Notes under the pieces: model-generated
What the model saw: only the letters and a program-made list of their open reading frames with translations
Told to the model about the DNA's origin: nothing
Database searches by the model: none
Shown: positions 1 to 64,000 of the stretch, piece by piece
Layout of the letters: every line of letters starts with the position of its first letter
Numbering within the stretch: position 1 is the first letter of the stretch
Source: Ruegeria arenilitoris
Lineage (GTDB): Bacteria; Pseudomonadota; Alphaproteobacteria; Rhodobacterales; Rhodobacteraceae
Reading direction: 5' to 3'
Assembly: GCF_013032445.1 (NCBI RefSeq)
Contig: NZ_WQCA01000002.1
Coordinates: forward strand, 310,001-374,000
DNA length: 64,000 bases
Translations under genes and position numbers: made by a program

Positions 1-625
1 TGTCAGCATGGTCAGCATGGTCCTCGTGATCATCATCCTTGGCGTGATCATCGTGGTCATGCTCGTCTTCATGCGCATGCTCTTCCTCATGACCGTGGTC
101 ATCATGGTCCTTGTCTTCAGCATGCTCATCATGATCGTGTTCATCGTGACCATGTTCGTCTTCGTGTTCATGCTCACCGTCTTCGGCATGCTCGTCGCCA
201 TGGTCGTGGTCGTCATGGTCATCGTGGTCGGCGTGATCTTCGTGATCCTCATGATCATGCGCTTCGAACAAAGCGCTTTCACGGAAATCCAAAAGAACGG
301 TGCCGTCCGATTCAAGCAAGCTCGTAACGGTTGCGCCATCTGCCAGGGTTCCAACCGCGTCTTCCAGCCAAGGCGTCAGATCTTCACCGATCCAGAACAC
401 CAGATCCGCCTCTTGCAGTGCAGAGGCCTCCGAGGGGCGCAGGTTATATTCATGGGGCGACGCGCCAGGCGGGATAATAAGGTCAGGCGTTCCAACACCT
501 TCCATAACGCGGGCCACCAACGAATGAACTGGCGCGATATCGACCGCAACGTTAGGTACTTCAGCCATGGCCGTTCCGCCCATAAGCGCAGCCGAGATAG
601 ATAGTGGGAGAAGCTTTCTGGACAT
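1..625 (-). CDS. znuA: Zinc ABC transporter substrate-binding protein ZnuA (3' part cut off by window edge)
   Basis: Read on the minus strand from ATG at 625, this frame stays open to base 1 and gives the first 208 residues. Residues 1-21 form a signal peptide (MSRKLLPLSISAALMGGTAM, then A-E). The mature protein begins like a cluster 9 metal-binding protein, with VDIAPVHSLVARVM and PPGASPHEYNLRPS, whose His (PHEY) is a known zinc ligand position in ZnuA. From about residue 122 to the edge it is almost only His, Asp and Glu, the charged loop of ZnuA, here at least 85 residues. It is divergent from zur-znuC-znuB and would deliver zinc from the periplasm to ZnuB/ZnuC. The C-terminal lobe is outside the window. 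Confidence 0.9.
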   Translation of the reverse strand, partial: MSRKLLPLSISAALMGGTAMAEVPNVAVDIAPVHSLVARVMEGVGTPDLIIPPGASPHEYNLRPSEASALQEADLVFWIGEDLTPWLEDAVGTLADGATVTSLLESDGTVLLDFRESALFEAHDHEDHEDHADHDDHDDHDHGDEHAEDGEHEHEDEHGHDEHDHDEHAEDKDHDDHGHEEEHAHEDEHDHDDHAKDDDHEDHADHAD

Positions 626-638
626 CAGACCCTCTGTG

Positions 639-688
639 TGATTTTATAACATTATGAGCCGCATACATGATATGGAATAACATGACAA
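639..688. promoter_or_regulatory. znuA-zur divergent promoter region with candidate Zur sites
   Basis: Between the znuA start (625) and zur lie two related AT-rich motifs, ATTTTATAACATTAT at 641-655 and TATGGAATAACATGA at 671-685. Both carry the TGTTAT-type core (read on the minus strand) known from Zur operators. Neither is a clean palindrome. The placement between a zinc uptake gene and zur fits zinc-dependent repression of both directions. Confidence 0.4.
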
Positions 689-1194
689 GTGACGCGCACC
701 CCATACCGTTGGACGATTCAGCCCCGGTCGGGTTTCAGAAACATGACCACGAGCATTGCGTCGAGACCGCGCTGGCCACGGCGGAAGCGCGCTGCAAAGA
801 AGAAGGGCTGCGTCTGACCCCGGTTCGCCGCAAGGTTCTGGAGATGCTGCTGCAAGAGCATCGCGCGCTTGGGGCTTATGCCATTCTTGATCGTTTGCGT
901 GACGAAGGGTTTGGGTCCCAACCTCCGGTCGCTTATCGCGCCCTCGACTTCCTTGTCCAAAACGGCTTCGTGCATAAAATCGAGCGTTTAAATGCATTCG
1001 TCGCCTGTTCGCATCCCGGTGCGGCGCATTCCCCGGCTTTTATGATCTGTAGAAAATGCGATGCCGTGGCCGAAGCGCAATCAGCCCCGGCCAAGGGTGT
1101 TCTGGGTGCGGCTGCGCGTGCAGCGGGTTTCGAGATTGAGCGAACGGTTGTAGAAGCCGAGGGCCTCTGCCCGGACTGCACCGAAAAGGCGTAG
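682..1194 (+). CDS. zur: Zinc uptake regulator Zur (Fur family)
   Basis: This is a 170-residue Fur-family repressor that would shut off zinc uptake when zinc is plentiful. The winged-helix part shows LTPVRRKVLEML and PPVAYRALDFLVQNGFVHKI, and the C-terminal dimer domain carries the CRKC and CPDC pairs of the structural zinc site. An early CHDHEHC-like stretch (HDHEHC) precedes the helix-turn-helix. An in-frame ATG at 667 would add five residues; 682 is chosen because MTSDAHP looks like a normal N-terminus, but neither start has a clear ribosome site. The stop at 1194 is two bases before znuC, so the genes are probably co-transcribed. Assignment to Zur rather than Fur rests on the znu neighbours. 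Confidence 0.9.
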   Translation: MTSDAHPIPLDDSAPVGFQKHDHEHCVETALATAEARCKEEGLRLTPVRRKVLEMLLQEHRALGAYAILDRLRDEGFGSQPPVAYRALDFLVQNGFVHKIERLNAFVACSHPGAAHSPAFMICRKCDAVAEAQSAPAKGVLGAAARAAGFEIERTVVEAEGLCPDCTEKA

Positions 1195-1196
1195 CG

Positions 1197-1937
1197 ATGA
1201 CTCTGATCACCGTTGAGAATCTCAGCGTCCGCTATGGCGCAAATACCGTTTTGCGTCATGTGGATATGGCAATCGAGCCCGGTGAGATCGTCACCATTGT
1301 CGGCCCAAACGGGTCGGGCAAAACCAGCCTGTTGCGCGCCATAATCGGGGCGACCAAGCCGTCTGTTGGAAATGTCTCTCTCAAGCCCGGCCTGAAACTG
1401 GGCTACGTCCCGCAAAAACTGCATATCGATCCGACACTGCCGATTTCAGTCGAACGGTTCATGCGTCTGACCAACCCCGTTTCGCGCAAACAATGCATGG
1501 AAGCACTTGAATCGGCCGGTGTGCCAGACCTGTTGAAACGCCAAATGTCGCAGCTATCGGGCGGGCAGTTCCAAAGGGTTTTGTTAGCACGGGCGCTGAT
1601 CAACCGCCCTGACGTTCTGCTTTTGGATGAAGCGACCCAAGGCCTAGACCAACCGGGGTCAGCCGCCTTTTATCGTCAGATCGAAGATGTGCGGCGTGAC
1701 ACCGGCTGCGCCATTCTGATGATCAGCCACGAATTGCATGTGGTCATGAGCGCGTCTGACCGGGTGATCTGCCTCAACGGCCACGTGTGCTGCGAAGGCT
1801 CCCCCGCCGTTGTCGCCTCGGCCCCGGAATACCGGGCGCTGTTCGGGACGGGTACGGGCGGTGCGCTGGCGCTTTATCGCCATGATCATGATCACGATCA
1901 CGACAACTGTGACCACTCTCAGGAAGCCGCAGAATAA
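1197..1937 (+). CDS. znuC: Zinc ABC transporter ATP-binding protein ZnuC
   Basis: This 246-residue cytoplasmic ATPase drives zinc import through ZnuB. It shows the Walker A loop GPNGSGKTS (about residues 36-44), the ABC signature LSGGQFQRVLLARAL, Walker B VLLLDEATQGLD and the switch His in MISHELH. The last 20 residues hold an unusual His/Asp tail (HDHDHDHDNCDH), a second metal-binding stretch beside the His-rich loop of ZnuA. The stop codon TAA shares its last A with the ATG of znuB, so translation is likely coupled. Confidence 0.95.
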   Translation: MTLITVENLSVRYGANTVLRHVDMAIEPGEIVTIVGPNGSGKTSLLRAIIGATKPSVGNVSLKPGLKLGYVPQKLHIDPTLPISVERFMRLTNPVSRKQCMEALESAGVPDLLKRQMSQLSGGQFQRVLLARALINRPDVLLLDEATQGLDQPGSAAFYRQIEDVRRDTGCAILMISHELHVVMSASDRVICLNGHVCCEGSPAVVASAPEYRALFGTGTGGALALYRHDHDHDHDNCDHSQEAAE

Positions 1938-2734
1938 TGCTTGATGATTTTATGACCCGCGCCACGCTAGCGGGTGTCGGCGTGGCCTTTGCCGCAGCCC
2001 CCCTTGGGTGTTTCGTCGTTTGGCGCCGGATGGCGTATTTCGGGGATGCAACGGCGCATGCGGCAATCCTTGGTGTCGCCCTTTCACTGACCTTTCAAAT
2101 GTCGGTCTTCACCGGGGCGCTGGCCGTTGCGTTGATCATGGCGTTGACCGTCACCTTGTTGGCCGGTCGGGGGTATGCGATGGACACCTTGCTGGGTGTG
2201 CTGGCACATTCCGCGCTTGCTTTTGGCCTTGTTGCGGTATCGTTCCTGTCTGGCGTTCGTATTGACCTGATGGCGTATCTGTTTGGCGATATTCTCGCGG
2301 TGTCACGCTCGGATCTGCTGGTGATCTGGGGTGGTGCTGCGCTGGTCGTGGCACTGATCGCGTGGCGTTGGTCACAACTGTTGACCGCGACTCTGAATGA
2401 GGAACTGGCCTATGCCAGTGGCTATGACCCTAAGCGCGAGCAATTGATCCTGACGCTTTCTCTTGCGGTGACCGTGGCGGTGGCGATCAAGGTCGTAGGA
2501 GTTCTGCTGATCGCCGCAATGCTGATCATACCGGCGGCGGCAGCCCGCAGCTTGGCAAAATCGCCTGAAACGATGGCTTTGATCGCAGCGGCAATCGGTG
2601 CGTTCTCCGCAGTCGCCGGATTACGGGCGGCCTACGTCTTCGATACGCCCGCGGGCCCGTCAATTGTCTGTGTGGCGGCTGTCGTATTCGCGTGCTTCAG
2701 CCTCATCGGATGGCAGACACGCAGCAGAACCTAG
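1937..2734 (+). CDS. znuB: Zinc ABC transporter permease ZnuB
   Basis: A 265-residue membrane protein of the ABC-3 (metal permease) family, with about eight hydrophobic segments. Family marks include FVVWRRMAYFGDATAHAAIL near residue 27 and the late segment KVVGVLLIAAMLIIPAAAAR. It forms the inner-membrane channel for ZnuA-delivered zinc. The start overlaps the end of znuC by one base. Its stop codon overlaps the ubiX stop on the other strand (tail to tail, shared CTAG), so there is no room for a separate terminator between the two convergent operons. Confidence 0.95.
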   Translation: MLDDFMTRATLAGVGVAFAAAPLGCFVVWRRMAYFGDATAHAAILGVALSLTFQMSVFTGALAVALIMALTVTLLAGRGYAMDTLLGVLAHSALAFGLVAVSFLSGVRIDLMAYLFGDILAVSRSDLLVIWGGAALVVALIAWRWSQLLTATLNEELAYASGYDPKREQLILTLSLAVTVAVAIKVVGVLLIAAMLIIPAAAARSLAKSPETMALIAAAIGAFSAVAGLRAAYVFDTPAGPSIVCVAAVVFACFSLIGWQTRSRT

Positions 2735-3303
2735 ATCGCTTCGGCCCATCGTTGTGCTGCGGGTTCGGAAATGCCCAAAAGGTCAATCGCGCGGGCCGCA
2801 ATCTGGTCAACGATATCCGACACGCCCTGTGGCTTCAGATAGAATGCCGGGACCGGCGGCAAAACAATCGCACCCATCTCGGTCACGGTCGTCATGTTTC
2901 GAAGATGCACCAATGTCAGCGGCGCCTCGCGGGTCAGGAGGACCAGACGCCTGCGTTCCTTGAGCTGAACACCGGCGGTGCGGGTCAGCAGGTTGTCATC
3001 AAAACCATGTGCAATTGCTGCCAAGGAGCGCATCGAACAGGGCGCGACGATCATCCCGGAGACCGGGACTGATCCCGACGCAATACTGGCACCGATGTTA
3101 TCGATAGAATGGTGGCGGGTGGCCAATCCCCTGAGGGTATCAAACGCATCGCCCCCGCATTCTTCAAGCAGCGTGCGTCTTGCCGCGTCGCTGGTGACAA
3201 GGTCAATCTCGACGTCCAGATCTGACAACTGCCGCGCCACCGACATGCCGAGTGCTGCGCCCGAGGCTCCAGCTACGCCCAAAATCACACGGTGTTGGCT
3301 CAT
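2731..3303 (-). CDS. ubiX: Flavin prenyltransferase UbiX
   Basis: UbiX (190 residues) joins dimethylallyl phosphate to FMN to make prenylated FMN, the cofactor of UbiD. The Rossmann start VILGVAGASGAALGMSVAR and the family segment MIVAPCSMRSLAAIAHGFDDNLLTRTA are clear, as is LVLLTREAPLTLVHLRNM. It sits directly downstream of ubiD on the same strand, matching their joint role in decarboxylating the ubiquinone precursor. In the present reading the ubiD frame runs 100 bases into ubiX (see the ubiD entry). Confidence 0.95.
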   Translation of the reverse strand: MSQHRVILGVAGASGAALGMSVARQLSDLDVEIDLVTSDAARRTLLEECGGDAFDTLRGLATRHHSIDNIGASIASGSVPVSGMIVAPCSMRSLAAIAHGFDDNLLTRTAGVQLKERRRLVLLTREAPLTLVHLRNMTTVTEMGAIVLPPVPAFYLKPQGVSDIVDQIAARAIDLLGISEPAAQRWAEAI

Positions 3304-4807
3304 GACACCCCCCTGTCATCAGTCGCGAAACAAGATTGGCTGCGAATTCCGCGTCCTTGTCCGCTGTTTTCATCACGGTTCCCCAGTCCCGGGTGGTTTC
3401 GCTTTCGATCTTGCTTGTGGCGTCGATGCCCATTTTGCCGGACAACCCCGGTTGCGGAGAGGCGAAATCGAGATAGTCCATCGGTGTATTTTCCAGCGTC
3501 ATCACATCGCGCACCGGGTCCATGCGCGTGGCAAGTGCCCAAGCGATGTCATCCCAGTTCGCCGGGTCGATATCGTCATCCACCACCACGATCATCTTGG
3601 TATAGCTGAATTGCGGCAGCATCCCCCACAATGCCATCATCACCCGCCGCGCCTGACCGGGATAGCGTTTGTCGATGCTGACAACGGCCATGCGGTACGA
3701 ACAAGCGGCGGGCGGCAGCCACAGATCACGAACCTCGGGAATCTGGGCGCGAATGGTGGGCAGCGCGAGACGGTTGAAAACCTCGCCAATGATCGCGGGC
3801 TCATCTGGCGGGCGACCGGTATAGGTGGATAGGTACAGCGGATCTTGCCGATGGGTCACGGCTGTCACCTGCATCACCGGGAAAGGCTCGGCCCGGTTGT
3901 AATATCCGGTGTGATCGCCGAACGGCCCCTCGGGCGCGGTTTCGGTGGGCGATACCCAGCCCTCAAGGATAATCTCGGCCTCGGCGGGAACCATCAAGGG
4001 CACCGACTTGGCGGCCACCATGCGAGGGCGGGCCCCGTTGAGCGCGCCTGCAAAGGTCAGTTCCGATACGGTCTCGGGCAGCGGCAGCGCGGCAGACAAC
4101 AGCGTGGCCGGGTCCGCCCCCAAGACAATGGCGACGGGGGTCTTTTGGTCGTGTCTCACCCAGCTCCGGTGATGGGCTGCGCCACCGCGATGGGGCAGCC
4201 ATCGCATGATCAGCTTGTCCCGGTCCAACACCTGTGCGCGGTAGATGCCCGCATTGTAGGACGTGACATTCCCCGCCTCGGACCCGTGCGACCGGGTGAT
4301 AACAACCGGCCAGGTCACAAGCGGCGCCGCGTCGCCCGGCCAATGGGTCTGCACCGGGATCGAGGCCAGATCAATATCCGCCCCTTCCAGCACCACTTGC
4401 TGGCTGGATGCGGACTTAGTTATTTTGGGCCGCGTCGCCAAGGCGGCCTTCAACATCGGCCAGCGCGACAGGGCATCACGTAGCCCACCCGGAGGTGTCG
4501 GGGTTTTGAGAGCCGCAAGAAAGGCGCCCATCTCATCCAATTCGTCCGGTTTTATCCCAAGCCCTGCACACACGCGTTCTGTTGTCCCGAACAGATTTGC
4601 GACAACCGGTATTTTTGAAACGGTTCCATCTTCGCTTACCGGGCTATCGAACCGCAGCACCGGGCCAGCCCGTTCCAGTACAATACGGTGGACCGCTGTC
4701 ATCTGGTGGCGAACCGAGACGGGCTCGGACACCGCCAGCAACTGATTGGTATCCCCGCACCAGTCAAGAAAACTGCGCAGGCTGGGGAAGGAGGGCAAAG
4801 ATCGCAC
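3203..4807 (-). CDS. ubiD: 4-hydroxy-3-polyprenylbenzoate decarboxylase UbiD, 3' end possibly frameshifted
   Basis: UbiD decarboxylates polyprenyl-hydroxybenzoate with prenylated FMN in ubiquinone synthesis. Family marks: ITRSHGSEAGNVTSYNAGIYR, the catalytic-region EGPFGDHTGYY, YTGRPPDEPAIIGEVFN and the acidic VVVDDDIDPANWDDIAWA. As read, the product is 534 residues, longer than the usual roughly 490-500, and the last 30 or so residues are translated out of frame over ubiX. The break is at a run of six C on the plus strand (3308-3313). With one more base there the protein would end RLMTGGVS and its TGA would overlap the ubiX ATG as ATGA. A homopolymer sequencing error or a real indel is likely, and the true end is then near 3302. 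Confidence 0.9.
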   Translation of the reverse strand: MRSLPSFPSLRSFLDWCGDTNQLLAVSEPVSVRHQMTAVHRIVLERAGPVLRFDSPVSEDGTVSKIPVVANLFGTTERVCAGLGIKPDELDEMGAFLAALKTPTPPGGLRDALSRWPMLKAALATRPKITKSASSQQVVLEGADIDLASIPVQTHWPGDAAPLVTWPVVITRSHGSEAGNVTSYNAGIYRAQVLDRDKLIMRWLPHRGGAAHHRSWVRHDQKTPVAIVLGADPATLLSAALPLPETVSELTFAGALNGARPRMVAAKSVPLMVPAEAEIILEGWVSPTETAPEGPFGDHTGYYNRAEPFPVMQVTAVTHRQDPLYLSTYTGRPPDEPAIIGEVFNRLALPTIRAQIPEVRDLWLPPAACSYRMAVVSIDKRYPGQARRVMMALWGMLPQFSYTKMIVVVDDDIDPANWDDIAWALATRMDPVRDVMTLENTPMDYLDFASPQPGLSGKMGIDATSKIESETTRDWGTVMKTADKDAEFAANLVSRLMTGGCHEPTPCDFGRSWSLGRSTRHVGGAAVVRSGRRD

Positions 4808-4919
4808 GGAAGATCCTGTTCAAGAAAGCCCGACCTGCCTATCAGCGAAGTTCCACAACAAAATTGACAATCGTCAACTTGGGAAAGCGCGCAAACACTT
4901 ATGAGTTCCGGCAAGAGAC
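4808..4919. promoter_or_regulatory. Divergent promoter of ubiD-ubiX and ubiTUV-nnrS with FNR-type box at 4864-4877
   Basis: The box TTGACAATCGTCAA (4864-4877) is a perfect TTGAC-N4-GTCAA palindrome, very close to the FNR/FnrL consensus TTGAT-N4-ATCAA. It lies 42 bases before the ubiT start and 56 bases before the ubiD start, a position from which FnrL could control either direction. Oxygen-responsive control fits the function of ubiTUV. Confidence 0.7.
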
Positions 4920-5489
4920 ATGTCGACCGTGCCAAAGGAGCTCTGCTTGCCCCAATCGCCCGCTATGATTCCGCGCTTTCCGCAGGTGGCCACCTATCCG
5001 TTGCGCGTTTTGCCCTTCGCCCCATTGTCGGCAATCCTGACTGCCTTTTCCCGCAAGATCGCCCAAAAACACCCGGGCATGTTCCGCAGGCTGGGTGAAC
5101 ATGATCATACCCGGTTCGTCCTTGATCCGACCGACTTGCCGTTTGTGATCTGTCTTGAACCAAACGGCGGCAACCCGCGGGTGACGGTCACGCGCGGCCG
5201 CCGCGACGGTGCTGCACGGATCGCCGGCCCGCTGGCCGCCCTGCTGGGTCTGGTTCACGGTGCTTACGACGGGGACGCGCTGTTCTTTTCCCGCGATCTG
5301 GTGATCGAAGGCGATACGGCCGCAGCGCTGGCCCTGCGCAATGCTGTCGATGATGCCGAGCTGGACTTCGCGCAGGAACTTTCGGACCTGTCAGGCCCCC
5401 TGGCGCAATCCATGCAGAGGGTTCTTGCACTGATCGAGCGAAGAACCGGCGTTAACCTGAGCAGACCTGAAGAGGCAGACCTATGGTAA
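4920..5489 (+). CDS. ubiT: Anaerobic ubiquinone biosynthesis accessory factor UbiT (SCP2 domain)
   Basis: A 189-residue protein with an SCP2 sterol-carrier-type lipid-binding fold (segment VICLEPNGGNPRVTVTRG and FFSRDLVIEGDTAAALALRNA, the latter a strong UbiT/YhbT mark). UbiT binds the hydrophobic quinone intermediates in the O2-independent hydroxylation pathway. The first gene after the FNR-type box, it overlaps ubiU (its TAA shares a base with the ubiU ATG at 5489), consistent with one operon. A second in-frame ATG at 4965 is possible, but the residues before it look normal for the family. Confidence 0.88.
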   Translation: MSTVPKELCLPQSPAMIPRFPQVATYPLRVLPFAPLSAILTAFSRKIAQKHPGMFRRLGEHDHTRFVLDPTDLPFVICLEPNGGNPRVTVTRGRRDGAARIAGPLAALLGLVHGAYDGDALFFSRDLVIEGDTAAALALRNAVDDAELDFAQELSDLSGPLAQSMQRVLALIERRTGVNLSRPEEADLW

Positions 5490-6466
5490 TGGAAATTGTC
5501 TGCCCTGCCGGTACCCCCGCCGCGTTACGTGCGGCGGTAAAAGCGGGCGCGCACACGGTTTACTGCGGCTTTGCCGATGAAACCAATGCGCGAAACTTTC
5601 CCGGCCTGAACTTCGACCGCGCGGAAATGCGCGAGGGCGTCGCCTTTGCCCACCAACATGGCGCTAAGGTTCTGGTCGCCATCAACACCTTTCCGCGCGC
5701 CGGGCACGAGGCGATCTGGCACCGTGCCGTGGCGGATGCGGAAAACTGCGACGCTGATGCAGTGATCCTGGCCGATGCCGGCCTTCTGGCCCACACCGCG
5801 CGCCACCATCCCGGACTGCGCCGTCACCTTTCGGTCCAGGCCGCCGCTGCCAATGCGGATGTCATCAACTATTATGCCGAGACCTTTGGTGTGAAACGTG
5901 TGGTGCTGCCGCGCGTGCTTTCGGTGCCCGAGATTGCCGCGATCAACGCCGAAACCGAGGTTGAAACCGAGGTGTTCGTCTTTGGCGGCCTGTGCGTGAT
6001 GGCCGAGGGCCGCTGTTCGCTGTCGTCCTATGCCACCGGCAAATCGCCCAACATGAACGGCGTCTGCTCGCCAGCAAGCCATGTGGAATATCATGAGGAA
6101 AACGGCGTGCTGGATGCGCGGCTAGGCGGCTACATCATTCACCGCGTCAACAAAGGCGAAGCCGCCCCTTATCCAACCCTGTGCAAAGGCTGCTTCAGCG
6201 CTGGTGAGAAAACCGGTCACCTGTTCGAAGATCCGGTCAGCCTGAACGCCGAGAAACTGATCCCACAACTGCAAAAGGCAGGCGTCACCGCACTCAAGAT
6301 CGAAGGCCGCCAGCGGTCGCGTTCCTACGTGGCGCAGGTGGTGCGCAACTTCCGCGCCGCCGTGGATGCGTTGGACGCGGGCCGCCCTCTGCCCGAGGGC
6401 ATGTTGGCCCGCCTGTCCGAGGGTCAGGCCATGACCACCGGCGCCTACAAAAAAACCTGGAGATAA
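5489..6466 (+). CDS. ubiU: O2-independent ubiquinone hydroxylase subunit UbiU (U32 peptidase family)
   Basis: A 325-residue U32-family protein. From the chosen start (MEIVCPAGTPAALRAAV, which matches the family N-terminus) cysteines fall at 169, 176, 193 and 232, the same positions I recall for the four 4Fe-4S ligands of E. coli UbiU. An ATG at 5483 would add two residues; the TAATG overlap with ubiT favours 5489. With UbiV it forms the heterodimer that hydroxylates the ubiquinone ring with prephenate instead of oxygen. It lets the cell keep making ubiquinone under anoxia. Confidence 0.93.
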   Translation: MEIVCPAGTPAALRAAVKAGAHTVYCGFADETNARNFPGLNFDRAEMREGVAFAHQHGAKVLVAINTFPRAGHEAIWHRAVADAENCDADAVILADAGLLAHTARHHPGLRRHLSVQAAAANADVINYYAETFGVKRVVLPRVLSVPEIAAINAETEVETEVFVFGGLCVMAEGRCSLSSYATGKSPNMNGVCSPASHVEYHEENGVLDARLGGYIIHRVNKGEAAPYPTLCKGCFSAGEKTGHLFEDPVSLNAEKLIPQLQKAGVTALKIEGRQRSRSYVAQVVRNFRAAVDALDAGRPLPEGMLARLSEGQAMTTGAYKKTWR

Positions 6467-6469
6467 CCC

Positions 6470-7381
6470 ATGGATCTCACCGCTGGGCCGACCCAGTTCT
6501 TCTGGTCCAAAGACCGTTGGCTGAAGTTTTATACCTCACTGGCCGATACGCCCGTTGCCCGTGTCGTTCTGGGCGAATTGGTCTGTTCCAAACGTTTGCC
6601 GTTTTATCAGGAGCATATCTCCGAGGCGATCGACACGCTGCAAAACGCTGGCAAAGAGGTCGCCCTGACCAGTCTGGCGCTTGTCACCCTGAAACGCGAG
6701 CGCAAGCTGACCGCCGATCTTGTCGACATGGGCCTGCCGGTTGAGGTCAACGACCTTTCCACGCTGCCCCATCTTCCCAAAGGCACGCCATTCTGGGTCG
6801 GCCCGCTGGTCAATGTCTACAACGAAGGCACGCTGGCATGGCTTGCCTCGCTGGGTGCCACGCGGGTGTGCCTGCCGCCCGAACTACCGTTGGAGAGTGT
6901 TGAGGTGCTGTCCAAAACCGCCGCTGATCTCGGCGTTGCTGTCGAGGTCTGGGGCCACGGCCGCCTGCCCTTGGCAATCTCAGGCCGCTGCTATCACGCG
7001 CGCCTGCACGGTCGTACCAAAGACAACTGTCAATTTGCTTGCGAAGACGATCCGGACGGGCTGGAGGTCAAGACGCTGGAAGGTCAGCCATTCATGACCA
7101 TGAATGGTGTGCAGACTCTGTCGGACACCCACGCAGCTGCCGTTTACCAGACCGACACGCTGGCACGCGCGGGTGTCTCTGCCCTGCGTCTTTCCCCGCA
7201 ATCACAGGGATTTCCCGCCATTTGCGCAGCCTATCACTCCCTCCTGCAAGGGGGCACGACAGCAGCGACGACGGCAGCTGAGCTTCAATCCCTCACGCCG
7301 GACGCCCGCTTTTCCGATGGTTTCCTGCAAGGTGCATGCGGCGCAGACTGGTCCGCCGGTCAGCCCGTTCCAGTAGAGTGA
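6470..7381 (+). CDS. ubiV: O2-independent ubiquinone hydroxylase subunit UbiV (U32 family)
   Basis: A 303-residue partner of UbiU. Cysteines at 39 (GELVCSKR), 174, 187 and 191 (SGRCYHARLHGRTKDNCQFA, then C) have the same spacing as the four Fe-S ligands of E. coli UbiV. The protein would act in the cytoplasm with UbiU and UbiT on quinone precursors. Three bases separate it from ubiU and its TGA overlaps the GTG start of the next gene, so all four genes from ubiT to nnrS are likely translated from one transcript. Confidence 0.93.
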   Translation: MDLTAGPTQFFWSKDRWLKFYTSLADTPVARVVLGELVCSKRLPFYQEHISEAIDTLQNAGKEVALTSLALVTLKRERKLTADLVDMGLPVEVNDLSTLPHLPKGTPFWVGPLVNVYNEGTLAWLASLGATRVCLPPELPLESVEVLSKTAADLGVAVEVWGHGRLPLAISGRCYHARLHGRTKDNCQFACEDDPDGLEVKTLEGQPFMTMNGVQTLSDTHAAAVYQTDTLARAGVSALRLSPQSQGFPAICAAYHSLLQGGTTAATTAAELQSLTPDARFSDGFLQGACGADWSAGQPVPVE

Positions 7382-8574
7382 CCCAGTATTCGTTCTGGGC
7401 CGCGCCGTATCGGCCTATGTTCACCGGCGCGGCGTTTTGGGCGCTGATCTGCATCGGGTGGTGGCCATTGGGCGTACGTCTGGGCCTGCCAGCACCGGGG
7501 TTTGGCCCAATTGTGCTGTGGCACGTGCATGAATTGCTGTTCGGCTTCGCCGCGCTGGCCGTGGGTGGTTACCTGCTGACGGCTCTTCCCAACTGGGTGG
7601 GCAAGCCGCCTGAAAAGGGCTTGGTTTTGAAGGCTCTGATGGGGTTCTGGGCATTGGGCCGCCTTGCAACGGTTACGGCTGACCATCTTCCCCTCGGCTT
7701 GGTATTGATCGGCAATGCGATCTTTTTCTTCGTTTTGTTTGGCCTGCTTTTTTGGCGCATCGTAGCAGCGGGCGTCTATGTCAAAACCCCATTTGCTATT
7801 GCCATCCTCGCTTTGGGTCTGGTCGACACCACCTATATGACCCTCGCTAAATCCGGTGATGTCACTGCCAGCCTGTCGCTTGCTCGCGCGGTATTAATTG
7901 GTTTTGCGATCCTGATCACCGCCATCGGAACTCGTGCCGTCCCCGCCTTCACCACCATCTGGCGTCAACACCAGAACCTTCCGGCACTGAATGCACCCCA
8001 CAACGAACGGCTCCGCCTGACTGCCCTTGTGTTATTGGCCAGCGCGGTATTTGCCCTGCTTCTGAACGCCCCCGACTTTACATATGGCTTGCTCGTTCTG
8101 GCTGCTCTGGTCCTGTTGGCAACGATGACCCGTTGGCGCAGCCTCAGCACGTGGCGCAACCCGCTTCTGTTCGGGCTGCACATAGCGTTTCTCTGGCTTC
8201 CTCTTGGCCTGCTGCTTGTGGGATCTCTGTGGTTTTTTCCAACCGCTTATCCGATGAAAAACGGCCTGCACGCCCTGACCATTGGGGCGATTTCCGGCAT
8301 GATCATGGCTTTTACCGGTCGCGCCGCGTCTCATACGCCAGAGGGTTTTCTGCGTGCGCCTCCTGCTCTGACCTGTGCGATGGTCTTGCTGTGGAGCGCC
8401 ACCGTGACGCGCCTGGCCGTACCTTTGGTCGCCGACGCCGAAACTTGGGAAAACACCGCCGCCTTACTTTGGTGCGCCAGCTGGACGTTTTATCTGATCG
8501 CCATGCGCCCGACACTTTCAGGACCACCTGTTCGACCAGTGCTCAGCGGCAGATTACCTAAGAACCCGGCCTAG
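7378..8574 (+). CDS. nnrS: NnrS family membrane protein
   Basis: A 398-residue protein with about twelve hydrophobic segments and the NnrS layout: an N-terminal YRPMF motif, LWHVHELLFGFAALAVGGYLL, TALPNWVGKPP, GTRAVPAFT and a late GRAASHTPEGF. NnrS of Rhodobacter sphaeroides is a haem- and copper-containing membrane protein linked to nitric oxide metabolism or stress. The GTG at 7378 overlaps the ubiV stop (GTGA) and gives an N-terminus that fits the family; an ATG at 7336 would lie inside ubiV. Being fourth in an FNR-controlled operon suits a protein for low-oxygen, NO-producing conditions. Confidence 0.88.
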   Translation: MTQYSFWAAPYRPMFTGAAFWALICIGWWPLGVRLGLPAPGFGPIVLWHVHELLFGFAALAVGGYLLTALPNWVGKPPEKGLVLKALMGFWALGRLATVTADHLPLGLVLIGNAIFFFVLFGLLFWRIVAAGVYVKTPFAIAILALGLVDTTYMTLAKSGDVTASLSLARAVLIGFAILITAIGTRAVPAFTTIWRQHQNLPALNAPHNERLRLTALVLLASAVFALLLNAPDFTYGLLVLAALVLLATMTRWRSLSTWRNPLLFGLHIAFLWLPLGLLLVGSLWFFPTAYPMKNGLHALTIGAISGMIMAFTGRAASHTPEGFLRAPPALTCAMVLLWSATVTRLAVPLVADAETWENTAALLWCASWTFYLIAMRPTLSGPPVRPVLSGRLPKNPA

Positions 8575-8803
8575 AATCATGATCGACGCGTGAAGGTGGG
8601 AGGAAAGTGGTTTCCAAGACCAACTGCCTCGATGAACTCATGCTCTGGTACTACGTCAATCAAATCACGCTAAAAACTGCTCGGTTTCACCGGACGGAAA
8701 CACGAAAGCTGACATTTTGAGAGTTTGAGTGGAGATGTGATTACGTTGATTTCATTGGGGAGGTTTTGAATCTTTCGACCAACTCCGCGCACATCAACTA
8801 AAG

Positions 8804-8865
8804 GTGCGACGCGCCAAACTCGTACCCCCTCAAGAAATTGTTAACCCCCTCAAGGCGCGTCGCAC
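8804..8865. ncRNA. Candidate structured RNA: 12-bp hairpin with duplicated C-rich loop motif
   Basis: GTGCGACGCGCC (8804-8815) and GGCGCGTCGCAC (8854-8865) are perfect inverted copies. The 38-base loop begins just before a direct repeat of ACCCCCTCAAG at 8824-8834 and 8844-8854. The strand is unknown. The CCCCCTC loop could pair with GAGGGGG-type ribosome sites, as in C-rich-loop small RNAs of alphaproteobacteria, but this is a guess. Confidence 0.35.
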
Positions 8866-9012
8866 TTTCTTAATAGCCGCTTGCTCTGTCGGAATTGTGT
8901 CTGAAAGATTAATTTTAACCGACTACGGGGAACCCCCAATATTACGGTTACCCGTCATTCGTTAGAGTAAAGCTAACGGAGCCAGTGCACGTAGCTCCGC
9001 ACACCCCCTAAG

Positions 9013-9053
9013 AATGAGGGGCTGGCTTTTACCCCCTCGTCCAGCCCCTCGTT
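9013..9053. ncRNA. Candidate structured RNA: 13-bp hairpin with ACCCCCTC loop
   Basis: AATGAGGGGCTGG (9013-9025) pairs with CCAGCCCCTCGTT (9041-9053), ten perfect pairs extended by a wobble and two A-T pairs. The 15-base loop contains ACCCCCTC, the motif seen in the hairpin at 8804-8865. No T-run follows, so it is not a plain terminator. Confidence 0.35.
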
Positions 9054-9553
9054 CCACCCATCTCGCAAAAGAACATCTACGGTAGGCGGTTTTTTCGCCG
9101 CAAGGCAACTATGGATTAGTGCAGCCTGAATTCTTATCCGAGTCTACTCGCCAGAAATGGGGAGTTTTTTGCAAAGTGGAAATGGCGCAATCCATCCACA
9201 AAGCTTTCCTGCCGCGCTGATTTATAAACCATGGGTTTATCTTGCCAATTGAGTTGGAATGGCCCGTGCCCGTACCGTCATCACCTCCGGCACCAAAGCA
9301 ACGAACATGAAGACCACTCGGCGCTCCGGCGACCAAAAGGCATACATAACCGTAAATGCGGTGATCGGCCCTCAAGGGCCGATACAGACTGCATCCTTGC
9401 AATAATAGCAGCCCTTGAATGAGATCGTTATTTACGTGTCAGAGAACCAACCGCCGTGAACGACGTGGAATTGGCATGATTGTTATCCAAACCTGAAGTG
9501 CGCGGCTTACCCTTGCGTTCTGGGTTTGGTTGAAGCCGCTGGCCTGGAATGTG

Positions 9554-10537
9554 TCAGTGACCGGTGACCTTTTTGTAGAGTTCAGATTTATAGCCAAAAG
9601 GGATGCCAAGGACACCAACCAGCCATCCAGCGGTACGGGCAATATCGATAAATCTTTTTTGAGGCTGGAATGGCAGCAAAATAATCAACCCCGCCAACGC
9701 TACTATTCGAAGAGGCGCGGCGGCGATCTGCGCCACCGCATTGACCGGCCTTTGTTCCAGCTTTCTGCGCATGTAAGTGTTGGATTGATCCCTGCCGCGT
9801 GCAGCCTGATACCAGAAAGACAGACGTTCAGGTGGTATCCTTTCGTAAACAAACGCATTGTCGACCCAACCGACTGGCAATCCTGCGGCAACAGTTTCAG
9901 CATAAAACTTGGCGTCAGTACCGCCTGTCATCCGCATAGTTTCATCGAACCAGATATTATGGTCGGTAAAAAGCCGGGTCTCCCCCAGCCAGTTATTGGT
10001 TACGATTGTCACTCCACCGGTGTCTTCCAGCGTGGCCCGCTTGGACGCCTTTCTTTCCTTTGTCAGATATCGGTTTTTGATATTGCTCAGCATCAACCTC
10101 TGTATTGCGGATTCGCCTCCCGAGGGTGGTGCGGCCCGTAGTGGTGCGCCCAATAGAACGGCTGAACTGGTTCTGTATCCGGTCACCAGATTGTCTAGCC
10201 AGTCTGACGCAACAGTTTCGTCGTCATCTATAAAGCACAGCAGATCAGACTTTTGCGCGATTGCATTTCGGGCGGCGCAATTGCGACCAAATGGGATGCC
10301 CGGTTCGGTCTCAAGCGCATACAGAAGCGGTACGCCATTCGGCAGTGTTCCCTCATACGCACGAACCACGTCTTCACTGAACGGAACCGAGTCATTCTCG
10401 ACCACCAGACACTGGACTGAGCAGTTTTCCGGAACACCCATCTCTCCCCAACTTTCCAGCAACGCCGACAGCATTTCCGGGCGCTGTCTGGTCAGGGTCG
10501 AGACGGTGATCTTAAGATGAGTCGAACGACGATCCAT
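9554..10537 (-). CDS. Family 2 glycosyltransferase
   Basis: A 327-residue GT-A fold transferase. Near the N-terminus it has KITVSTLTRQRPEMLSALL, then the sugar-nucleotide region FGRNCAARNAIAQ and the metal-binding DDD in LLCFIDDDETV. A later GGTDAKFYAETVAAG segment fits the acceptor-side part of GT2 enzymes. The C-terminus has one hydrophobic helix (ALAGLIILLPFQP) and may touch the membrane. The substrate is unknown. With the ABC exporter and second GT2 gene nearby (other strand) it suggests a surface polysaccharide or glycolipid locus. Confidence 0.8.
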   Translation of the reverse strand: MDRRSTHLKITVSTLTRQRPEMLSALLESWGEMGVPENCSVQCLVVENDSVPFSEDVVRAYEGTLPNGVPLLYALETEPGIPFGRNCAARNAIAQKSDLLCFIDDDETVASDWLDNLVTGYRTSSAVLLGAPLRAAPPSGGESAIQRLMLSNIKNRYLTKERKASKRATLEDTGGVTIVTNNWLGETRLFTDHNIWFDETMRMTGGTDAKFYAETVAAGLPVGWVDNAFVYERIPPERLSFWYQAARGRDQSNTYMRRKLEQRPVNAVAQIAAAPLRIVALAGLIILLPFQPQKRFIDIARTAGWLVGVLGIPFGYKSELYKKVTGH

Positions 10538-11189
10538 ATATACTTCATATAGCTCTGGTTTAGATTTGATAAGCTGGTGTTAAATTTCTCAAAACGGCCT
10601 CTGAACAGGGTTCTCCGGGCGCGTTTATCGCCCGATGCCGACATAGGTGTCAAAGCCCGATTTTGGCACCGTGATCATTGTATGAAATCTACATGTAACC
10701 ACTCGGTTGGCCGAATTCATCGGCTCTGCATGATCGGTGCGACCTAACGCGCGACAGTCGTTCCACTCCGTCGTCAACGCCATTACTACTACATCTTATG
10801 CAAAGTGATAGGAAACTTTCGGGTTCGTATTCCAAATGCGTGTGCGACCGCGCCCGAGCGTCCTACACTCACCAAAACCCATTAAATTCAGCGCGATGCC
10901 AAAATTCTGATATTCGGGTTGAAACCTGATTTTAGCGCCATAAGTAACGGCAACTTCATTAAAAGATGTATAGCCACCGTTTGGCAAATGCCGGACTCCG
11001 AGCGGCAAGAAGTCAACTACATTGCGGAGACAAACTTGTGGTAGGTGCAGAACCAGCCAAAATTGGTTCTGGCAATTGGAAAACGTGCCGGGTGTCGTCT
11101 GGCTAAGCGCACGATCAATCGGGTAGGGTTGCATTGCGGCCCGAATTCGATCAGGAACAACTGCAACTCAGACAGGTTGGAATTTTGCA
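10538..11189. other. Intergenic region, nothing recognised
   Basis: About 650 bases between two divergently transcribed genes. It is more AT-rich than the surrounding core genome and contains no frame with family motifs. It presumably holds the promoters of the glycosyltransferase and the ABC exporter. Confidence 0.6.
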
Positions 11190-12971
11190 TTGCAAAAAAC
11201 AAAACTGAAAATCGCAGAAACGCTGGACAACTCGATTCTGTGGCGCCTGTTAAGGGAAAACCTGAAATCTCAGATGGTCCCATATATCATTGCAATCATT
11301 GCAATGGTATTTGTCGCAGGGACCACTGCCGGTATAGCCTTCATCATGAGAGATGTCGTGGACTCATTGTTCGAGGCGGATAATGCGTCGCAGGTTATGA
11401 GTGTTTCAATCGCAGTGTTTGTGATTTTTCTGGTCAAAGGTCTTGCAACCTATGTACAGGTTGTGGCCTTGACGCGCGCTGGTAACAGAATTGTTTCGCA
11501 TCAACAGATAAAACTCTATGATAAACTGCTGCGTCAGGGCGTGTCTTTCTTCAATCTCACGGAAAGCTCCAACCTGCTGATGAGGGTCACCCAATCGGCT
11601 CAGGCAGCGCGTAAGGTCGTCGAGATCATCGTTACCACGGCCGTTCGCGACACGCTGAGTTTGATCGGATTGCTGGCAGTTATGTTCTACCAGCAACCTC
11701 TGCTGTCGCTTTTTACATTAGTAATTGGTCCTCTTGCGATCTGGGGCGTCAGAACTCTTTTGCGAAAAGTAAGAGAGATTGCCGATATGGAAATGCAATC
11801 TCTTGGGGCGATCATGCAAGTGATCCAGGAAACGTCTGGCGGTATCCGGGTCATAAAGTCGTTCGGGCTGGAAGAGCGGATGGCCAATCGCATGTTCGAC
11901 GCCGTCAAGAGTGTCGAGAAACGCCGAAATAAACTTGCACGCTTACAAGCTGCGACCAGCCCCCTGATGGATATCCTTGCGGGCTTTGCTATCGCATCAG
12001 TCATCGGATTGAGCGCGGCCAACATATTCGGGTCCGGCGGCTCGACGCCCGGTGAGCTAATGTCGTTCGTGACCGCATTGATGATGGCATATGAGCCAGC
12101 CAAAAGACTGTCACGTGTTCGCGTCAAGCTCGAAGTCAGTTTACGAGCCGTAAAAATGCTGTTCAATCTGCTGGACCAACCTGAGACCCTGGCGGAAGGT
12201 GACGATCCCAAAGCCCTTCCTTCCGGCGCCAAAGAGGTAAAGTTCGAGAATGTCACCTTTGGCTATCGCACGAGCGATCCAATACTCAAAGACCTTTCTT
12301 TGACTTTTGACGCTGGGAAAACAACCGCGCTTGTTGGTTTGTCTGGAGGTGGAAAATCGACGATCCTTAACCTCGCGCTTCGACTCTACGACCCGCAAAC
12401 CGGCACGGTCACGATTGATGGCCAGGACGTCAAGCATGCTTCGTTCAAAAGCTTACGGGCGAACATGTCTTTTGTCGGACAGGAAACCTTTTTGTTCTCG
12501 GCATCTATTGCTGACAATATCAGGCTCGGCAGAGAGGGGGCGTCACAACAGGATGTGATCGAAGCCGCCAAAGCCGCCAACGCCTACGATTTCATCCAAA
12601 ATCTTGATGATGGCTTCGACACTCTGGTGGGTGAAAACGGTGCTTTCCTGTCTGGCGGTCAAAAGCAGCGGCTGGCAATTGCCCGCGCATTGTTGCGTGA
12701 CAGCCCAATTTTGCTACTGGACGAACCTACAAGTGCGCTGGACTCGAAGTCTGAACACCTGGTGCAGGAGGCTTTGCAGCGACTGACCGCAGGACGGACA
12801 ACCATTATCGTCGCCCACCGACTTTCCACTATTCTGCACGCTGACCAAATCGTGGTGATCGAGGCAGGGCAGGTTGTCGAAAAAGGAAACGCAGACGAGC
12901 TGCTGAAAAACAGCGGCCCATTCCGAACTTTGTACGATCACCAGTATGCAAATGTGGTACATGCTGATTAA
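11190..12971 (+). CDS. MsbA-like ABC transporter, fused permease and ATPase
   Basis: A 593-residue half-transporter of the lipid/oligosaccharide exporter type. About six membrane helices occupy residues 25-310, followed by an ABC ATPase with Walker A (GLSGGGKST), signature LSGGQKQRLAIARALL, Walker B ILLLDEPTSALD and H-loop IIVAHRLSTI. The only start that keeps the whole first helix is TTG at 11190; the next ATG (11274) would cut into the domain. Members flip lipid A, glycolipids or peptides; here a glycan product of the flanking transferases is plausible. The gene sits between two GT2 genes. Confidence 0.85.
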   Translation: MQKTKLKIAETLDNSILWRLLRENLKSQMVPYIIAIIAMVFVAGTTAGIAFIMRDVVDSLFEADNASQVMSVSIAVFVIFLVKGLATYVQVVALTRAGNRIVSHQQIKLYDKLLRQGVSFFNLTESSNLLMRVTQSAQAARKVVEIIVTTAVRDTLSLIGLLAVMFYQQPLLSLFTLVIGPLAIWGVRTLLRKVREIADMEMQSLGAIMQVIQETSGGIRVIKSFGLEERMANRMFDAVKSVEKRRNKLARLQAATSPLMDILAGFAIASVIGLSAANIFGSGGSTPGELMSFVTALMMAYEPAKRLSRVRVKLEVSLRAVKMLFNLLDQPETLAEGDDPKALPSGAKEVKFENVTFGYRTSDPILKDLSLTFDAGKTTALVGLSGGGKSTILNLALRLYDPQTGTVTIDGQDVKHASFKSLRANMSFVGQETFLFSASIADNIRLGREGASQQDVIEAAKAANAYDFIQNLDDGFDTLVGENGAFLSGGQKQRLAIARALLRDSPILLLDEPTSALDSKSEHLVQEALQRLTAGRTTIIVAHRLSTILHADQIVVIEAGQVVEKGNADELLKNSGPFRTLYDHQYANVVHAD

Positions 12972-13095
12972 TCAGGGGGATACCCGGAAAATGCATTGCC
13001 AGTTCTGTGTAAATACTGGACGGCGACGCCATGTTTTTGCTGGTTTCATACATCAATAGAAATTGCGCGACGGGCTCAATACAAAAAGAATTGAC

Positions 13096-13968
13096 ATGGA
13101 TGCATCAGTTATAATTCCGACTTATCATAGCTGGGACAAGCTGCAATCCTGCCTAGATTGCCTTGCGTCCCAGACTGTTGAACCCGAAAAATTTGAGATC
13201 GTTGTGGTAAACAACGATCCTTCGGATCCCACTCCTGCAGACTTCCGTCTTCCAGCAAATGCGCAGATTATCACGGAAGGCAAGCCGGGGTCTTATGCCG
13301 CCCGAAACAAAGGAATTGCTGCCGCGCGCGCTGAGTTGTTGTTCTTCACTGACTCCGATTGTCTTCCGGTGCCGGAATATGTTGAAAGCGGGTTACGCAT
13401 CGCACGCGAACACCCGGAAGTCAGCCGTTTCGGGGGAGATGTTGCGCTCGTTCCCAATGGTTCGGAATGGACGGCTGTTGAGTTGTACGACTACCACCTC
13501 GGGCTTGAGCAAAGGAAATGGGTGGAGCGAGGCCGCGCCGTCACGGCTAATCTTATCGTGCGTCGCGACATGTTTGACCGTGTCGGTTTGTTCAATAGCG
13601 AAGTGTTGTCAGGGGGCGACATGGAGTGGAATGATCGGGCAGCTGCAGCTGGCGAACCTATTGTTTTCGCCGCGGACGCGATCGTCCGCCATCCCGCCCG
13701 GGCTACTTTGCGCGAATTCGCCCAAAAAACGCGCCGCATCGAAGGCGCCAGAATACGGCGAAACGCCCGGCGCGGTGCCATAAACTATATCCCACCGATC
13801 CAGAAACTGATCCCGTCGTTTCGCACATTTAAAAAGCTGAGGAAAAACCCGGACCTTAGCTGGCCGCAGGTTTTGGCGATTTGGAGAGTACAATACATAC
13901 TGCGACTGGTCCGGGTTTCGGAAACGGTTCGGCTACTTTGGTTTCGACAGCCGGACGTGCGAAAATAG
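13096..13968 (+). CDS. Family 2 glycosyltransferase
   Basis: A 290-residue GT2 enzyme starting at ATG 13096 (MDASVIIPTYHSWDKLQSCL). It shows the usual GT-A features: IVVVNNDPSD, the YAARNKGIAAA stretch that binds the sugar nucleotide, the DSD metal motif in LLFFTDSDCLP and the late LSGGDMEWNDRAAAAG segment. The C-terminal 60 residues are basic. It follows the ABC exporter by 124 bases on the same strand and is likely part of the same pathway. A TTG at 13063 would add eleven residues of no known kind. Confidence 0.82.
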   Translation: MDASVIIPTYHSWDKLQSCLDCLASQTVEPEKFEIVVVNNDPSDPTPADFRLPANAQIITEGKPGSYAARNKGIAAARAELLFFTDSDCLPVPEYVESGLRIAREHPEVSRFGGDVALVPNGSEWTAVELYDYHLGLEQRKWVERGRAVTANLIVRRDMFDRVGLFNSEVLSGGDMEWNDRAAAAGEPIVFAADAIVRHPARATLREFAQKTRRIEGARIRRNARRGAINYIPPIQKLIPSFRTFKKLRKNPDLSWPQVLAIWRVQYILRLVRVSETVRLLWFRQPDVRK

Positions 13969-14527
13969 TAGCGGGTAAGAAAACTGCGATGTGGTGTCAC
14001 GTTAAGAAGCACACACCTGTGCGTAGTTGAAAGCACCGCCATATTGCTTACGCCAGCGAAAAAGGTCTCTTACGTAATCTGTACCTGACGGATTGCGTCA
14101 ACGCGCAGCATCCCTTGACCGCACAGCACCTCAACTTGCCGCAACTTCGCAACAATCTCTTCTAGTTTGTGGCGTTTTATTCCCGTCTTTGATCCTCCGT
14201 TTCCTAACTATAGGGGCGGACCACTTCGGTGGGGGGAGGATCAGGACCTTGTAGGCGCCTCTGCTGGCCTCTCCGTGCTATCTCCGGATCGCAATCAATT
14301 CGACTTGTGCGAGCATATACCATCAAAACCAGAAAAAATTTGGTAACCAATGCTTGCGATACACTATGCTGACATCACGCGAGTGGTTTTTGGGAAAACC
14401 AAAAATGTAATGTATGCCCGCGGTTGCACCTCGCAAGCGTTAATGAGATTGCATAACAGTATTTTGAGCGTCAGTGATTTCTAAAGATCTGGCACCGCTT
14501 CGCCATATGCAGAGACAGGTTGAATAA
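13969..14527. other. Intergenic region, nothing recognised
   Basis: About 560 bases without a supported gene. A small UUCG-capped hairpin (CCACTTCGGTGG) lies near 14220-14231. The end of the region presumably holds the promoter and ribosome site of the next gene. Confidence 0.6.
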
Positions 14528-16870
14528 ATGAATACAAAGGTGAGAACAGAGGCAAAAAAAACCGCCCTATCTCTGGAGGAACGAATTCGCCGCAAAAAAC
14601 GGCGTAACCTCATACTCATCCTCCTGTCACCTGTCTTGGTTCTATTATCTCCCGTATTGTTGCCAATCTACTTTGTGCACCGCGCGGCACATAAGGGCTC
14701 CGTGGCACGACAGCGCTCAAAGCCCAGCATGGGCCAAATCGCCGGATCGCTTAAGTCTGTCGCGCCTGCGGCGAAGGACGAAGCGGAAGAAGAACGTGTC
14801 AACTCTCTGCCTGATACGTTTGCTCTTTGCCGCGTCATCGGTAACGATCTGGTACCCCGACACCGCGCAGGTCAGTCATTGGCGAACGTGAAGTTCATTC
14901 TCGAAAACGAGCCTGACTTTGAAAACTGCACCAAGCTGTGGATTCTCAATCGGATCTTCGACCCCGAGAACGAGGCAAAACTTGTTGCGCTTCTGGATGA
15001 GCATCAACAGGTTTATGAAAAAATCCCGTACGATGCGGAAGAACTGCAAGCGACGGGCTATCACTTTGAAACGTTTGAAAATCCACTAGTCTTTTCTGAT
15101 GGTACGCTCGATTCCGTGGATGAGGAAACCCGAGCCCGAATGATAACTCAGGCCTACCGAGCTAAGAACAACTATGTGATGAATAATAACGGTGCACGAA
15201 ATGCAGCGCTTGAGTTGTGCTTGCGTCACGCCAAATGGGCGCTGCCATTCGATGGTAATTGCTACTTTACCAAAAGTGCTTGGAACTCATTTCGCGATGA
15301 TGTTGTGGCCAACAGGGACAAACGGTATTTCACCGTTCCGATGGCTCGGATGCAGGACAACGCGGAACTTCTTGAGGACGGCACCACGTTCAATGCGACT
15401 GAAGAACCACAGATGGCGTTCCGGTGCGATGCCCCCCTGCGGTTTGACGAGAAGCACCCCTACGGACGCAGACCAAAGGTCGAACTTTTTGTGCACCTTG
15501 GCATCGACGGTCCTTGGCAAAAGTGGCCAGTGGAGTTTTTTGACACACCCCCACGAAAAGTCAGCCCCGAAGGCCACCGGGTTGCACAGGCGGGTTGGGT
15601 AGCGCGACTGTTCTCCGGCCAATCGGGCTTGGAAAAAGAAGATACAAAAAGCTTCAAAAACCGCGGCCTGGCAAGAAATGACGCAATCCGCGCAACTCTG
15701 GACATGCTGGAAGCGCGCAAAGTGACCGAAAATTTGAGCGGTCATGGTCAATTCTTCTACGATCCGGCACGTCTGGAAGCACTATCGGCCAAGAACGACG
15801 ATCCGGATTATGTAGCGCTCCGTTCTGCCGCGGATGAGGCAATGACGCGCGGGCCGTACTCTGTGACGGACAAACCAGAGCCAGCGCCCAGTGGCGACCC
15901 GCATGACTATTACCATCCTGCGCCCTATTGGTGGCCGAACCCGAAAAAGAAAGACGGCCTGCCCTATATTCGTCAGGACGGGAAACGGGTACCCGGAACG
16001 CAGCTCTATGAAGCGGATAGCGACCGCTATGACAGAACCCGCCTGCAACGGCTTTTCGACGACACAACGGCGCTTGCCCTTGCGGCGCGCGTGACCGGAG
16101 AAAAGAAGTATTCGGACAAGGCCGAAAACCTGATTCTAACATGGTTCGTTGACCCTGAAACGCGGATGAACCCCAATTTGAATTACGCGCAGGTGCGCCG
16201 GGGTCATAGGAGCGACAGAGGGGAGGCACATGGCCTGATCGAAACAAAGGACTTCTACTTCTTTCTTGATGCTGTCCGGCTGCTGGAAGATGATCTGCTC
16301 GCAAGGGAACTCAAAACCTGGCTTTCCGCATTTCTGGAATGGTTGACCACCAGCGAGCAAGGCATTGATGAATGCGGTGCTACCAACAACCATGGCAGCT
16401 GTTTTGATCTTCAGGTGGCATCCATTGCAGCCTTTCTGGATGACGTACAGGCCCTGCAAGAAATCAATCTGCGAGCCCAGGCACGACTACTTGGCACTAT
16501 TACACCGAATGGCGAGCAACCGTTTGAGATGGAACGCACGCTGACCCAGCACTATTGCACGTTCAATTTGCAGTCCTGGATAAACCTGTTCAATTTGCTC
16601 GAAAATGTGGGATTTCGTCCTTGGAGCAGCGCCGCCGGTGAAAGATTGATTTCCGCAATGAATCGTCTTCTTTCAGAGTCGGAGGCTGGATGGAGCCATC
16701 CGCAAATTGATCCATTCAATATGGCGCGGCTGTTCCCGATTGATAGCGCATTGCGCGAGCGAACCGGAGAAGGAACATGGGCGACGGAAGACGCACCATT
16801 TTGCTACTTCCCGCATGATGGGGTGGCACCTTTCTGGCGTCAGGCAAGTGGATACAAGGTCTCTCACTAG
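14528..16870 (+). CDS. Membrane-anchored protein with an unknown N-terminal domain and an alginate-lyase-like C-terminal domain
   Basis: This 780-residue protein starts with a basic cytoplasmic tail and a membrane helix at about residues 27-50 (LILILLSPVLVLLSPVLLP). Residues 95-345 form a domain beginning FALCRVIGNDLVPRH, with ILNRIFDPE and a DGNCYF stretch; I do not recognise its function, though it faintly recalls glycosyltransferase-like folds. Residues 400-780 resemble alginate-lyase-superfamily (PL5-like) enzymes: YYHPAPYWWPNP near 460, MNPNLNYAQV near 547 and TNNHGSCFD near 618, where the NNH matches the catalytic Asn-His of that family. It lies in the glycosyltransferase/ABC locus. A role in trimming or editing an exported uronic-acid polymer is an inference. 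Confidence 0.72.
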   Translation: MNTKVRTEAKKTALSLEERIRRKKRRNLILILLSPVLVLLSPVLLPIYFVHRAAHKGSVARQRSKPSMGQIAGSLKSVAPAAKDEAEEERVNSLPDTFALCRVIGNDLVPRHRAGQSLANVKFILENEPDFENCTKLWILNRIFDPENEAKLVALLDEHQQVYEKIPYDAEELQATGYHFETFENPLVFSDGTLDSVDEETRARMITQAYRAKNNYVMNNNGARNAALELCLRHAKWALPFDGNCYFTKSAWNSFRDDVVANRDKRYFTVPMARMQDNAELLEDGTTFNATEEPQMAFRCDAPLRFDEKHPYGRRPKVELFVHLGIDGPWQKWPVEFFDTPPRKVSPEGHRVAQAGWVARLFSGQSGLEKEDTKSFKNRGLARNDAIRATLDMLEARKVTENLSGHGQFFYDPARLEALSAKNDDPDYVALRSAADEAMTRGPYSVTDKPEPAPSGDPHDYYHPAPYWWPNPKKKDGLPYIRQDGKRVPGTQLYEADSDRYDRTRLQRLFDDTTALALAARVTGEKKYSDKAENLILTWFVDPETRMNPNLNYAQVRRGHRSDRGEAHGLIETKDFYFFLDAVRLLEDDLLARELKTWLSAFLEWLTTSEQGIDECGATNNHGSCFDLQVASIAAFLDDVQALQEINLRAQARLLGTITPNGEQPFEMERTLTQHYCTFNLQSWINLFNLLENVGFRPWSSAAGERLISAMNRLLSESEAGWSHPQIDPFNMARLFPIDSALRERTGEGTWATEDAPFCYFPHDGVAPFWRQASGYKVSH

Positions 16871-16930
16871 TCGTCAGAGAGCACCGGCTGGACGCTGGAG
16901 GAGGCACCTCGACTATGCGACATCACATCC

Positions 16931-17783
16931 TATGAACTTGATGAAGTCGAGGAATTTGCGTTCCGCCCAGGAAAGGGTCAAACAAGAGTAATCGGCAAGC
17001 GGCGCAAAGGTTGGGCATTCCGCTCAGCCGCGTGAGCCGCCGGATTGCTGAACTTGAGGATCATCTCGACATATAGCTTTTCGAAAGAACCACGCGCAAG
17101 GTACGCCTGACCGAAGAAGGTCGACGACTGCTGGATCGGTGTCAGGCTTCGATTGAAGCGCTCCAGGAGGTGGCTGGCTTTTCTGACGATATTGGACGCC
17201 ACACCATCCGCATCACAGCCCCCCCCTTTGGCCGCCCGCACAACCATTGGCCCGCGCTTGCTGGAGTTCGCGCGACAAAACCCGGACGTGAGTATTGACC
17301 TGACCACCACAACCGCAATGCTCGACTTCTTCCGGGATAATATCGACATTGCGTTCCGACTGGGTCCGCTGAGCGATTCCAGCCTCGTGGCCAAACGCCT
17401 CTGGTCCGTGCCCTACAGTTTTTGCGCAGGAGCTGGGTTCATTGCTGATAATGGTTTGGACCGCCTGACGCTCGATGAGCCAAGCAACTTGCCCGCAATC
17501 ATCTCGCGCCAACCCTGGGTTCTGCAAAATGGCCAGACCCTTCGACCCAGAGACGTAGTCCATTCAATAGATGATCTGGATATTGTGGCGGCTGCCGCTG
17601 CGCGAAACCTTGGGGTTGCCATCCGACATGATCAGGGGGCAGCTGCGCCCGCTTGAGATCAAGGGAGGCAACCCCATACAAAGGGAAATGTTTGTCGTCT
17701 ATCCAAGCCGCCGCTTGCTGCCCGACCGGATCAGGCGGTTGATAGATTTCATGGCCCTTTCAGATGCTCAACGAACAGCCTGA
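16931..17783 (+). pseudogene. LysR-family regulator, decayed (stop codon and frameshifts)
   Basis: Pieces of a LysR protein are visible in successive frames. ELDEVEEFAF (from about 16931) and QAAQRLGIPLSRVSRRIAEL (from 16996) belong to the helix-turn-helix. A TAG follows LDI at about 17074, where related proteins have an amino acid before LFERTTR. The frame shifts at a run of eight C (about 17218) into ARTTIGPRLLEFARQNPDVS, and again near 17625 into LRPLEI and REMFVVYPSRRLLPDRI. At least one stop and two frameshifts make it non-functional. Its tail overlaps the 3' end of the intact LysR gene on the other strand. Confidence 0.85.
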
Positions 17784-18636
17784 GCGGCATCATCGCCCGG
17801 TATTCTCTCGGGAAATAGATATAGAGGCCCGGCGTTTCACCGATATGGGGTTCAAGCACTGACTGGAGTAATCCTGCATCCAGCGCATCTTTGCAATACG
17901 CCTTGAACGTCAGGATCAAACCTTGCCCTTGCACCGCCAAGTCTACCGAAGCTGGCAAGGTATTTACCGCCAGATGTCCGCCCACGTCTACATCGTAGGT
18001 CGTTCCGTCGTTCACAAATGTCCATGGGGCGAGGTTGCCTGATGTTTGAAACCGATAGCGGATACACTCGTGACTCAAAAGATCGCCGGGGTGTTCTGGT
18101 GTGCCGTACTGAGCCAAATAGTCTGGACTAGCAAAGACCCCAAGCTGCAAAGGCGGAGTAAGGCGGATGGCAACCATGTCTTGGGTAATGCGGTCGCCAA
18201 GACGGAATCCGGCATGTAGTTCCTCGCCCAGTATGTCCGAGAACGCATCGGTGAAGGAAAACTCCAACTCGATCTCGGGATAAGCTTTACGGAAGGATTT
18301 CACTGCCGGGCCGACAAGAATTTTGTAGGCAAATTCAGGTATCGCCAAGCGCAATTTGCCACGAGCCTCGTGGCCAGTTGCCTTGGCGCTTTCTACGGCG
18401 TCGGCGAGTTGGTCAAAAGCTGGCCCGGCACCACGCAACAAAGCCCGCCCGGCTTCGGTCAGGCTCAGGGACCGCGTAGTTCGTATGATCAACGCAGTCC
18501 CAAGTTGGGTCTCTAGCGTCTTTAGCTGATGGCTCACGGTGGATGGCTGAAGTCCAAGCCTGTTTGCCGCACCTTTGAACGACCCCTCACGGGCGATGGC
18601 ATCGAAGATTTCAAGAGTTGAAAGTGGTAAGCGCAT
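17749..18636 (-). CDS. LysR-family transcriptional regulator
   Basis: A 295-residue LysR protein from ATG 18636. The N-terminal helix-turn-helix reads LSTLEIFDAIAREGSFKGAA and LGLQPSTVSHQLKTLE, and the rest is the periplasmic-binding-like effector domain. The frame is open farther upstream (to 18840), but that part overlaps the divergent promoter and gene. It faces the hydrolase gene at 18746 across 109 AT-rich bases, the classic arrangement in which a LysR protein controls the divergent operon. The effector is unknown. It is not a close relative of the decayed LysR gene next door, judging by the differing helix-turn-helix sequence. Confidence 0.9.
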   Translation of the reverse strand: MRLPLSTLEIFDAIAREGSFKGAANRLGLQPSTVSHQLKTLETQLGTALIIRTTRSLSLTEAGRALLRGAGPAFDQLADAVESAKATGHEARGKLRLAIPEFAYKILVGPAVKSFRKAYPEIELEFSFTDAFSDILGEELHAGFRLGDRITQDMVAIRLTPPLQLGVFASPDYLAQYGTPEHPGDLLSHECIRYRFQTSGNLAPWTFVNDGTTYDVDVGGHLAVNTLPASVDLAVQGQGLILTFKAYCKDALDAGLLQSVLEPHIGETPGLYIYFPREYRAMMPLRLFVEHLKGP

Positions 18637-18745
18637 TATTCGATATAATACATGTAAGTTGTGAAAAGTACCAATATTATCATTTTTATGTGTATCAATT
18701 ATCTCTTTCTTCAACATCAATTCTTGGCAAATGGGAGTGTCCAAG
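18637..18745. promoter_or_regulatory. Divergent promoter between lysR and the hydrolase-NTF2 operon
   Basis: The 109 bases are strongly AT-rich, unlike the flanking genes. A six-base inverted repeat, TCTTGG (18722-18727) and CCAAGA (18741-18746), frames the GGGAG ribosome site and touches the hydrolase ATG. LysR sites typically lie in such spacers, but no T-N11-A site stands out. Confidence 0.45.
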
Positions 18746-19639
18746 ATGACCCTTATCAACTTGCAGAACACACCGACAAAGGCAGGTGTCACTTCCGAGG
18801 CCGTTAGCTTTGACAGCAACGGCGTCACCCTCAAAGGCACGCTTTACAAGCCCGAAGGCGCAACAGGCGCTTTGCCTGGTGCAATTGTCACCGGCGCCTG
18901 GACCACCGTGAAGGAACAGATGCCCGGCACCTATGCTCGTGAGCTTGCATTGCGCGGCATGGCAGCCTTGGCGTTTGACTTCACCGGTTGGGGCGAGAGC
19001 GGTGGTGCAACTCGCTACGTTGAAAACCCGGCGGTGAAGACCGCCGACATCAAAGCGGCGACGGATTATATGGCCGGTCGGGATGATATTGCGGCTCTCT
19101 CTGGTCTGGGCGTCTGCGCCTCGTCCGGCTACATGGCCGAAGCTGTTGCCGATGACGACCGCCTGAGCAAGTTGGCGCTCGTGGCCCCGTGGCTGCACGA
19201 CCCGGATATGGCAGAAGGCATCTACGGCGGGCATGACACCGCGCGAGGCCTGATCGCGGCCAGCGAAGCAGACGATGGCGCTGTTCTGACAGCAGCCAGC
19301 ACGACCGACAATACCGCACCGATGTTCAACGCACCGTATTATACCGAAGGAAACCGGGGCCTGATTGCCGCCTATGACAACAAGTTTGCGGTGGCGACCT
19401 GGAAACCATGGCTGACCTATGATGCGCAAGCATCGGCGGATCGTTTGTCCAAACCGATGATGATGGTTGGCTCGGCTTCAATCGCTCTCCCCACTGGTGC
19501 TGCGGCTTACGAAGCGCGAACCAAAGCGCCGTTGGAAAAGACCTGGTTGGGCGACGATGTCACGCAATTCGACTTCTACGACCGTGCGGATGCCGTGAAA
19601 GCCTCGGCTGATGCAGTTGCTGACTTCTTCAAAGCCTAA
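18746..19639 (+). CDS. Alpha/beta hydrolase (dienelactone hydrolase / YcjY-like)
   Basis: A 297-residue cytoplasmic hydrolase with no signal peptide. It shows an oxyanion-side segment AIVTGAWTTVKEQMPGTYA, AFDFTGWGESGG, and the nucleophile elbow GVCASSGYMA, as in YcjY-like proteins. The C-terminal LGDDVTQFDFYDRADAV region would provide the acid and His positions, though a catalytic His is not obvious. The ATG at 18746 has a GGGAG site upstream; an ATG at 18731 would add five residues. It opens the operon opposite the LysR gene. The substrate is unknown. Confidence 0.8.
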   Translation: MTLINLQNTPTKAGVTSEAVSFDSNGVTLKGTLYKPEGATGALPGAIVTGAWTTVKEQMPGTYARELALRGMAALAFDFTGWGESGGATRYVENPAVKTADIKAATDYMAGRDDIAALSGLGVCASSGYMAEAVADDDRLSKLALVAPWLHDPDMAEGIYGGHDTARGLIAASEADDGAVLTAASTTDNTAPMFNAPYYTEGNRGLIAAYDNKFAVATWKPWLTYDAQASADRLSKPMMMVGSASIALPTGAAAYEARTKAPLEKTWLGDDVTQFDFYDRADAVKASADAVADFFKA

Positions 19640-19654
19640 ACCAAGGAGAACGTG

Positions 19655-20146
19655 ATGAACAAACTAACCAAAACAATCGCCGTTGCTGCAACTCTCTGTG
19701 CAAAAAGTGCGTTCGCCCAGTCGCCAGAAGACAACATCAAAGTTGTACAAGACTTCTTCGCGGCTTACGGAAACAACGACCTCGACGGCATCGCCGCAGT
19801 CATGGACGAAAATGTACGTTGGCACATTCCTGGTCGCCATCCTTTGTCCGGAACCAAGAATGGTCGTGACGAGGTTTTAGCCTTATTCGCAGAACTTGGC
19901 AGCGCCGGATTTAAGGCAGATCCGATCTATTTCGGAGCCGATGAAAGCTATGTCGTGGATATCCATCGGGGCTGGTCCAATGTGGAGGGCAAACCCAATG
20001 TCGATACCACATGGGCGCTGGTCTACCGGATCGAAGATGGCAAAATCGTCGAAGCCACAAACCTATCTGCGGATCAGGATGCGGCCAACACCTTCTTTTG
20101 GTCAAACTACGACCTGAAACCGATCCCGGAACGTCTGGCTAACTAG
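19655..20146 (+). CDS. Secreted NTF2/SnoaL-like protein (first of five)
   Basis: A 163-residue protein. Residues 1-22 are a signal peptide ending AFAQ, and the mature part has the SnoaL/NTF2 cone fold pattern: VVQDFFAAYGNNDLDGIAAVMDENVRW, HPLSGTKNGRDEVLALF and a C-terminal W-LVYRIEDGKIVEA. The fold serves as small-molecule isomerase, hydrolase or binding protein. An AAGGAG site precedes a GTG-ATG pair, and the ATG at 19655 is preferred. It follows the hydrolase by 15 bases, so the two are likely co-transcribed. Confidence 0.8.
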   Translation: MNKLTKTIAVAATLCAKSAFAQSPEDNIKVVQDFFAAYGNNDLDGIAAVMDENVRWHIPGRHPLSGTKNGRDEVLALFAELGSAGFKADPIYFGADESYVVDIHRGWSNVEGKPNVDTTWALVYRIEDGKIVEATNLSADQDAANTFFWSNYDLKPIPERLAN

Positions 20147-20212
20147 GGCAAACTCCGAGGTGCCAATGGGTCTATTCCCATAGTGCCTCGAACCCGGAAC
20201 TTAGAGGCCGTC

Positions 20213-20596
20213 ATGACCCGAAATGAACTCGAAATCTTTGCCCGCATGTTTTTCGGCAAAGTGGATGCTCAGAATGCAGAAGATCTGCGTCCGTATATTG
20301 CGAGTGACATCCGACTGCAGATGGCAAACCTGGATCCTACCAGAGGCGCAGATGAGATGATCGTGGCCTTCAAGGCAACTGAAGAGAGATTTAGGTCAAT
20401 TCATCACGATATCCTTGGGGTTTGGACAGGCGACGGCGAGCATGGCCCGGTGGTCAGTGTCGAAGCCATAGCACGTTATAAGATTTTCGATGGCCGCAAG
20501 GTGTCGCTTCCGGTCACCAGCACGCTGCGGTTGACCCAGGATGGCAAAGTCTCAGACTACCGGATTTTCATGGACCCAGGCCCGGCATTCGCTTGA
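20213..20596 (+). CDS. NTF2/SnoaL-like protein (second of five)
   Basis: A 127-residue cytoplasmic protein with the NTF2-like order helix-sheet: ELEIFARMFFGKVDAQNAED, then LRPYIASDIRLQMANLDPTRGADEMIVAF and the closing strand pair TSTLRLTQDGKVSDYRIFMD. Start ATG 20213 follows an AGAGG site; a longer frame to 20183 is unlikely. It lies 66 bases after the secreted copy. No function can be named beyond the fold. Confidence 0.78.
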   Translation: MTRNELEIFARMFFGKVDAQNAEDLRPYIASDIRLQMANLDPTRGADEMIVAFKATEERFRSIHHDILGVWTGDGEHGPVVSVEAIARYKIFDGRKVSLPVTSTLRLTQDGKVSDYRIFMDPGPAFA

Positions 20597-20609
20597 ACGA
20601 CAACTTGAA

Positions 20610-21047
20610 ATGGACACCATCATGGCCACAGCTTCTGATCGCAATAAATCCACTGTCAGCGCTTTCTTCGCCGCGCTCGAAAGCGAAGACCCGAAAGCCG
20701 TGGCCGCGCTCTTTGCGGAGGATGGCAAACACATCAATCCATACAATTGCGGTGTTTTTCCAACCGGCGCCGAAGGTCGCGAGGCAATTGAGGCTTACTG
20801 GGCTCCAACGTTTCCGAACTTCGAAGGGATGACCTTCCCGATTCACGAGATGCTGGACATGGAGGGTAGGGCCGTCTTTGTCCGCTACACTGGGCGGATC
20901 AAGCTAAAAAATGATGCCGGGTGGTATGAGAATGACTACTATTCGACTTTCAAATTCAACGACGCGGGTGAGATCACGGAATATGTTGAGATCTTCAACC
21001 CTGTGACCGCAGCCAAGGGCTTTGGCCTCTTGGAACAGCTAAAGTAG
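20610..21047 (+). CDS. NTF2/SnoaL-like protein (third of five)
   Basis: A 145-residue protein with a clear SnoaL pattern: VSAFFAALESEDPKAVAALF, the loop GAEGREAIEAYWAPTFPNF, and strands FVRYTGRIKLKNDAGWYENDYY and DAGEITEYVEIFNPV. ATG 20610 is assumed; ATG 20622 is equally possible because neither has a strong ribosome site. Such proteins often act as ketosteroid-isomerase-like enzymes. Only 13 bases separate it from the preceding gene. Confidence 0.78.
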   Translation: MDTIMATASDRNKSTVSAFFAALESEDPKAVAALFAEDGKHINPYNCGVFPTGAEGREAIEAYWAPTFPNFEGMTFPIHEMLDMEGRAVFVRYTGRIKLKNDAGWYENDYYSTFKFNDAGEITEYVEIFNPVTAAKGFGLLEQLK

Positions 21048-21056
21048 GGGAGCGTC

Positions 21057-21497
21057 ATGACCCAAGACATCACCAACACCGTGCAGAAATTCTTCGCCGC
21101 CATAGACAAGCGGGATTGGGACGGCGCTGAATCCCTCATGACCAACCCATTCCATCTGGACTATTCCAGCTTTGGCGCGCCAGAAGGCGCAGACCTCGTA
21201 CCCATCGACATACTAACCGGCTGGAAAGCAATGCTTCCCGGATTCGACCAAACACACCACCAACTAGGTCCCTTGGACATCACGCAGGACGGTAGTTCAG
21301 CAACCGTCCAAGCATATGTCACCGCGACTCATCAGATCACCGAGGCTGAAGGCGGGGAGCTATGGACCGTCTATGGCAGCTATGTCCTGACTTTAGTGAA
21401 TGATGGCGGATGGAAACTGTCCGGCAATACGTTCACGTTCAAATTCCTTCAAGGCAACGCCAATCTTCCCGCCATGGCACAGGAGCGTGCGGCATGA
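21057..21497 (+). CDS. NTF2/SnoaL-like protein (fourth of five)
   Basis: A 146-residue protein. The fold is shown by TVQKFFAAIDKRDWDGAESL, the middle LTGWKAMLPGFDQTHHQLGPL and the closing VYGSYVLTLVNDGGWKLSGN. A GGGGAG site lies before ATG 21057, ten bases after the previous stop. No signal peptide. Its stop overlaps the ATG of the next gene (ATGA at 21494), so translation of the two is coupled. Confidence 0.8.
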   Translation: MTQDITNTVQKFFAAIDKRDWDGAESLMTNPFHLDYSSFGAPEGADLVPIDILTGWKAMLPGFDQTHHQLGPLDITQDGSSATVQAYVTATHQITEAEGGELWTVYGSYVLTLVNDGGWKLSGNTFTFKFLQGNANLPAMAQERAA

Positions 21498-21859
21498 TCC
21501 GGGCAGTTATTCTTGCACTGCTTTCCACACCTGCAATGGCTCAAGACCTTCCAGTGGCGATTCAGTGCTATCAAACCAGTGCAAATGCCGAGGACATCGA
21601 CGCCTACATGGGCTGCTTAACCGAAGACGCCGAAATCATCGATGTGTCGCGCACCTTCTCTGGCGCAGGCGCCATTCGCCCCAGGGCCATGCGCGAAGTC
21701 ATTCCTAACGGCGACACCTTCCGCCATCGGGAGATTCTGGAGCAGTCGGACGGCTATGCCAAAACAGAGGTGAACTGGCTGTCTTGGGTGGTGCATTATT
21801 CCTATTGGTGGGACGCCGAGGGTAAGATCACCAAGATGTCCCTACAATATGCGGAGTGA
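21494..21859 (+). CDS. Secreted NTF2/SnoaL-like protein (fifth of five)
   Basis: A 121-residue protein beginning with a short signal peptide (MIRAVILALLSTPAMAQ). The rest follows the NTF2-like plan: VAIQCYQTSANAEDIDAYMG, ISR-like FSGAGAIRPRAMREVIP and the closing strands VNWLSWVVHYSYWWDAEGKI. ATG 21494 overlaps the previous stop as ATGA, which decides the start over the longer frame from 21410. It is the second exported member of the run. Confidence 0.75.
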   Translation: MIRAVILALLSTPAMAQDLPVAIQCYQTSANAEDIDAYMGCLTEDAEIIDVSRTFSGAGAIRPRAMREVIPNGDTFRHREILEQSDGYAKTEVNWLSWVVHYSYWWDAEGKITKMSLQYAE

Positions 21860-21863
21860 TCAG

Positions 21864-22520
21864 ATGAGGCGTGCTTTGGTGACAGGTGGCAATCGTGGCA
21901 TCGGTCTGGCAATTGCTCAGGGGCTGGCCGACCGTGGGTTTGAGGTGGTGATCGGTGCGCGTAGTGCCAAAGCCGGACAAGATGCCGCCGAGCAGGTCGG
22001 TGCCAGCGCAGTGGAACTGGATGTGGCCAACCCTGAGAGCATTGCCCGAGCCGTTCAAGCGATTGGCGCGGTTGATGTGCTGGTGAATAATGCAGGCATC
22101 CTCGGAACTGGCGGCCTTCTTGATGACCCTCAGGATTTCGCAGCCTCGATGGCCGTGATGGTCCACGGGCCCTATCTCCTGATGCATCACCTGACGCCGC
22201 ATATGGTGGCGCAGGGCTACGGGCGAGTGGTGAATGTGTCTTCAGGCTGGGGTGCATTTTCTGATGGGGTCAATGGACCTGCATCCTACGGCGTGGCCAA
22301 GGCCGCTTTGAACGCACTTACAGTCGCCAGCGCGCGGACTCTGCCAGCCAACGTAAAGGTCAACGCCATGTGCCCTGGCTGGGTGAGAACCCGCATGGGC
22401 GGCGGGGGTGCAAACCGTTCACCCGAACAAGGTGCTGACACGGCGATCTGGCTCGGAAATTTGGAAGATACTGGGCCAACCGGGAAATTCTTCAAAGACA
22501 GAAAAGAAATCTATTGGTGA
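21864..22520 (+). CDS. Short-chain dehydrogenase/reductase
   Basis: A 218-residue classical SDR. The cofactor motif is TGGNRGIGLA near the N-terminus, followed by NNAGILG and the catalytic Ser (NVSSGWG) and Tyr-x3-Lys (YGVAKAAL). Usual length is about 250, so it is slightly short. The Ser and Tyr positions look intact. The ATG at 21864 has a GGAG site seven bases upstream; ATG 21849 would overlap the previous gene. It ends the operon of hydrolase and NTF2-like genes and probably acts on the same unknown substrate. Confidence 0.85.
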   Translation: MRRALVTGGNRGIGLAIAQGLADRGFEVVIGARSAKAGQDAAEQVGASAVELDVANPESIARAVQAIGAVDVLVNNAGILGTGGLLDDPQDFAASMAVMVHGPYLLMHHLTPHMVAQGYGRVVNVSSGWGAFSDGVNGPASYGVAKAALNALTVASARTLPANVKVNAMCPGWVRTRMGGGGANRSPEQGADTAIWLGNLEDTGPTGKFFKDRKEIYW

Positions 22521-22607
22521 AAGCGGCCATTCGTGCATCGCAGCATCGGCGATTTTTGGCTCACAGTCGCCGCTGGCCGAGAGAATCTGCGCCTAGGACT
22601 TACACGC

Positions 22608-23090
22608 TCAAGGGCGCTCATTTGACAAGGCAAGTGTGTTAGTCAGATCCCGCTGGTCAACGCTTTCAAAAACAATGGACGTTTCAATGCGGCTGATCTC
22701 TTCGCGCGAAGAAAACCGCTCTACAACCAGTCGATGCAGGTGAGACGTATCCCGCGTCACAACTTCTACAATCGCGTCGAAGCGCCCACCGATCATTCGG
22801 CCCGCACGAACCTCTGGGATTTTCAAAATTTCTCTGAGAAATCGATCAAGTTCCGTTTTCTGATGTTCGGCCATCTGGATGAAAAGCAGCGCCTTGAGCG
22901 ACAGGCCCAGCCGATCCAGCCGGACATCCGTATATGTTCCCGCAATCAGGTCGCTTTCCTGCAGCCGCTTCAGTCGTTCATGGACGCTTGAAGCCGCAAG
23001 ACCAACCGCATGAGAGAGCTCCTTGTTGGTCATCCGCGCATTCTTCGACAAAAGCGCCAAAATCCGTTGATCTGTTCGGTCGATTTCCAT
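22608..23090 (-). CDS. Lrp/AsnC-family transcriptional regulator
   Basis: A 160-residue protein from ATG 23090 (MEIDRTDQRILALLSKNARM). The winged helix-turn-helix reads NKELSHAVGLAASSVHERLKRL, and the C-terminal RAM domain includes LIAGTYTDVRLDRLGL and AIVEVVTRD. The frame extends upstream to 23153, but the ATG has an AAGGG ribosome site. It is divergent from the LysE-type exporter gene, the usual position of a regulator that senses an amino acid and controls its efflux. Confidence 0.9.
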   Translation of the reverse strand: MEIDRTDQRILALLSKNARMTNKELSHAVGLAASSVHERLKRLQESDLIAGTYTDVRLDRLGLSLKALLFIQMAEHQKTELDRFLREILKIPEVRAGRMIGGRFDAIVEVVTRDTSHLHRLVVERFSSREEISRIETSIVFESVDQRDLTNTLALSNERP

Positions 23091-23220
23091 TTTGAGCCCT
23101 TCTTCCCGAAATCGTTTCGATGGCTCCGGCAATAACCGGATGATAAACGTCAATTACCCAAAATATAGAACTAAGTTCTGCGTAACGTCGATTTTGACAA
23201 AACAAATATGGGGATGTGCA

Positions 23221-23808
23221 ATGGAACTCTCAGCTTTCTTCGCTTTCGCGCTCATAGCCTCCGTCACACCCGGGCCATCGAATGTTTTGCTGACAACGGT
23301 TGGCGCACGGATGGGCATTTTGCGCGGCGTGCCCGCCCTTCTGGGAACGGTTGTGGGCACGGGCCTCGTTCTGTTCATCGTTGGGTTCGGTCTTGGCGCA
23401 ACTCTGCTGGAGAACGACATGGCCTTGTCTGCGCTGCGCTTCGTAGGGATGGGAGCACTCCTCTGGTTGGCTTGGATGATTGCAACCGCACCAGTTGAGG
23501 ACACTGCAAAACAGGACGACACTAAGGTTTTAGGATTTTTGCCAGCGTTCCTGCTTCAATGGTTGAACCCCAAGGCATGGATTATCTCGGTGTCGATTGT
23601 CGGGGCGTTCATGGCCGCAGATGGGTCTGCCTTCCTACAGGCGAGTACGCTTAGCGCGGTGTTCATTTCTGCTGCCATTCTGGGATGTTTCCCATGGCTG
23701 GCCAGCGGGGCCGCCCTACGCAAGCTCTTACAGAACCCAACGGTTGCTCGATTCTTCAACTATACCCTTGGCTTAAGTCTCGCCGCATCCATGATCACGA
23801 TTATCTGA
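23221..23808 (+). CDS. LysE-family amino acid exporter
   Basis: A 195-residue inner-membrane protein with five to six hydrophobic helices. The family motif TPGPSNVLLTTVGARMG sits near residue 16, and LNPKAWIISVSIVGAF in the middle. Members export basic or hydrophilic amino acids. The ATG at 23221 has a GGGG site upstream; the frame continues to 23092 but that part lies in the divergent promoter. It runs with the DUF2000 gene, with 14 bases between them. Confidence 0.88.
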   Translation: MELSAFFAFALIASVTPGPSNVLLTTVGARMGILRGVPALLGTVVGTGLVLFIVGFGLGATLLENDMALSALRFVGMGALLWLAWMIATAPVEDTAKQDDTKVLGFLPAFLLQWLNPKAWIISVSIVGAFMAADGSAFLQASTLSAVFISAAILGCFPWLASGAALRKLLQNPTVARFFNYTLGLSLAASMITII

Positions 23809-23822
23809 GAAGGAACACAAAC

Positions 23823-24230
23823 TTGTTCGATACGAAAATCGCCATCATTGTCCGCGATGACTTAGCCACATGGCAGAAACTGAATGTCACTGCGTTTCTG
23901 ATGAGTGGTATCACTGGGGCAAATCCTGACCTGATCGGCAAACATTACGAGGACTGTGACGGTAACACGCATCTGCCGATGAGTGTTCAGCCTGTAATCG
24001 TTTTGTCAGGCGCGGCCAATGTGCTGACCAACATCCAAAATCGAGCGCGCGCCAGAGGTGTCGAAACTGTGGCTTACATTGAGGAAATGTTTGCCACAGG
24101 GCACGACGACGCCAATCGGGCGGTTTTTGCAGAACATGGCCCCGACGAGGCCAATACTGTTGGCATCGCCTTGCGCGCCGAAAAGAAGATCGTGGACAAG
24201 ATCACCAAGGGCGCAAAAATGCATGGATGA
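23823..24230 (+). CDS. DUF2000 family protein
   Basis: A 135-residue protein of the DUF2000 family, recognised by FDTKIAIIVRDDLATWQKLNV, TAFLMSGITGANPDLIG and MSVQPVIVLSG. The likely start is TTG at 23823, eight bases after an AGAAGGA ribosome site (23809-23815). The function is unknown, but the family often sits beside LysE exporters and Lrp regulators, as here. Confidence 0.82.
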   Translation: MFDTKIAIIVRDDLATWQKLNVTAFLMSGITGANPDLIGKHYEDCDGNTHLPMSVQPVIVLSGAANVLTNIQNRARARGVETVAYIEEMFATGHDDANRAVFAEHGPDEANTVGIALRAEKKIVDKITKGAKMHG

Positions 24231-24635
24231 CTTGCCCAGATCGCTCCGTTGGTAAAGCCCGCAGCGAACATTCATTCGTGGCGCAGCATTCGAATAAATG
24301 GGCTCGCTCCCGACATTCTCTGCATTCCGTCTCAATGGCAACTGAGCTGTATTGGCGCGCCGGTTGCTGAGCACTTAGACGAACCGTTCACTCAACCGGA
24401 GATCGCTTCACATAACACCCATTCAGTGATGTTCTCGGTTCGTTACGTGAGCCGGTTTCAACTAAAACGTGTGGCGTTTCAGCACGAAGTGCGGGAAGCG
24501 GACTTTAACTACGCGTGCGAAGAGCTTAAGTTCACGGTCATGAAACCGTACATTCGATTCCTGCCCTGTCCGCAATTTGCCCCGGCGAAAGAGTTCATCT
24601 GACTAGGACGCAGGCTGTAGTGACGGCGTCGTAGA
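24231..24635. other. Intergenic region, nothing recognised
   Basis: About 400 bases between the LysE/DUF2000 genes and the membrane-protein gene. A 117-codon frame (24249-24602) has no recognisable motif and starts on a non-ATG codon, so it is left out. This is the likely left boundary of the atypical block that follows. Confidence 0.55.
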
Positions 24636-26000
24636 ATGCCTCACTTTGCGATTTCAAGGGACATCAATATCGAACAGTTTCTCACTTGGTTGCAGCAAGC
24701 CTTCAACAATCGTGAATTAGCCATTGGCCTGTGGATCATCCTTGGCCTCTTGTTTTGTATTGCTAAGGTAGATCTCCGAAATAGTCTCTGGAGCGTCGCT
24801 AAGGCGCTTATTGCCCCGAGGCTGTTGCTGTTCTTCGGCATTGTTGCTCTCAATGTAGTCGCACTGTGCTGGCTATTGGCAGAAGTCAGGTTGTGGTCAA
24901 AGACCCAGGTGCCACCCACTGTTTTGTGGTTTGTAATGGCCGGCTGCGTTTTTGCTGGTCGTGCATTGCAATCGAAGGAAGACGATCAGTATTTCCGAAA
25001 CCTGTTTCGGGGCAGTTTGAGGCTCGGAGGTATCTTTGAATTTATCGTGGTTGCCAACACCTTCAGTCTGACGACCGAGTTGGTCCTAACCCCTGTCCTC
25101 TTCTTTTTGGCAGCTACTCTGGCTTTCGCGAGCACAAAACCAGAGTACGCGAAAGCAAAGTTCTTTCTGGAGTTCATCCTGGCTGCCTTTGCCATTGTTC
25201 TAGTCTGGAACTCAGTGTCATCGATTTGGTCACAGCCAGATATCTTCTTCACGACTGATACGGGTCGCAATTTCGTTCTACCGATCCTGCTGACCGTCGG
25301 AAGCATCCCAGTGTTTTATGTGCTGTTTTGCTATTCTCACATTGAACAAGCCCGTATCCAGATTGATCAAAATGCCTTTCAGTCTGACGACCTCAAAGGG
25401 TATGCACGTAAACGCTTCTTTCTGATCTTCCCACTGCGTCCCTGGCTTCTGCGGCGGGCAACACGCCAATTCCATACACTCCCTGCAAAAACCAATGCAG
25501 ATGTGGACCGGATCATCGCCGATATTCTGAACTACGAACGAAACGAGGAAGACCCACCGACCGTCGACAAAAGGCTGGGTTGGAGCCCTTTCGAAGCCAG
25601 AGACTTCCTTAGTGAGCAGGGATTGAGAACAAACGACTACCACAAGGGCCACGATGAATACTGGGCTAGTTCAGAATATGTCGAGCTTGATAGTCATATC
25701 CTTCCGAACAAGGCTGTCTTCTACGCCGAGGGACAAGAAGGTGTCGTTACCACGCTCAAACTAACCGGGAAGTTCATGGATGGTTTCGACAACGGAGAAG
25801 CAATCCAGAGGCTCAAGGTGATCGGTGCATTACTTTGCGAAAAAGCTATCGGGCGCGGTGACATCGCAATTGATTCACTCATTCCAAATTCCCAAGTGTT
25901 TGAAAACGAAATGACCATCGATGGAACAGCAATAAGGGCTTGGGGTGAACGGTATCCGAGCGACATGGGCTTTGAAGTTATCCTGACCCTATCTCGATGA
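24636..26000 (+). CDS. Uncharacterised membrane protein at the head of the KAP/STAND block
   Basis: A 454-residue protein not matched to a known family. Hydrophobic segments include LAIGLWIILGLLFCIA, LLLFFGIVALNVVALCWLL, PTVLWFVMAGCVF, and others up to about residue 240, giving roughly seven helices. After that comes a soluble C-terminal part of some 200 residues with a basic stretch (KRFFLIFPLRPWLLRR) and a folded-looking end. It lies 75 bases before the KAP NTPase gene. The start (TTG, CTG or ATG codons nearby) is uncertain. Confidence 0.65.
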   Translation: MPHFAISRDINIEQFLTWLQQAFNNRELAIGLWIILGLLFCIAKVDLRNSLWSVAKALIAPRLLLFFGIVALNVVALCWLLAEVRLWSKTQVPPTVLWFVMAGCVFAGRALQSKEDDQYFRNLFRGSLRLGGIFEFIVVANTFSLTTELVLTPVLFFLAATLAFASTKPEYAKAKFFLEFILAAFAIVLVWNSVSSIWSQPDIFFTTDTGRNFVLPILLTVGSIPVFYVLFCYSHIEQARIQIDQNAFQSDDLKGYARKRFFLIFPLRPWLLRRATRQFHTLPAKTNADVDRIIADILNYERNEEDPPTVDKRLGWSPFEARDFLSEQGLRTNDYHKGHDEYWASSEYVELDSHILPNKAVFYAEGQEGVVTTLKLTGKFMDGFDNGEAIQRLKVIGALLCEKAIGRGDIAIDSLIPNSQVFENEMTIDGTAIRAWGERYPSDMGFEVILTLSR

Positions 26001-26075
26001 GTATCAGTATAAGCACGGCCCCCGTTTTTCTGAGAATGGACACCCCCTGTGGGGCACAACAACACGAGATATGCC

Positions 26076-28250
26076 ATGAGTAACTTTGACGACGTTCCAA
26101 TCAACACCCCCGACAAAGATCGATTTGGGTTTGACCCATTCGCCAATGCGATCAGCGATTGCATTCGTAGTATTGAGAACCCTCTTGGCAGCGTCGTGGC
26201 CATCTATGGTCCTTGGGGCTCAGGGAAGAGTAGCGTTATCAATCTTGTCCGGCACCATCTTGCGAATGATGCACCCGATCTTGATGCAATCAGCTTTCCG
26301 GCGTGGATGTATCGAACCGAAGATGCGCTGGCCGTGGGGTTCTTCAAGGAACTCTATGCTGGGCTCTCACCCGTTCTGTCGGACCAGAAAAAGGCCGCTG
26401 GAGCCCTCCGAAAGTTGGGGGCGAACCTTGCAGGCGCAAGCAGCCTTGCAGGTATGGCTGTCGGCTTGTTTGCAGGGTCACTTGGAGAGAAAGCAACGAC
26501 TGCAACCCTGGACGCACTAGGTGGCTTCATCGAGCAGGGTGAAACAGCGGAGGACCTACAGGCAACTCTAGCAGACGCCCTTCGTGAAGCGGGGAAGAAG
26601 TTCCTTGTAGTCATTGATGATCTGGACCGCCTTTCACCAGAGGAGGCGCTGGTCATCTTCCGGTTGGTCAAGTCTGTAGGACGGCTTCCAAACGTGATGT
26701 ATCTCTTGGCATATGACCGAGAGACCACTGAGCAGGCCGTTGCACGTCGGTTTCCGTCTGAAGGTGCGCATTACCTTGAGAAGATCATCCAAGCGGGGTT
26801 CGAGCTTCCTCAACCCGATCAATCGCACTTGAACGTTATGATGGGTGAGGTGCTGAATGGTTTGGCGGCTGATCTACCTGCCATTGATCCGGTCGAGTTT
26901 GGAAATTTGTTTCATTCCATCATGGTGCCGGAGTTAAAAACGCCACGGGATGTATTACGGTTGGCGAATACACTCTCGATCACCATCACCCCTATCAAGT
27001 CAGATGTCTTTTTTCCGGATTTTGTGAGTCTTGAGACTCTGCGAGTGTTCCGGCCAGGGGTGTATAGGGCCATACGACAGAACAAATCAGTCATCCTAAA
27101 CGCTGGTCAGAACGATAGGTATGACCAGCGTGATGCCCTTTCTGCACAATATACATCCATGCTTCTGAGCAGTGAACCTGAAGAGGACCATGGTCAGCTT
27201 CGACAAGCCCTCATGAGGCTGTTCCCTCAGTTGCAGAATGTCTTCGCGAACATGTCTTATTCCGGCACCAGGGAATGGGCTCGTCAAAGGCGGGTTTGTT
27301 CAACCGAGCACTTTGATACCTACTTCCGGTTTTCTGTGTCCCCCAAGACGATACCAAAGGCAGAACTAGACTATCTTCTCGATGCGTCGCGGACGGTTGA
27401 AGAGATACAGAACCGTGTTCGGGAGGCAATTGGGATCACTCAAGCCGAGGGGCGAACCAAAGCCTCTTATGTCCTTGATGAGTTGACGGCTCACGGACCT
27501 AGCGTCTCCTTGGAACAAGGAGAGAAGCTGCTGACCGCATTGTTTGGCATAGCTGACGAACTGTTCTTGGACCAAGATGAGGGACGCGGTTTCGCATCAT
27601 TCGGCGATAACAGGTATAGATTGCACTGGCTTTTGCGGTCCATCCTTTTGGATCGGACGACACTCCAAGAAAGATCGGAGATGCTCGCCAGAGCGATTGA
27701 GGGCGCGACCCTGCAATGGCACCTCGACTTTAGTAACTCAGCTTGGGGTGATTACCATCCAAGTGGTTCAGACAGCGATCCTACGCCTGAAGACAATACG
27801 CTTACGACTGAAGACGTGGCCGAGCAGCTTCAGGAAAAATCACTCGAAATGCTCCGCGCAGCCGCCGCCGACAACACAATGTTGCCTGCGAAGAACCCAG
27901 CCCGCCTTCTCTTTGATTGGGACAGATTGCAGCCTGATGGGGCTGGTGAGGTCATGGCCTACACAACTCAAGCATTGAGGGACGACACGAAGCTCTACCA
28001 ACTCGCTTCGGCTTTCCTTGGGAAATCATACAGTCATGGTATGGGAGGTTTCGGTGGCGCACCTGGCGATCTCGTGCAACGAGAGAACGACCGCGCACAA
28101 GTGGATGGAATTGACCGACTGCTGGATGAGAGCGAGTTCAGACGGCGGTTGAGTGAAGCCCTTCAAGGCGATGCCCTCGATGAATCGCAAAAGTCTACCA
28201 TCGGTCGGTTTTTGGCTGCATGGGATCGACGCGACGCTGGTGAGGATTGA
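26076..28250 (+). CDS. KAP family P-loop NTPase
   Basis: A 724-residue KAP NTPase. Walker A is GPWGSGKS (residues 45-52), followed by the family segment FPAWMYRTEDALAVGFFKEL. A hydrophobic stretch at about 117-135 (NLAGASSLAGMAVGLFAG) matches the membrane helix inserted in many KAP proteins, so it may be membrane-bound. Walker B is FLVVIDDLDRL (176-186), then FRLVKSVGRLPNVMYLLAYD. The rest is helical. KAP proteins include the phage-exclusion protein PifA. The ATG at 26076 is chosen; a GTG at 26049 would add nine residues. It lies between a membrane-protein gene and a large NTPase gene. Confidence 0.85.
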   Translation: MSNFDDVPINTPDKDRFGFDPFANAISDCIRSIENPLGSVVAIYGPWGSGKSSVINLVRHHLANDAPDLDAISFPAWMYRTEDALAVGFFKELYAGLSPVLSDQKKAAGALRKLGANLAGASSLAGMAVGLFAGSLGEKATTATLDALGGFIEQGETAEDLQATLADALREAGKKFLVVIDDLDRLSPEEALVIFRLVKSVGRLPNVMYLLAYDRETTEQAVARRFPSEGAHYLEKIIQAGFELPQPDQSHLNVMMGEVLNGLAADLPAIDPVEFGNLFHSIMVPELKTPRDVLRLANTLSITITPIKSDVFFPDFVSLETLRVFRPGVYRAIRQNKSVILNAGQNDRYDQRDALSAQYTSMLLSSEPEEDHGQLRQALMRLFPQLQNVFANMSYSGTREWARQRRVCSTEHFDTYFRFSVSPKTIPKAELDYLLDASRTVEEIQNRVREAIGITQAEGRTKASYVLDELTAHGPSVSLEQGEKLLTALFGIADELFLDQDEGRGFASFGDNRYRLHWLLRSILLDRTTLQERSEMLARAIEGATLQWHLDFSNSAWGDYHPSGSDSDPTPEDNTLTTEDVAEQLQEKSLEMLRAAAADNTMLPAKNPARLLFDWDRLQPDGAGEVMAYTTQALRDDTKLYQLASAFLGKSYSHGMGGFGGAPGDLVQRENDRAQVDGIDRLLDESEFRRRLSEALQGDALDESQKSTIGRFLAAWDRRDAGED

Positions 28251-28363
28251 TGATCCTGGGCTCGACTTGAGCCGGTTTTCCATTGGCCAACACCAAGCCT
28301 GCGTCGCTAGGTGTTGATGGGCGGACATGCTAGACCTGCAACTTGTTGTATTCAGGTGGTGAG

Positions 28364-31300
28364 ATGGCGATCTTCGACATTGAAAAGGATGACTTGCTTC
28401 GGTTGTCCGACGAACGACTGGAAGAGTTGATAGCACGTCTTGCTGAGGCGGAGGTTGCCGCACTTGGCCATAGCCCTGCGAGTGTGAGTTGGTCAGGCTC
28501 GATTAAGGCCCCTGATGAAGGCATCGATATTCATGTTCAGGTGGAAACAACAAAACTGGAAACGAGCTTCCTAAGCCGCCCAGATACCGTTCTCCAGTCC
28601 AAGAAGGACTCTATGCCAAAGTCCGCAATTGCGGCGGAGATGCTAAAGGAAGCAAAACTGAACCCGACAATCGCAAACCAGGCGAAGATCGGCGGCAGCT
28701 ACATCATTGTGAGCCTAACCGACGATTGTTCACCGCAGATGAAGAAGCATCGCCTCAACGCCATGCGGGCGGCTGTGGCCAATGATCCCAACAATGAGAA
28801 CATCCACCTCGATTTCTTCGACCGTTCCAAGCTGGTTCAATGGGTTCGACAGCACCCTTCGGTGTTGCTGTGGTTGAAAGGCAAGCTCGGTCAAGGATAT
28901 TCGGGATGGCAACCTTATGGGGCCTGGAGTAATCCCCCAAAGGGATCACCTGACACGCTCATCTCTGCTCCAGGCGTAACTGTCCATGTGCCGACTGAGC
29001 GAGGTCAGGAGCTTTCAATCGAAGACGCAATAGAACCTATGCGTCGTCTGATACGCACATCAAACAAGGCGATCCGTATCACGGGGCTTTCAGGTGTTGG
29101 TAAGACTCGGATTGTCCAAGCACTCTTTGACGAAACTGTGGGTAACGATCCACTCGATAGGACTATCGCTGTCTATGTAGACACAGGACAAGACCCTGAT
29201 CCTTCAGCGTCGGCTATGCTGGACCGTTTGATTGCCGAGGGGCGTCGCGCCGTTATGATCCTCGACAACTGCCCATCCGATCTGCATTCGGCATTGGCAA
29301 GCAAGGTGTCGGCTGCAAGTAGCGATGTCAGCCTGATCACGGTTGAATACGATATCAGAGACGACAAACCGCAAACCACTGAAGTGATCCACATCGAGGC
29401 GAACGGCCCAGAAGTCGCCGAAGAACTCCTACTACGGCGGTTTCCTGAAATCGGCCAGGGAAATGCACGGCGGGTCGCCGAGTTTGCCGATGGTAATTCC
29501 AGGGTAGCTTTGGCAATTGCGGAACGGGTCGAACAGGGTGAGAGCCTAGCTCAACTGTCGGATGCGGAATTATTCGATCGTCTTTTTCAACAACGGAAGG
29601 CAGAAGATGGTGATCTTCGCGAACAGGCGGAGACTCTGTCGTTGGTGTATTCGTTCTCGGTTTCTGACCCAGAAGTCGGTCACAATGAACTGGAAGTCTT
29701 GGGCTCGATTTCAGGGCACTCAAAAAACCAACTATTCCTAGCCACAAAATTGCTGGCGGACAGGCATGTTGTGCAAAAGAGAGCGCATTGGAGGGCAATA
29801 TTGCCCCATGCCGTCGCAAACAGGCTGGCAAGCTCCGCGCTGGAGAGCGTCCCCGTAGAAACACTGAGATCGACACTTGAATCGCCTGGGAATAGTCGGC
29901 TTCTGATGTCGTTCGCTCACAGGCTTGGCTTGATGCATGATCATCCTATTGCCAAGGAGATCGTTGAGGCTTGGCTGCAACCGGATGGTTTGTTGGGCCG
30001 TATTTCAAACCTCGATGAGAATGGATCGAGGATACTGGACTACATTGGGCCCGTGGCACCAGACGCGCTGCTTGATCGGATCGAAGCCGAACTCACCTCT
30101 CCCGATTTTCAGGGGATGGAGCCGAAGCAAAATCCGCGTAGGACCACGATCCTCAACCTGCTACAGTCCTTGGCATATGAGGCACATGCTTTTGACCGCT
30201 GCATTTCACTTCTGATCCGCGTTGCGGACCATGAAGATGAAAACAACAACTATGATGCCGTAAGAGACAAGATTTCGGGATTCTTTCAACCCTACCTATC
30301 CGGCACTCATGCTTCACTGGCACAACGCCTCGCCATCGTAGAAGGATGTCTAAGTTCTGAAGATGCGGCACGACGTTCCTTGGGTCTGAAGCTGCTCTCG
30401 ACGGCACTGGATGGACCACCATGGACTGGCTTCGGTCTTAACGAGTTTGGGGCACGGCCAAGGGACTATGGCTACCGTCCCAACCACGACCAACTCGTTG
30501 AGTGGCGCGCTACTTTCATCAATCTGGCAGTGCGGCTTGCAAATTCAGACGACGAGGACATCAAGAGCCGTGCACGGCAAGTACTAGCGAATAAGTTTCG
30601 CAGTCTGTGGCATCAGGAGGCAATGCGGGAAAAACTGGTCGAAGCGGCTCGGGCGATCAAAGATCACGAGCCCTGGGGAGAAGGCTGGAAGGCCGTTCGC
30701 TCAATCATCTATTTCGACCACACCCGGCAAAATGACGAACCTGAGCAGGAACGACTTCCCCAGGACCTGGTCGATCTGGATCGGGAACTGGAACCTCGCG
30801 ACCTGATTGCAAAGATCAAAACCTACGTGCTTGGCAAAGGGCATGATCATTGGGCGCTTGACGACGAGTTCGACGACAGTAGCGATGACAAATACCGCGC
30901 GGCTGAGGATCGGCTAGCCGCAAGGGCAGCGGATTTAGGTGAGAGCTTTGCAGCGTCTGACCATCAACTCGATGAGTTGGGGTCTGACCTGTTTTCAAAC
31001 GAATGGATGCCGTATCGCAAGGCGTTTGGGATCGGCCTTGCTAAAGGGGCCCACAATTATCGTGAAGGTTGGCAAGGCTTGCTGAAACACCTCACTCGGC
31101 CCTCCGGTTCGAACCACGACCTAGCCGTGATTGGTGGCTTTATCGAAGAGGTTGCCGCCAATGACAATGCGATTTCGAGAGAACTCTTGGACGAATGTGC
31201 GGAACACTCGGAACTTCGAAAAGTCCTTGTGGGCCTGCATCCATGGGATGACTTCACAGAGAGTGATCTGGATCGGTGCATGGCCCTACTCGACAATGAA

Positions 31301-32218
31301 GAAACTCGGACTTGGATGTTCGGATCTATCCTTTGGCGGGATAACTACGCACACCTACCGTCTGAACGTATGTTGGAGCTTGCACAGAAGCTACTGGCCA
31401 AGTCAGGCGGTGACGACACATTGCTTGACGCACTCAGTATGAAACTGCACGGAAAGGACCCTGCGGACGATACGTTAGGACCTGCACTAAGAAAACTTGG
31501 TTTGAAGACCGCAACGAAATCCCTGTTGGCCGATCACAGCGACCCTGGTGGCAGCAAAGATCATAGCATGGAAAATGTCATCAAGGCCGCACTTACCTTC
31601 GACGGTAATGACGCCGAAAAGACAGAGTGGGTGGACACTATATTCTCTGTCGTTGATGAGCGTTACGGCTACATTCATTCGTTCGAGAAAGCGATTGAGA
31701 CTACAGCAGGGCTGATGCCCAAGGCATTTCTGAATCGTGTTTTCCAGGGGACAGAGGATCAGCAGAATCGACGTACTTTCTTCATTCGTCATGGGGGCAT
31801 TCGGCGCTGCCCACTCTCCAAGGTCGATGTGACCGACCTGATTGAGTGGTGTAAGCAACGGAAAGATGCGGATGTCTGGGGTTTGGTCGCGTCAGGTATC
31901 AGGCTTTGGGAGAAAAGCGATGGGAACGGGGATGGCTCTTCCATCACGTCATCCGCCGTTGAGTTTCTTGAAGCCGCCCCAGAGCCCGGGCAGGTTCTTC
32001 ATGCTTACGCAGATCGTGTAACTCCATCGTCGTGGTCGGGGAGCCGTGCAGATGTCATGCAGCCAAGGGCTGATGCCATTGCCGAACTAACCAAGCATGA
32101 GCGGGAAGAGATAGCTCAGGCCGCTAAGTCGGTGTCAGATCGACTTGCGATGGAAATCGAACGCGAACGGGTCCGTGACCGACAACGAGACGAGGAACGC
32201 GAACAGCGATTTGAGTGA
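28364..32218 (+). CDS. Large protein with nuclease-like N-terminus and STAND-type NTPase (defence candidate)
   Basis: A 1284-residue protein of three parts. Residues 40-170 resemble a PD-(D/E)xK nuclease fold: GID at 53-55 and QSK at 78-80 could be the acid and Q-x-K positions. A P-loop NTPase follows, Walker A GLSGVGKT (241-248) and Walker B VMILDNC (297-303), the order seen in STAND proteins. Residues 500-1250 are long, apparently helical repeats that would serve as sensor. The last 30 residues are a charged coil rich in Glu and Arg. Avs-type antiviral proteins have similar nuclease-STAND-repeat order, but the family is not identified. Start ATG 28364 has a GGTGGTGAG site; a TTG at 28343 is less likely. 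Confidence 0.7.
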   Translation: MAIFDIEKDDLLRLSDERLEELIARLAEAEVAALGHSPASVSWSGSIKAPDEGIDIHVQVETTKLETSFLSRPDTVLQSKKDSMPKSAIAAEMLKEAKLNPTIANQAKIGGSYIIVSLTDDCSPQMKKHRLNAMRAAVANDPNNENIHLDFFDRSKLVQWVRQHPSVLLWLKGKLGQGYSGWQPYGAWSNPPKGSPDTLISAPGVTVHVPTERGQELSIEDAIEPMRRLIRTSNKAIRITGLSGVGKTRIVQALFDETVGNDPLDRTIAVYVDTGQDPDPSASAMLDRLIAEGRRAVMILDNCPSDLHSALASKVSAASSDVSLITVEYDIRDDKPQTTEVIHIEANGPEVAEELLLRRFPEIGQGNARRVAEFADGNSRVALAIAERVEQGESLAQLSDAELFDRLFQQRKAEDGDLREQAETLSLVYSFSVSDPEVGHNELEVLGSISGHSKNQLFLATKLLADRHVVQKRAHWRAILPHAVANRLASSALESVPVETLRSTLESPGNSRLLMSFAHRLGLMHDHPIAKEIVEAWLQPDGLLGRISNLDENGSRILDYIGPVAPDALLDRIEAELTSPDFQGMEPKQNPRRTTILNLLQSLAYEAHAFDRCISLLIRVADHEDENNNYDAVRDKISGFFQPYLSGTHASLAQRLAIVEGCLSSEDAARRSLGLKLLSTALDGPPWTGFGLNEFGARPRDYGYRPNHDQLVEWRATFINLAVRLANSDDEDIKSRARQVLANKFRSLWHQEAMREKLVEAARAIKDHEPWGEGWKAVRSIIYFDHTRQNDEPEQERLPQDLVDLDRELEPRDLIAKIKTYVLGKGHDHWALDDEFDDSSDDKYRAAEDRLAARAADLGESFAASDHQLDELGSDLFSNEWMPYRKAFGIGLAKGAHNYREGWQGLLKHLTRPSGSNHDLAVIGGFIEEVAANDNAISRELLDECAEHSELRKVLVGLHPWDDFTESDLDRCMALLDNEETRTWMFGSILWRDNYAHLPSERMLELAQKLLAKSGGDDTLLDALSMKLHGKDPADDTLGPALRKLGLKTATKSLLADHSDPGGSKDHSMENVIKAALTFDGNDAEKTEWVDTIFSVVDERYGYIHSFEKAIETTAGLMPKAFLNRVFQGTEDQQNRRTFFIRHGGIRRCPLSKVDVTDLIEWCKQRKDADVWGLVASGIRLWEKSDGNGDGSSITSSAVEFLEAAPEPGQVLHAYADRVTPSSWSGSRADVMQPRADAIAELTKHEREEIAQAAKSVSDRLAMEIERERVRDRQRDEEREQRFE

Positions 32219-32522
32219 AATCTCTCTACGAACTCATCGACTATTCTTTGGTTTGTAAGTTCAATGTGATAAATGGGCTGGAATGCAACAAATGGCAGCA
32301 ATACGGGATGCGAGCGTAGTTTTTTGGTTTTTCGTCCAATTTCAACTAAGAGCCGCTTGAACTTCCTCAGCTATCGTCGGATAGTGTAGTTGGCCTGAGG
32401 CGTAGGCCGGTGTGCCCGCCATGCGAAGCAAAGCAACGCGAAATAAATTTTTTGGATACCATGCCGTTGGCAGGGTCCGATAAGCAGCGGGCACCTTTTC
32501 GGATCCAGTTCGGATATGGATC
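32219..32522. other. Intergenic region, nothing recognised
   Basis: About 300 bases after the large NTPase gene. No gene or strong hairpin is seen. It presumably contains the promoter of the split gene that follows. Confidence 0.55.
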
Positions 32523-33671
32523 ATGAAACCGACACATTCACTAAAAAAACTGAAAGAACTGTCAAAGCGCTATGCACGAGCGCAGCAGGTTCCTTTGCAC
32601 CAAGCACGTGACTTTGTTGCCAGGCAGCTTGGGTTCCCACATTGGAACGACGTCACAAAGGAGCACAGAACAGGTTGGCTTCCAACGCAGGCGCAACTGT
32701 CGAGCATCGAAAGCCTGCTCATAAACTCTCTTCCGGGAGATGAAGCTGGCCGACCCAAACATGGCTCTTATATTCAAACCTCGATTTTCGAAAACGATGT
32801 TCAACACGGAAAGATCGACGGGCACGAATACCAAATCTCAGTTTCACTGGGCGATGTTCATTTGTACGGGACAGGATGGCACCTTTACGTGCCGGAAGCA
32901 CCGAACAAGGCACCTCGCCTTGAGATCGCTGAACAGATCGAACAAGAGGCACCCGTTCACGAACCGCAATTTCAGAAACAGGCACTTAGTATTGCACTCA
33001 AACGGGCGGAGCAAGTTCGTGCCGGTATTGCATCTGACTGGCCGAGACGATCTACAAAACCTGACAAAGAAGGTGTCGCCCGTCATCCGATAAATGGCGC
33101 TGAGTCGAATAAATGGTATTGCCTGCATTGTAATTCATCGATGACGGGCAAATAGATTGCGAAGAGCCTTTGGCATTGCCCAACTTGTGGCGCCTCTCCG
33201 CTCGATATCCACGTGAACGCTTGGTGGCTTGAAGATGGTGATGCAAGACCCGAACCAATCGCGGACAAAGACATTCCCCGGAGGCCTGACTTGGTTGTCG
33301 ATGTCAGAGACACACGGCTGAAATTAGAGCTCAATCCCGAAAAAATTACGCTGTTGATCCGAAGCGCACTTGTAGAAGACGCTTCAAACGCAAGCGAGCG
33401 TTTAGGTGCTCTATTTGCAGATATCAACGTTCATGAAGACAATGACGTCTGCATCACCCTTGATGTAGACCTTTGGCCGGAACTGAAGGAACCTGTGTCC
33501 GCTCTAGCAGTAGCGGCTCTTCTAGGAGTGAAGGTGGAGCAAGAGATTTGCTTACGAGAGTTGCCTTTTGCTTGGCCTGGTTTGGGTGAGCACACTTCCA
33601 GTACTGTGGAGTACACGGAAATGATGCTCAAAGCTTACGCCAGCCAAAGGTCAGATAAAGCCGTCGAATAG
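32523..33671 (+). pseudogene. Zinc-ribbon protein gene split by an in-frame amber codon
   Basis: One frame runs from ATG 32523 to the stop at 33669-33671, broken only by TAG at 33153-33155. The stop falls inside what looks like one zinc ribbon: WYCLHCNSSMTGK, stop, IAKSLWHCPTCGAS, two CxxC pairs 17 codons apart on either side. The N-terminus (LKKLKELSKRYARAQQVPLHQ, then HWNDVT) recalls a small helical domain found at the start of some glyoxalase-superfamily-related proteins. The C-terminal half contains DIHVNAWWLEDGD and an acidic-strand region. Either it is a recent nonsense pseudogene (CAG to TAG is possible), or two proteins are made, or the stop is read through. A strong hairpin follows at 33682. 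Confidence 0.75.
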
Positions 33672-33681
33672 CCAAAGATCG

Positions 33682-33711
33682 GAAGGCTGTAGGATGTTTC
33701 CTGCAGCCTTC
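33682..33711 (+). terminator. Hairpin terminator after the split gene
   Basis: GAAGGCTGTAGGA (33682-33694) and TCCTGCAGCCTTC (33699-33711) pair over 13 positions with a TGTT loop and one G-T wobble. A short GCCTTT follows. It probably ends transcription of the KAP/STAND block. Confidence 0.7.
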
Positions 33712-33785
33712 GCCTTTAGGAAACTGAAACGCTGAACACCACACCAAAGGTGCTTGGCTATGAGCACTTAGCGAGGAAACCGGGC

Positions 33786-34631
33786 ATGCTGTGCAAAATA
33801 GGCGACGTTGAAGTTTGGCGCATTCTGGAGATCCACGCCCCTTTCCTGACCACAGAAGAGCTGTTTCCAACTGCGGGGCCGGATGTCCGGGCCATTGTCG
33901 AGGCGCATGTGCCCGGCGGTGTTTGCGAACAGTCCGGGAGGTTGATCCTGCCGGTTCAGGGTTTTCTGCTGAAAACACCCACGCATAACATTCTGGTCGA
34001 CAGTTGCGTCGGCAATGACAAGACCGCGCCTCGACATCCCGACTGGAATAGACGATCAAGCACACGCTTTATGGCAAGCCTCACGGCTGCAGGGTTGGAT
34101 GTGGGGGATGTCGACTATGTTCTGTGCACTCATCTGCACGTCGACCATGTCGGCTGGAACACGCGGCTTGAGGACGGGCGCTGGGTGCCCACCTTTCCGA
34201 ACGCGCGCTACCTGATGCCCGCGGCGGACGAGGCGTATCAGCTCGAGGATAACAGCGATCTCTATTTGGAAAGCGTTCTACCTGTCATCGAAGCCGGACA
34301 GGCGGAACTTGTAGCGACCGGACATATGCTAGGCGATTATATCACCTTGATGCCCACACCGGGCCATACACCCGGCCACGTCTCGGTCGAGATCAACAGC
34401 GGAGATCAGCGTGCTCTGATTACGGGAGATGCGATCCACACAACCGCGCAGTGCTGGCACCCGGAATGGCACTTCAAGTTCGACTCCGATGCAGAAATGG
34501 CCGTAACCTCTCGCCGGAGACTGCTGGAAAGCGCCTCGGAAACTGGGTGCCTTGTGCTTGGGAACCACTTCGCCTTGCCCTCATTGGGTCGGATTAAAGA
34601 GGACAAGGGCGCGTTTCGCTGGGAAGAGTAG
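33786..34631 (+). CDS. MBL-fold metallo-hydrolase
   Basis: A 281-residue metallo-beta-lactamase-fold enzyme. The zinc-binding signature THLHVDHVGWN (HxHxDH) lies near residue 120, with the later ligands in PTPGHTPGHVS and in LITGDAIH; GNHFALP is near the end. The family covers lactonases, sulfatases and other hydrolases, and the exact substrate cannot be told. The chosen start is ATG 33786 (MLCKIGDVEVWR); the frame extends to a GTG at 33750. It has no signal peptide. It lies between the defence-like block and tRNA-Lys. Confidence 0.85.
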   Translation: MLCKIGDVEVWRILEIHAPFLTTEELFPTAGPDVRAIVEAHVPGGVCEQSGRLILPVQGFLLKTPTHNILVDSCVGNDKTAPRHPDWNRRSSTRFMASLTAAGLDVGDVDYVLCTHLHVDHVGWNTRLEDGRWVPTFPNARYLMPAADEAYQLEDNSDLYLESVLPVIEAGQAELVATGHMLGDYITLMPTPGHTPGHVSVEINSGDQRALITGDAIHTTAQCWHPEWHFKFDSDAEMAVTSRRRLLESASETGCLVLGNHFALPSLGRIKEDKGAFRWEE

Positions 34632-35126
34632 ATCGGCAAGAAAGCTGGCTCAAACAATCAAACACATGACCTGCGAGGGCAAAGGGCAAGAACCTCAGCA
34701 ATCGTGATCCCAAATGCCAGGCAGCAAGTTTGTTCACGTTCTGATCTTAAGAACCACCGTCAGAAGAGCGAATTCGCAAGCTTATGCTCCAAATTCGCAC
34801 TCTTATGGTTCATTCACAATTGAAAAAAGTGGTGAGCCGTGCAGGATTCGAACCTGCGACCCACTGATTAAAAGTCAGTTGCTCTACCAACTGAGCTAAC
34901 GGCCCACTCTTTTGTTTGGATCTTGTCGATCCGTGGCGCTCTCTAAGGCATTTTCCCGACCGGGTGCAAGTCCTTATTTTACGCCTCGTTTCGCCTTAAC
35001 TTAACTTGTTTCCAGCGTCCCGATAGGCGGCCTAATTAGGCAGGTGGCGCGGGGGGGTCAACCCCTTTTTTCAGGAATCTTCACCGCAGGGTGGATTCCT
35101 TTCCAACGCAGGGTTATATGCGCGCC
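34632..35126. other. Spacer holding tRNA-Lys and the dapF promoter
   Basis: Apart from the tRNA at 34830-34905 no gene is seen. The stretch 34906-35126 contains a GC-rich block (GCGCGGGGGGGTCAACCCC near 35047-35065) and leads into dapF. Confidence 0.6.
34830..34905 (-). tRNA. tRNA-Lys (anticodon TTT)
   Basis: A 76-base cloverleaf on the minus strand with encoded CCA. The acceptor ends pair GGGCCGT with ACGGCTC, the T arm reads GCAGGTTCGAATCCTGC and the anticodon loop is CTTTTAA, giving TTT. A T-run follows the 3' end. Confidence 0.96.
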
Positions 35127-35960
35127 ATGCAACGAATACTGACCTCCGGTTTGCCCTTCATGAAAATGCATGGGCTGGGCAATGACTTTGTCATTGTCGA
35201 TGCGCGCGCGCAAAGCGTTGAGATTACACCCGCCCTGGCGCGGGGAATCGGACATCGGCAGTTCGGTGTCGGATTCGATCAGCTGGCCGTGATCAAAAAC
35301 GGCGAATCGGATGCCCATCTGGTGTTCTACAATGCCGACGGATCGACTTCGGCCGCCTGTGGGAATGCCACACGCTGTATTGCGCGTTTCCTGATGGAGG
35401 AAACCGGCAAATCCAAGCTGACGCTGACCACCGAACGCGGCACCCTGTATGCACGCGATGCAGGCGAGGGGCTGACCTCGGTCAACATGGGCGCGCCGCA
35501 ACTCGACTGGAAAGCAATCCCGCTGGCCGAAGAGGTCGACACGCTGGAACTACCGATCGAGGGCGGACCGACTGCCACCGGGATGGGCAATCCGCATTGC
35601 ACCTTCTTTGTTGAGGACGCCGAGGCCATCCCGCTCACAGAATTCGGTGCGCGCTACGAATACCACCCGCTGTACCCCGAGCGCACGAACGTGCAGGTGG
35701 CGCAGGTTATCGGCCCTGACCATATCCGCATGCGGGTGTGGGAACGCGGCGTAGGCATCACGCTGGCTTCGGGATCGTCTTCCTGTGCAACCGCCGTTGC
35801 CGCCGCACGGCGGGGCCTGACCGGGCGTAAGGTCCAGATCGACCTAGACGGCGGCACCATCTGGATCGACTGGCGCGAGGATGGCGTCTGGATGACCGGG
35901 CCCACGTGTCACGTATTCTCGGGCACCCTGACACCCGAGTTTCTGAGGACGTTGGGATGA
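35127..35960 (+). CDS. dapF: Diaminopimelate epimerase DapF
   Basis: DapF (277 residues) turns LL-diaminopimelate into the meso form for lysine and peptidoglycan. It shows FMKMHGLGNDFVIVDARA, the first catalytic Cys in SAACGNATRC, and the second Cys in GSSSCATAVAAARR. The loop LASGSSSCA differs from the more common CGTGACA form but keeps the Cys. The start is uncertain (ATG at 35091, 35118, 35127 or 35160 are in frame); 35127 is chosen. It overlaps mtaB by four bases (ATGA at 35957), so the pair is an operon, as in many Rhodobacterales. Confidence 0.93.
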   Translation: MQRILTSGLPFMKMHGLGNDFVIVDARAQSVEITPALARGIGHRQFGVGFDQLAVIKNGESDAHLVFYNADGSTSAACGNATRCIARFLMEETGKSKLTLTTERGTLYARDAGEGLTSVNMGAPQLDWKAIPLAEEVDTLELPIEGGPTATGMGNPHCTFFVEDAEAIPLTEFGARYEYHPLYPERTNVQVAQVIGPDHIRMRVWERGVGITLASGSSSCATAVAAARRGLTGRKVQIDLDGGTIWIDWREDGVWMTGPTCHVFSGTLTPEFLRTLG

Positions 35961-37213
35961 GTGCACCCAAATTCACCACGCTGGGTTGCCGCCTGAACGC
36001 CTATGAAACCGAGGCGATGAAAGAACTGTCGCAACAGGCCGGCCTGACCGATGCGGTTGTGGTGAATACCTGCGCTGTCACGGCCGAGGCGGTGCGCAAG
36101 GCGCGGCAGGAGATTCGTAAACTGCGGCGCGAAAACCCCAACGCAAGGCTGATCGTGACAGGATGTGCGGCTCAGACCGAGCCCGAAACATTCTCACGGA
36201 TGGACGAAGTCGATGCTGTCATCGGTAACACCGAGAAAATGCAGCCCGACACCTGGAAAGGGATGGCGGCGGATTTCATCGGCCAGACCGAAGCGGTGCA
36301 GGTCGACGACATCATGTCGGTCACCGAAACCGCCGGTCATCTGATCGACGGGTTCGGAACCCGCTCACGCGCTTATGTGCAGGTCCAGAACGGCTGCGAT
36401 CACCGTTGCACCTTCTGCATCATTCCTTACGGCCGCGGCAACTCTCGCAGTGTCCCAGCGGGCGTGGTGGTGGACCAGATCAAGAGGCTGGTGGATAGAG
36501 GCTATAACGAAGTTGTTCTGACCGGCGTTGACCTGACCTCGTGGGGTGCAGACCTGCCCGCAAAGCCCAAGCTGGGCGATCTGGTCATGCGCATCCTGAA
36601 ACTGGTGCCCGACCTGCCGCGCCTGCGGATCAGCTCGATCGACTCGATCGAAGTGGATGAAAACCTGATGCAGGCCATCGCGACCGAGCCGCGCCTGATG
36701 CCGCATCTACACCTGTCGCTGCAACACGGGGACGACCTGATCCTGAAACGGATGAAACGCCGCCACCTGCGCGATGATGCCATCCGTTTCACTCAAGAGG
36801 CCCGCAAATTGCGCCCCGAGATGACCTTTGGCGCCGACATCATCGCGGGTTTTCCGACCGAATCCGAGGCGCATTTCGAGAACTCTCTGAAGCTGGTCAC
36901 CGACTGCGATCTGACCTGGCTGCACGTCTTCCCCTATTCCAAACGCGAAGGCACCCCAGCAGCCCGGATACCGCAGCAGATCAACGGCACCATCATCAAG
37001 GACCGCGCCGCCCGTCTGCGTGCCGCGGGTGAAGCTCAGATCGCTAAACACCTGAGAGCCCAAGTTGGCGAAACCCATCACATCCTGATGGAAAACCCGC
37101 ATATGGGCCGCACCGAACAATTCACCGAGGTTACGTTCAGCGCCCCTCAAACCGAAGGGCAGATCGTCTCGGCCAGAATTTCCGGTCATACGAACACCCA
37201 ACTGACTGCCTGA
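35957..37213 (+). CDS. mtaB: tRNA t6A37 methylthiotransferase MtaB
   Basis: MtaB (418 residues) adds a methylthio group to t6A37 of tRNAs reading ANN codons, using two 4Fe-4S clusters. The N-terminal UPF0004 domain has cysteines 11, 39 and 70 (LGCRLN, NTCAV, GCAAQ). The radical-SAM motif CDHRCTFC is at residues 147-154. A C-terminal TRAM-type segment follows (VGETHHILMENPHMG). The ATG overlaps the dapF stop as ATGA. MtaB, rather than MiaB or RimO, is supported by the short N-terminus and the CRLNAYE sequence. Confidence 0.93.
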   Translation: MSAPKFTTLGCRLNAYETEAMKELSQQAGLTDAVVVNTCAVTAEAVRKARQEIRKLRRENPNARLIVTGCAAQTEPETFSRMDEVDAVIGNTEKMQPDTWKGMAADFIGQTEAVQVDDIMSVTETAGHLIDGFGTRSRAYVQVQNGCDHRCTFCIIPYGRGNSRSVPAGVVVDQIKRLVDRGYNEVVLTGVDLTSWGADLPAKPKLGDLVMRILKLVPDLPRLRISSIDSIEVDENLMQAIATEPRLMPHLHLSLQHGDDLILKRMKRRHLRDDAIRFTQEARKLRPEMTFGADIIAGFPTESEAHFENSLKLVTDCDLTWLHVFPYSKREGTPAARIPQQINGTIIKDRAARLRAAGEAQIAKHLRAQVGETHHILMENPHMGRTEQFTEVTFSAPQTEGQIVSARISGHTNTQLTA

Positions 37214-37225
37214 GCGGGACCTTGC

Positions 37226-37639
37226 TCAACTGGTGACAGCTGATACAGCGGCGGTGTCGTAGAATTCCTCGTATTCGCAGACCAATCCGTCGCGAAACCG
37301 GCAGATGATTACAATCGGTGTTTCCACCCTCTTGCCGGACGCCTTGTGCGTCCAGGCGCATTCACCGATCCCGACAACTCGATCATCCTGTGCGATAGTG
37401 TCTTTCAAAGTCCAGTGTTCCATTTCGAACGCGGCTGTCAGGTCTTCTAGATATTCCCGCATCTCAGCCCTGCCATCGCGCGAGCAACTGAAATCCAACC
37501 CGTACTTTCCCCGGCCCAGCGAGCGCATACACAGATCCTCGGTTGTGTACTTTTCCCACATCCCCACGTCCGAGGCCTTACAGTCGTTCCATTCCTCAAA
37601 AGCCTTCCACATCTTTTTGACATTGTTCTGCGTGTCCAT
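37226..37639 (-). CDS. SnoaL/NTF2-like protein
   Basis: A 137-residue protein from ATG 37639 (MDTQNNVKKMWKAFEEWN). It has an NTF2-type plan: DCKASDVGMWEKYTTEDLCMR, REYLEDLTAAFEMEHWTLKD, then VGIGECAWTHKASGKRV and VIICRFRDGLVCEYEEFYD. It is unrelated in position to the five NTF2-like genes at 19.6-21.9 kb. No operon partner is visible; mtaB ends just before its stop on the opposite strand. No function can be assigned. Confidence 0.75.
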   Translation of the reverse strand: MDTQNNVKKMWKAFEEWNDCKASDVGMWEKYTTEDLCMRSLGRGKYGLDFSCSRDGRAEMREYLEDLTAAFEMEHWTLKDTIAQDDRVVGIGECAWTHKASGKRVETPIVIICRFRDGLVCEYEEFYDTAAVSAVTS

Positions 37640-37727
37640 AACCCGCTCTCCCAAATGAATTGCGCTAAAAATACATGCCCTCAAAGCATTCAGGGCGGGG
37701 TGAGTATAGCATCCTGAAACTCACAAA

Positions 37728-37759
37728 CAAAAAAAGGCCCGGCGCAAAGCACCGGGCCT
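37728..37759 (-). terminator. Rho-independent terminator of petABC
   Basis: On the minus strand a stem of AGGCCCGG and CCGGGCCT (plus-strand 37735-37742 and 37752-37759) is followed by a T-run (plus-strand A-run at 37728-37735). It lies just after the petC stop. Confidence 0.85.
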
Positions 37760-37783
37760 CTATGAATTCATGGGAAAAAGCGA

Positions 37784-38569
37784 TCAGGCGGTCTTTTTGC
37801 CCTTCACGGCTGCCCAAAGGCGCTTGTTGACAAGGTACAGCAGCACCGACAGCAGCGACAGGAAGATGACGCCGACGAAGCCCGAGTATTTGCGCTCCAT
37901 CATCTTCGGCTCGGCCGTCCACATCAGGAAGGCAGCGATATCCTCGGACATGGCTTCAACTGTGGCCGGGTGACCATCGGTGAACTCAACCTGATCTTCG
38001 GCCAGCGGCGGTGCCATCGAAATCCAGCCGCCGGGGAAGGCGGTGTTTTCGTAAAGAACCGTACCGGCTTCTTCTTTTTCATGGCCGGTATAGCCATCCA
38101 GCAACGAGGCGATGTATTCCGCGCCACCCATACCTTTGAAGAACTGGTTGATACCCAGACCGTACGGGCCGTGGAACCCGGCGCGGGCCTTGGCCATCAG
38201 GCTCAGGTCCGGTGCGCCGACGCCGTCATTGGCCGGGAAGTGATCGGTCGGGATCGCCGGGCGGAAATCGTCCAGCTCAGGATCGAACACTTCGAAGTTG
38301 CCCGCCGCATAGGCGATGACTTCTTCTTCCGAATAGCCCAGATCTTCCAGCGTCCGCAGGGGTACGTATTTCAGACCGTGGCAGGCCGCGCAAACCTCGG
38401 TATAGACCTGAAGGCCACGCTGCAGCTGGTTCTTGTCCCAAGTGCCGAAGGGGCCTTCGAAGGAGAAGCTGAAGTCCTCGATATGCTGCTCGCCACCACC
38501 TGCTGCGAAAGACGCAGCAGGAGCAAGGGCCAGAGCAAACGCGGCACCGATTGCAAGTTTCTTGAACAT
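37784..38569 (-). CDS. petC: Cytochrome c1 (bc1 complex)
   Basis: A 261-residue haem protein of the quinol:cytochrome c oxidoreductase. It has a signal peptide (residues 1-22), the haem-binding CAACH at residues 60-64, the later methionine-containing [10 protein letters not shown] and a C-terminal membrane anchor ([18 protein letters not shown], then [12 protein letters not shown]). It passes electrons from the Rieske protein to soluble cytochrome c in the periplasm. It is the last gene of the petA-petB-petC operon, 17 bases after petB. Confidence 0.97.
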
Positions 38570-38586
38570 GATTCCGGTCCCTCTTC

Positions 38587-39918
38587 TTACTCGGCCGGCG
38601 TGGCGTCGGCGTCAGCCTTGCCATAATGCGCGTTGAAGTCTTCTTCGATGGTCTCGGGCTGGGCCAAAGGCTTCTCGATCACACCGAGGATCGGCAGGAT
38701 CACGAAGAAATAGGCGAACCAGTAGGCGGACGCGATCAGCGAGAAAGTCGCGTAGGGCTCTTCCGCGGGCATCGCACCCAGCCACATCAGGGCAAAGAAG
38801 TCGATGACCAGCAGGTAGAACCACCATTTGAACATCGGACGGTACTTGCCCGAACGCACGCTCGAGGTGTCCAGCCAGGGCGCAAGGGCCATGGCCAGGA
38901 TCGCACCGAACATAGCGATCACACCAAAGAACTTGGCGTCGACGATGCCACCGGTGATGAAGCTGGCGAACTGAACAACCCAAACTTCACCGGTGAAGGC
39001 ACGCAGGATCGCGTAGAACGGCAGGAAGTACCATTCGGGCACGATGTGTGCAGGCGTAACCAGCGGGTTGGCTTCGATGTAGTTGTCCGGGTGGCCCAGA
39101 TAGTTCGGCATGAAGCCGACAACCGCCCAGAACACGACCAGGATCACGGCCAGTGCGAACAGGTCCTTGATCACGAAGTAGGGCCAGAACGGCAGGGTGT
39201 CTTTCTCGGCCTCGGCCTTTGAGCCGCGACGCACATCCACACCCGTGGGGTTGTTGTTGCCGGTGGTGTGGAAGGCCCAGATGTGCACGATTACCAGCGC
39301 CGCAATAACGAACGGCAGCAGGTAGTGCAGCGAGAAGAAGCGGTTCAGCGTGGCGTTGTCCACCGCGGGTCCGCCCAGCAACCAGGTCTGGATCGCTTCA
39401 CCCACAAACGGGATCGCGCCAAACAGGCCGGTGATCACGGTCGCACCCCAGAAGGACATCTGACCCCAGGGCAGAACATAACCCATGAACGCGGTGCCCA
39501 TCATCATCAGGTAAATGAGCATACCAACGATCCACGTGATCTCACGCGGGGCTTTGTACGAGCCGTAGAACAGGCCACGGAAGATGTGGATGTAAACCGC
39601 GACAAAGAACAGCGACGCGCCGTTCATGTGCAGATAGCGCAGCATATAGCCGCCATTCACGTTGCGCATGATGTGCTCGATGCTGGCAAAGGCCAGATCA
39701 ACATGCGGGGTGTAGTGCATCACCAGAACGATACCGGTGACGATTTGCAACGCTAGGCAGAACGCTAGGACGATGCCCCAGATCCACCACCAGTTCAGGT
39801 TCTTGGGGGTGGGGATCATGATGGTGTCGTAGATCAGGCCGACAATCGGCAGGCGGCTGTTCAGCCACTTTTCGCCGTTTGTCTTCGGCTCGTAATGATC
39901 GTGGGGAATTCCGGACAT
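38587..39918 (-). CDS. petB: Cytochrome b (bc1 complex)
   Basis: A 443-residue integral membrane subunit with the two-haem core and quinol sites. It has [20 protein letters not shown] near the N-terminus, the Qo motif [13 protein letters not shown] and helix His such as in [19 protein letters not shown]. The ATG at 39918 ([19 protein letters not shown]) is preferred over the upstream in-frame codon at 39966, which lies in petA. Middle gene of the petABC operon. Confidence 0.97.
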
Positions 39919-39932
39919 AAGTTGGGTCTCCC

Positions 39933-40517
39933 TTAGCCGAGCTTGATGGTGCTGTTGTCCACCCATTCAGCGGGCGGGACGGGCAGGTTTTCAGGCGCGG
40001 GGCCTTTACGAATACGTCCGGCTAGATCGTAGTGCGATCCGTGGCAGGGGCAAAACCAGCCACCAAAATCACCGGCATCGCCCAAAGGCACACAGCCCAG
40101 GTGGGTACACACGCCCATCTGAACGATCCATGCGCCCGCTCCTTCGCCTTCAGGCGATGGCATTACGCGGTTGGCATCGGTCGCCGGAGCGTCCGCATTC
40201 AGGTTGAAGTTGCGCGCCAGCGGGTCAGGCAGGGCGCCAACGCCTTCGGCATCCTGTTCCTGCGCTTTCTGGATCTCTGCACCGGTGCGGTGACGGATGA
40301 ACACGGGTTTGCCCAGCCATTTCACGGTCAGCTGCGTACCCGGCTCAACGCCGCTCACGTCCACGCGGATTGAGGACAGCGCCTGAACGTCTGCCGATGG
40401 GTTCATTTGGTTGATCAGGGGCCATACGGCTGCACCCGTCGCAACGACACCTGCGCCGCCAGCGACGTAGTAGAGGAAATCTCTGCGGGTGCCTTCGTTG
40501 TCTTCTGCGTGGGACAC
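39933..40517 (-). CDS. petA: Rieske iron-sulfur protein of the bc1 complex
   Basis: A 194-residue subunit with an N-terminal twin-arginine type sequence ([14 protein letters not shown]) and membrane anchor. The 2Fe-2S ligands are in CTHLGC and CPCHGS. It moves electrons from quinol to cytochrome c1. The likely start is GTG at 40517 ([14 protein letters not shown]) with a GGAG ribosome site; the ATG at 40556 is in frame but lies further upstream. It is the first gene of petABC, transcribed leftward. Confidence 0.96.
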
Positions 40518-41001
40518 GAGGTTTTCTCCGATTCCGGCGCCCGCGGTTGCGGGCAAACATGCATCAGCACCGCATCAAAGCGGCGTCTCATCGCGGCTAT
40601 CTAGCCGGGAGAAATCGGTTCGTCCAGCGGTCATAGGCGCGCACTACGCCGCATCTGGGCATTCATGTCACAACGAAGGGGTGATTTTTCAAGTTTTGGA
40701 CAGGTTTAAGCGGGGAAATCCGCCGATCACTGGAAGCCGGGGCCAATGTGATTCGCGTCAGATGCGCCGCGCCGGGAAAACCCCGCCTGGCCCGTTTCCA
40801 TCTGACCGGCGATGTCGGATCTGCAAGATTCTGACCCAGTTTCGCCACGCAAATTTCACCTTTCTGGAAATCTGTGACCGCGAAAAAACTGAGTTAAAAA
40901 TAGATATTTTATAGGGGCTTACCCGGGTCTGATTTCGATTGCACTTTTAACGGGAATCTACGAAGGGCCGGATAAATCCCAACCTCAGCAGGACGTTTTC
41001 C
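40518..41001. other. Divergent spacer between petA and the cytochrome c gene
   Basis: About 480 bases, presumably with both promoters. The part near 40885-40925 is AT-rich (TTAAAAATAGATATTTTATA). No regulator site is evident by eye and no gene is seen. Confidence 0.55.
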
Positions 41002-41448
41002 ATGCCAAAACTCATTCCAACTGCGTTGTCTCTTACAATTGCCCTAGCGTCACATGCCGCAGCCGCCGGCGACCCGGCCAAAGGCGAAAAACTCTATAAC
41101 CGCTGCTCTTCCTGTCATGCGATCATTAAAGATGGCGAGGTTCTCGTCAAAGGCGGCATCACCGGGCCGAATCTCTTTGGTGTTGTCGGCCGCGTCGCCG
41201 GAGCCGAGAATGACTACCGCTACGGTAGCGAGCGTCTGCCCGTCGGCATGTTCACCGATGACATGATCCGCGCCGGCGAAGAGGGTCTGGTCTGGACCCA
41301 GGAAAACATCGCCGCCTATTCGCAGGATCCGATCGGTTTCATTCGGGAATATCTGAATGACGAGACCGCGCGCCCGAACATGAGCGTGAAGCTGAAAAAA
41401 GGCGCCGACGACATCGCCGCCTATCTCGCCACCTTCAGCGCCCCTTGA
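41002..41448 (+). CDS. Class I cytochrome c
   Basis: A 148-residue periplasmic cytochrome with a signal peptide (residues 1-22, cut near AAAG) and one haem motif CSSCH (residues 35-39). The C-terminal methionine ligand is in TARPNMSVKL. It lies opposite the bc1 operon and could be the electron acceptor of that complex. Spacing and length fit cytochrome c2/c552-type proteins, but the subclass is uncertain. Confidence 0.85.
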   Translation: MPKLIPTALSLTIALASHAAAAGDPAKGEKLYNRCSSCHAIIKDGEVLVKGGITGPNLFGVVGRVAGAENDYRYGSERLPVGMFTDDMIRAGEEGLVWTQENIAAYSQDPIGFIREYLNDETARPNMSVKLKKGADDIAAYLATFSAP

Positions 41449-41454
41449 CCCACC

Positions 41455-41487
41455 ATGCGCTGGCCCTGCACGTCACGGCCAGCGCAT
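41455..41487. terminator. Bidirectional hairpin between the cytochrome c and GST genes
   Basis: ATGCGCTGGCC (41455-41465) and GGCCAGCGCAT (41477-41487) are perfect inverted copies with an 11-base loop. The position between two convergent genes suggests a terminator for both, though T-runs are weak. Confidence 0.6.
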
Positions 41488-41498
41488 CTGAATCAGGG

Positions 41499-42107
41499 TC
41501 AGCCCTCGGGGCGGGTCGTTACCATGCTGGGCCGTTCGTTGAACGCGGCAAACCATTCACTCAGCGCGTCGTTGCCCTTACGCCAGTTCCGCGCATCGTG
41601 GCGCAGGTCCAGATAGCCCAGCGCACAAGCCACAGCCACCTGCCCCATATCCAGCGGCCCCGACAGATGCGCCATCCAGCGCTGGTTCAGCGCGGCACAG
41701 GCCCGTTCGATCTTGCCCCATTGCGCATCCAGCCATGTGTCCCATTGTTTGTCTTCAGGACGCAGGCGTGCCTCGTAGGCCATCCCCACCGCCGAATCCA
41801 GAATGCCATCGGCCAACGCCTCCAACGTCAGCACGTCCCACCGTCCGGCCCCTTCGGGATACATCCCCGCCTTGGCACGTGCGTCCAGAAAGGCGCAGAT
41901 CACCCGACTGTCAAAAAGGGTCGGGCCATCCGGCCGCTCCAGCGCGGGAATGCGCCTCAGCGGCACCTTGCCCTGCAGCTCGTCCGCAGGAGCCAGCGGA
42001 GTGGTGGCGACGTTCAGCACCTCGACATCCTCAAGCTGGCCGGTTTCGTGCAGCAAAACCATAACCTTGCGGACATAGGGCGAAGTTGGACTGTGATAGA
42101 GTTTCAT
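41499..42107 (-). CDS. Glutathione S-transferase family protein
   Basis: A 202-residue GST. The N-terminal thioredoxin-like domain begins MKLYHSPTSPYVRKVMVLL and has PLRRIPALERPDG followed by LFDSRVICAFLDA; the helical C-terminal domain carries GQVAVACALGYLDLR. Thiol-conjugating or disulfide-reducing roles are possible; the substrate is unknown. It is convergent with the cytochrome c gene and its promoter is near 42110-42220. Confidence 0.88.
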   Translation of the reverse strand: MKLYHSPTSPYVRKVMVLLHETGQLEDVEVLNVATTPLAPADELQGKVPLRRIPALERPDGPTLFDSRVICAFLDARAKAGMYPEGAGRWDVLTLEALADGILDSAVGMAYEARLRPEDKQWDTWLDAQWGKIERACAALNQRWMAHLSGPLDMGQVAVACALGYLDLRHDARNWRKGNDALSEWFAAFNERPSMVTTRPEG

Positions 42108-42223
42108 TCACGCGCTCCTTGGTTGCTGCGACCTTACAGGACGACCATGAAAACAAAACCCGTCAATTGGGCGGGACGCAAAGCCTCTTGCAGAAGTGAA
42201 CGCACCTTGGCACATTCCACCCC

Positions 42224-42361
42224 GTTCTCAGGGCGGGGTGGAATTCCCCACCGGCGGTATGCGGGCTAGACCCGTAAGCCCGCGAGCGGCCCCATGCCGG
42301 GGTGTCAGCAGATCTGGTGAGAGGCCAGAGCCGACGGTTAAAGTCCGGATGAAAGAGAACG
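42224..42361 (+). promoter_or_regulatory. FMN riboswitch (RFN element)
   Basis: The outer stem pairs CGTTCTC (42224-42230) with GAGAACG (42355-42361). Conserved RFN features are present: CAGGGCGGGGTGGAATTCCC, CACCGGCGGTATG, and the late GGTGAGAGGCCAGAGCCGACG, GTTAAAGTCCGGATG. FMN binding would reduce expression of the riboflavin gene 73 bases downstream. Confidence 0.93.
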
Positions 42362-42433
42362 TGCAGCGTGCCGGTGATGCGGCGCGCCTGCCCGTGATCG
42401 CCTTGGGTGACGTGTCTGTTACGAAAGGAGATC

Positions 42434-42877
42434 ATGATGACACACACCCGCTATGCTTTTATCAAAGCCAACTGGCATTCCGATATCGTGGACCGCGCGC
42501 TTGACGGTTTTCTGGAGCTTATCCCCACCGAGCAAGTCGATGTCTTCGACGTCCCTGGCGCGTTCGAGATGCCGTTGCTGGCCCGCGATCTGGCCCAGAC
42601 CGGCCAATACGCTGCCGTCGCCTGTGCCGCCTTTGTGGTGGATGGCGGCATCTACCGGCACGACTTCGTGGCGCAAGCCGTGGTTGATGGCCTGATGCGC
42701 GCCGGAATGGATACCGGAGTTCCGGTCCTGTCGGTGTCGCTGACCCCGCATCAATATCAGGAAACCGACCACCATAACACCATCTACCGCGCGCATTTCG
42801 TGGAAAAGGGGCGCGAGGCCGCGCAGGCCGCCCTGAAAATCACCGAAACTCGCGCCACGCTGACCCGTGCGGCTTAA
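42434..42877 (+). CDS. ribH: 6,7-dimethyl-8-ribityllumazine synthase (RibH2-like)
   Basis: A 147-residue lumazine synthase, the next-to-last step of riboflavin synthesis. It has the phosphate-binding region GAFEMPLLARDL and the YRHDFVAQAVVDGLM stretch typical of the RibH2 (decameric) type of alphaproteobacteria rather than RibH1. Start ATG 42434 or 42437 follows an AAAGGAG site. No other rib gene is beside it, so it is a single-gene operon under the FMN riboswitch. It could be a dedicated second copy of the enzyme. Confidence 0.9.
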   Translation: MMTHTRYAFIKANWHSDIVDRALDGFLELIPTEQVDVFDVPGAFEMPLLARDLAQTGQYAAVACAAFVVDGGIYRHDFVAQAVVDGLMRAGMDTGVPVLSVSLTPHQYQETDHHNTIYRAHFVEKGREAAQAALKITETRATLTRAA

Positions 42878-42885
42878 CTACAACT

Positions 42886-42909
42886 GGTTGGGGCGCCCCT
42901 GCCCCAACC
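42886..42909 (+). terminator. Hairpin after ribH
   Basis: GGTTGGGGC (42886-42894) and GCCCCAACC (42901-42909) form a perfect 9-bp stem with a 6-base loop. No T-run follows, so termination is only probable. Confidence 0.55.
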
Positions 42910-42971
42910 GCAAATCCGCTTGAGGCCCCGGGCCTTGCCCGCTAATCACAACCCTCAAAGGAGCACGCCCC

Positions 42972-44072
42972 ATGTCGATGAACAGCTTTGGACACCTCTT
43001 CCGCGTCACCACCTGGGGTGAAAGCCACGGGCCCGCCTTGGGTGCAACCGTTGACGGCTGCCCGCCGGGTGTGGAAATCAACGAGGCGATGATCCAGCAC
43101 TGGCTGGACAAGCGCAAACCGGGGCAGAACAAGTTCACCACCCAACGGCGCGAGCCCGATCAGGTGAAAATCCTCTCCGGCGTATTCGAAGGTCAGACCA
43201 CTGGCACGCCCGTGCAGCTGATGATCGAGAACACCGATCAGCGATCGAAAGACTACGGCGATATCATGGACAAGTTCCGCCCGGGCCACGCCGATATCAC
43301 CTATTGGCAGAAATACGGCATCCGCGATTATCGCGGCGGTGGGCGCAGCTCGGCCCGCGAAACCGCGTCGCGGGTGGCGGCAGGTGGCTTGGCGCGCGAG
43401 GCGATCAAACAGATCGCACCGAACGTGCAGATCACTGGCTATATGACCCAGATTGGCCCCCACAAGATCGATCGCGCCAATTTCGACTGGTCCCAGATCG
43501 AACAGAACCCGTTTTGGACACCCGACGCGCAGGCAGCCGAAGACTGGGCGACCTATCTGGATGATTTGCGCAAATCCGGCAACTCAGTCGGTGCGGTGGT
43601 CGAAGTTGTGGCCCGCGGCGTCCCAGCCGGGCTCGGCGCACCGGTTTATGCCAAGTTAGACACTGATCTGGCCGCTGCAATGATGTCGATCAACGCCGTC
43701 AAAGGCGTTGAAATCGGTGAGGGCATGGCCGTTGCTGAACTGACCGGTGAAGCCAACGCGGATGAGATTTTCATGGGTCAGAATGGCCCGCAATACAGCT
43801 CGAACCACGCGGGCGGCATTCTGGGCGGCATCTCGACCGGACAGGACGTTGTGGTGCGGTTTGCAGTGAAGCCGACCTCGTCGATCCTGACTACCCGCAA
43901 GACGATTACCAAGTCCGGTGAGGAAACCGAGATCATCACCAAAGGCCGCCATGACCCATGCGTCGGTATCCGCGCGGTACCGGTGGGTGAGGCGATGATG
44001 GCCTGCGTGATCCTCGACCACCTGCTGCTGCACCGCGGCCAGATCGGAGAGAACCGTGGACGGATCGGCTGA
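42972..44072 (+). CDS. aroC: Chorismate synthase AroC
   Basis: AroC (366 residues) converts 5-enolpyruvylshikimate-3-phosphate to chorismate with reduced FMN. Marks are [25 protein letters not shown], the [18 protein letters not shown] motif and [11 protein letters not shown]. Length is normal. A GGAGCACG site precedes the ATG. The HD gene starts 17 bases before its stop, an overlap that suggests co-transcription. Confidence 0.97.
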
Positions 44073-44730
44073 TCTGCGCTCCCGCCTGCGAGCGGTGGTC
44101 GCGCAGCGGATGGAAACCGATCCGGCGCACGATCTGGCCCATCTGGACCGGGTCTGGGTCAATGCTCAGAACATCGCCGATGAGGCGACGGACCGGTCCG
44201 TTTTGCTGGCCGCCTGCTATTTGCATGATCTGGTCAACCTGCCGAAAGACGACCCCGAACGTCATCTGGCCTCGCGCAAGTCGGCGCAGAAATCAGAGCC
44301 TATTCTGCGGGAACTGGGCTACAACGAGACCCAGATCAGCGCGATTCAGCACGCTATCGAGGCGCATAGTTTTTCGGCCAATATCACGCCTGAAACGCCC
44401 GAGGCCTGCATTCTGCGCGACGCAGACCGGCTGGATGCACTTGGGGCCATCGGGGTTGCTCGGAACTTCTCCGTCTCGGGCGCATTGGGGCGGACGCTTT
44501 ATGATGCGGCCGATCCTTTTGCTGCAAACCGGCCGCTGGACGATCTTGCCTTTTCGATCGACCACTGGAAGGTCAAGCTGTTGGCTCTGCCCGATGACAT
44601 GCTGACCGAAGGCGGCGCGGACTTGGCACGGCGACGAACCCAACGGATGATCCGGTTTCTGGAAGAGTTTGCCGACGAGATCGGTCATCCCCTGCCCGCC
44701 GACTGGTCAAATTCCCGCACCGGACATTGA
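44056..44730 (+). CDS. HD-domain phosphohydrolase
   Basis: A 224-residue protein of the HD superfamily (YedJ-like). It has the metal ligands in [12 protein letters not shown] in AACYLHDLV, and DRL in [11 protein letters not shown]. The start is GTG at 44056, inside the end of aroC. Such enzymes act on phosphate esters or nucleotides; the substrate is unknown. It may be translated together with aroC. Confidence 0.85.
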
Positions 44731-44762
44731 TCTTTGACAGCCAAAGGCGCAGGGTCGCGCCG

Positions 44763-45698
44763 ATGGCAAAACCCTTAACATCGCATCGACCTGTACTGGC
44801 CGTGTCGCTGAAGCTCAGCGCGCTGGTGCTGTTCACCGCAATGCAGGCGCTGGTCAAAGCGTTGTCAGTCGACTTCCCGCCCGGAGAGATGGTGTTCTTC
44901 CGCTCGCTCTTTGCGGTTCCTGTGATCATCGGCTGGCTGGTCTACAGGGGAGAGCTGGCGCAAGGGTTGGTGGTCAAAAAACCCATGGGTCATTTCTGGC
45001 GCGGCGTTCTGGGTACCAGCGCCATGGGCCTGACCTTTACCGGCCTCAGCCTGCTGCCTTTGCCCGAGGTCACGGCAATTGGCTATGCCACGCCGATCTT
45101 CACCCTGATTCTGGCCGCGATCATGCTGGGCGAGCGTATCCGTATGATCCGCATCGGCGCGGTAGCCATCGGCCTGCTGGGGGTGCTGATCATGATCTGG
45201 CCTCGGCTGGGCGGCAACAACATGGACACCGCCGCCACCATCGGTGCGCTCTGCGTGCTGGCGGCGACCATGGCTCGGGCTTTCGTTCAGATCCACATCC
45301 GGCAACTGGTTCAAGTCGATCACCCTGCTGCGGTGGTCTTCTACTTCTCGATGACTGCCACGCTGCTGTCATCCCTAACAGCCTTTTGGGGCTGGACTAT
45401 GCCGACGTGGGAACAGGCTCTAATACTGGCCTGCATGGGGTTGATCGGCGGAGTGGCGCAAATCCTGGTGACCTCATCCTATCGTTTTGGACAGGCCTCG
45501 ATGTTAGCTCCTTACGATTACACCACCATGCTGTTTGCCATTGTCATCGGCTATGTGTGGTTCGATGAACTGCCGACGCTTGTCATGCTGGGCGGAGCGG
45601 TGTTAGTGATCGCAGGCAACGTGCTGGTCATCCTGCGGGAACGGCAATTGGGCGTCGATCGCGGCAAGGACAAGTCGGCACCCGACCCAAAGTCCTGA
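44763..45698 (+). CDS. EamA/DMT-family transporter
   Basis: A 311-residue membrane protein with ten predicted helices in two EamA repeats (for example LSLLPLPEVTAIGYATPIFT and LVTSSYRFGQASMLAPYDYT). It is probably an exporter or uptake protein for a small metabolite, unspecified. The ATG at 44763 is preferred to a TTG at 44727. It follows the HD gene by 32 bases. Confidence 0.88.
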   Translation: MAKPLTSHRPVLAVSLKLSALVLFTAMQALVKALSVDFPPGEMVFFRSLFAVPVIIGWLVYRGELAQGLVVKKPMGHFWRGVLGTSAMGLTFTGLSLLPLPEVTAIGYATPIFTLILAAIMLGERIRMIRIGAVAIGLLGVLIMIWPRLGGNNMDTAATIGALCVLAATMARAFVQIHIRQLVQVDHPAAVVFYFSMTATLLSSLTAFWGWTMPTWEQALILACMGLIGGVAQILVTSSYRFGQASMLAPYDYTTMLFAIVIGYVWFDELPTLVMLGGAVLVIAGNVLVILRERQLGVDRGKDKSAPDPKS

Positions 45699-45756
45699 TC
45701 TTTACCTTTGGCAAACTTCGCTTAGGTTGGGCGCAACATCAGGAAAGGTTCCGCCC

Positions 45757-46356
45757 ATGAGCGACGCACAAGATCACAAGGAAAAGATGCAGAAGGTGCA
45801 GGCCCAGCACCGTAAAAAAGTGTCCGAGGCCGTCGACCCTGAACGCGGGCTGGTTCTGATCAACACCGGTAAGGGCAAAGGCAAATCCTCGGCTGCCTTT
45901 GGCGTGGTGATCCGCGCGTTGGGTTGGGGCCAGAAGGTTGCCGTGGTGCAGTTCATCAAGGGAAAGTGGAAAACCGGCGAGCGCCGTTTTTTCGAGGAGC
46001 GTGATCTGGTGACCTGGCACACGATGGGCGAAGGCTTCACCTGGGACACGCAGGATCGCGAGCGTGACATCGCCGCAGCCAACGCCGCCTTTGACAAGGC
46101 CCGCGCGCTGATGGCCAGTGGGGAGTATGATCTGGTGGTTCTGGACGAGATAAACATCGCCCTGCGCTATGAATACCTGACGGTGGACCAGGTGATCGAC
46201 GGGCTGAATGAACGGTCCGACAAGACCAGCGTGTTCCTGACCGGCCGCGATGCCCCGCAGGCGCTGCGCGACTATGCTGACCTGGTTACCGAAATGACCG
46301 AAGAAAAGCACCCGTTCCAAGCTGGAATCAAAGCCCAGCGCGGCGTGGATTTCTAA
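45757..46356 (+). CDS. cobO: Cob(I)yrinic acid a,c-diamide adenosyltransferase CobO
   Basis: A 199-residue enzyme that adds the adenosyl group to corrinoids. The P-loop NTGKGKGKSSAAFGVVIRALG is typical of CobO/BtuR, with VVQFIKGKWKTGE and LVVLDEINIALRY further on. Start ATG 45757 follows AGGAAAGG. The neighbouring region shows no cobalamin riboswitch that I can recognise. It suggests the organism makes or salvages vitamin B12. Confidence 0.96.
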   Translation: MSDAQDHKEKMQKVQAQHRKKVSEAVDPERGLVLINTGKGKGKSSAAFGVVIRALGWGQKVAVVQFIKGKWKTGERRFFEERDLVTWHTMGEGFTWDTQDRERDIAAANAAFDKARALMASGEYDLVVLDEINIALRYEYLTVDQVIDGLNERSDKTSVFLTGRDAPQALRDYADLVTEMTEEKHPFQAGIKAQRGVDF

Positions 46357-46389
46357 GAAATAAGCTAGAACAGCCCCAATCCGTGGCTG

Positions 46390-46584
46390 TTACCGGTCCG
46401 GGTTTTCGTTGAGAAACCGAACGGAACCGCGCCGACTTGCAGCACTAGTCGGCAAGGTTTCGGGCGGGTCGCGTTCTGCTTTGGGTGTCTTGTCGACATA
46501 GGCGCAAAAATCATCGTCACAGCAACAGCCGCAAGCAGTGGCTGCCTCGTGCCGTGCCATGATTTCATCCAGCGGATCGCCCAT
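46390..46584 (-). CDS. Small Cys-rich hypothetical protein
   Basis: A 64-residue protein with five cysteines in CGCCCDDDFCAY, a possible metal-binding cluster, in an otherwise polar sequence. It is convergent with cobO. No family is recognised, and the reading frame could be spurious, although its Cys cluster and start (MGDPLDEIMARHEA) look protein-like. Confidence 0.45.
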   Translation of the reverse strand: MGDPLDEIMARHEAATACGCCCDDDFCAYVDKTPKAERDPPETLPTSAASRRGSVRFLNENPDR

Positions 46585-46732
46585 GTCTTACCCCGATCAT
46601 TCCTTTCCGAGGCGGTGGCAGGCCGTCACCTATTCATGCGCTAAGCCCGCAAACCGCCTCGAAACCCTGTGCCGGATGCTCGCACATCTGGCGTTGCCCA
46701 CTATCTGACTATTTTAGTCGGGAATTTCAAGG

Positions 46733-46772
46733 GCAAAAAAACCGCGCCCCAAATCAGTCCTTGGGGCGCGGT
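46733..46772 (-). terminator. Rho-independent terminator of phoD
   Basis: ACCGCGCCCCAA (46741-46752) and TTGGGGCGCGGT (46761-46772) form a perfect 12-bp stem. On the minus strand it is followed by a T-run (plus-strand A-run at 46735-46740), directly after the phoD stop. Confidence 0.9.
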
Positions 46773-46783
46773 GGGACGAACGA

Positions 46784-48352
46784 TCAGATTCCTTGCGGCT
46801 GCGGGTCCAGTGTGACCGACCACAGCTCGGTATCGGCGCGGTCCATCAGGCGCACAGTCATCTGCTGCGTTGCGCCGTCGATATCGACCAGACCAAAGAA
46901 CTGCAGGCCGGCGCTAGGGGGCAGGTTTGCGCCCTGTTCCTTGGTCGGCGCTTTGACGAACTTCACCTCTGGCCCAAATGTACCGTCCAGCGCGTTCGGG
47001 CCAAAAGTTCCGGCGTGAAGCGGGCCGGACACGAACTCCCAGAACGGTTCAAAATCCTGGAATTGCGCTTTGTTAGGGTCGTAGTAGTGCGCAGCCGTAT
47101 AGTGCACATCCGCCGTAAACCAGACCGTATTGGAGACCCCTTCTGTCTTGATGAAGCGCAGCAGATCGGCGATCTCCAACTCACGCCCCTTGGCAGAGCC
47201 GCTGTCGCCGTTCGAGATTGCCTCGGCCCCGGCCTGTTCCTTCCAGTTGTCCCAAACGATCAAACCGATCGGCATGTCCGAGGCGATCACTTTCCACGTG
47301 GCCTGTGAAGCAGCCAGTTCGCGTTTCAGCCAGGCCAGTTGCTCAGCGCCAAGAATGCGCGACTTGTCGGTGACTTCATCCTCCATCGATGCGCCGTTCG
47401 GCCCGCGATAGCTGCGCAGGTCCAGGAAGAACACGTCCAGCATCGGTCCGTATGAGATCTTTCGATACACGCGCCCCGGCTCGGCCGGCGTGATCCGCAG
47501 CGGAGTCATCTCGTGAAACGCACGTCTCGCACGAGATTGCAGCACATGCACAGATTTCTCGCTATAGCGGTCGTCCGAGATCAGATCCTTGGCATCCGAC
47601 CAGTTGTTCACAACCTCATGGTCATCCCACTGAAAGAAGGTCGGGCAAACAGCGTTCATCGCGCGCACATGCTCGTCCATCATGTTGTATTTCCACTGGG
47701 CGCGGAATTCGTCCAGCGTTTCGGCCACTTTACGTTTTTCGTCAATCAGCGTGGTGTTTTTCCAGATCAGCTGGCCGTCTTTTTCGACCTCATCCTGCAT
47801 CGGACCATCGGCATAAACCGTGTCGCCCGAGTGGATGAAGAAATCCGGACGATGCTGCACCATGGTCGCATAGGTACGCATCCCTTCATCATCAATACCC
47901 CAGCCCTGCCCCGCCGTGTCACCCGACCACGCAAAGCGAATGTTGCGACGCTCGGACGGTGCAGTACGGAATTGGCCAATAATAGGCTCTGATGTGACGT
48001 TGATATCGCTCAGATCAGCAGCCACGAAGCGGTAGAAGATATCCTGATCCGAGGGCAGCCCCTCGACCAGACGCTTCACCGCAAAATCGCTGTTCGGGAT
48101 GGCGTCCATCGGGGTCAACTGGCGGGCGTCGGCAAAGCTCTCGGTGGTCGACACCTCCATCATCACCCGCGCAGGGCGATCCGTGCGGGTCCAGATCATG
48201 CCCGAACTCATATCGACGTCGCCCGACTGCACGCCGTGGGTAAAGACGGGGCGGGATGAGGCGTGGCTGATCGCGGGCATGGACAACGACGCGGCAAAAG
48301 CAGTACTGCCAGCCAGAAAGGCGCGGCGATTGGGGCGAAGGATTCGGGTCAT
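46784..48352 (-). CDS. phoD: Alkaline phosphatase PhoD
   Basis: A 522-residue periplasmic phosphomonoesterase/diesterase. The Tat signal RPNRRAFLAGS (RR at residues 9-10) exports the folded protein. The metallophosphatase core shows RFAWSGDTAGQGWG, HSGDTVYADGPMQDEV, FFQWDDHEVVNNWSD and FTADVHYTAAHY. Marine Roseobacter cells use PhoD to obtain phosphate from organic phosphorus. A Pho box was not seen by eye upstream of 48352. Confidence 0.95.
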   Translation of the reverse strand: MTRILRPNRRAFLAGSTAFAASLSMPAISHASSRPVFTHGVQSGDVDMSSGMIWTRTDRPARVMMEVSTTESFADARQLTPMDAIPNSDFAVKRLVEGLPSDQDIFYRFVAADLSDINVTSEPIIGQFRTAPSERRNIRFAWSGDTAGQGWGIDDEGMRTYATMVQHRPDFFIHSGDTVYADGPMQDEVEKDGQLIWKNTTLIDEKRKVAETLDEFRAQWKYNMMDEHVRAMNAVCPTFFQWDDHEVVNNWSDAKDLISDDRYSEKSVHVLQSRARRAFHEMTPLRITPAEPGRVYRKISYGPMLDVFFLDLRSYRGPNGASMEDEVTDKSRILGAEQLAWLKRELAASQATWKVIASDMPIGLIVWDNWKEQAGAEAISNGDSGSAKGRELEIADLLRFIKTEGVSNTVWFTADVHYTAAHYYDPNKAQFQDFEPFWEFVSGPLHAGTFGPNALDGTFGPEVKFVKAPTKEQGANLPPSAGLQFFGLVDIDGATQQMTVRLMDRADTELWSVTLDPQPQGI

Positions 48353-48485
48353 AGGAGCTCTCCTGTCTGATGGCCCTTGTGGGCCACGCGATTGGTGAGC
48401 GGCAGTGAGCCGCCTGTTTGTAAAACAAGCGGCTCAGATTCTTGAAAGTATCACGATGAAATTGTGACACTTGTGGATAACTTAC

Positions 48486-48851
48486 TCAGACGGCAACACT
48501 CTGTTCCGGCGTGCTGAGCGAAATGACGGCGACCACCGCCGCGCCGTTCAGCCAATAGTATATCGCATCCAGCCCCGAGAACCCAAACAGGCTGGGCGCG
48601 GCCAGAAACGCGACGCCGACCAGCAGATCGACGGCCAAATGGACCTTGTAGGGCAGCACCCGCCAGATGCCGAGGTGGTGATCGGTCAGCACGGTCAGCA
48701 CAAAGGCCGCGACCCCTGTTACCACAGACAGCCACAGGGCCATCGGGTTGGATTGCCCCAGCCCCAGTACAAAGGGCAGTCCCATCAGTGCAAAGGCAAC
48801 CGGGTAGTCCAGATAGGCGTGAATGGAGCGGGTAACGAAACGAACAGACAT
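48486..48851 (-). CDS. SPW-repeat-like membrane protein
   Basis: A 121-residue protein with four hydrophobic helices, for example AFALMGLPFVLGLGQSNPM and VHLAVDLLVGVAFLAAPSLF. It resembles small SPW-repeat proteins of unknown function. The gene is on the same strand as, and 109 bases downstream of, the AraC regulator gene and may be controlled by it. Confidence 0.6.
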   Translation of the reverse strand: MSVRFVTRSIHAYLDYPVAFALMGLPFVLGLGQSNPMALWLSVVTGVAAFVLTVLTDHHLGIWRVLPYKVHLAVDLLVGVAFLAAPSLFGFSGLDAIYYWLNGAAVVAVISLSTPEQSVAV

Positions 48852-48960
48852 TGTTATTTCCTTTCCTTGCTTGGCATGATCCCAAATTAGGAAAGGGTGT
48901 TCGGACGTTTAACTCCGGATCGTTCGTGAAATCTTGCAGATCGTTCAGAACCGGGTTTGA

Positions 48961-49911
48961 TCAGTGCATCGACCGATAGGCCGCCGGGGACAAGCCGATC
49001 TGCTTTTTAAACACGCGCGAAAACGCGGCCTCGGAGGCATAGCCGACCTCGGCCGCCGCATCCGCCACGTTCCAGCGGGCCTCAGTCAGACCGTGGCAGG
49101 CGATCTGCATCCGCCAGTCGGTCAGGTATTGCATCGGCGTGGTGCCCATCTTCTCGACAAAGAGCTGCGCGAAAGCGGTGCGCGACATTCCGGCCTCACG
49201 GGCCAGCGTCTCGACACTCCACTCTTGCGCCGGAGACTGATGAAAAGCGGTCAGCGCGCGGGAAATGCGGGGGTCTGCAAACCCGGCCAAAGCGGACTCG
49301 CTGGGGCTTTGATGTTCCAAATGGGCGCGGATGGCTTGCGCAAACAACACTTCGGACAGTTTCAACGCGATCAGGTCTCCGCCGATGCGGGCGCCGCTGA
49401 CCTCCGACCCGATCATGCGCAGGGTGGCCTCGATCCAGGCCCCGGCCTCCTCTCCGTAGTTTTCGATCAGAATGTAAGGCGGCAAGCGGTCGATTAGCAT
49501 ATGTCCGGTCCCTTGCCGCCCCGGCGGTCCGGTGAACGAAAAATGACCGCAGATCAGTTGGGTGTCGCGGCTCTTGTCCTCCCCGCCATAAATCAGCACG
49601 CCATCGCCCTGATATCCGGCTTCGTCCAACACCTGCTCAAGCGGCAGCGCGTCCGTCGGTTTGACCTCGTTGCACAGCAAGGCATGGGCCGCGCCATGCG
49701 GGATCAGGATCAGGTCACCTTGCTTCAAACGCAAGGTTTCACCTGTGTTAGAGACTGACACCTTCAGCTCACCCCGTTGAACGAAGTGAAACCGAGCCAC
49801 GTTTTCGAAGGCAGGGACCTGAACGCCAAAGGGCGGCGTGAAAGAGGTACGGAAATAGAATGTGCCGCGCAGAGACAGGCGGGTGAGGATATCGCTGAGC
49901 AGGTCCAACAT
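48961..49911 (-). CDS. AraC-family transcriptional regulator
   Basis: A 316-residue regulator. The N-terminal half is a cupin-type effector domain (FHFVQRGELKVSV, LILIPHGAAHAL). The C-terminal half is the double helix-turn-helix: WSVETLAREAGMSRTAFAQL and VADAAAEVGYASEAAFSRVF, then GLSPAAYR. It resembles cupin_6/AraC proteins that control small stress or redox genes. The SPW-like gene lies downstream. Confidence 0.92.
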   Translation of the reverse strand: MLDLLSDILTRLSLRGTFYFRTSFTPPFGVQVPAFENVARFHFVQRGELKVSVSNTGETLRLKQGDLILIPHGAAHALLCNEVKPTDALPLEQVLDEAGYQGDGVLIYGGEDKSRDTQLICGHFSFTGPPGRQGTGHMLIDRLPPYILIENYGEEAGAWIEATLRMIGSEVSGARIGGDLIALKLSEVLFAQAIRAHLEHQSPSESALAGFADPRISRALTAFHQSPAQEWSVETLAREAGMSRTAFAQLFVEKMGTTPMQYLTDWRMQIACHGLTEARWNVADAAAEVGYASEAAFSRVFKKQIGLSPAAYRSMH

Positions 49912-49990
49912 GGGGTAAACCTAACCCCGACGGCGCATTCGTCCAGCCACCTGAACGATCTGCACAAAATCTTGAACGGCAGGCAAAGAA

Positions 49991-50013
49991 AACCCCCGCT
50001 CTTGGCGGGGGTT
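49991..50013 (-). terminator. Terminator of ilvE
   Basis: AACCCCCGC (49991-49999) and GCGGGGGTT (50005-50013) form a 9-bp stem with a 5-base loop, followed on the minus strand by TTCTTT. Confidence 0.8.
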
Positions 50014-50036
50014 CCAGAAAACGTCGGTCGCTTGGG

Positions 50037-50903
50037 TCAGGCGCGGACCAGTGCCTCATACTCGGACGCGATCTCGCGGGTCAGGTCTCCGACCTCGAAG
50101 GTATAATCGCCGATCTGCCCGACCGGAGTGACCTCGGCCGCGGTGCCGGTCAGCCAGCACTGTTCGAAATCGGCCATCTCTTCGGGCTTGATGCGGCGTT
50201 CGTGGACGGTGATGCCTTTGTCTTTCAGCATCTGTATTACGGTCTGGCGGGTGATACCGTTCAGGAAGCAATCGGCCAGAGGGGTATGCACCTCACCATC
50301 CTTGACGAAGAAGACGTTGGCGCCGGTCGCTTCGGCCACGTAGCCGCGCCAGTCCATGAACAGCGCGTCCGAGCAGCCCTTGGCCTCAGCCTTGTGCTTG
50401 GAAATGGTGCAGATCATGTAAAGACCCGCCGCCTTGGCGTGGACCGGGATGGTTTCGGGGCTGGGGCGTTTCCATTCCGCGATATCCAGCTTGGCGCCCT
50501 GCATCTTGGCGTCGCCGTAATAGGCCCCCCACGGCCAGACAGCCACGGCCATCCGCACCGGGTTCTTGGCCGATGCGACACCCATATCTTCGCCCGAGCC
50601 GCGCCAGACCAGCGCACGCACATAGGCGTCCTGCAACCCGCTGGCTTTCAGGGCTTCTTCCTTGGCGGCCTCGATCTCATCCACCGAATAGGGCATCGGC
50701 ATGTCCAGTGCCTCGGCCGAGGCGATCAGACGCTCCGAATGCTCGCGGCTTTTGAAAATCTTGCCGTTATAGGCGCGCTCGCCCTCGAATACCGAGGACG
50801 CATAGTGCATCGCATGGGTCAGGATGTGCACATTGGCCTCGCGCCAGGGCACAAGTTTGCCATCCAACCAGATGGTGCCGTCACGATCATCATACCCCGC
50901 CAT
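50037..50903 (-). CDS. ilvE: Branched-chain amino acid aminotransferase IlvE
   Basis: A class IV PLP aminotransferase of 288 residues from ATG 50903 (MAGYDDRDGTIWLDGK); an ATG at 50948 would add 15 residues. It interconverts leucine, isoleucine and valine with their keto acids. The fold marks are HAMHYASSVFEGERAYNG and the C-terminal FLNGITRQTVIQMLKD, with GTAAEVTPVGQI as the PLP phosphate loop. The gene is divergent from petP-petR, 147 bases apart. Confidence 0.93.
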   Translation of the reverse strand: MAGYDDRDGTIWLDGKLVPWREANVHILTHAMHYASSVFEGERAYNGKIFKSREHSERLIASAEALDMPMPYSVDEIEAAKEEALKASGLQDAYVRALVWRGSGEDMGVASAKNPVRMAVAVWPWGAYYGDAKMQGAKLDIAEWKRPSPETIPVHAKAAGLYMICTISKHKAEAKGCSDALFMDWRGYVAEATGANVFFVKDGEVHTPLADCFLNGITRQTVIQMLKDKGITVHERRIKPEEMADFEQCWLTGTAAEVTPVGQIGDYTFEVGDLTREIASEYEALVRA

Positions 50904-51062
50904 GCGAAACCTCCAGCCTTGGGTTGAATTTTCCGATTGTTGCGCCAATTAAGTCCGATGCGGACATAAAGTTGCGCAGAAACTGCGATTCGATACCTGT
51001 CCACTCTTGGAATGTCAACAACGCTGACATAAACTTGGAACGAGTAACGAATGAGGCATACT

Positions 51063-51575
51063 ATGTCGGATACGCGTCCCGCCCAAGTCTTTGGCGGTGA
51101 AAGCTTGTTGTTTTTAACCGACGAACAGCTTCGGCAGGGGATCGAGGCGATGTTTTTCGCATATCGCGGTTTCACCGCGGACCCCGATCGCATTTTGACG
51201 CAGATGGCTTATGGCCGGGCGCATCACCGGGCGATTCATTTCATCAACCGCGCGCCGGGCACCACGGTGAACAACTTGCTGGCCATTCTTGGGGTGACAA
51301 AGCAGTCTCTGAACCGGGTGCTGCGGACTCTGATTGAGGACGGTCTGGTCGAAAGCCGCGTGGGTACGGTGGACAAGCGCGAACGGCATTTGTTTCTGAC
51401 CGAAAAGGGCAAGGCGCTAGAGGCCAAGCTGTCCGAGGCCCAGCGCGTGCGGATGCGTGCAGCATATAAGGACGCGGGCCCCGAGGCCGTGTCAGGATTT
51501 CGTAAAGTGCTTGAAGCGATGATGGATACTGATATGCGTCATGCTTACACGAAACTGCGGGATACCACCTCATGA
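51063..51575 (+). CDS. petP: MarR-family regulator, PetP-like
   Basis: A 170-residue winged helix protein of the MarR family (start ATG 51063; an ATG at 51051 is in frame). The winged helix reads NNLLAILGVTKQSLNRVLRT and DGLVESRVGTVDKRERHLFL. It overlaps the next gene (ATGA at 51572). In R. capsulatus the MarR-like PetP and OmpR-like PetR are encoded next to the bc1 genes and affect their expression. Here the pair lies about 10.5 kb from petABC. The name rests on the pairing and order; a different regulator is possible. Confidence 0.75.
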   Translation: MSDTRPAQVFGGESLLFLTDEQLRQGIEAMFFAYRGFTADPDRILTQMAYGRAHHRAIHFINRAPGTTVNNLLAILGVTKQSLNRVLRTLIEDGLVESRVGTVDKRERHLFLTEKGKALEAKLSEAQRVRMRAAYKDAGPEAVSGFRKVLEAMMDTDMRHAYTKLRDTTS

Positions 51576-52273
51576 GCGAAATGGACGCCCATCTGCTGAT
51601 CGTTGACGACGATGAGCGTATTCGTGATCTGCTCAAGAAGTTTCTGATGCGGAGCGGTTTTCTGGTCACCGCTGCCCGGGATGCGGCACACGCAAGGCGG
51701 GTGTTGTCGGGGCTGGATTTCGACATGATCGTGCTGGACGTGATGATGCCCGGTGAAGATGGCGTGAGCCTGACCCGAACGCTGCGCGAAACCCATACCA
51801 CGCCGATCCTTCTGCTGACCGCACGCGGCGAGACCGAGCACCGGATCGCCGGGCTTGAAGCCGGAGCGGATGACTACCTTGCCAAGCCGTTTGAGCCGAA
51901 AGAGCTGCTGCTGCGGATCAATGCGATCCTGCGGCGGATGCCGGAAACGCCGGCGCAGGACACAGCGACCAAGATTCTGAACCTCGGACCAATCCGGTAT
52001 GACGTGGAACGCGGCGAAATGTGGCAGGGCGAAGAGCCCGTGCGCCTGACCGCAACCGAGAGCCAGTTGATGAAGATTTTCTCGGCCCAGCCGGGGGAGC
52101 CGATCAGCCGTGCCAAATTGGTTGAGGATCTGGGCCGCGATAAGGGGCAGGCGCAGGAGCGCGCGGTGGACGTCCAGATCACCCGCCTGCGACGCAAGAT
52201 TGAACAAGACCCGAAGCAACCTCGGTATCTGCAAACAGTGCGCGGCGCCGGATATATGCTGGCACCGGATTGA
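51572..52273 (+). CDS. petR: OmpR-family response regulator, PetR-like
   Basis: A 233-residue response regulator. The receiver has the acidic pocket VDDDE (11-15), the phosphoacceptor D56 (VLDVMMPG) and K105 (LAKPFEP). The C-terminal winged helix reads LMKIFSAQPGEPISRAKLVE and AVDVQITRLRRKIE. No histidine kinase gene is next to it, so it is an orphan regulator as described for PetR. The start overlaps the petP stop. Confidence 0.85.
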   Translation: MSEMDAHLLIVDDDERIRDLLKKFLMRSGFLVTAARDAAHARRVLSGLDFDMIVLDVMMPGEDGVSLTRTLRETHTTPILLLTARGETEHRIAGLEAGADDYLAKPFEPKELLLRINAILRRMPETPAQDTATKILNLGPIRYDVERGEMWQGEEPVRLTATESQLMKIFSAQPGEPISRAKLVEDLGRDKGQAQERAVDVQITRLRRKIEQDPKQPRYLQTVRGAGYMLAPD

Positions 52274-52341
52274 TTTGGCCGCTGCGCGGCGATTTTATGC
52301 CTTCGGCGAGGATTTTTTAGCCAGATGAACAGGGGATTCCG

Positions 52342-53268
52342 ATGAAAACTGCCCTTCTGACTCATGCGGATTGTTTGGGGCATGTGACGCCGGACGGGCA
52401 TCCGGAACGGGTGGCGCGTTTGGAGCACATCCTGCACGCGCTGGAATCGCTGGACCTGAACCGGGTGACGGCCCCATTGGCGGCGGATGACGATCTGTTG
52501 CGGGTGCATCCGGAAAGCTACATCCGCGATATTCGCAGCGCCCGCCCGGCGGAGGGGTTTGCCCAAATCGACGGGGACACGTTCATGTCTCTGGGTTCGG
52601 TCGATGCGGCCTATCGCGCCGCCGGGGCTGTGGTGCGGGCAGTGGATATGGTGCTGGGCGGCGAGGCTCCGAATGCGTTTTGTGCCATCCGCCCGCCAGG
52701 GCATCATGCCGAGACCGACACCGCCATGGGATTCTGCCTGTTTGGCAATGCGGCGCTGGCGGCGAAACATGCGTTGGATCATCATGGATTGAAGCGGGTC
52801 GCGGTGGTGGATTTCGACGTGCATCACGGCAATGGCACTCAGGACCTGCTGTGGGAAGAGAAGCGCGCCCTGGTTATCACCAGCCAACAGATGCCATTGT
52901 GGCCCGGATCCGGACGTCCGGACGAGACCGGTGCTTTTGAGACTGTTCTGAACATCCCTCTGTCGCCGGGCACTGGCGGGGCGGAGATGCGCGCGGCTTA
53001 TGAAACACAAGCCTTCCCGCGTCTGCGGGCTTTCAAGCCTGAACTGATCATCATCTCAGCCGGGTTCGACGCGCATCAGGACGATCCTCTGGCCAATCTG
53101 AACTGGTCCACCGGCGACTTTGCTTGGGTCACTGCCGAGCTGTGCAAGATCGCTGATGAGCTGTGTGGGGGACGTATCGTCTCGACTCTGGAAGGCGGGT
53201 ATGATCTGAACGCACTGGCCGAGGCCACCCGCGCCCATGTGGAAGAATTGATGAAGGCAGCCCGATGA
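52342..53268 (+). CDS. Histone deacetylase-family (acetoin/acetylpolyamine amidohydrolase-like) protein
   Basis: A 308-residue zinc amidohydrolase. It has the family marks HPERVARLEHI, RPPGHHAE, DFDVHHGNGTQ and SAGFDAHQDDPL, with the catalytic His-Asp-zinc ligands intact. The start is MKTALLTHADCLG at ATG 52342. It is the first gene of a likely operon with xseB, ispA and dxs. Its substrate (acetyl-polyamine or an acetylated protein) is unknown, though the link to isoprenoid genes is common in Rhodobacterales. Confidence 0.9.
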   Translation: MKTALLTHADCLGHVTPDGHPERVARLEHILHALESLDLNRVTAPLAADDDLLRVHPESYIRDIRSARPAEGFAQIDGDTFMSLGSVDAAYRAAGAVVRAVDMVLGGEAPNAFCAIRPPGHHAETDTAMGFCLFGNAALAAKHALDHHGLKRVAVVDFDVHHGNGTQDLLWEEKRALVITSQQMPLWPGSGRPDETGAFETVLNIPLSPGTGGAEMRAAYETQAFPRLRAFKPELIIISAGFDAHQDDPLANLNWSTGDFAWVTAELCKIADELCGGRIVSTLEGGYDLNALAEATRAHVEELMKAAR

Positions 53269-53507
53269 CCGATACCCCCGTTGATCAGATGACATTCGAA
53301 CAGGCGATGAAAGAGCTTGAGGCCGTGGTCGGCCAGCTGGAGCGCGGCGACGTGGCGCTGGACCAGTCGATTGCGCTGTATGAGCGCGGGGCTGCGTTGA
53401 AAAAACGGTGCGAGGATGAGCTGAAAAGGGCCGAGGAAAAAGTGGCTGCGATCACTCTCGACGCCAATGGTCAACCGACCGGGACGACGCCTGTCGAAGG
53501 TCAGTAA
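53265..53507 (+). CDS. xseB: Exodeoxyribonuclease VII small subunit XseB
   Basis: An 80-residue subunit with the typical pattern FEQAMKELEAVVGQLERGDV and ALYERGAALKKRCEDEL. It assembles with XseA to degrade single-stranded DNA. The ATG overlaps the stop of the deacetylase gene, and the stop is directly followed by the ispA ATG. xseB-ispA-dxs is a common order. Confidence 0.95.
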   Translation: MTDTPVDQMTFEQAMKELEAVVGQLERGDVALDQSIALYERGAALKKRCEDELKRAEEKVAAITLDANGQPTGTTPVEGQ

Positions 53508-54374
53508 ATGTTTCGCGAAAAGCTAGCGCAGGATGCGGCGCGGATTCAGGACCAATTCGATCTGGTTCTGGGCGCGCTGGACGATCTGGATGTGACCCGA
53601 GCGATGGCCTATGCCACCGAAGGCGGCAAGCGGCTGCGCGGGTTTCTGGTGCTGGAAAGCGCGCGCCTGCATGGCGTGGACGCGGGCCGTGCGATCTGGC
53701 CTGCGACGGGGATTGAGGCGCTGCACGCCTATTCACTGGTGCATGACGACCTGCCCTGCATGGATGACGATGACCTGCGGCGCGGGCGTCCGACCGTGCA
53801 TGTGAAATGGGACGAAGGCACCGCCGTTTTGGCGGGTGATGCGTTGCAGACGCTGGCCTTTGAGCTGTGTACCCGGCCCGAGGTCGGCACTGCCGAAGTC
53901 CGCGCGGACCTGGCCCTGACACTGGCCAAAGCCAGCGGGTCGCAAGGTATGGTGCTGGGTCAGGCGCTGGATATTGCGGCGGAATCGGCGGAGGCTCCGC
54001 TGACGCTGGAGGAAATCACGCGCTTGCAAGCGGGCAAAACCGGGGCTTTGATCGAATGGTCGGCTTGTGCGGGGGCTCGGCTGGCGCAGACCGATCCGGA
54101 CCCCTTGCGCCAATATGCCCAAGCCCTTGGGCTTGCTTTTCAGATCGCGGATGACATCCTTGATGTGGAAGGTGATGCCGAAAAGGCCGGAAAACGACTG
54201 CAAAAGGATGCCGAGGCTGGCAAAGCCACGTTTGTATCCTTGCTGGGTCTGGCTGCGGCCAAGGCCCGCGCTGTAGAGCTGATCGATCTGGCCTGCGCTG
54301 CGCTGGATGGGTACGGTGCTTCGGCTGAAACCTTGAAGGACGCCGCCCGCTTCGTTATTGCCCGGGACAGCTAA
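53508..54374 (+). CDS. ispA: Farnesyl diphosphate synthase IspA
   Basis: A 288-residue polyprenyl synthase that makes farnesyl diphosphate from isopentenyl and dimethylallyl diphosphate. The Asp-rich motifs are [15 protein letters not shown] and the second, [12 protein letters not shown]. The start is TAAATG right after xseB. Its product feeds quinone, carotenoid and other isoprenoid pathways along with dxs. Confidence 0.95.
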
Positions 54375-54390
54375 GCCAGGAACGCGCCAA

Positions 54391-56319
54391 ATGTCTGACC
54401 GCCCGAACACGCCCCTGCTGGACCTTGTGAACCGCCCTGCGGACCTCAAGCAGTTCTCAGATGCGCAGCTGCATCAGGTGGCGCAGGAATTGCGGGCCGA
54501 GACGATCTCGGCCGTGTCCGTCACCGGCGGCCATCTGGGCGCTGGTCTGGGTGTGGTCGAATTGACTACCGCGCTGCATGCCGTCTTTGACACCCCCCGC
54601 GACAAGATCATCTGGGATGTCGGCCACCAATGCTATCCGCACAAAATTCTGACCGAACGGCGCGACCGTATCCGCACACTGCGTATGAAAGACGGCCTGA
54701 GCGGTTTTACCAAACGCAGCGAAAGCCCTTATGACCCGTTTGGCGCAGCGCATAGCTCAACCTCGATCAGCGCTGCGCTGGGCTTTGCTGTGGCTCGCGA
54801 TCTGGGCGGCGTGACGACGGAGGGACTTGGCGACGCAATTGCTGTGATCGGCGATGGCTCGATGTCTGCAGGCATGGCCTTTGAGGCGATGAACAACGCG
54901 GGGCATCTTGGGAAACGCCTGATCGTCATCCTAAACGACAATGAGATGAGCATCGCCCCGCCCGTTGGTGCGCTGTCCAGCTATCTGTCGCGGATTTACA
55001 CCGAGGCCCCTTTTCACGACCTGAAAGCCGCCGCCAAAGGTGCGGTCTCGCTGCTGCCCGAACCGTTCCGCGAAGGCGCGAAACGCGCCAAGGAAATGCT
55101 TAAAGGCATGGCCGTGGGTGGCACGTTGTTCGAGGAACTGGGCTTTTCCTATATCGGGCCGCTGGACGGTCATGACATGGAGCAACTGCTGCCGGTTCTG
55201 CGAACGGTCAGGGCGCGGGCTACCGGTCCGATCCTGATCCATGTGCTGACCAAAAAGGGTAAAGGCTACGCCCCCGCCGAGCAGGCCCGCGACAAAGGTC
55301 ATGCGACGGCCAAGTTCGACTTGGTGACCGGCAAGCAGCACAAGGCGCCATCCAACGCGCCGTCTTATACCTCGGTCTTTGGCAAGACGCTGGTCGAAGA
55401 GGCCGGACGCGATGACAAAATCGTTGCCGTCACCGCCGCGATGCCAGATGGCACAGGGCTGAGCCTGTTTGCAGAACGCTACCCCTCGCGCTGTTTTGAC
55501 GTAGCGATTGCGGAACAACACGGCGTAACTTTCGCTGCCGCACTGGCGGCCGGGGGGATGAAGCCATTCTGCGCGATGTATTCCACCTTCCTGCAACGCG
55601 GCTACGATCAAGTCGTGCATGACGTCGCCATACAACGCCTGCCGGTACGTTTCGCCATTGATCGTGCGGGCCTTGTGGGCGCCGACGGAGCCACCCATGC
55701 TGGGTCGTTCGACATCGCCTATCTGGCCAACCTGCCCGGCATGACCGTCATGGCCGCCGCAGATGAGGCTGAACTGGTGCATATGGTCGCCACCGCCGCG
55801 GCCCATAACGACGGCCCCATTGCCTTCCGCTACCCGCGAGGAGAAGGCGTTGGCGTCGACCTGCCCGAACGCGGAGAGGTGCTGGAAATCGGCAAAGGCC
55901 GCGTGATCCAGACCGGAGCGCGCGTGGCACTGTTGTCCTTTGGCACTCGTCTGGCCGAGGTGCAGAAGGCCGCTGAGGCGCTCTCGGCCAGGGGCATCAC
56001 CCCCACCATCGCCGATGCCCGCTTTGCCAAACCGCTGGACCGTGAGTTAATCCTTGATCTGGCGGCCAACCATGAGGCCCTGATTACCATCGAAGAAGGC
56101 GCGGTTGGCGGGTTCGGCAGCCACGTGGCACAACTGCTGGCGGATGAGGGCGTGTTTGATCACGGTCTGAAATACCGTTCGATGGTGCTGCCGGATATCT
56201 TCATCGATCAGGCCAACCCGGCGGATATGTATGCTGTCGCGGGCATGAACGCCGAACAGATCGAAGCCAAGGTGCTGTCGGTTCTTGGCGTGACAACCAT
56301 CGGTGAAAAACGCGCCTGA
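54391..56319 (+). CDS. dxs: 1-deoxy-D-xylulose-5-phosphate synthase Dxs
   Basis: A 642-residue thiamine-diphosphate enzyme, the first step of the MEP isoprenoid pathway. It carries the His region [15 protein letters not shown], the ThDP motif [18 protein letters not shown] and [20 protein letters not shown]. The ATG at 54391 is chosen; a TTG at 54358 overlaps ispA. It is the last gene of the deacetylase-xseB-ispA-dxs run. Confidence 0.96.
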
Positions 56320-56579
56320 GTCAGTTCGGGGCGGCGCGTGCATCGCCGCTCAGGCCCGCTTACGGCCAAGGTCGGAAAAGCAACGGCAGCTGTTGTGCAG
56401 GTTGAAATCCCCGTAAGGTCGTTTTGCATCCGTGTTCAAAACTCTTCGTTTACCTGCGATTTTGGGGGTGAGTCATTGTGAACACAGGATTAAATCGCTT
56501 TTCCGGGTGGTATTTCTGCCTGCCGAAGTTTCTGCTAGAGGTTAAAAAACAAAAACTCCACCCTTGAGCAGGCGGGCGG

Positions 56580-57014
56580 ATGAGAAACACGATCGCTGCG
56601 TTGGCGGCACTCATTCTTATGAGTCTTCCGGCGACATCAAAAGAGATTCAAATTGGCAACGACCCCGGCGGTCGCATCATGGATCGGATGGTCCAGATAG
56701 AAATCGCCAATCGAACCGACGTGCAATTCCAGATTATCGGAGACTATTGCAACTCCAGTTGTACCATGCTGCTGGGCGCGAAGGATGTTTGCGTATCATC
56801 CGAAACGATTTTTGGGTTTCACGGCCCTCACAGGTTGGACCGGAAAAAAATGTCGACCGATGAATTCGACAGGAAAAGTGTAACGCTCTCAAGTTACTTC
56901 CCAGGCCCGGTCAGCAGCTGGTTCATGTCCAAAGCAAGATTTGCAGGTCCGGGTGAGCTGCTCTTTGTATCGGGAGAATACCTGATCGGTCTCGGAGTGA
57001 AGGAGTGCGTATGA
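56580..57014 (+). CDS. Secreted ClpP/crotonase-fold-like protein
   Basis: A 144-residue exported protein with a short signal peptide (residues 1-20). The mature part resembles periplasmic ClpP-like proteins: DPGGRIMDRM, the SSC stretch IGDYCNSSCTMLLGAKDVC and FGFHGPH. A catalytic Ser (in NSSC) is suggested but not confirmed. It stands alone between dxs and the tRNA-Thr island. Confidence 0.6.
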   Translation: MRNTIAALAALILMSLPATSKEIQIGNDPGGRIMDRMVQIEIANRTDVQFQIIGDYCNSSCTMLLGAKDVCVSSETIFGFHGPHRLDRKKMSTDEFDRKSVTLSSYFPGPVSSWFMSKARFAGPGELLFVSGEYLIGLGVKECV

Positions 57015-57076
57015 AGCACAAAGGCGCACCTCTATTCGGAGCACGAGGTTAGCACCAAGTATTTCTTAGGCAATTG

Positions 57077-57096
57077 TGGTGCCTCCAGAGGGCATC
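57077..57096. mobile_element. Candidate attL: imperfect copy of the tRNA-Thr 3' end
   Basis: TGGTGCCTCCAGAGGGCATC here matches TGGTGCCTCAAGAGGGACTC of the tRNA-Thr 3' end (63281-63300) at 17 of 20 positions. Together they could be the two attachment sites of an integrated element of about 6.2 kb. Confidence 0.6.
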
Positions 57097-57233
57097 TAAT
57101 CCTTGTTTCAAGATGTTTCATCGTATCCCAAGAAATCACGAAATAATTGATTTTCGGTGGTTTTACTATGTCACTGTGTTCCACTGTGCCCCAACCTATA
57201 CTATATGTATTGGGTGGGTAGAGAGGTGGATGA

Positions 57234-57436
57234 GTGTCACGCCCTCTAAACAAGCTCAGTGCTGCAACTCTAAAGTCGGCGTCGCCGGGGAAGCTCTCTG
57301 ACGGCGGTGGGCTGTGGTTCCATCGACGTGTGGACGGCGGGGCGCAATGGTTTCTCCGCGTCACTGTCCACGGGCGTCGGCGTGAAATGGGCCTGGGCTC
57401 ATATCCTGAGGTATCACTTAAGGAAGTTCGCCAACC
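57234..57436 (+). pseudogene. Integrase N-terminal fragment (DUF4102-type)
   Basis: From GTG 57234 the first 66 residues match the arm-binding domain of P4-type tyrosine integrases: RPLNKLSAATLKSASPGKLS, DGGGLWFHRRVDGGAQWFLR and MGLGSYPEVSL. The match stops where the frame leaves the family. The catalytic part (R-H-R-Y residues) is missing, so this is a stub from an integrase that once moved the island. It overlaps the next gene in another frame. Confidence 0.75.
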
Positions 57437-57438
57437 CC

Positions 57439-57687
57439 ATGCAAAAGGCCCATGCGGCTCCAAGATGCACTGCAACGTCGAAACGCACTGGTCTTCCTTG
57501 CAAAAATCCGGCGGTCAAAGGCTGGACAGTATGCCGGATGCACGCCGCAGGAGGCGGGCACGGTCCCGGTAAGTCCAACCCGGCCTACAAGCATGGTATG
57601 CGCAGCCGGAAGGCCCAAGCAGTGAGAAAGGCCATTAATGAGCATGTGCGCATGGTTCGTGAACTGCAAAGACAGTTTGGCCAATGA
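57439..57687 (+). CDS. HGG-type small protein, prophage-associated
   Basis: An 82-residue protein of the kind often annotated as HGGxR-motif phage or element proteins: CTATSKRTGLPCKNPAVKG, VCRMHAAGGGHGPG and NPAYKHGMRS. Cysteine pairs suggest zinc binding. It starts at ATG 57439, just after the integrase stub. Function unknown. Confidence 0.6.
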   Translation: MQKAHAAPRCTATSKRTGLPCKNPAVKGWTVCRMHAAGGGHGPGKSNPAYKHGMRSRKAQAVRKAINEHVRMVRELQRQFGQ

Positions 57688-57826
57688 GGCGGCGTGGCCC
57701 TGCAGTCGCCCTCTGCGGGGGGGGGGAAATAGTGTTTAAAGAGGCGCTAGAAGGTGCGGGCAAAAGTCCAACCCTCTGGCACCATTTCTTTTTTCATCAG
57801 GAAACGAAGAGTCGCCACGTCTCGAA

Positions 57827-58525
57827 TTAGCAACCCTCGATTGGAGAGAATGCCTGTTTTAAATCAACCGGTTTGCCAAGGTTCCGGGCCAGACGTCCGT
57901 CATTCTCTCTCCAATATGTACGCTTCTCGTAAAAGGTTTGATTGCCAAATCCCTTGGATTTTCCACTTAGGCAAATGTAAGAATCGCTAAAGTCATCAAA
58001 ATAACTTACGTCATCGAATGCGAATTCTCGCGATTTGAAGCCTTCTCTTTCGCGCGACGGAACCACCGAGTTTTGATCAACGACTTCAACGCCACCGACG
58101 ACAACCTTTGCTGAAAGGTTGATTGCAAAGGGAGAGTCGTTCTCAACTAAAACCAAAACCTTAGTCGCGCCAGTTTGCATACTACGTTTAATATCGGGGT
58201 CGCCGTGAAAGCGGACCCACATCGGAACCGCTTCAGCAATCTTTTGTGTATCTTCGGAGATTTCGAACGTGTTTTCAGCGGTGTTAAGCGTGTTTTCAGC
58301 TGTTTTCCGTGTGTTTTCAGCAGTCTGAGCCGTGTTCTCAGAAATGTCTGAGAGATCCGCTCTAGCCTCAGTCAACAGCTGTTCGAAGCCCACAACAGCT
58401 TCGGCAACTTTGGCCGGAAAAACAAATGCGTAAACCGCTGCGAACAACGCACAAACTTCAGCAAAGCTGGCCCCAAAGCCAATGGCCCGCTCTAGGTGCG
58501 GAAATCCCGAGAAAATCTTCTTCAT
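57827..58525 (-). CDS. Membrane-anchored protein with TAENT-type seven-residue repeats
   Basis: A 232-residue protein. One membrane helix lies at about 15-37 (AIGFGASFAEVCALFAAVYA). Residues 60-95 form a Thr/Glu/Asn-rich seven-residue repeat (ENTAQTAENTRKTAENTLNT), likely an extended coil. The C-terminal 110 residues form a beta-rich domain (KVLVLVENDSPFAINLSAKV). The encoding DNA repeats GTGTTTTCAGC on the plus strand. No family is recognised. Confidence 0.65.
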   Translation of the reverse strand: MKKIFSGFPHLERAIGFGASFAEVCALFAAVYAFVFPAKVAEAVVGFEQLLTEARADLSDISENTAQTAENTRKTAENTLNTAENTFEISEDTQKIAEAVPMWVRFHGDPDIKRSMQTGATKVLVLVENDSPFAINLSAKVVVGGVEVVDQNSVVPSREREGFKSREFAFDDVSYFDDFSDSYICLSGKSKGFGNQTFYEKRTYWRENDGRLARNLGKPVDLKQAFSPIEGC

Positions 58526-58684
58526 TTTAATACTGATGCCCGCCTTCGTTCGCCCTATAGGTGTTTTCTCAACCTTTAGAAGAGTTTCGGTAGGATTAGA
58601 ATAGCCACTACAAAAAGTGCTCTCTGCTAGCTATTGGTCGACCGCTTGCGACCACGACCGCGCAAGTTGCCTTATCGTCTAGCC

Positions 58685-58915
58685 ATGTTGCGCCGTGTGA
58701 AGTCTGGCACGTGGGTATGCCGGTGGTGTGGCGACGAGCTTCCCGACTATCGCAGAACGGACGCTCAGTATTGTTCTGAGGGATGCAGAAAGCGGGCCGC
58801 AAGGAAGCGACGTTTAAAGCAGAGCGAAGTGGAGGACGTTTTAAATGTGGTTGTTCCGTCGCCTACGCGCCACCAAACCAAGTCCAGTCAGGCCGACGAG
58901 AAACAAGGAAAGTGA
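58685..58915 (+). CDS. Small putative zinc-binding protein
   Basis: A 76-residue protein with cysteines as in a zinc finger: CRWCGDELPDYRR then YCSEGCRKRAARKRR. Similar short proteins occur next to phage or transposon genes. It overlaps the 3' end of the lipase-like gene by 75 bases on the other strand. ATG 58685 is chosen. Confidence 0.55.
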   Translation: MLRRVKSGTWVCRWCGDELPDYRRTDAQYCSEGCRKRAARKRRLKQSEVEDVLNVVVPSPTRHQTKSSQADEKQGK

Positions 58916-60343
58916 GGCGGGAAGCGGAACGGGAGCTATCTCAGTTTGATAGGTGTAAACCTTTAAATCTGTAACTTTTAAGCTGGAGTCTACCAGACCA
59001 CGACCAGATAAGAGGAAAGAAAGTATTCCGTCAGTTACTTGATCCTGATCCCAAGTCAGAAACAAATCCAGGTCGTTAATTTTTGATCCTGGGTCGAAAT
59101 AAGCAAGTGTGCGACCGTCAAGTAACACTTCAAACCAGTCTTCTGGCCCCAAATCCATGTCAGAAATCGAGAAACCCAAGGCTCCATAATTGCTTAAATT
59201 CCCAATTGTTCCGCCCCAATATGCGTCTGAACCTTCGTAAAGCAGACCGCCGGAGGGTTCAAAAAGTACATTTGCGAAAAATGGATCAATGAAATCTATG
59301 TCCTCAACAACGAAATCAAATACGATTGACTTCAATACTTGGTTTTCAACTAACAAAGGCCGATTAAATCCACCCATTTCCAATGCGCTTGGGTCCCTTA
59401 TGGACTCAACATAAGTGTCAAATATTTCTGTATGTTCTAGGTCTAAGAAATAACCGCCGTTAATTTCCGCACCGCTTATTGCTTCACCATATGCATCTAA
59501 TAGGTCACCGTAATAATTCTCGAATCGTTCCACCTGCGCTACTGTGGCCGCTAGCTGGTATTGCTCTGGCCTAAGAACGTCATACGGGCCAAAAAGAACA
59601 TTTGTCGGGGCGTCTAGCACAGTAATCTGAGATACATCGGCACCTAGTCGCTGCAAATTTGGTGCGATGGTGTTGTTCAATGCGCTACCGTAAGAGTGAC
59701 CAACAAAATGTATCTGCTGGTCATAATCCGTTCCCCCGATTGTCTGAAACAGGCTGTCACTTATCGAGTTGCCAACATCATAAATATCTCCAATTGGGCT
59801 AAGTAGCCCCCCTGAGGATAAAGATGCCCTAAAAACAAATGCGGCTTCCCATGTTACCAGCAAGACATTGAAGTCTGGATAGTTTGCTTTGATGTTGTTG
59901 TACGCACCCTCCAACTGCTCCACATCAAATGGGTTTCCAGTGTACAAATACTGTCCACCAAAACTGGGCTGACGCCCGTGAACAAACGCTACCGTTGGTT
60001 TGTCCCTCTGGAAGTTAAGAGTGTCACCACCAATCGCATACTCGGTAGAACTGGGTGGCGGTGACGAAGGGTCACCAAAGTTCGAAGAGGGTTGAAACAT
60101 CTCGCCGCCACCGGGCTTACCGCCACCCGATCCGCCGCCAGGACCGCCGCCGCCATCTCCTGATGACCCCGAGGACCCTCTACTTTCAATCGCGTTCGTC
60201 AGAGATATCGCTGTTCGGTCATCCGATTCACTAACTTCATCAATAGTATTAATTAAATTCAGGTTGACGGTTTCAGCAGTAGCAGGGTTAAAATTGAGAA
60301 AAAGCAGTCCAATTGCACCCGCGCTAAACAAAAGATTATACAT
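58841..60343 (-). CDS. Secreted alpha/beta-hydrolase (lipase-like) with VPLPA-CTERM anchor
   Basis: A 500-residue exported protein. It has a signal peptide (cut near residue 24), a Ser/Gly-rich linker at about 55-85, and an alpha/beta-hydrolase core with the nucleophile elbow VGHSYGSAL. The end, APVPLPASLSLFLVGLTGLG then LVARRRRNN, is a VPLPA-CTERM sorting signal (membrane helix plus Arg cluster) typical of Rhodobacterales. The protein would be released or attached by an exosortase, which is not in the window. The catalytic Asp and His are not placed. Confidence 0.75.
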   Translation of the reverse strand: MYNLLFSAGAIGLLFLNFNPATAETVNLNLINTIDEVSESDDRTAISLTNAIESRGSSGSSGDGGGGPGGGSGGGKPGGGEMFQPSSNFGDPSSPPPSSTEYAIGGDTLNFQRDKPTVAFVHGRQPSFGGQYLYTGNPFDVEQLEGAYNNIKANYPDFNVLLVTWEAAFVFRASLSSGGLLSPIGDIYDVGNSISDSLFQTIGGTDYDQQIHFVGHSYGSALNNTIAPNLQRLGADVSQITVLDAPTNVLFGPYDVLRPEQYQLAATVAQVERFENYYGDLLDAYGEAISGAEINGGYFLDLEHTEIFDTYVESIRDPSALEMGGFNRPLLVENQVLKSIVFDFVVEDIDFIDPFFANVLFEPSGGLLYEGSDAYWGGTIGNLSNYGALGFSISDMDLGPEDWFEVLLDGRTLAYFDPGSKINDLDLFLTWDQDQVTDGILSFLLSGRGLVDSSLKVTDLKVYTYQTEIAPVPLPASLSLFLVGLTGLGLVARRRRNNHI

Positions 60344-60445
60344 CTAATTCACCACCTACTTACTTTAATCACCCCAACTACGCTAAATTGAAACGCTGTT
60401 TCGCGTCCATGTCGGTGTCGCCAAGCTAGTTAATGGCAACTTTCG

Positions 60446-60682
60446 GAGATTGACGAAAACCTGATGCGCTCGGAACTTACGCCGACGCAGATGTCAGAGC
60501 ATTTGGCAAAACGAAAGGAACTTTGGACGGCGCGTGAGATACTGCGCGGAATCCGCGCGAAACTCCTGGTCGGCCAAAAGGTTTTGCGGCTGAAACGGCG
60601 GAGGTTGCTGGGGTCGACAAGCGAAGGGTTCAAGAGGCTGTTTCCCGCGCCGAGGGCGTCACACAGGAAGCCAGAGTACGCG
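60446..60682 (+). pseudogene. ParB-like protein fragment 1, frameshifted
   Basis: EIDENLMRSELTPTQMSEHL then AKRKELW (from 60446) matches the helix-rich middle of ParB-like element proteins. The frame then shifts: another frame continues with AAETAEVAGVDKRRVQEAVS and RAEGVTQEARV. It lacks the N-terminal ParB/nuclease domain and a working start. It is a damaged relative of the fragment at 62242. Confidence 0.75.
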
Positions 60683-60843
60683 GAGCGGCTGAAGTCCAAG
60701 GTGGGGCCAATTGTTCCACCGCGTCACAATTATGGGATCAGCCTACATTTAGCCGCAGAGGCCTCAAATATGCCCGTCAGGCACATTTGGCGGTATCAGC
60801 GTGGCGTCCCGACGTCAGACGCTTTCGCGGCCCTGTGGGGCGT

Positions 60844-60987
60844 TCATTCCGTAGCGGCGGGTGCTGTTTCCGTATCGGCAGCCGGTGCGGTTTCTTCGGT
60901 AGCTCCGTCGTCGCCTGACCCCATCATGATGAAGACCAAGACAACGACAAGGATCGCAATTGCAATTATCACATAGTTTTTGTTCAT
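60844..60987 (-). CDS. Small single-pass membrane protein
   Basis: A 47-residue protein from ATG 60987 with one membrane helix (NYVIIAIAILVVVLVFIMMG) and an acidic Thr/Ala-rich tail. It resembles other short integral proteins without known function. Confidence 0.5.
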   Translation of the reverse strand: MNKNYVIIAIAILVVVLVFIMMGSGDDGATEETAPAADTETAPAATE

Positions 60988-61040
60988 ATCTATTCTCCCA
61001 GTGCGGTGAACGGATCGAACAGCGGCTGACACCTATAGCT

Positions 61041-61214
61041 TCAAGCCGTCCTCAGCTTCACAGGTGCCGTGATTGAAAGCTGTTCGTATTGATCGACCGC
61101 CGACAGATATTCTTTGAGCTGTTTGCCTTCGTCTGTGTCTGGTTCAGATCCCCACAAGTATTCGATTTCCCGCAATGCGGCACGGTACTCGGTCGGGGTG
61201 CGGACAATGCTCAT
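61041..61214 (-). CDS. Small HigA-like antitoxin fragment
   Basis: A 57-residue frame from ATG 61214 to the TGA at 61041-61043. The text RTPTEYRAALREIEYLWGSE then PDTDEG resembles the N-terminal part of HigA-type antitoxins (EYEAALAEIE, GTPEG). The helix-turn-helix that should follow is absent, and no HigB toxin is next to it. Probably a truncated or solo antitoxin. Confidence 0.55.
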   Translation of the reverse strand: MSIVRTPTEYRAALREIEYLWGSEPDTDEGKQLKEYLSAVDQYEQLSITAPVKLRTA

Positions 61215-61342
61215 GGCAATACCTCAAAGAATAAATCAATGCCGGGTGTTTACCTGAAAATGCGTGATTCTGATAGTTGGCTTTTGGGCCAAGAACATTG
61301 AGCGGGTCGCCATAGTCCGCAACATGGGACAAGAAGCATGAT

Positions 61343-62119
61343 ATGAAACTAAGCCGTTTGTTAGAGAGATTGCCCGACCTCGCCAGTCGAAACGTGATAC
61401 CGCAGGGGGCAATAGATGAGGTGCGCTTATTCGCGCTGGGGGCCTTCAATAGTACAGTTTTGGAACTTAACCGGGTAGTTGAAGTGGTAGAGGGACTCAG
61501 AGAACATGTAGGCCAACCATTTGGTTTGCATCCGTGTGCCTTTACGCTCGACTACTCCACGATGGAAGATGATGGATTATCGAAACCAGCAACTTTTATA
61601 GAGGTAGTGAGACCACAATCGGATGGCGCTGTATACGTCAGCCAGTTTTTCGCCCTCCCCAAGCGGCTACACTTTGTAAATAATTTCCTATTCAGGCACG
61701 GCCCTGATGGTACGACCGCCATCATTACGCCGACGTCTAGTCAGTCGGAATCTCCTAAAGAACGGGCCGCAATTTCCAACTACCCACTTGCGATTGCAGT
61801 GCTCATTACTCGTGGTTGCAGCGTGGATCTCAAGCGCGCCCCAAGTGTAGTGAACGCAAGGCGTCGGCGACTTAGTAAAACCCCGATTCCAGCACATTAC
61901 AATGTCGATGCGGGGGAGTACCTCTCTGCTCTGGGATCGGAGCTTACTGACACTGACAACGGTGGAACTCATGCGAGTCCGATCCCGCACCTAAGACGAG
62001 CTCACGAACGCGTACTATCGAGTGGCAAGCGCGTTTGGGTTTCATCTGCCTTGGTGAATGTGCGCAGCGAAGGCGACATAGCATTTGTTGAACGTCGCAA
62101 AGCCTATGAGCGGGCCTAA
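61343..62119 (+). CDS. Uncharacterised protein, probably phage-derived
   Basis: A 258-residue protein without known motifs. The C-terminal HLRRAHERVLSSGKRVWVSS resembles text found in some phage proteins of this group, but no function is known. The start is ATG 61343 (MKLSRLLERLPDLASRN). It is inside the tRNA-Thr island. Confidence 0.6.
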   Translation: MKLSRLLERLPDLASRNVIPQGAIDEVRLFALGAFNSTVLELNRVVEVVEGLREHVGQPFGLHPCAFTLDYSTMEDDGLSKPATFIEVVRPQSDGAVYVSQFFALPKRLHFVNNFLFRHGPDGTTAIITPTSSQSESPKERAAISNYPLAIAVLITRGCSVDLKRAPSVVNARRRRLSKTPIPAHYNVDAGEYLSALGSELTDTDNGGTHASPIPHLRRAHERVLSSGKRVWVSSALVNVRSEGDIAFVERRKAYERA

Positions 62120-62241
62120 GGCAGGGCCAAAGCGGAACTCCCCACTTTGGGACAAATCTGGAAAGCTTCGCGCTGCGGAGGCGCGCTCATCTATGTAGCA
62201 ATGTAGCAGGCCCTAACTTCCGAAAACGTTTTTTGATTTGG

Positions 62242-62544
62242 GAGATTGATGAAAACCTGATGCGGTCGGAACTGACGCCGACGCAGATGGCTGAGCATTT
62301 GGCTAAGCGAAAAGAGCTTTGGGCGGCGCGTGCAATTTCCCGACAAGTTGTCTCGAAACCCCGCGGAGGTCGCCCGAGTGAATTTGCCTCTGAAACGGCA
62401 GAGGTGGCCGGAGTTGACACCCGCACTGTTCAGCGTGCTGTTTCCCGTGCCGAGGGTGTCACGCATGAGGCCAGAGACGCCATCAAAGGCACTGAGCACG
62501 ACAAGGGTGTTGTGCTGTACGGAATGAGGGCGCGCTTACCATAA
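62242..62544 (+). pseudogene. ParB-like protein fragment 2
   Basis: An uninterrupted frame of 100 residues: EIDENLMRSELTPTQMAEHL, then AKRKELWAARAISRQVV, GGRPSEFASETAEVAGVD and TRTVQRAVSRAEGVTHEARD. It matches ParB-like element proteins after the nuclease domain. The DNA is closely similar to 60446-60682. The N-terminus and proper start are missing (nearest start is TTG 62233). Confidence 0.75.
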
Positions 62545-62569
62545 GCACGCCCCAGTCTCAGGGAGGATA

Positions 62570-62632
62570 ATGAAAATACTGCGCTCTCAAAAACACCGTG
62601 AACGCCAACTCGATAACTGCAATCAGTATTGA
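62570..62632 (+). other. Possible 20-codon micro-ORF
   Basis: ATG 62570 follows a good GGGAGG site and gives MKILRSQKHRERQLDNCNQY before TGA. It may be the remains of a longer gene; evidence is weak. Confidence 0.25.
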
Positions 62633-62752
62633 CGGATCAGGCGCGGCAGTCAGTGATGTGGGTTACACAACTTAGGCTTTCCGTGAAATCCAGAGCCTGC
62701 TCTGAGAACGCAAGTGCCTCCCAAATTCAGGCAAGCTACTGAATTAATAGAG

Positions 62753-62995
62753 TCAGTAGCAGGCTGATTGACCTGCATACATACCAAGACCTGCCCCTGC
62801 TGCGGTTGCCAGGGTTTTGCCAGTTCCGCCGCCGAACCGGTTTCCGACCACTCCCCCGAGTGCAGCGCCTCCTAGGACACCAGCAGCACAGCGAGCGTCA
62901 TGCTGCACCTGAGCCTGAGTTGGCGTCGTCGGTGCCCCACATGCAGCTAAGAGCAGTGAACCGCCAAGCGCGCAGGCTATCAATACCTTCTTCAT
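62753..62995 (-). CDS. Glycine-zipper lipoprotein
   Basis: An 80-residue lipoprotein from ATG 62995. The lipobox is SLLLAAC (cleavage before Cys), followed by PTTPTQAQ and a glycine-zipper helix (GVLGGAALGGVVGNRFGGGT then GKTLATAAGAGLG). Related proteins (for example OsmB/YMGG-like) sit in the outer membrane and respond to envelope stress. It lies at the right end of the island. Palindromes ACCTAACTAGGT and ACCTAATTAGGT lie upstream. Confidence 0.7.
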   Translation of the reverse strand: MKKVLIACALGGSLLLAACGAPTTPTQAQVQHDARCAAGVLGGAALGGVVGNRFGGGTGKTLATAAGAGLGMYAGQSACY

Positions 62996-63026
62996 ATCGG
63001 TTGCCTTTCGAATTACCAAATGAGTC

Positions 63027-63166
63027 ACCTAACTAGGTGGCTCTCGGCAGAATTCTGTACAAGGCTTCAGCGTCTACGTAATTTGAGATTAACCATATCT
63101 TAATGAAATAAACCCCAGGTTAAGTTCCTCAGAGCAAAGTTATGAATCGCCATCACCTAATTAGGT
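63027..63166. promoter_or_regulatory. Two related palindromes upstream of the lipoprotein gene
   Basis: ACCTAACTAGGT (63027-63038) and ACCTAATTAGGT (63155-63166; perfect palindrome) are spaced 128 bases apart start to start. Both are 5' to the lipoprotein start at 62995. They may be sites of a dimeric regulator. Confidence 0.4.
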
Positions 63167-63280
63167 TACACGAGGCATCCCCTAAGCTTCTGGCCACCCC
63201 ATAAAGGTGGATATAAGGGTGGACGAAAATAGATACAACTTGTATACTGCGCTGTAATTTAGAGATATTTTTTTATTAAG

Positions 63281-63356
63281 TGGTGCCTCAAGAGGGACTC
63301 GAACCCCCGACCTTGTCCTTACGAAGGACCTGCTCTACCAGCTGAGCTATTGAGGC
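63281..63356 (-). tRNA. tRNA-Thr (anticodon CGT)
   Basis: A 76-base cloverleaf with encoded CCA. The acceptor pairs GCCTCAA with TTGAGGC and the anticodon loop TTCGTAA gives CGT, for ACG codons. The T arm GGGGGTTCGAGTCCCTC is normal. The 3' 20 bases also form one end of the island. Confidence 0.95.
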
Positions 63357-63525
63357 AAGCGATGGTTCGTTTAAACGGTCAGAATAATACGCGCAAGTCT
63401 CGATCTTTGTGATTTTCATCTACAGTTTTATTGGTGCCTCACGTTTCCGCACCCTGATCTATTGGCCAGTCTGTGAAGATTTTGTGACGGTGTGGATTCC
63501 TGATTGCCACATAATCTTTATTTCT

Positions 63526-63541
63526 ATATTTCATGAAATAT
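63526..63541. promoter_or_regulatory. Palindrome at the start of the ArsR-fusion gene
   Basis: ATATTTCATGAAATAT (63526-63541) is a perfect 16-bp palindrome whose last two bases are the first two of the start codon of the ArsR-type gene. It fits an autoregulatory ArsR operator. Confidence 0.6.
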
Positions 63542-64000
63542 GATAGAACAGATAACTGACCAACTTGCCATCCTCGGCCACCCGCTGCGCATTTCAGTGT
63601 TTCGCATGTTAATGCGACGCTTTCCTGACACTGTGCCCGCAGGAGAGCTGGCGGCAGAGCTGGATATCAAAGCCAGCACCCTCTCGAACTATCTGAACGC
63701 ACTACAGCGTTCGGGGTTGGTGACGCAGGAACGGTCGGGAACGTCCCTGCTCTACTCGGTCGATATGAAGAACGTGCAGCACATGCTGGATTTTCTGGTC
63801 CTCGATTGCTGCCGTGGCCGCCCTGATATTTGCATGCCTTTCAGCCAAGGAAATGACACCATGACGGACCGCAAATTCAATGTACTGTTTCTGTGCGTGG
63901 GCAACTCCGCCCGCTCGATCTTTGCCGAATCGCTGCTGCGCGAGCTGGGCAGCGATCGGTTCAACGTCTATTCTGCCGGAACCCAGCCGACATCGGCGCT
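63540..64000 (+). CDS. ArsR-type regulator fused to an arsenate-reductase-type (LMW phosphatase) domain, cut by window edge
   Basis: A frame from ATG 63540 is open to the window edge (153 codons). Residues 1-90 are a winged helix of the ArsR type ([36 protein letters not shown]). Residues 85-100 contain two Cys (CCRGRPDIC) that may sense metalloid. From about residue 113 a low-molecular-weight phosphatase/ArsC domain begins: [20 protein letters not shown], with the C-x3-N-S-A-R-S loop. The fused form would both sense and reduce arsenate. It is in one frame with no stop between the parts. Confidence 0.85.

Follow-up and report, generated by a model that had tools for sequence, protein, structure and literature searches.

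The window analysed here, a 64,000-nucleotide stretch of the Ruegeria arenilitoris genome (contig NZ_WQCA01000002.1), contains a block at 24488-32223 which, as judged by comparison with other genomes, appears to have moved horizontally. The block carries genes for a membrane protein (M), a KAP NTPase (K) and a nuclease-STAND protein (S), and it looks like a cassette built largely from known parts and not a wholly new system. On balance, we read it as a mobile cassette that defends in two layers, with S as an Avs-like nuclease-STAND sensor and K as a PifA-like KAP ATPase that has M as its optional membrane partner. A role in defence, already suggested in a preliminary description of this DNA, is likely for S and K, which align with defence models along almost all of their length.

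Layout of the block

The coordinates of the block features are collected in Table 1. The three open reading frames are intact and encode proteins of 454 (M), 724 (K) and 1284 (S) residues; alternative starts at 26049 and 28343 would extend K to 733 and S to 1291 residues. The M/K and K/S gaps measure 75 and 113 bases, respectively.

Table 1. Positions, strand and supporting analysis of the features of the block (window coordinates).
Feature	Coordinates	Strand	Basis
Conserved upstream segment of M	24491-24623	+	blastn of window against loci; four-locus alignment
M, multi-pass membrane protein with C-terminal soluble domain	24636-26000	+	ORF and hydrophobicity
K, KAP P-loop NTPase, PifA family	26076-28250	+	PF07693 and PADLOC PifA
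Terminator-like hairpin (weak), K-S gap	28259-28273	+	consensus scan only
S, nuclease-STAND NTPase-helical repeat protein, PD-Lambda-4_A family	28364-32218	+	PADLOC
S residues 51-80, D51-x-G53-x-D55 ... Q78-x-K80 motif	28514-28603	+	invariant in alignment
S Walker motifs, from A (GLSGVGKT, residues 241-248) to B (MILDN, residues 298-302)	29084-29269	+	
S residues 423-1284, helical-repeat region, probable sensor	29630-32215	+	armadillo/HEAT-type matches, lower conservation

The preliminary description had proposed a set of four same-strand genes. M, K and S stand as described, but the fourth, "zinc-ribbon" gene is split by an in-frame TAG (33153-33155) into pieces at 32523-33155 and 33213-33671 and lies outside the conserved block, which stops near 32223. 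Being interrupted and beyond the homologous block, it rules out a four-gene module. Relatives of its first half were found in 39 of 72,556 plasmid records, 21 of them from Rhizobium and Sinorhizobium.

Recurrence of M, K and S in other genomes

Genes M, K and S recur in the same order, spacing and orientation in Aliiroseovarius sediminis (L002) and Roseovarius atlanticus (L004), where the encoded proteins are 84-90% identical to those of the window and the flanks are unrelated. The block edges defined by blastn against the window are sharp (24491-32219 for L002 and 24488-32223 for L004), and all that these two loci share is the block and some 130 bases downstream of S. In L002 the block is preceded by TnsB- and TniQ-like genes. 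A further locus, in Pseudooceanicola sp. HF7 (L008), keeps K-S and is missing M, with the upstream segment of M placed directly before K. This segment aligns over 133 bases at 78% between the window and L008, and the L004 and L008 copies match at 95.7% over 140 bases. Its persistence in front of K in a locus without M suggests that M and K share their expression, and the segment is probably their common promoter or leader.

To describe how often the genes adjoin, 16 of 19 S loci were counted, each with at least 4 kb of upstream sequence; L003, L006 and L015, with less than 1 kb, were left out. K adjoins S in 3 of these 16 other loci and M is present in 2; joint recurrence in other genera is supported (all three genes in two loci, K and S in one). 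Within the 16, L007, L009 and L011 have a common layout and probably do not count as independent. Where S occurs alone, homology begins 0-32 bases upstream of the start codon in the retrieved loci that hold the S start. The window, L002 and L004 are the only places where M was seen together with K. Around more distant relatives of K no S or M was seen, and around distant relatives of S no K or M, several of the loci in both sets being short.

The nuclease-STAND protein S

S matches the PADLOC PD-Lambda-4_A model (PDLC03991) from end to end (2036.5 bits; residues 1-1284 on profile positions 1-1283 of 1283), and its relative in E. coli STEC434 scores 2107 bits on the same model. When S and 13 relatives are aligned (14 sequences), D51, G53, D55, Q78 and K80 near the N-terminus are invariant, as are G241-K247 of Walker A and L300-D301-N302 of Walker B. 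The D51...K80 motif, within an N-terminal domain at residues 1-175, is a PD-(D/E)xK-like active-site motif. All Pfam NTPase matches are sub-threshold, the best being NPHP3_N at 22.9 bits (cutoff 24.8), so the term STAND-type rests on conserved motifs and layout. On these grounds, STAND had been named correctly in the preliminary description.

The structure model of S is poor overall (mean pLDDT 57.4), and a Foldseek search with it returned nothing at E <= 0.001. Its N-terminus (residues 4-176) aligns colinearly with residues 2-175 of Avs4 (8dgf_B; Z 8.0, rmsd 3.3, 133 aligned), the model being of low depth and such a Z level common according to the tool. This entry, Avs4 with a phage portal, ranked second by Z for the N-terminal domain. 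Residues 423-720 gave armadillo/HEAT-type structural matches, residue 720 being the end of the modelled part.

Conservation differs along the protein. The 13 relatives are 52-97% identical to S at residues 176-330 versus 31-90% at residues 1121-1284, and in L008 identity drops abruptly, its S being 83-94% identical to that of the window over residues 1-640 versus 46-59% over 641-1284. A retained first half with a diverged second half is as expected of a swappable sensor, and the C-terminal helical repeats are probably the sensor of S.

Of 198 genomes from the host's family, 5 have S, with the genome studied here and a 33-residue stub counted among them, and DNA resembling the Providencia relative of S was present in 179 of 5426 E. 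coli genomes. Genes for Fic, HNH, HEPN or AbiP2-type RT proteins lie within 5 kb of S relatives.

The KAP NTPase K and the membrane protein M

K matches the KAP family PF07693 (E 2.6e-41, 142 bits, cutoff 20; domain at residues 19-303) and the PADLOC PifA model (377 bits, E 4.9e-113; residues 5-697 on profile positions 7-701 of 720). Its Walker A and B motifs are GPWGSGKSS and FLVVIDDLDRL. The preliminary description had named KAP/PifA correctly, and both Walker motifs are confirmed; the membrane-inserted helix that it added is possible but marginal, given a single weakly hydrophobic stretch (residues 118-136, Kyte-Doolittle 1.53). The closest plasmid relative of K shares 36% identity, and K relatives have as neighbours a SIR2 gene or a pair encoding a cysteine desulfurase and a DUF4007 protein. 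As S and K both match known anti-phage models, they are relatives of known proteins and not new families; novelty of these parts is not supported, S belonging to the PD-Lambda-4_A and K to the PifA family.

M had been called a multi-pass membrane protein, in agreement with its six hydrophobic segments (scores 1.36-2.66), which are followed by a C-terminal soluble domain at about residues 316-454 (window 25581-25997). No match was found in PADLOC, NCBIfam or PHROG, and Pfam gave a sub-cutoff match only. By these searches, M is a member of an undescribed membrane protein family. Homologues are 85% identical in L002 and L004 and 26% identical in an Arcobacter and on a Salmonella plasmid; distant relatives adjoin an AAA_13 gene, have an integrase nearby or follow a P4-type primase gene. 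Viral contigs yielded a single M relative, preceded by a gene identified by eye as a P4-type alpha primase. Small proteins with the C-terminal domain of M look secreted, a poor fit with cytosolic contact between M and K. The structure model of M (mean pLDDT 51.6) was too poor to search.

Comparison with known systems

PD-Lambda-4, which reportedly comes from the screen of Vassallo et al. 2022, is similar in that S matches its A model over the full length. It differs in layout: in E. coli 55989 the B gene lies 45 bases after A, whereas here M and K precede S. PD-Lambda-4_B (PDLC03992) was found in none of the five genomes or records searched, the own genome included, while a control E. coli genome matched; with B absent from the genome, M-K-S is not PD-Lambda-4 proper. 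PD systems were recovered by selecting E. coli DNA experimentally for resistance to phage, and their names refer to the phage employed (PMC9519451). A literature passage found by system name gave no mechanism for PD-Lambda-4.

K resembles PifA of plasmid F in matching the PifA model along most of its length and in its KAP P-loop domain, but is distant from it (377 bits) and has a membrane-protein gene before it and a nuclease-STAND gene behind. F PifA is reported to respond to the T7-like Gp1.2 or capsid protein with membrane damage (PMC8594841).

K is likewise a KAP-type ATPase as QatA of QatABCD is, but its 56.3 bits on the NCBIfam QatA model are far under the cutoff of 600 bits, and neither S, M nor the pieces of the fourth gene matched Qat models in PADLOC or NCBIfam.

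Avs4 (AVAST) proteins are nuclease-STAND sensors of phage portal or terminase, and S likewise runs from nuclease through STAND NTPase to helical repeats. Membership by sequence was not found: scanned directly against PADLOC and NCBIfam, S hit no Avs model at E <= 1, and hhalign gave no profile kinship with three Avs2-like proteins (probability 0.6%). The own genome had no match to the Avs2 and Avs4 models, with two of six first-look candidates scored. A literature search yielded no recognised description of the M-K-S gene set.

Proposed mechanism and alternatives

We propose that S would act as a self-contained sensor-effector, its C-terminal helical repeats binding a phage component as the presumed trigger. 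The NTPase would then switch S to an active, probably assembled, state, in which the N-terminal PD-(D/E)xK-like domain may cut DNA and so stop the phage, probably together with the infected cell. K would sense a phage protein and harm the membrane or halt the cell. M, expressed from the same leader as K, might anchor K or serve as its membrane partner, and could be lost. We regard as speculative, and rather doubtful, a stronger version with M as a new membrane partner for KAP ATPases of the PifA type and M-K-S as a two-trigger cassette, one arm acting at the membrane and the other on DNA, in which S retargets by exchange of its C-terminal half with nuclease and switch kept.

The preliminary description had envisaged a single membrane-coupled abortive system, which is unproven: K adjoins S in few loci, and distant relatives of M lie beside other genes. 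An obligate three-gene system, with M as membrane effector or sensor, K as switch and S as nuclease arm, would account for the uniform order, spacing and orientation in three genera at high protein identity and for the short gaps. We nevertheless consider it unlikely given the scarcity of K and M beside S, the K-S pair of L008, the loci of distant K and S relatives (several of them short) in which the other genes were not seen, and the weak hairpin-like element in the K-S gap. Stacking of unrelated defence genes by chance, with joint spread among roseobacters from one ancestor block and with M not serving K, is a real though lesser possibility that overlaps with the two-layer cassette. Each gene occurs apart elsewhere, and M, K and S show similar identities to L002 and L004, which would be expected if all three descend from a single shared block; against it speak the sharp, nearly identical edges between differing flanks and the upstream segment that stays before K.

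Stress or plasmid-maintenance roles of S and K seem improbable. Other main functions have been suggested for PifA since it stops few phages (PMC8594841), but both proteins match defence models nearly end to end and the distribution of S is scattered.

The alignment and the mosaic Pseudooceanicola S provide testable residues and a domain border for the PD-Lambda-4_A family, which is placed beside Avs-type sensors in layout, and the presence in the same block of a PifA-type KAP protein and of a membrane protein from an unnamed family offers a lead to how PifA-like proteins might act at the membrane.

Other features of the region

A phage origin found no support: a search of 50,697 phage records matched neither S nor M. 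Integration at tRNA-Lys (34830) was rejected, as the window repeats none of the 14-base stretches of the tRNA region, and no integrase was seen by eye among the listed frames at 24-35 kb. The motif GCGGAC(A/T)TT was dismissed as a block-edge signature, being found at some edges and missing at others. Rfam at the gathering threshold reported tRNA only. A promoter scan gave 4 sites versus a mean of 6.0 in shuffles, none above background, and a hairpin scan of the region gave 12 versus a mean of 9.6 (sd 3.4), likewise not above background. Letters like those of the K-S hairpin also occur in L004 and L008.

Conservation and edges of the M-K-S block

We scanned GTDB species genomes with the nuclease-STAND NTPase-helical repeat protein S and obtained 19 S loci, 16 of which have at least 4 kb of upstream DNA and are used for neighbour counts (L007, L009 and L011 represent a single common layout among those counted). 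K, the KAP NTPase of the PifA family, lies immediately 5' of S in three of the 16 (L002, Aliiroseovarius sediminis; L004, Roseovarius atlanticus; L008, Pseudooceanicola sp. HF7), and the membrane protein M is found in two (L002, L004). The genes do recur together elsewhere, as M-K-S in L002 and L004 and as K-S in L008.

DNA comparison with the window delimits a common block at 24491-32219 in L002, where TnsB- and TniQ-like genes precede it, and at 24488-32223 in L004. Outside this block neither locus has homology to the window's 8-36 kb, and the two have in common only the block and about 130 bases more 3' of S. In the whole-S loci L001, L003, L005, L012 and L017, homology begins at 28332-28363 and ends at 32214-32232. 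L008 retains 133 bases 5' of M (window 24491-24623; 95.7% identity to L004's copy) and resumes at the start of K (26050). Because of the block edges in L002 and L004, the S-only edges and the M-less L008, we infer from these DNA comparisons that the block is a mobile unit, that S by itself is a separate one, and that M is removable, through loss in L008 or gain elsewhere. Most economically, the locus is read as a mobile cassette of two defence layers, one being S and the other K (with M), moved as a unit among roseobacters.

Two partial copies were also observed. The Gemmobacter caeni S relative (residues 1-943) is spread over several short frames and is apparently a decayed copy; a 138-base remnant in a genome of the same family, comprising the first 33 codons and 38 upstream bases, is a probable deletion scar. 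S occurs in 5 of 198 sampled genomes of the family (its own genome and a 33-residue stub counted); K-like proteins, most of them weak KAP matches, were found in 23 of 198, the own genome among these. The own genome encodes a distant second KAP-type protein (26%). M was detected in 1/289 genomes of the class, namely its own, and the M profile matched 5/378 phylum genomes, own included.

Coordinates of features in the window and in other loci
Feature	Sequence	Position	Strand	Remark
M	window	24636-26000	+	intact gene
K	window	26076-28250	+	intact gene
S	window	28364-32218	+	intact gene
Zinc-ribbon-motif gene, alphaproteobacterial plasmid type	window	32523-33671		two reading frames; in-frame TAG at 33153-33155
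Second KAP-type protein	G000:C23	377952-379166		own genome
S relative	L010	10001-12829		Gemmobacter caeni
S remnant	L028	1463-1600		genome G187
Shortened M relative	L064	4597-5499		IMG/VR viral contig
Small protein with C-terminal domain of M	L109	4905-5513
Small protein with C-terminal domain of M	L110	4649-5293
Small protein with C-terminal domain of M	L111	4980-5504

Family assignment of S, K and M

The preliminary description had proposed a new four-gene defence module. In the defence collection, S matched PADLOC PD-Lambda-4_A over its full length (2036.5 bits) and K matched PADLOC PifA over residues 5-697 (377 bits), with KAP found by Pfam. The finding is real and useful, yet both main proteins fall in known defence families, and novelty of the whole module is not upheld. 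The novel elements are the S-K pairing, membrane protein M, and evidence that PD-Lambda-4_A proteins have a sensor half that can be exchanged. The proposed fourth gene, of zinc-ribbon type, is instead split in two frames by an in-frame stop codon; its first half has relatives in 39 plasmid records (best 69.5%, Marinovum algicola).

No PADLOC, NCBIfam or PHROG family matched M, and its Pfam matches stayed below cutoff. Sequence searches of solved structures, also done with profiles for S and K, gave no solid match for S (best E 0.51) or K (best E 0.053) and none for M. PD systems originate from E. coli DNA selected for phage resistance and are named after the phage used (PMC9519451); the text consulted does not name PD-Lambda-4 itself. 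A review table classes PD-Lambda-4 among P-loop NTPases (PMC10952713). PifA depends on T7 Gp1.2, with a membrane effect proposed (PMC8594841), and Gp1.2 by itself does not capture the complexity of the phage range (PMC11990801).

Domain architecture

In an alignment of 14 S sequences, D51, G53, D55, Q78, K80, G241-K247 and L300-D301-N302 are unchanged throughout, and the relatives share 31 to 97% identity with S, depending on the section compared. An AlphaFold2 model of residues 1-720 (15 sequences) was poor overall (mean pLDDT 57.4), the N-terminal domain being better. In VIA-align 2, its residues 4-176 aligned to residues 2-175 of 8dgf_B (Avs4 with phage portal), ranked second (Z 8.0, rmsd 3.3, 133 aligned), and residues 423-720 matched armadillo/HEAT-type repeats. 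This Z score would be middling by itself; the match is more telling because its target is a defence nuclease placed at the same end of a protein with the same layout. At the sequence level S has no Avs match. Avs1-4 sense phage packaging proteins and then kill by nuclease (PMC12931631). Over residues 1-640 the Pseudooceanicola S shares 83-94% identity with that of the window, and past 640 it shares 46-59%. It is a mosaic in which effector and switch were kept and the repeat half changed, as expected if the repeat half chooses the target.

M has six hydrophobic segments within residues 27-231, followed by a basic region and, at the C-terminus, a further domain; its structure model was too poor for use. 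K has a single weak hydrophobic stretch, between the Walker motifs. In three of the five genomes matched by the M profile, the match is confined to the C-terminal domain and lies in small proteins with a secreted look (signal sequences by eye), two of which (L110, L111) weakly resemble Pfam DUF6030, under its cutoff. L111 also contains phage-type genes (by eye).

Distant relatives and genomic setting

Relatives of S were found in 43 of 72,556 plasmid records and in none of 50,697 phage records. Among E. coli genomes, 179 of 5,426 carry DNA similar to the Providencia relative. PD-Lambda-4_B (544 bits) directly follows the S relative in E. coli 55989; in its place, strains STEC434 and 536 have an AbiP2-type reverse transcriptase in the downstream flank. 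No B was found in the five genomes or records searched, the window's genome among them. By tblastn (E <= 1e-4; several loci short or at contig ends), the distant S loci fetched contained neither K nor M, and the distant K loci neither S nor M. Distant M relatives adjoin an AAA_13 gene on an Arcobacter plasmid, lie close to an integrase gene on a Salmonella plasmid and, shortened, directly follow a P4-type alpha primase/helicase gene (by eye) on a viral contig.

G+C is 0.50-0.55 across 8-34 kb of the window, against 0.57-0.62 in 0-8 kb and 34-56 kb, and the low-G+C region ends close to tRNA-Lys at 34830. Genes 5' of 24.2 kb are of sugar-polymer and ordinary metabolic types (read by eye). This tRNA-Lys and tRNA-Thr (63281) are 28 kb apart in the window and about 0.2 kb apart in the same-genus genome G046, where one flank of the pair is inverted relative to the window, a rearrangement near tRNA genes.
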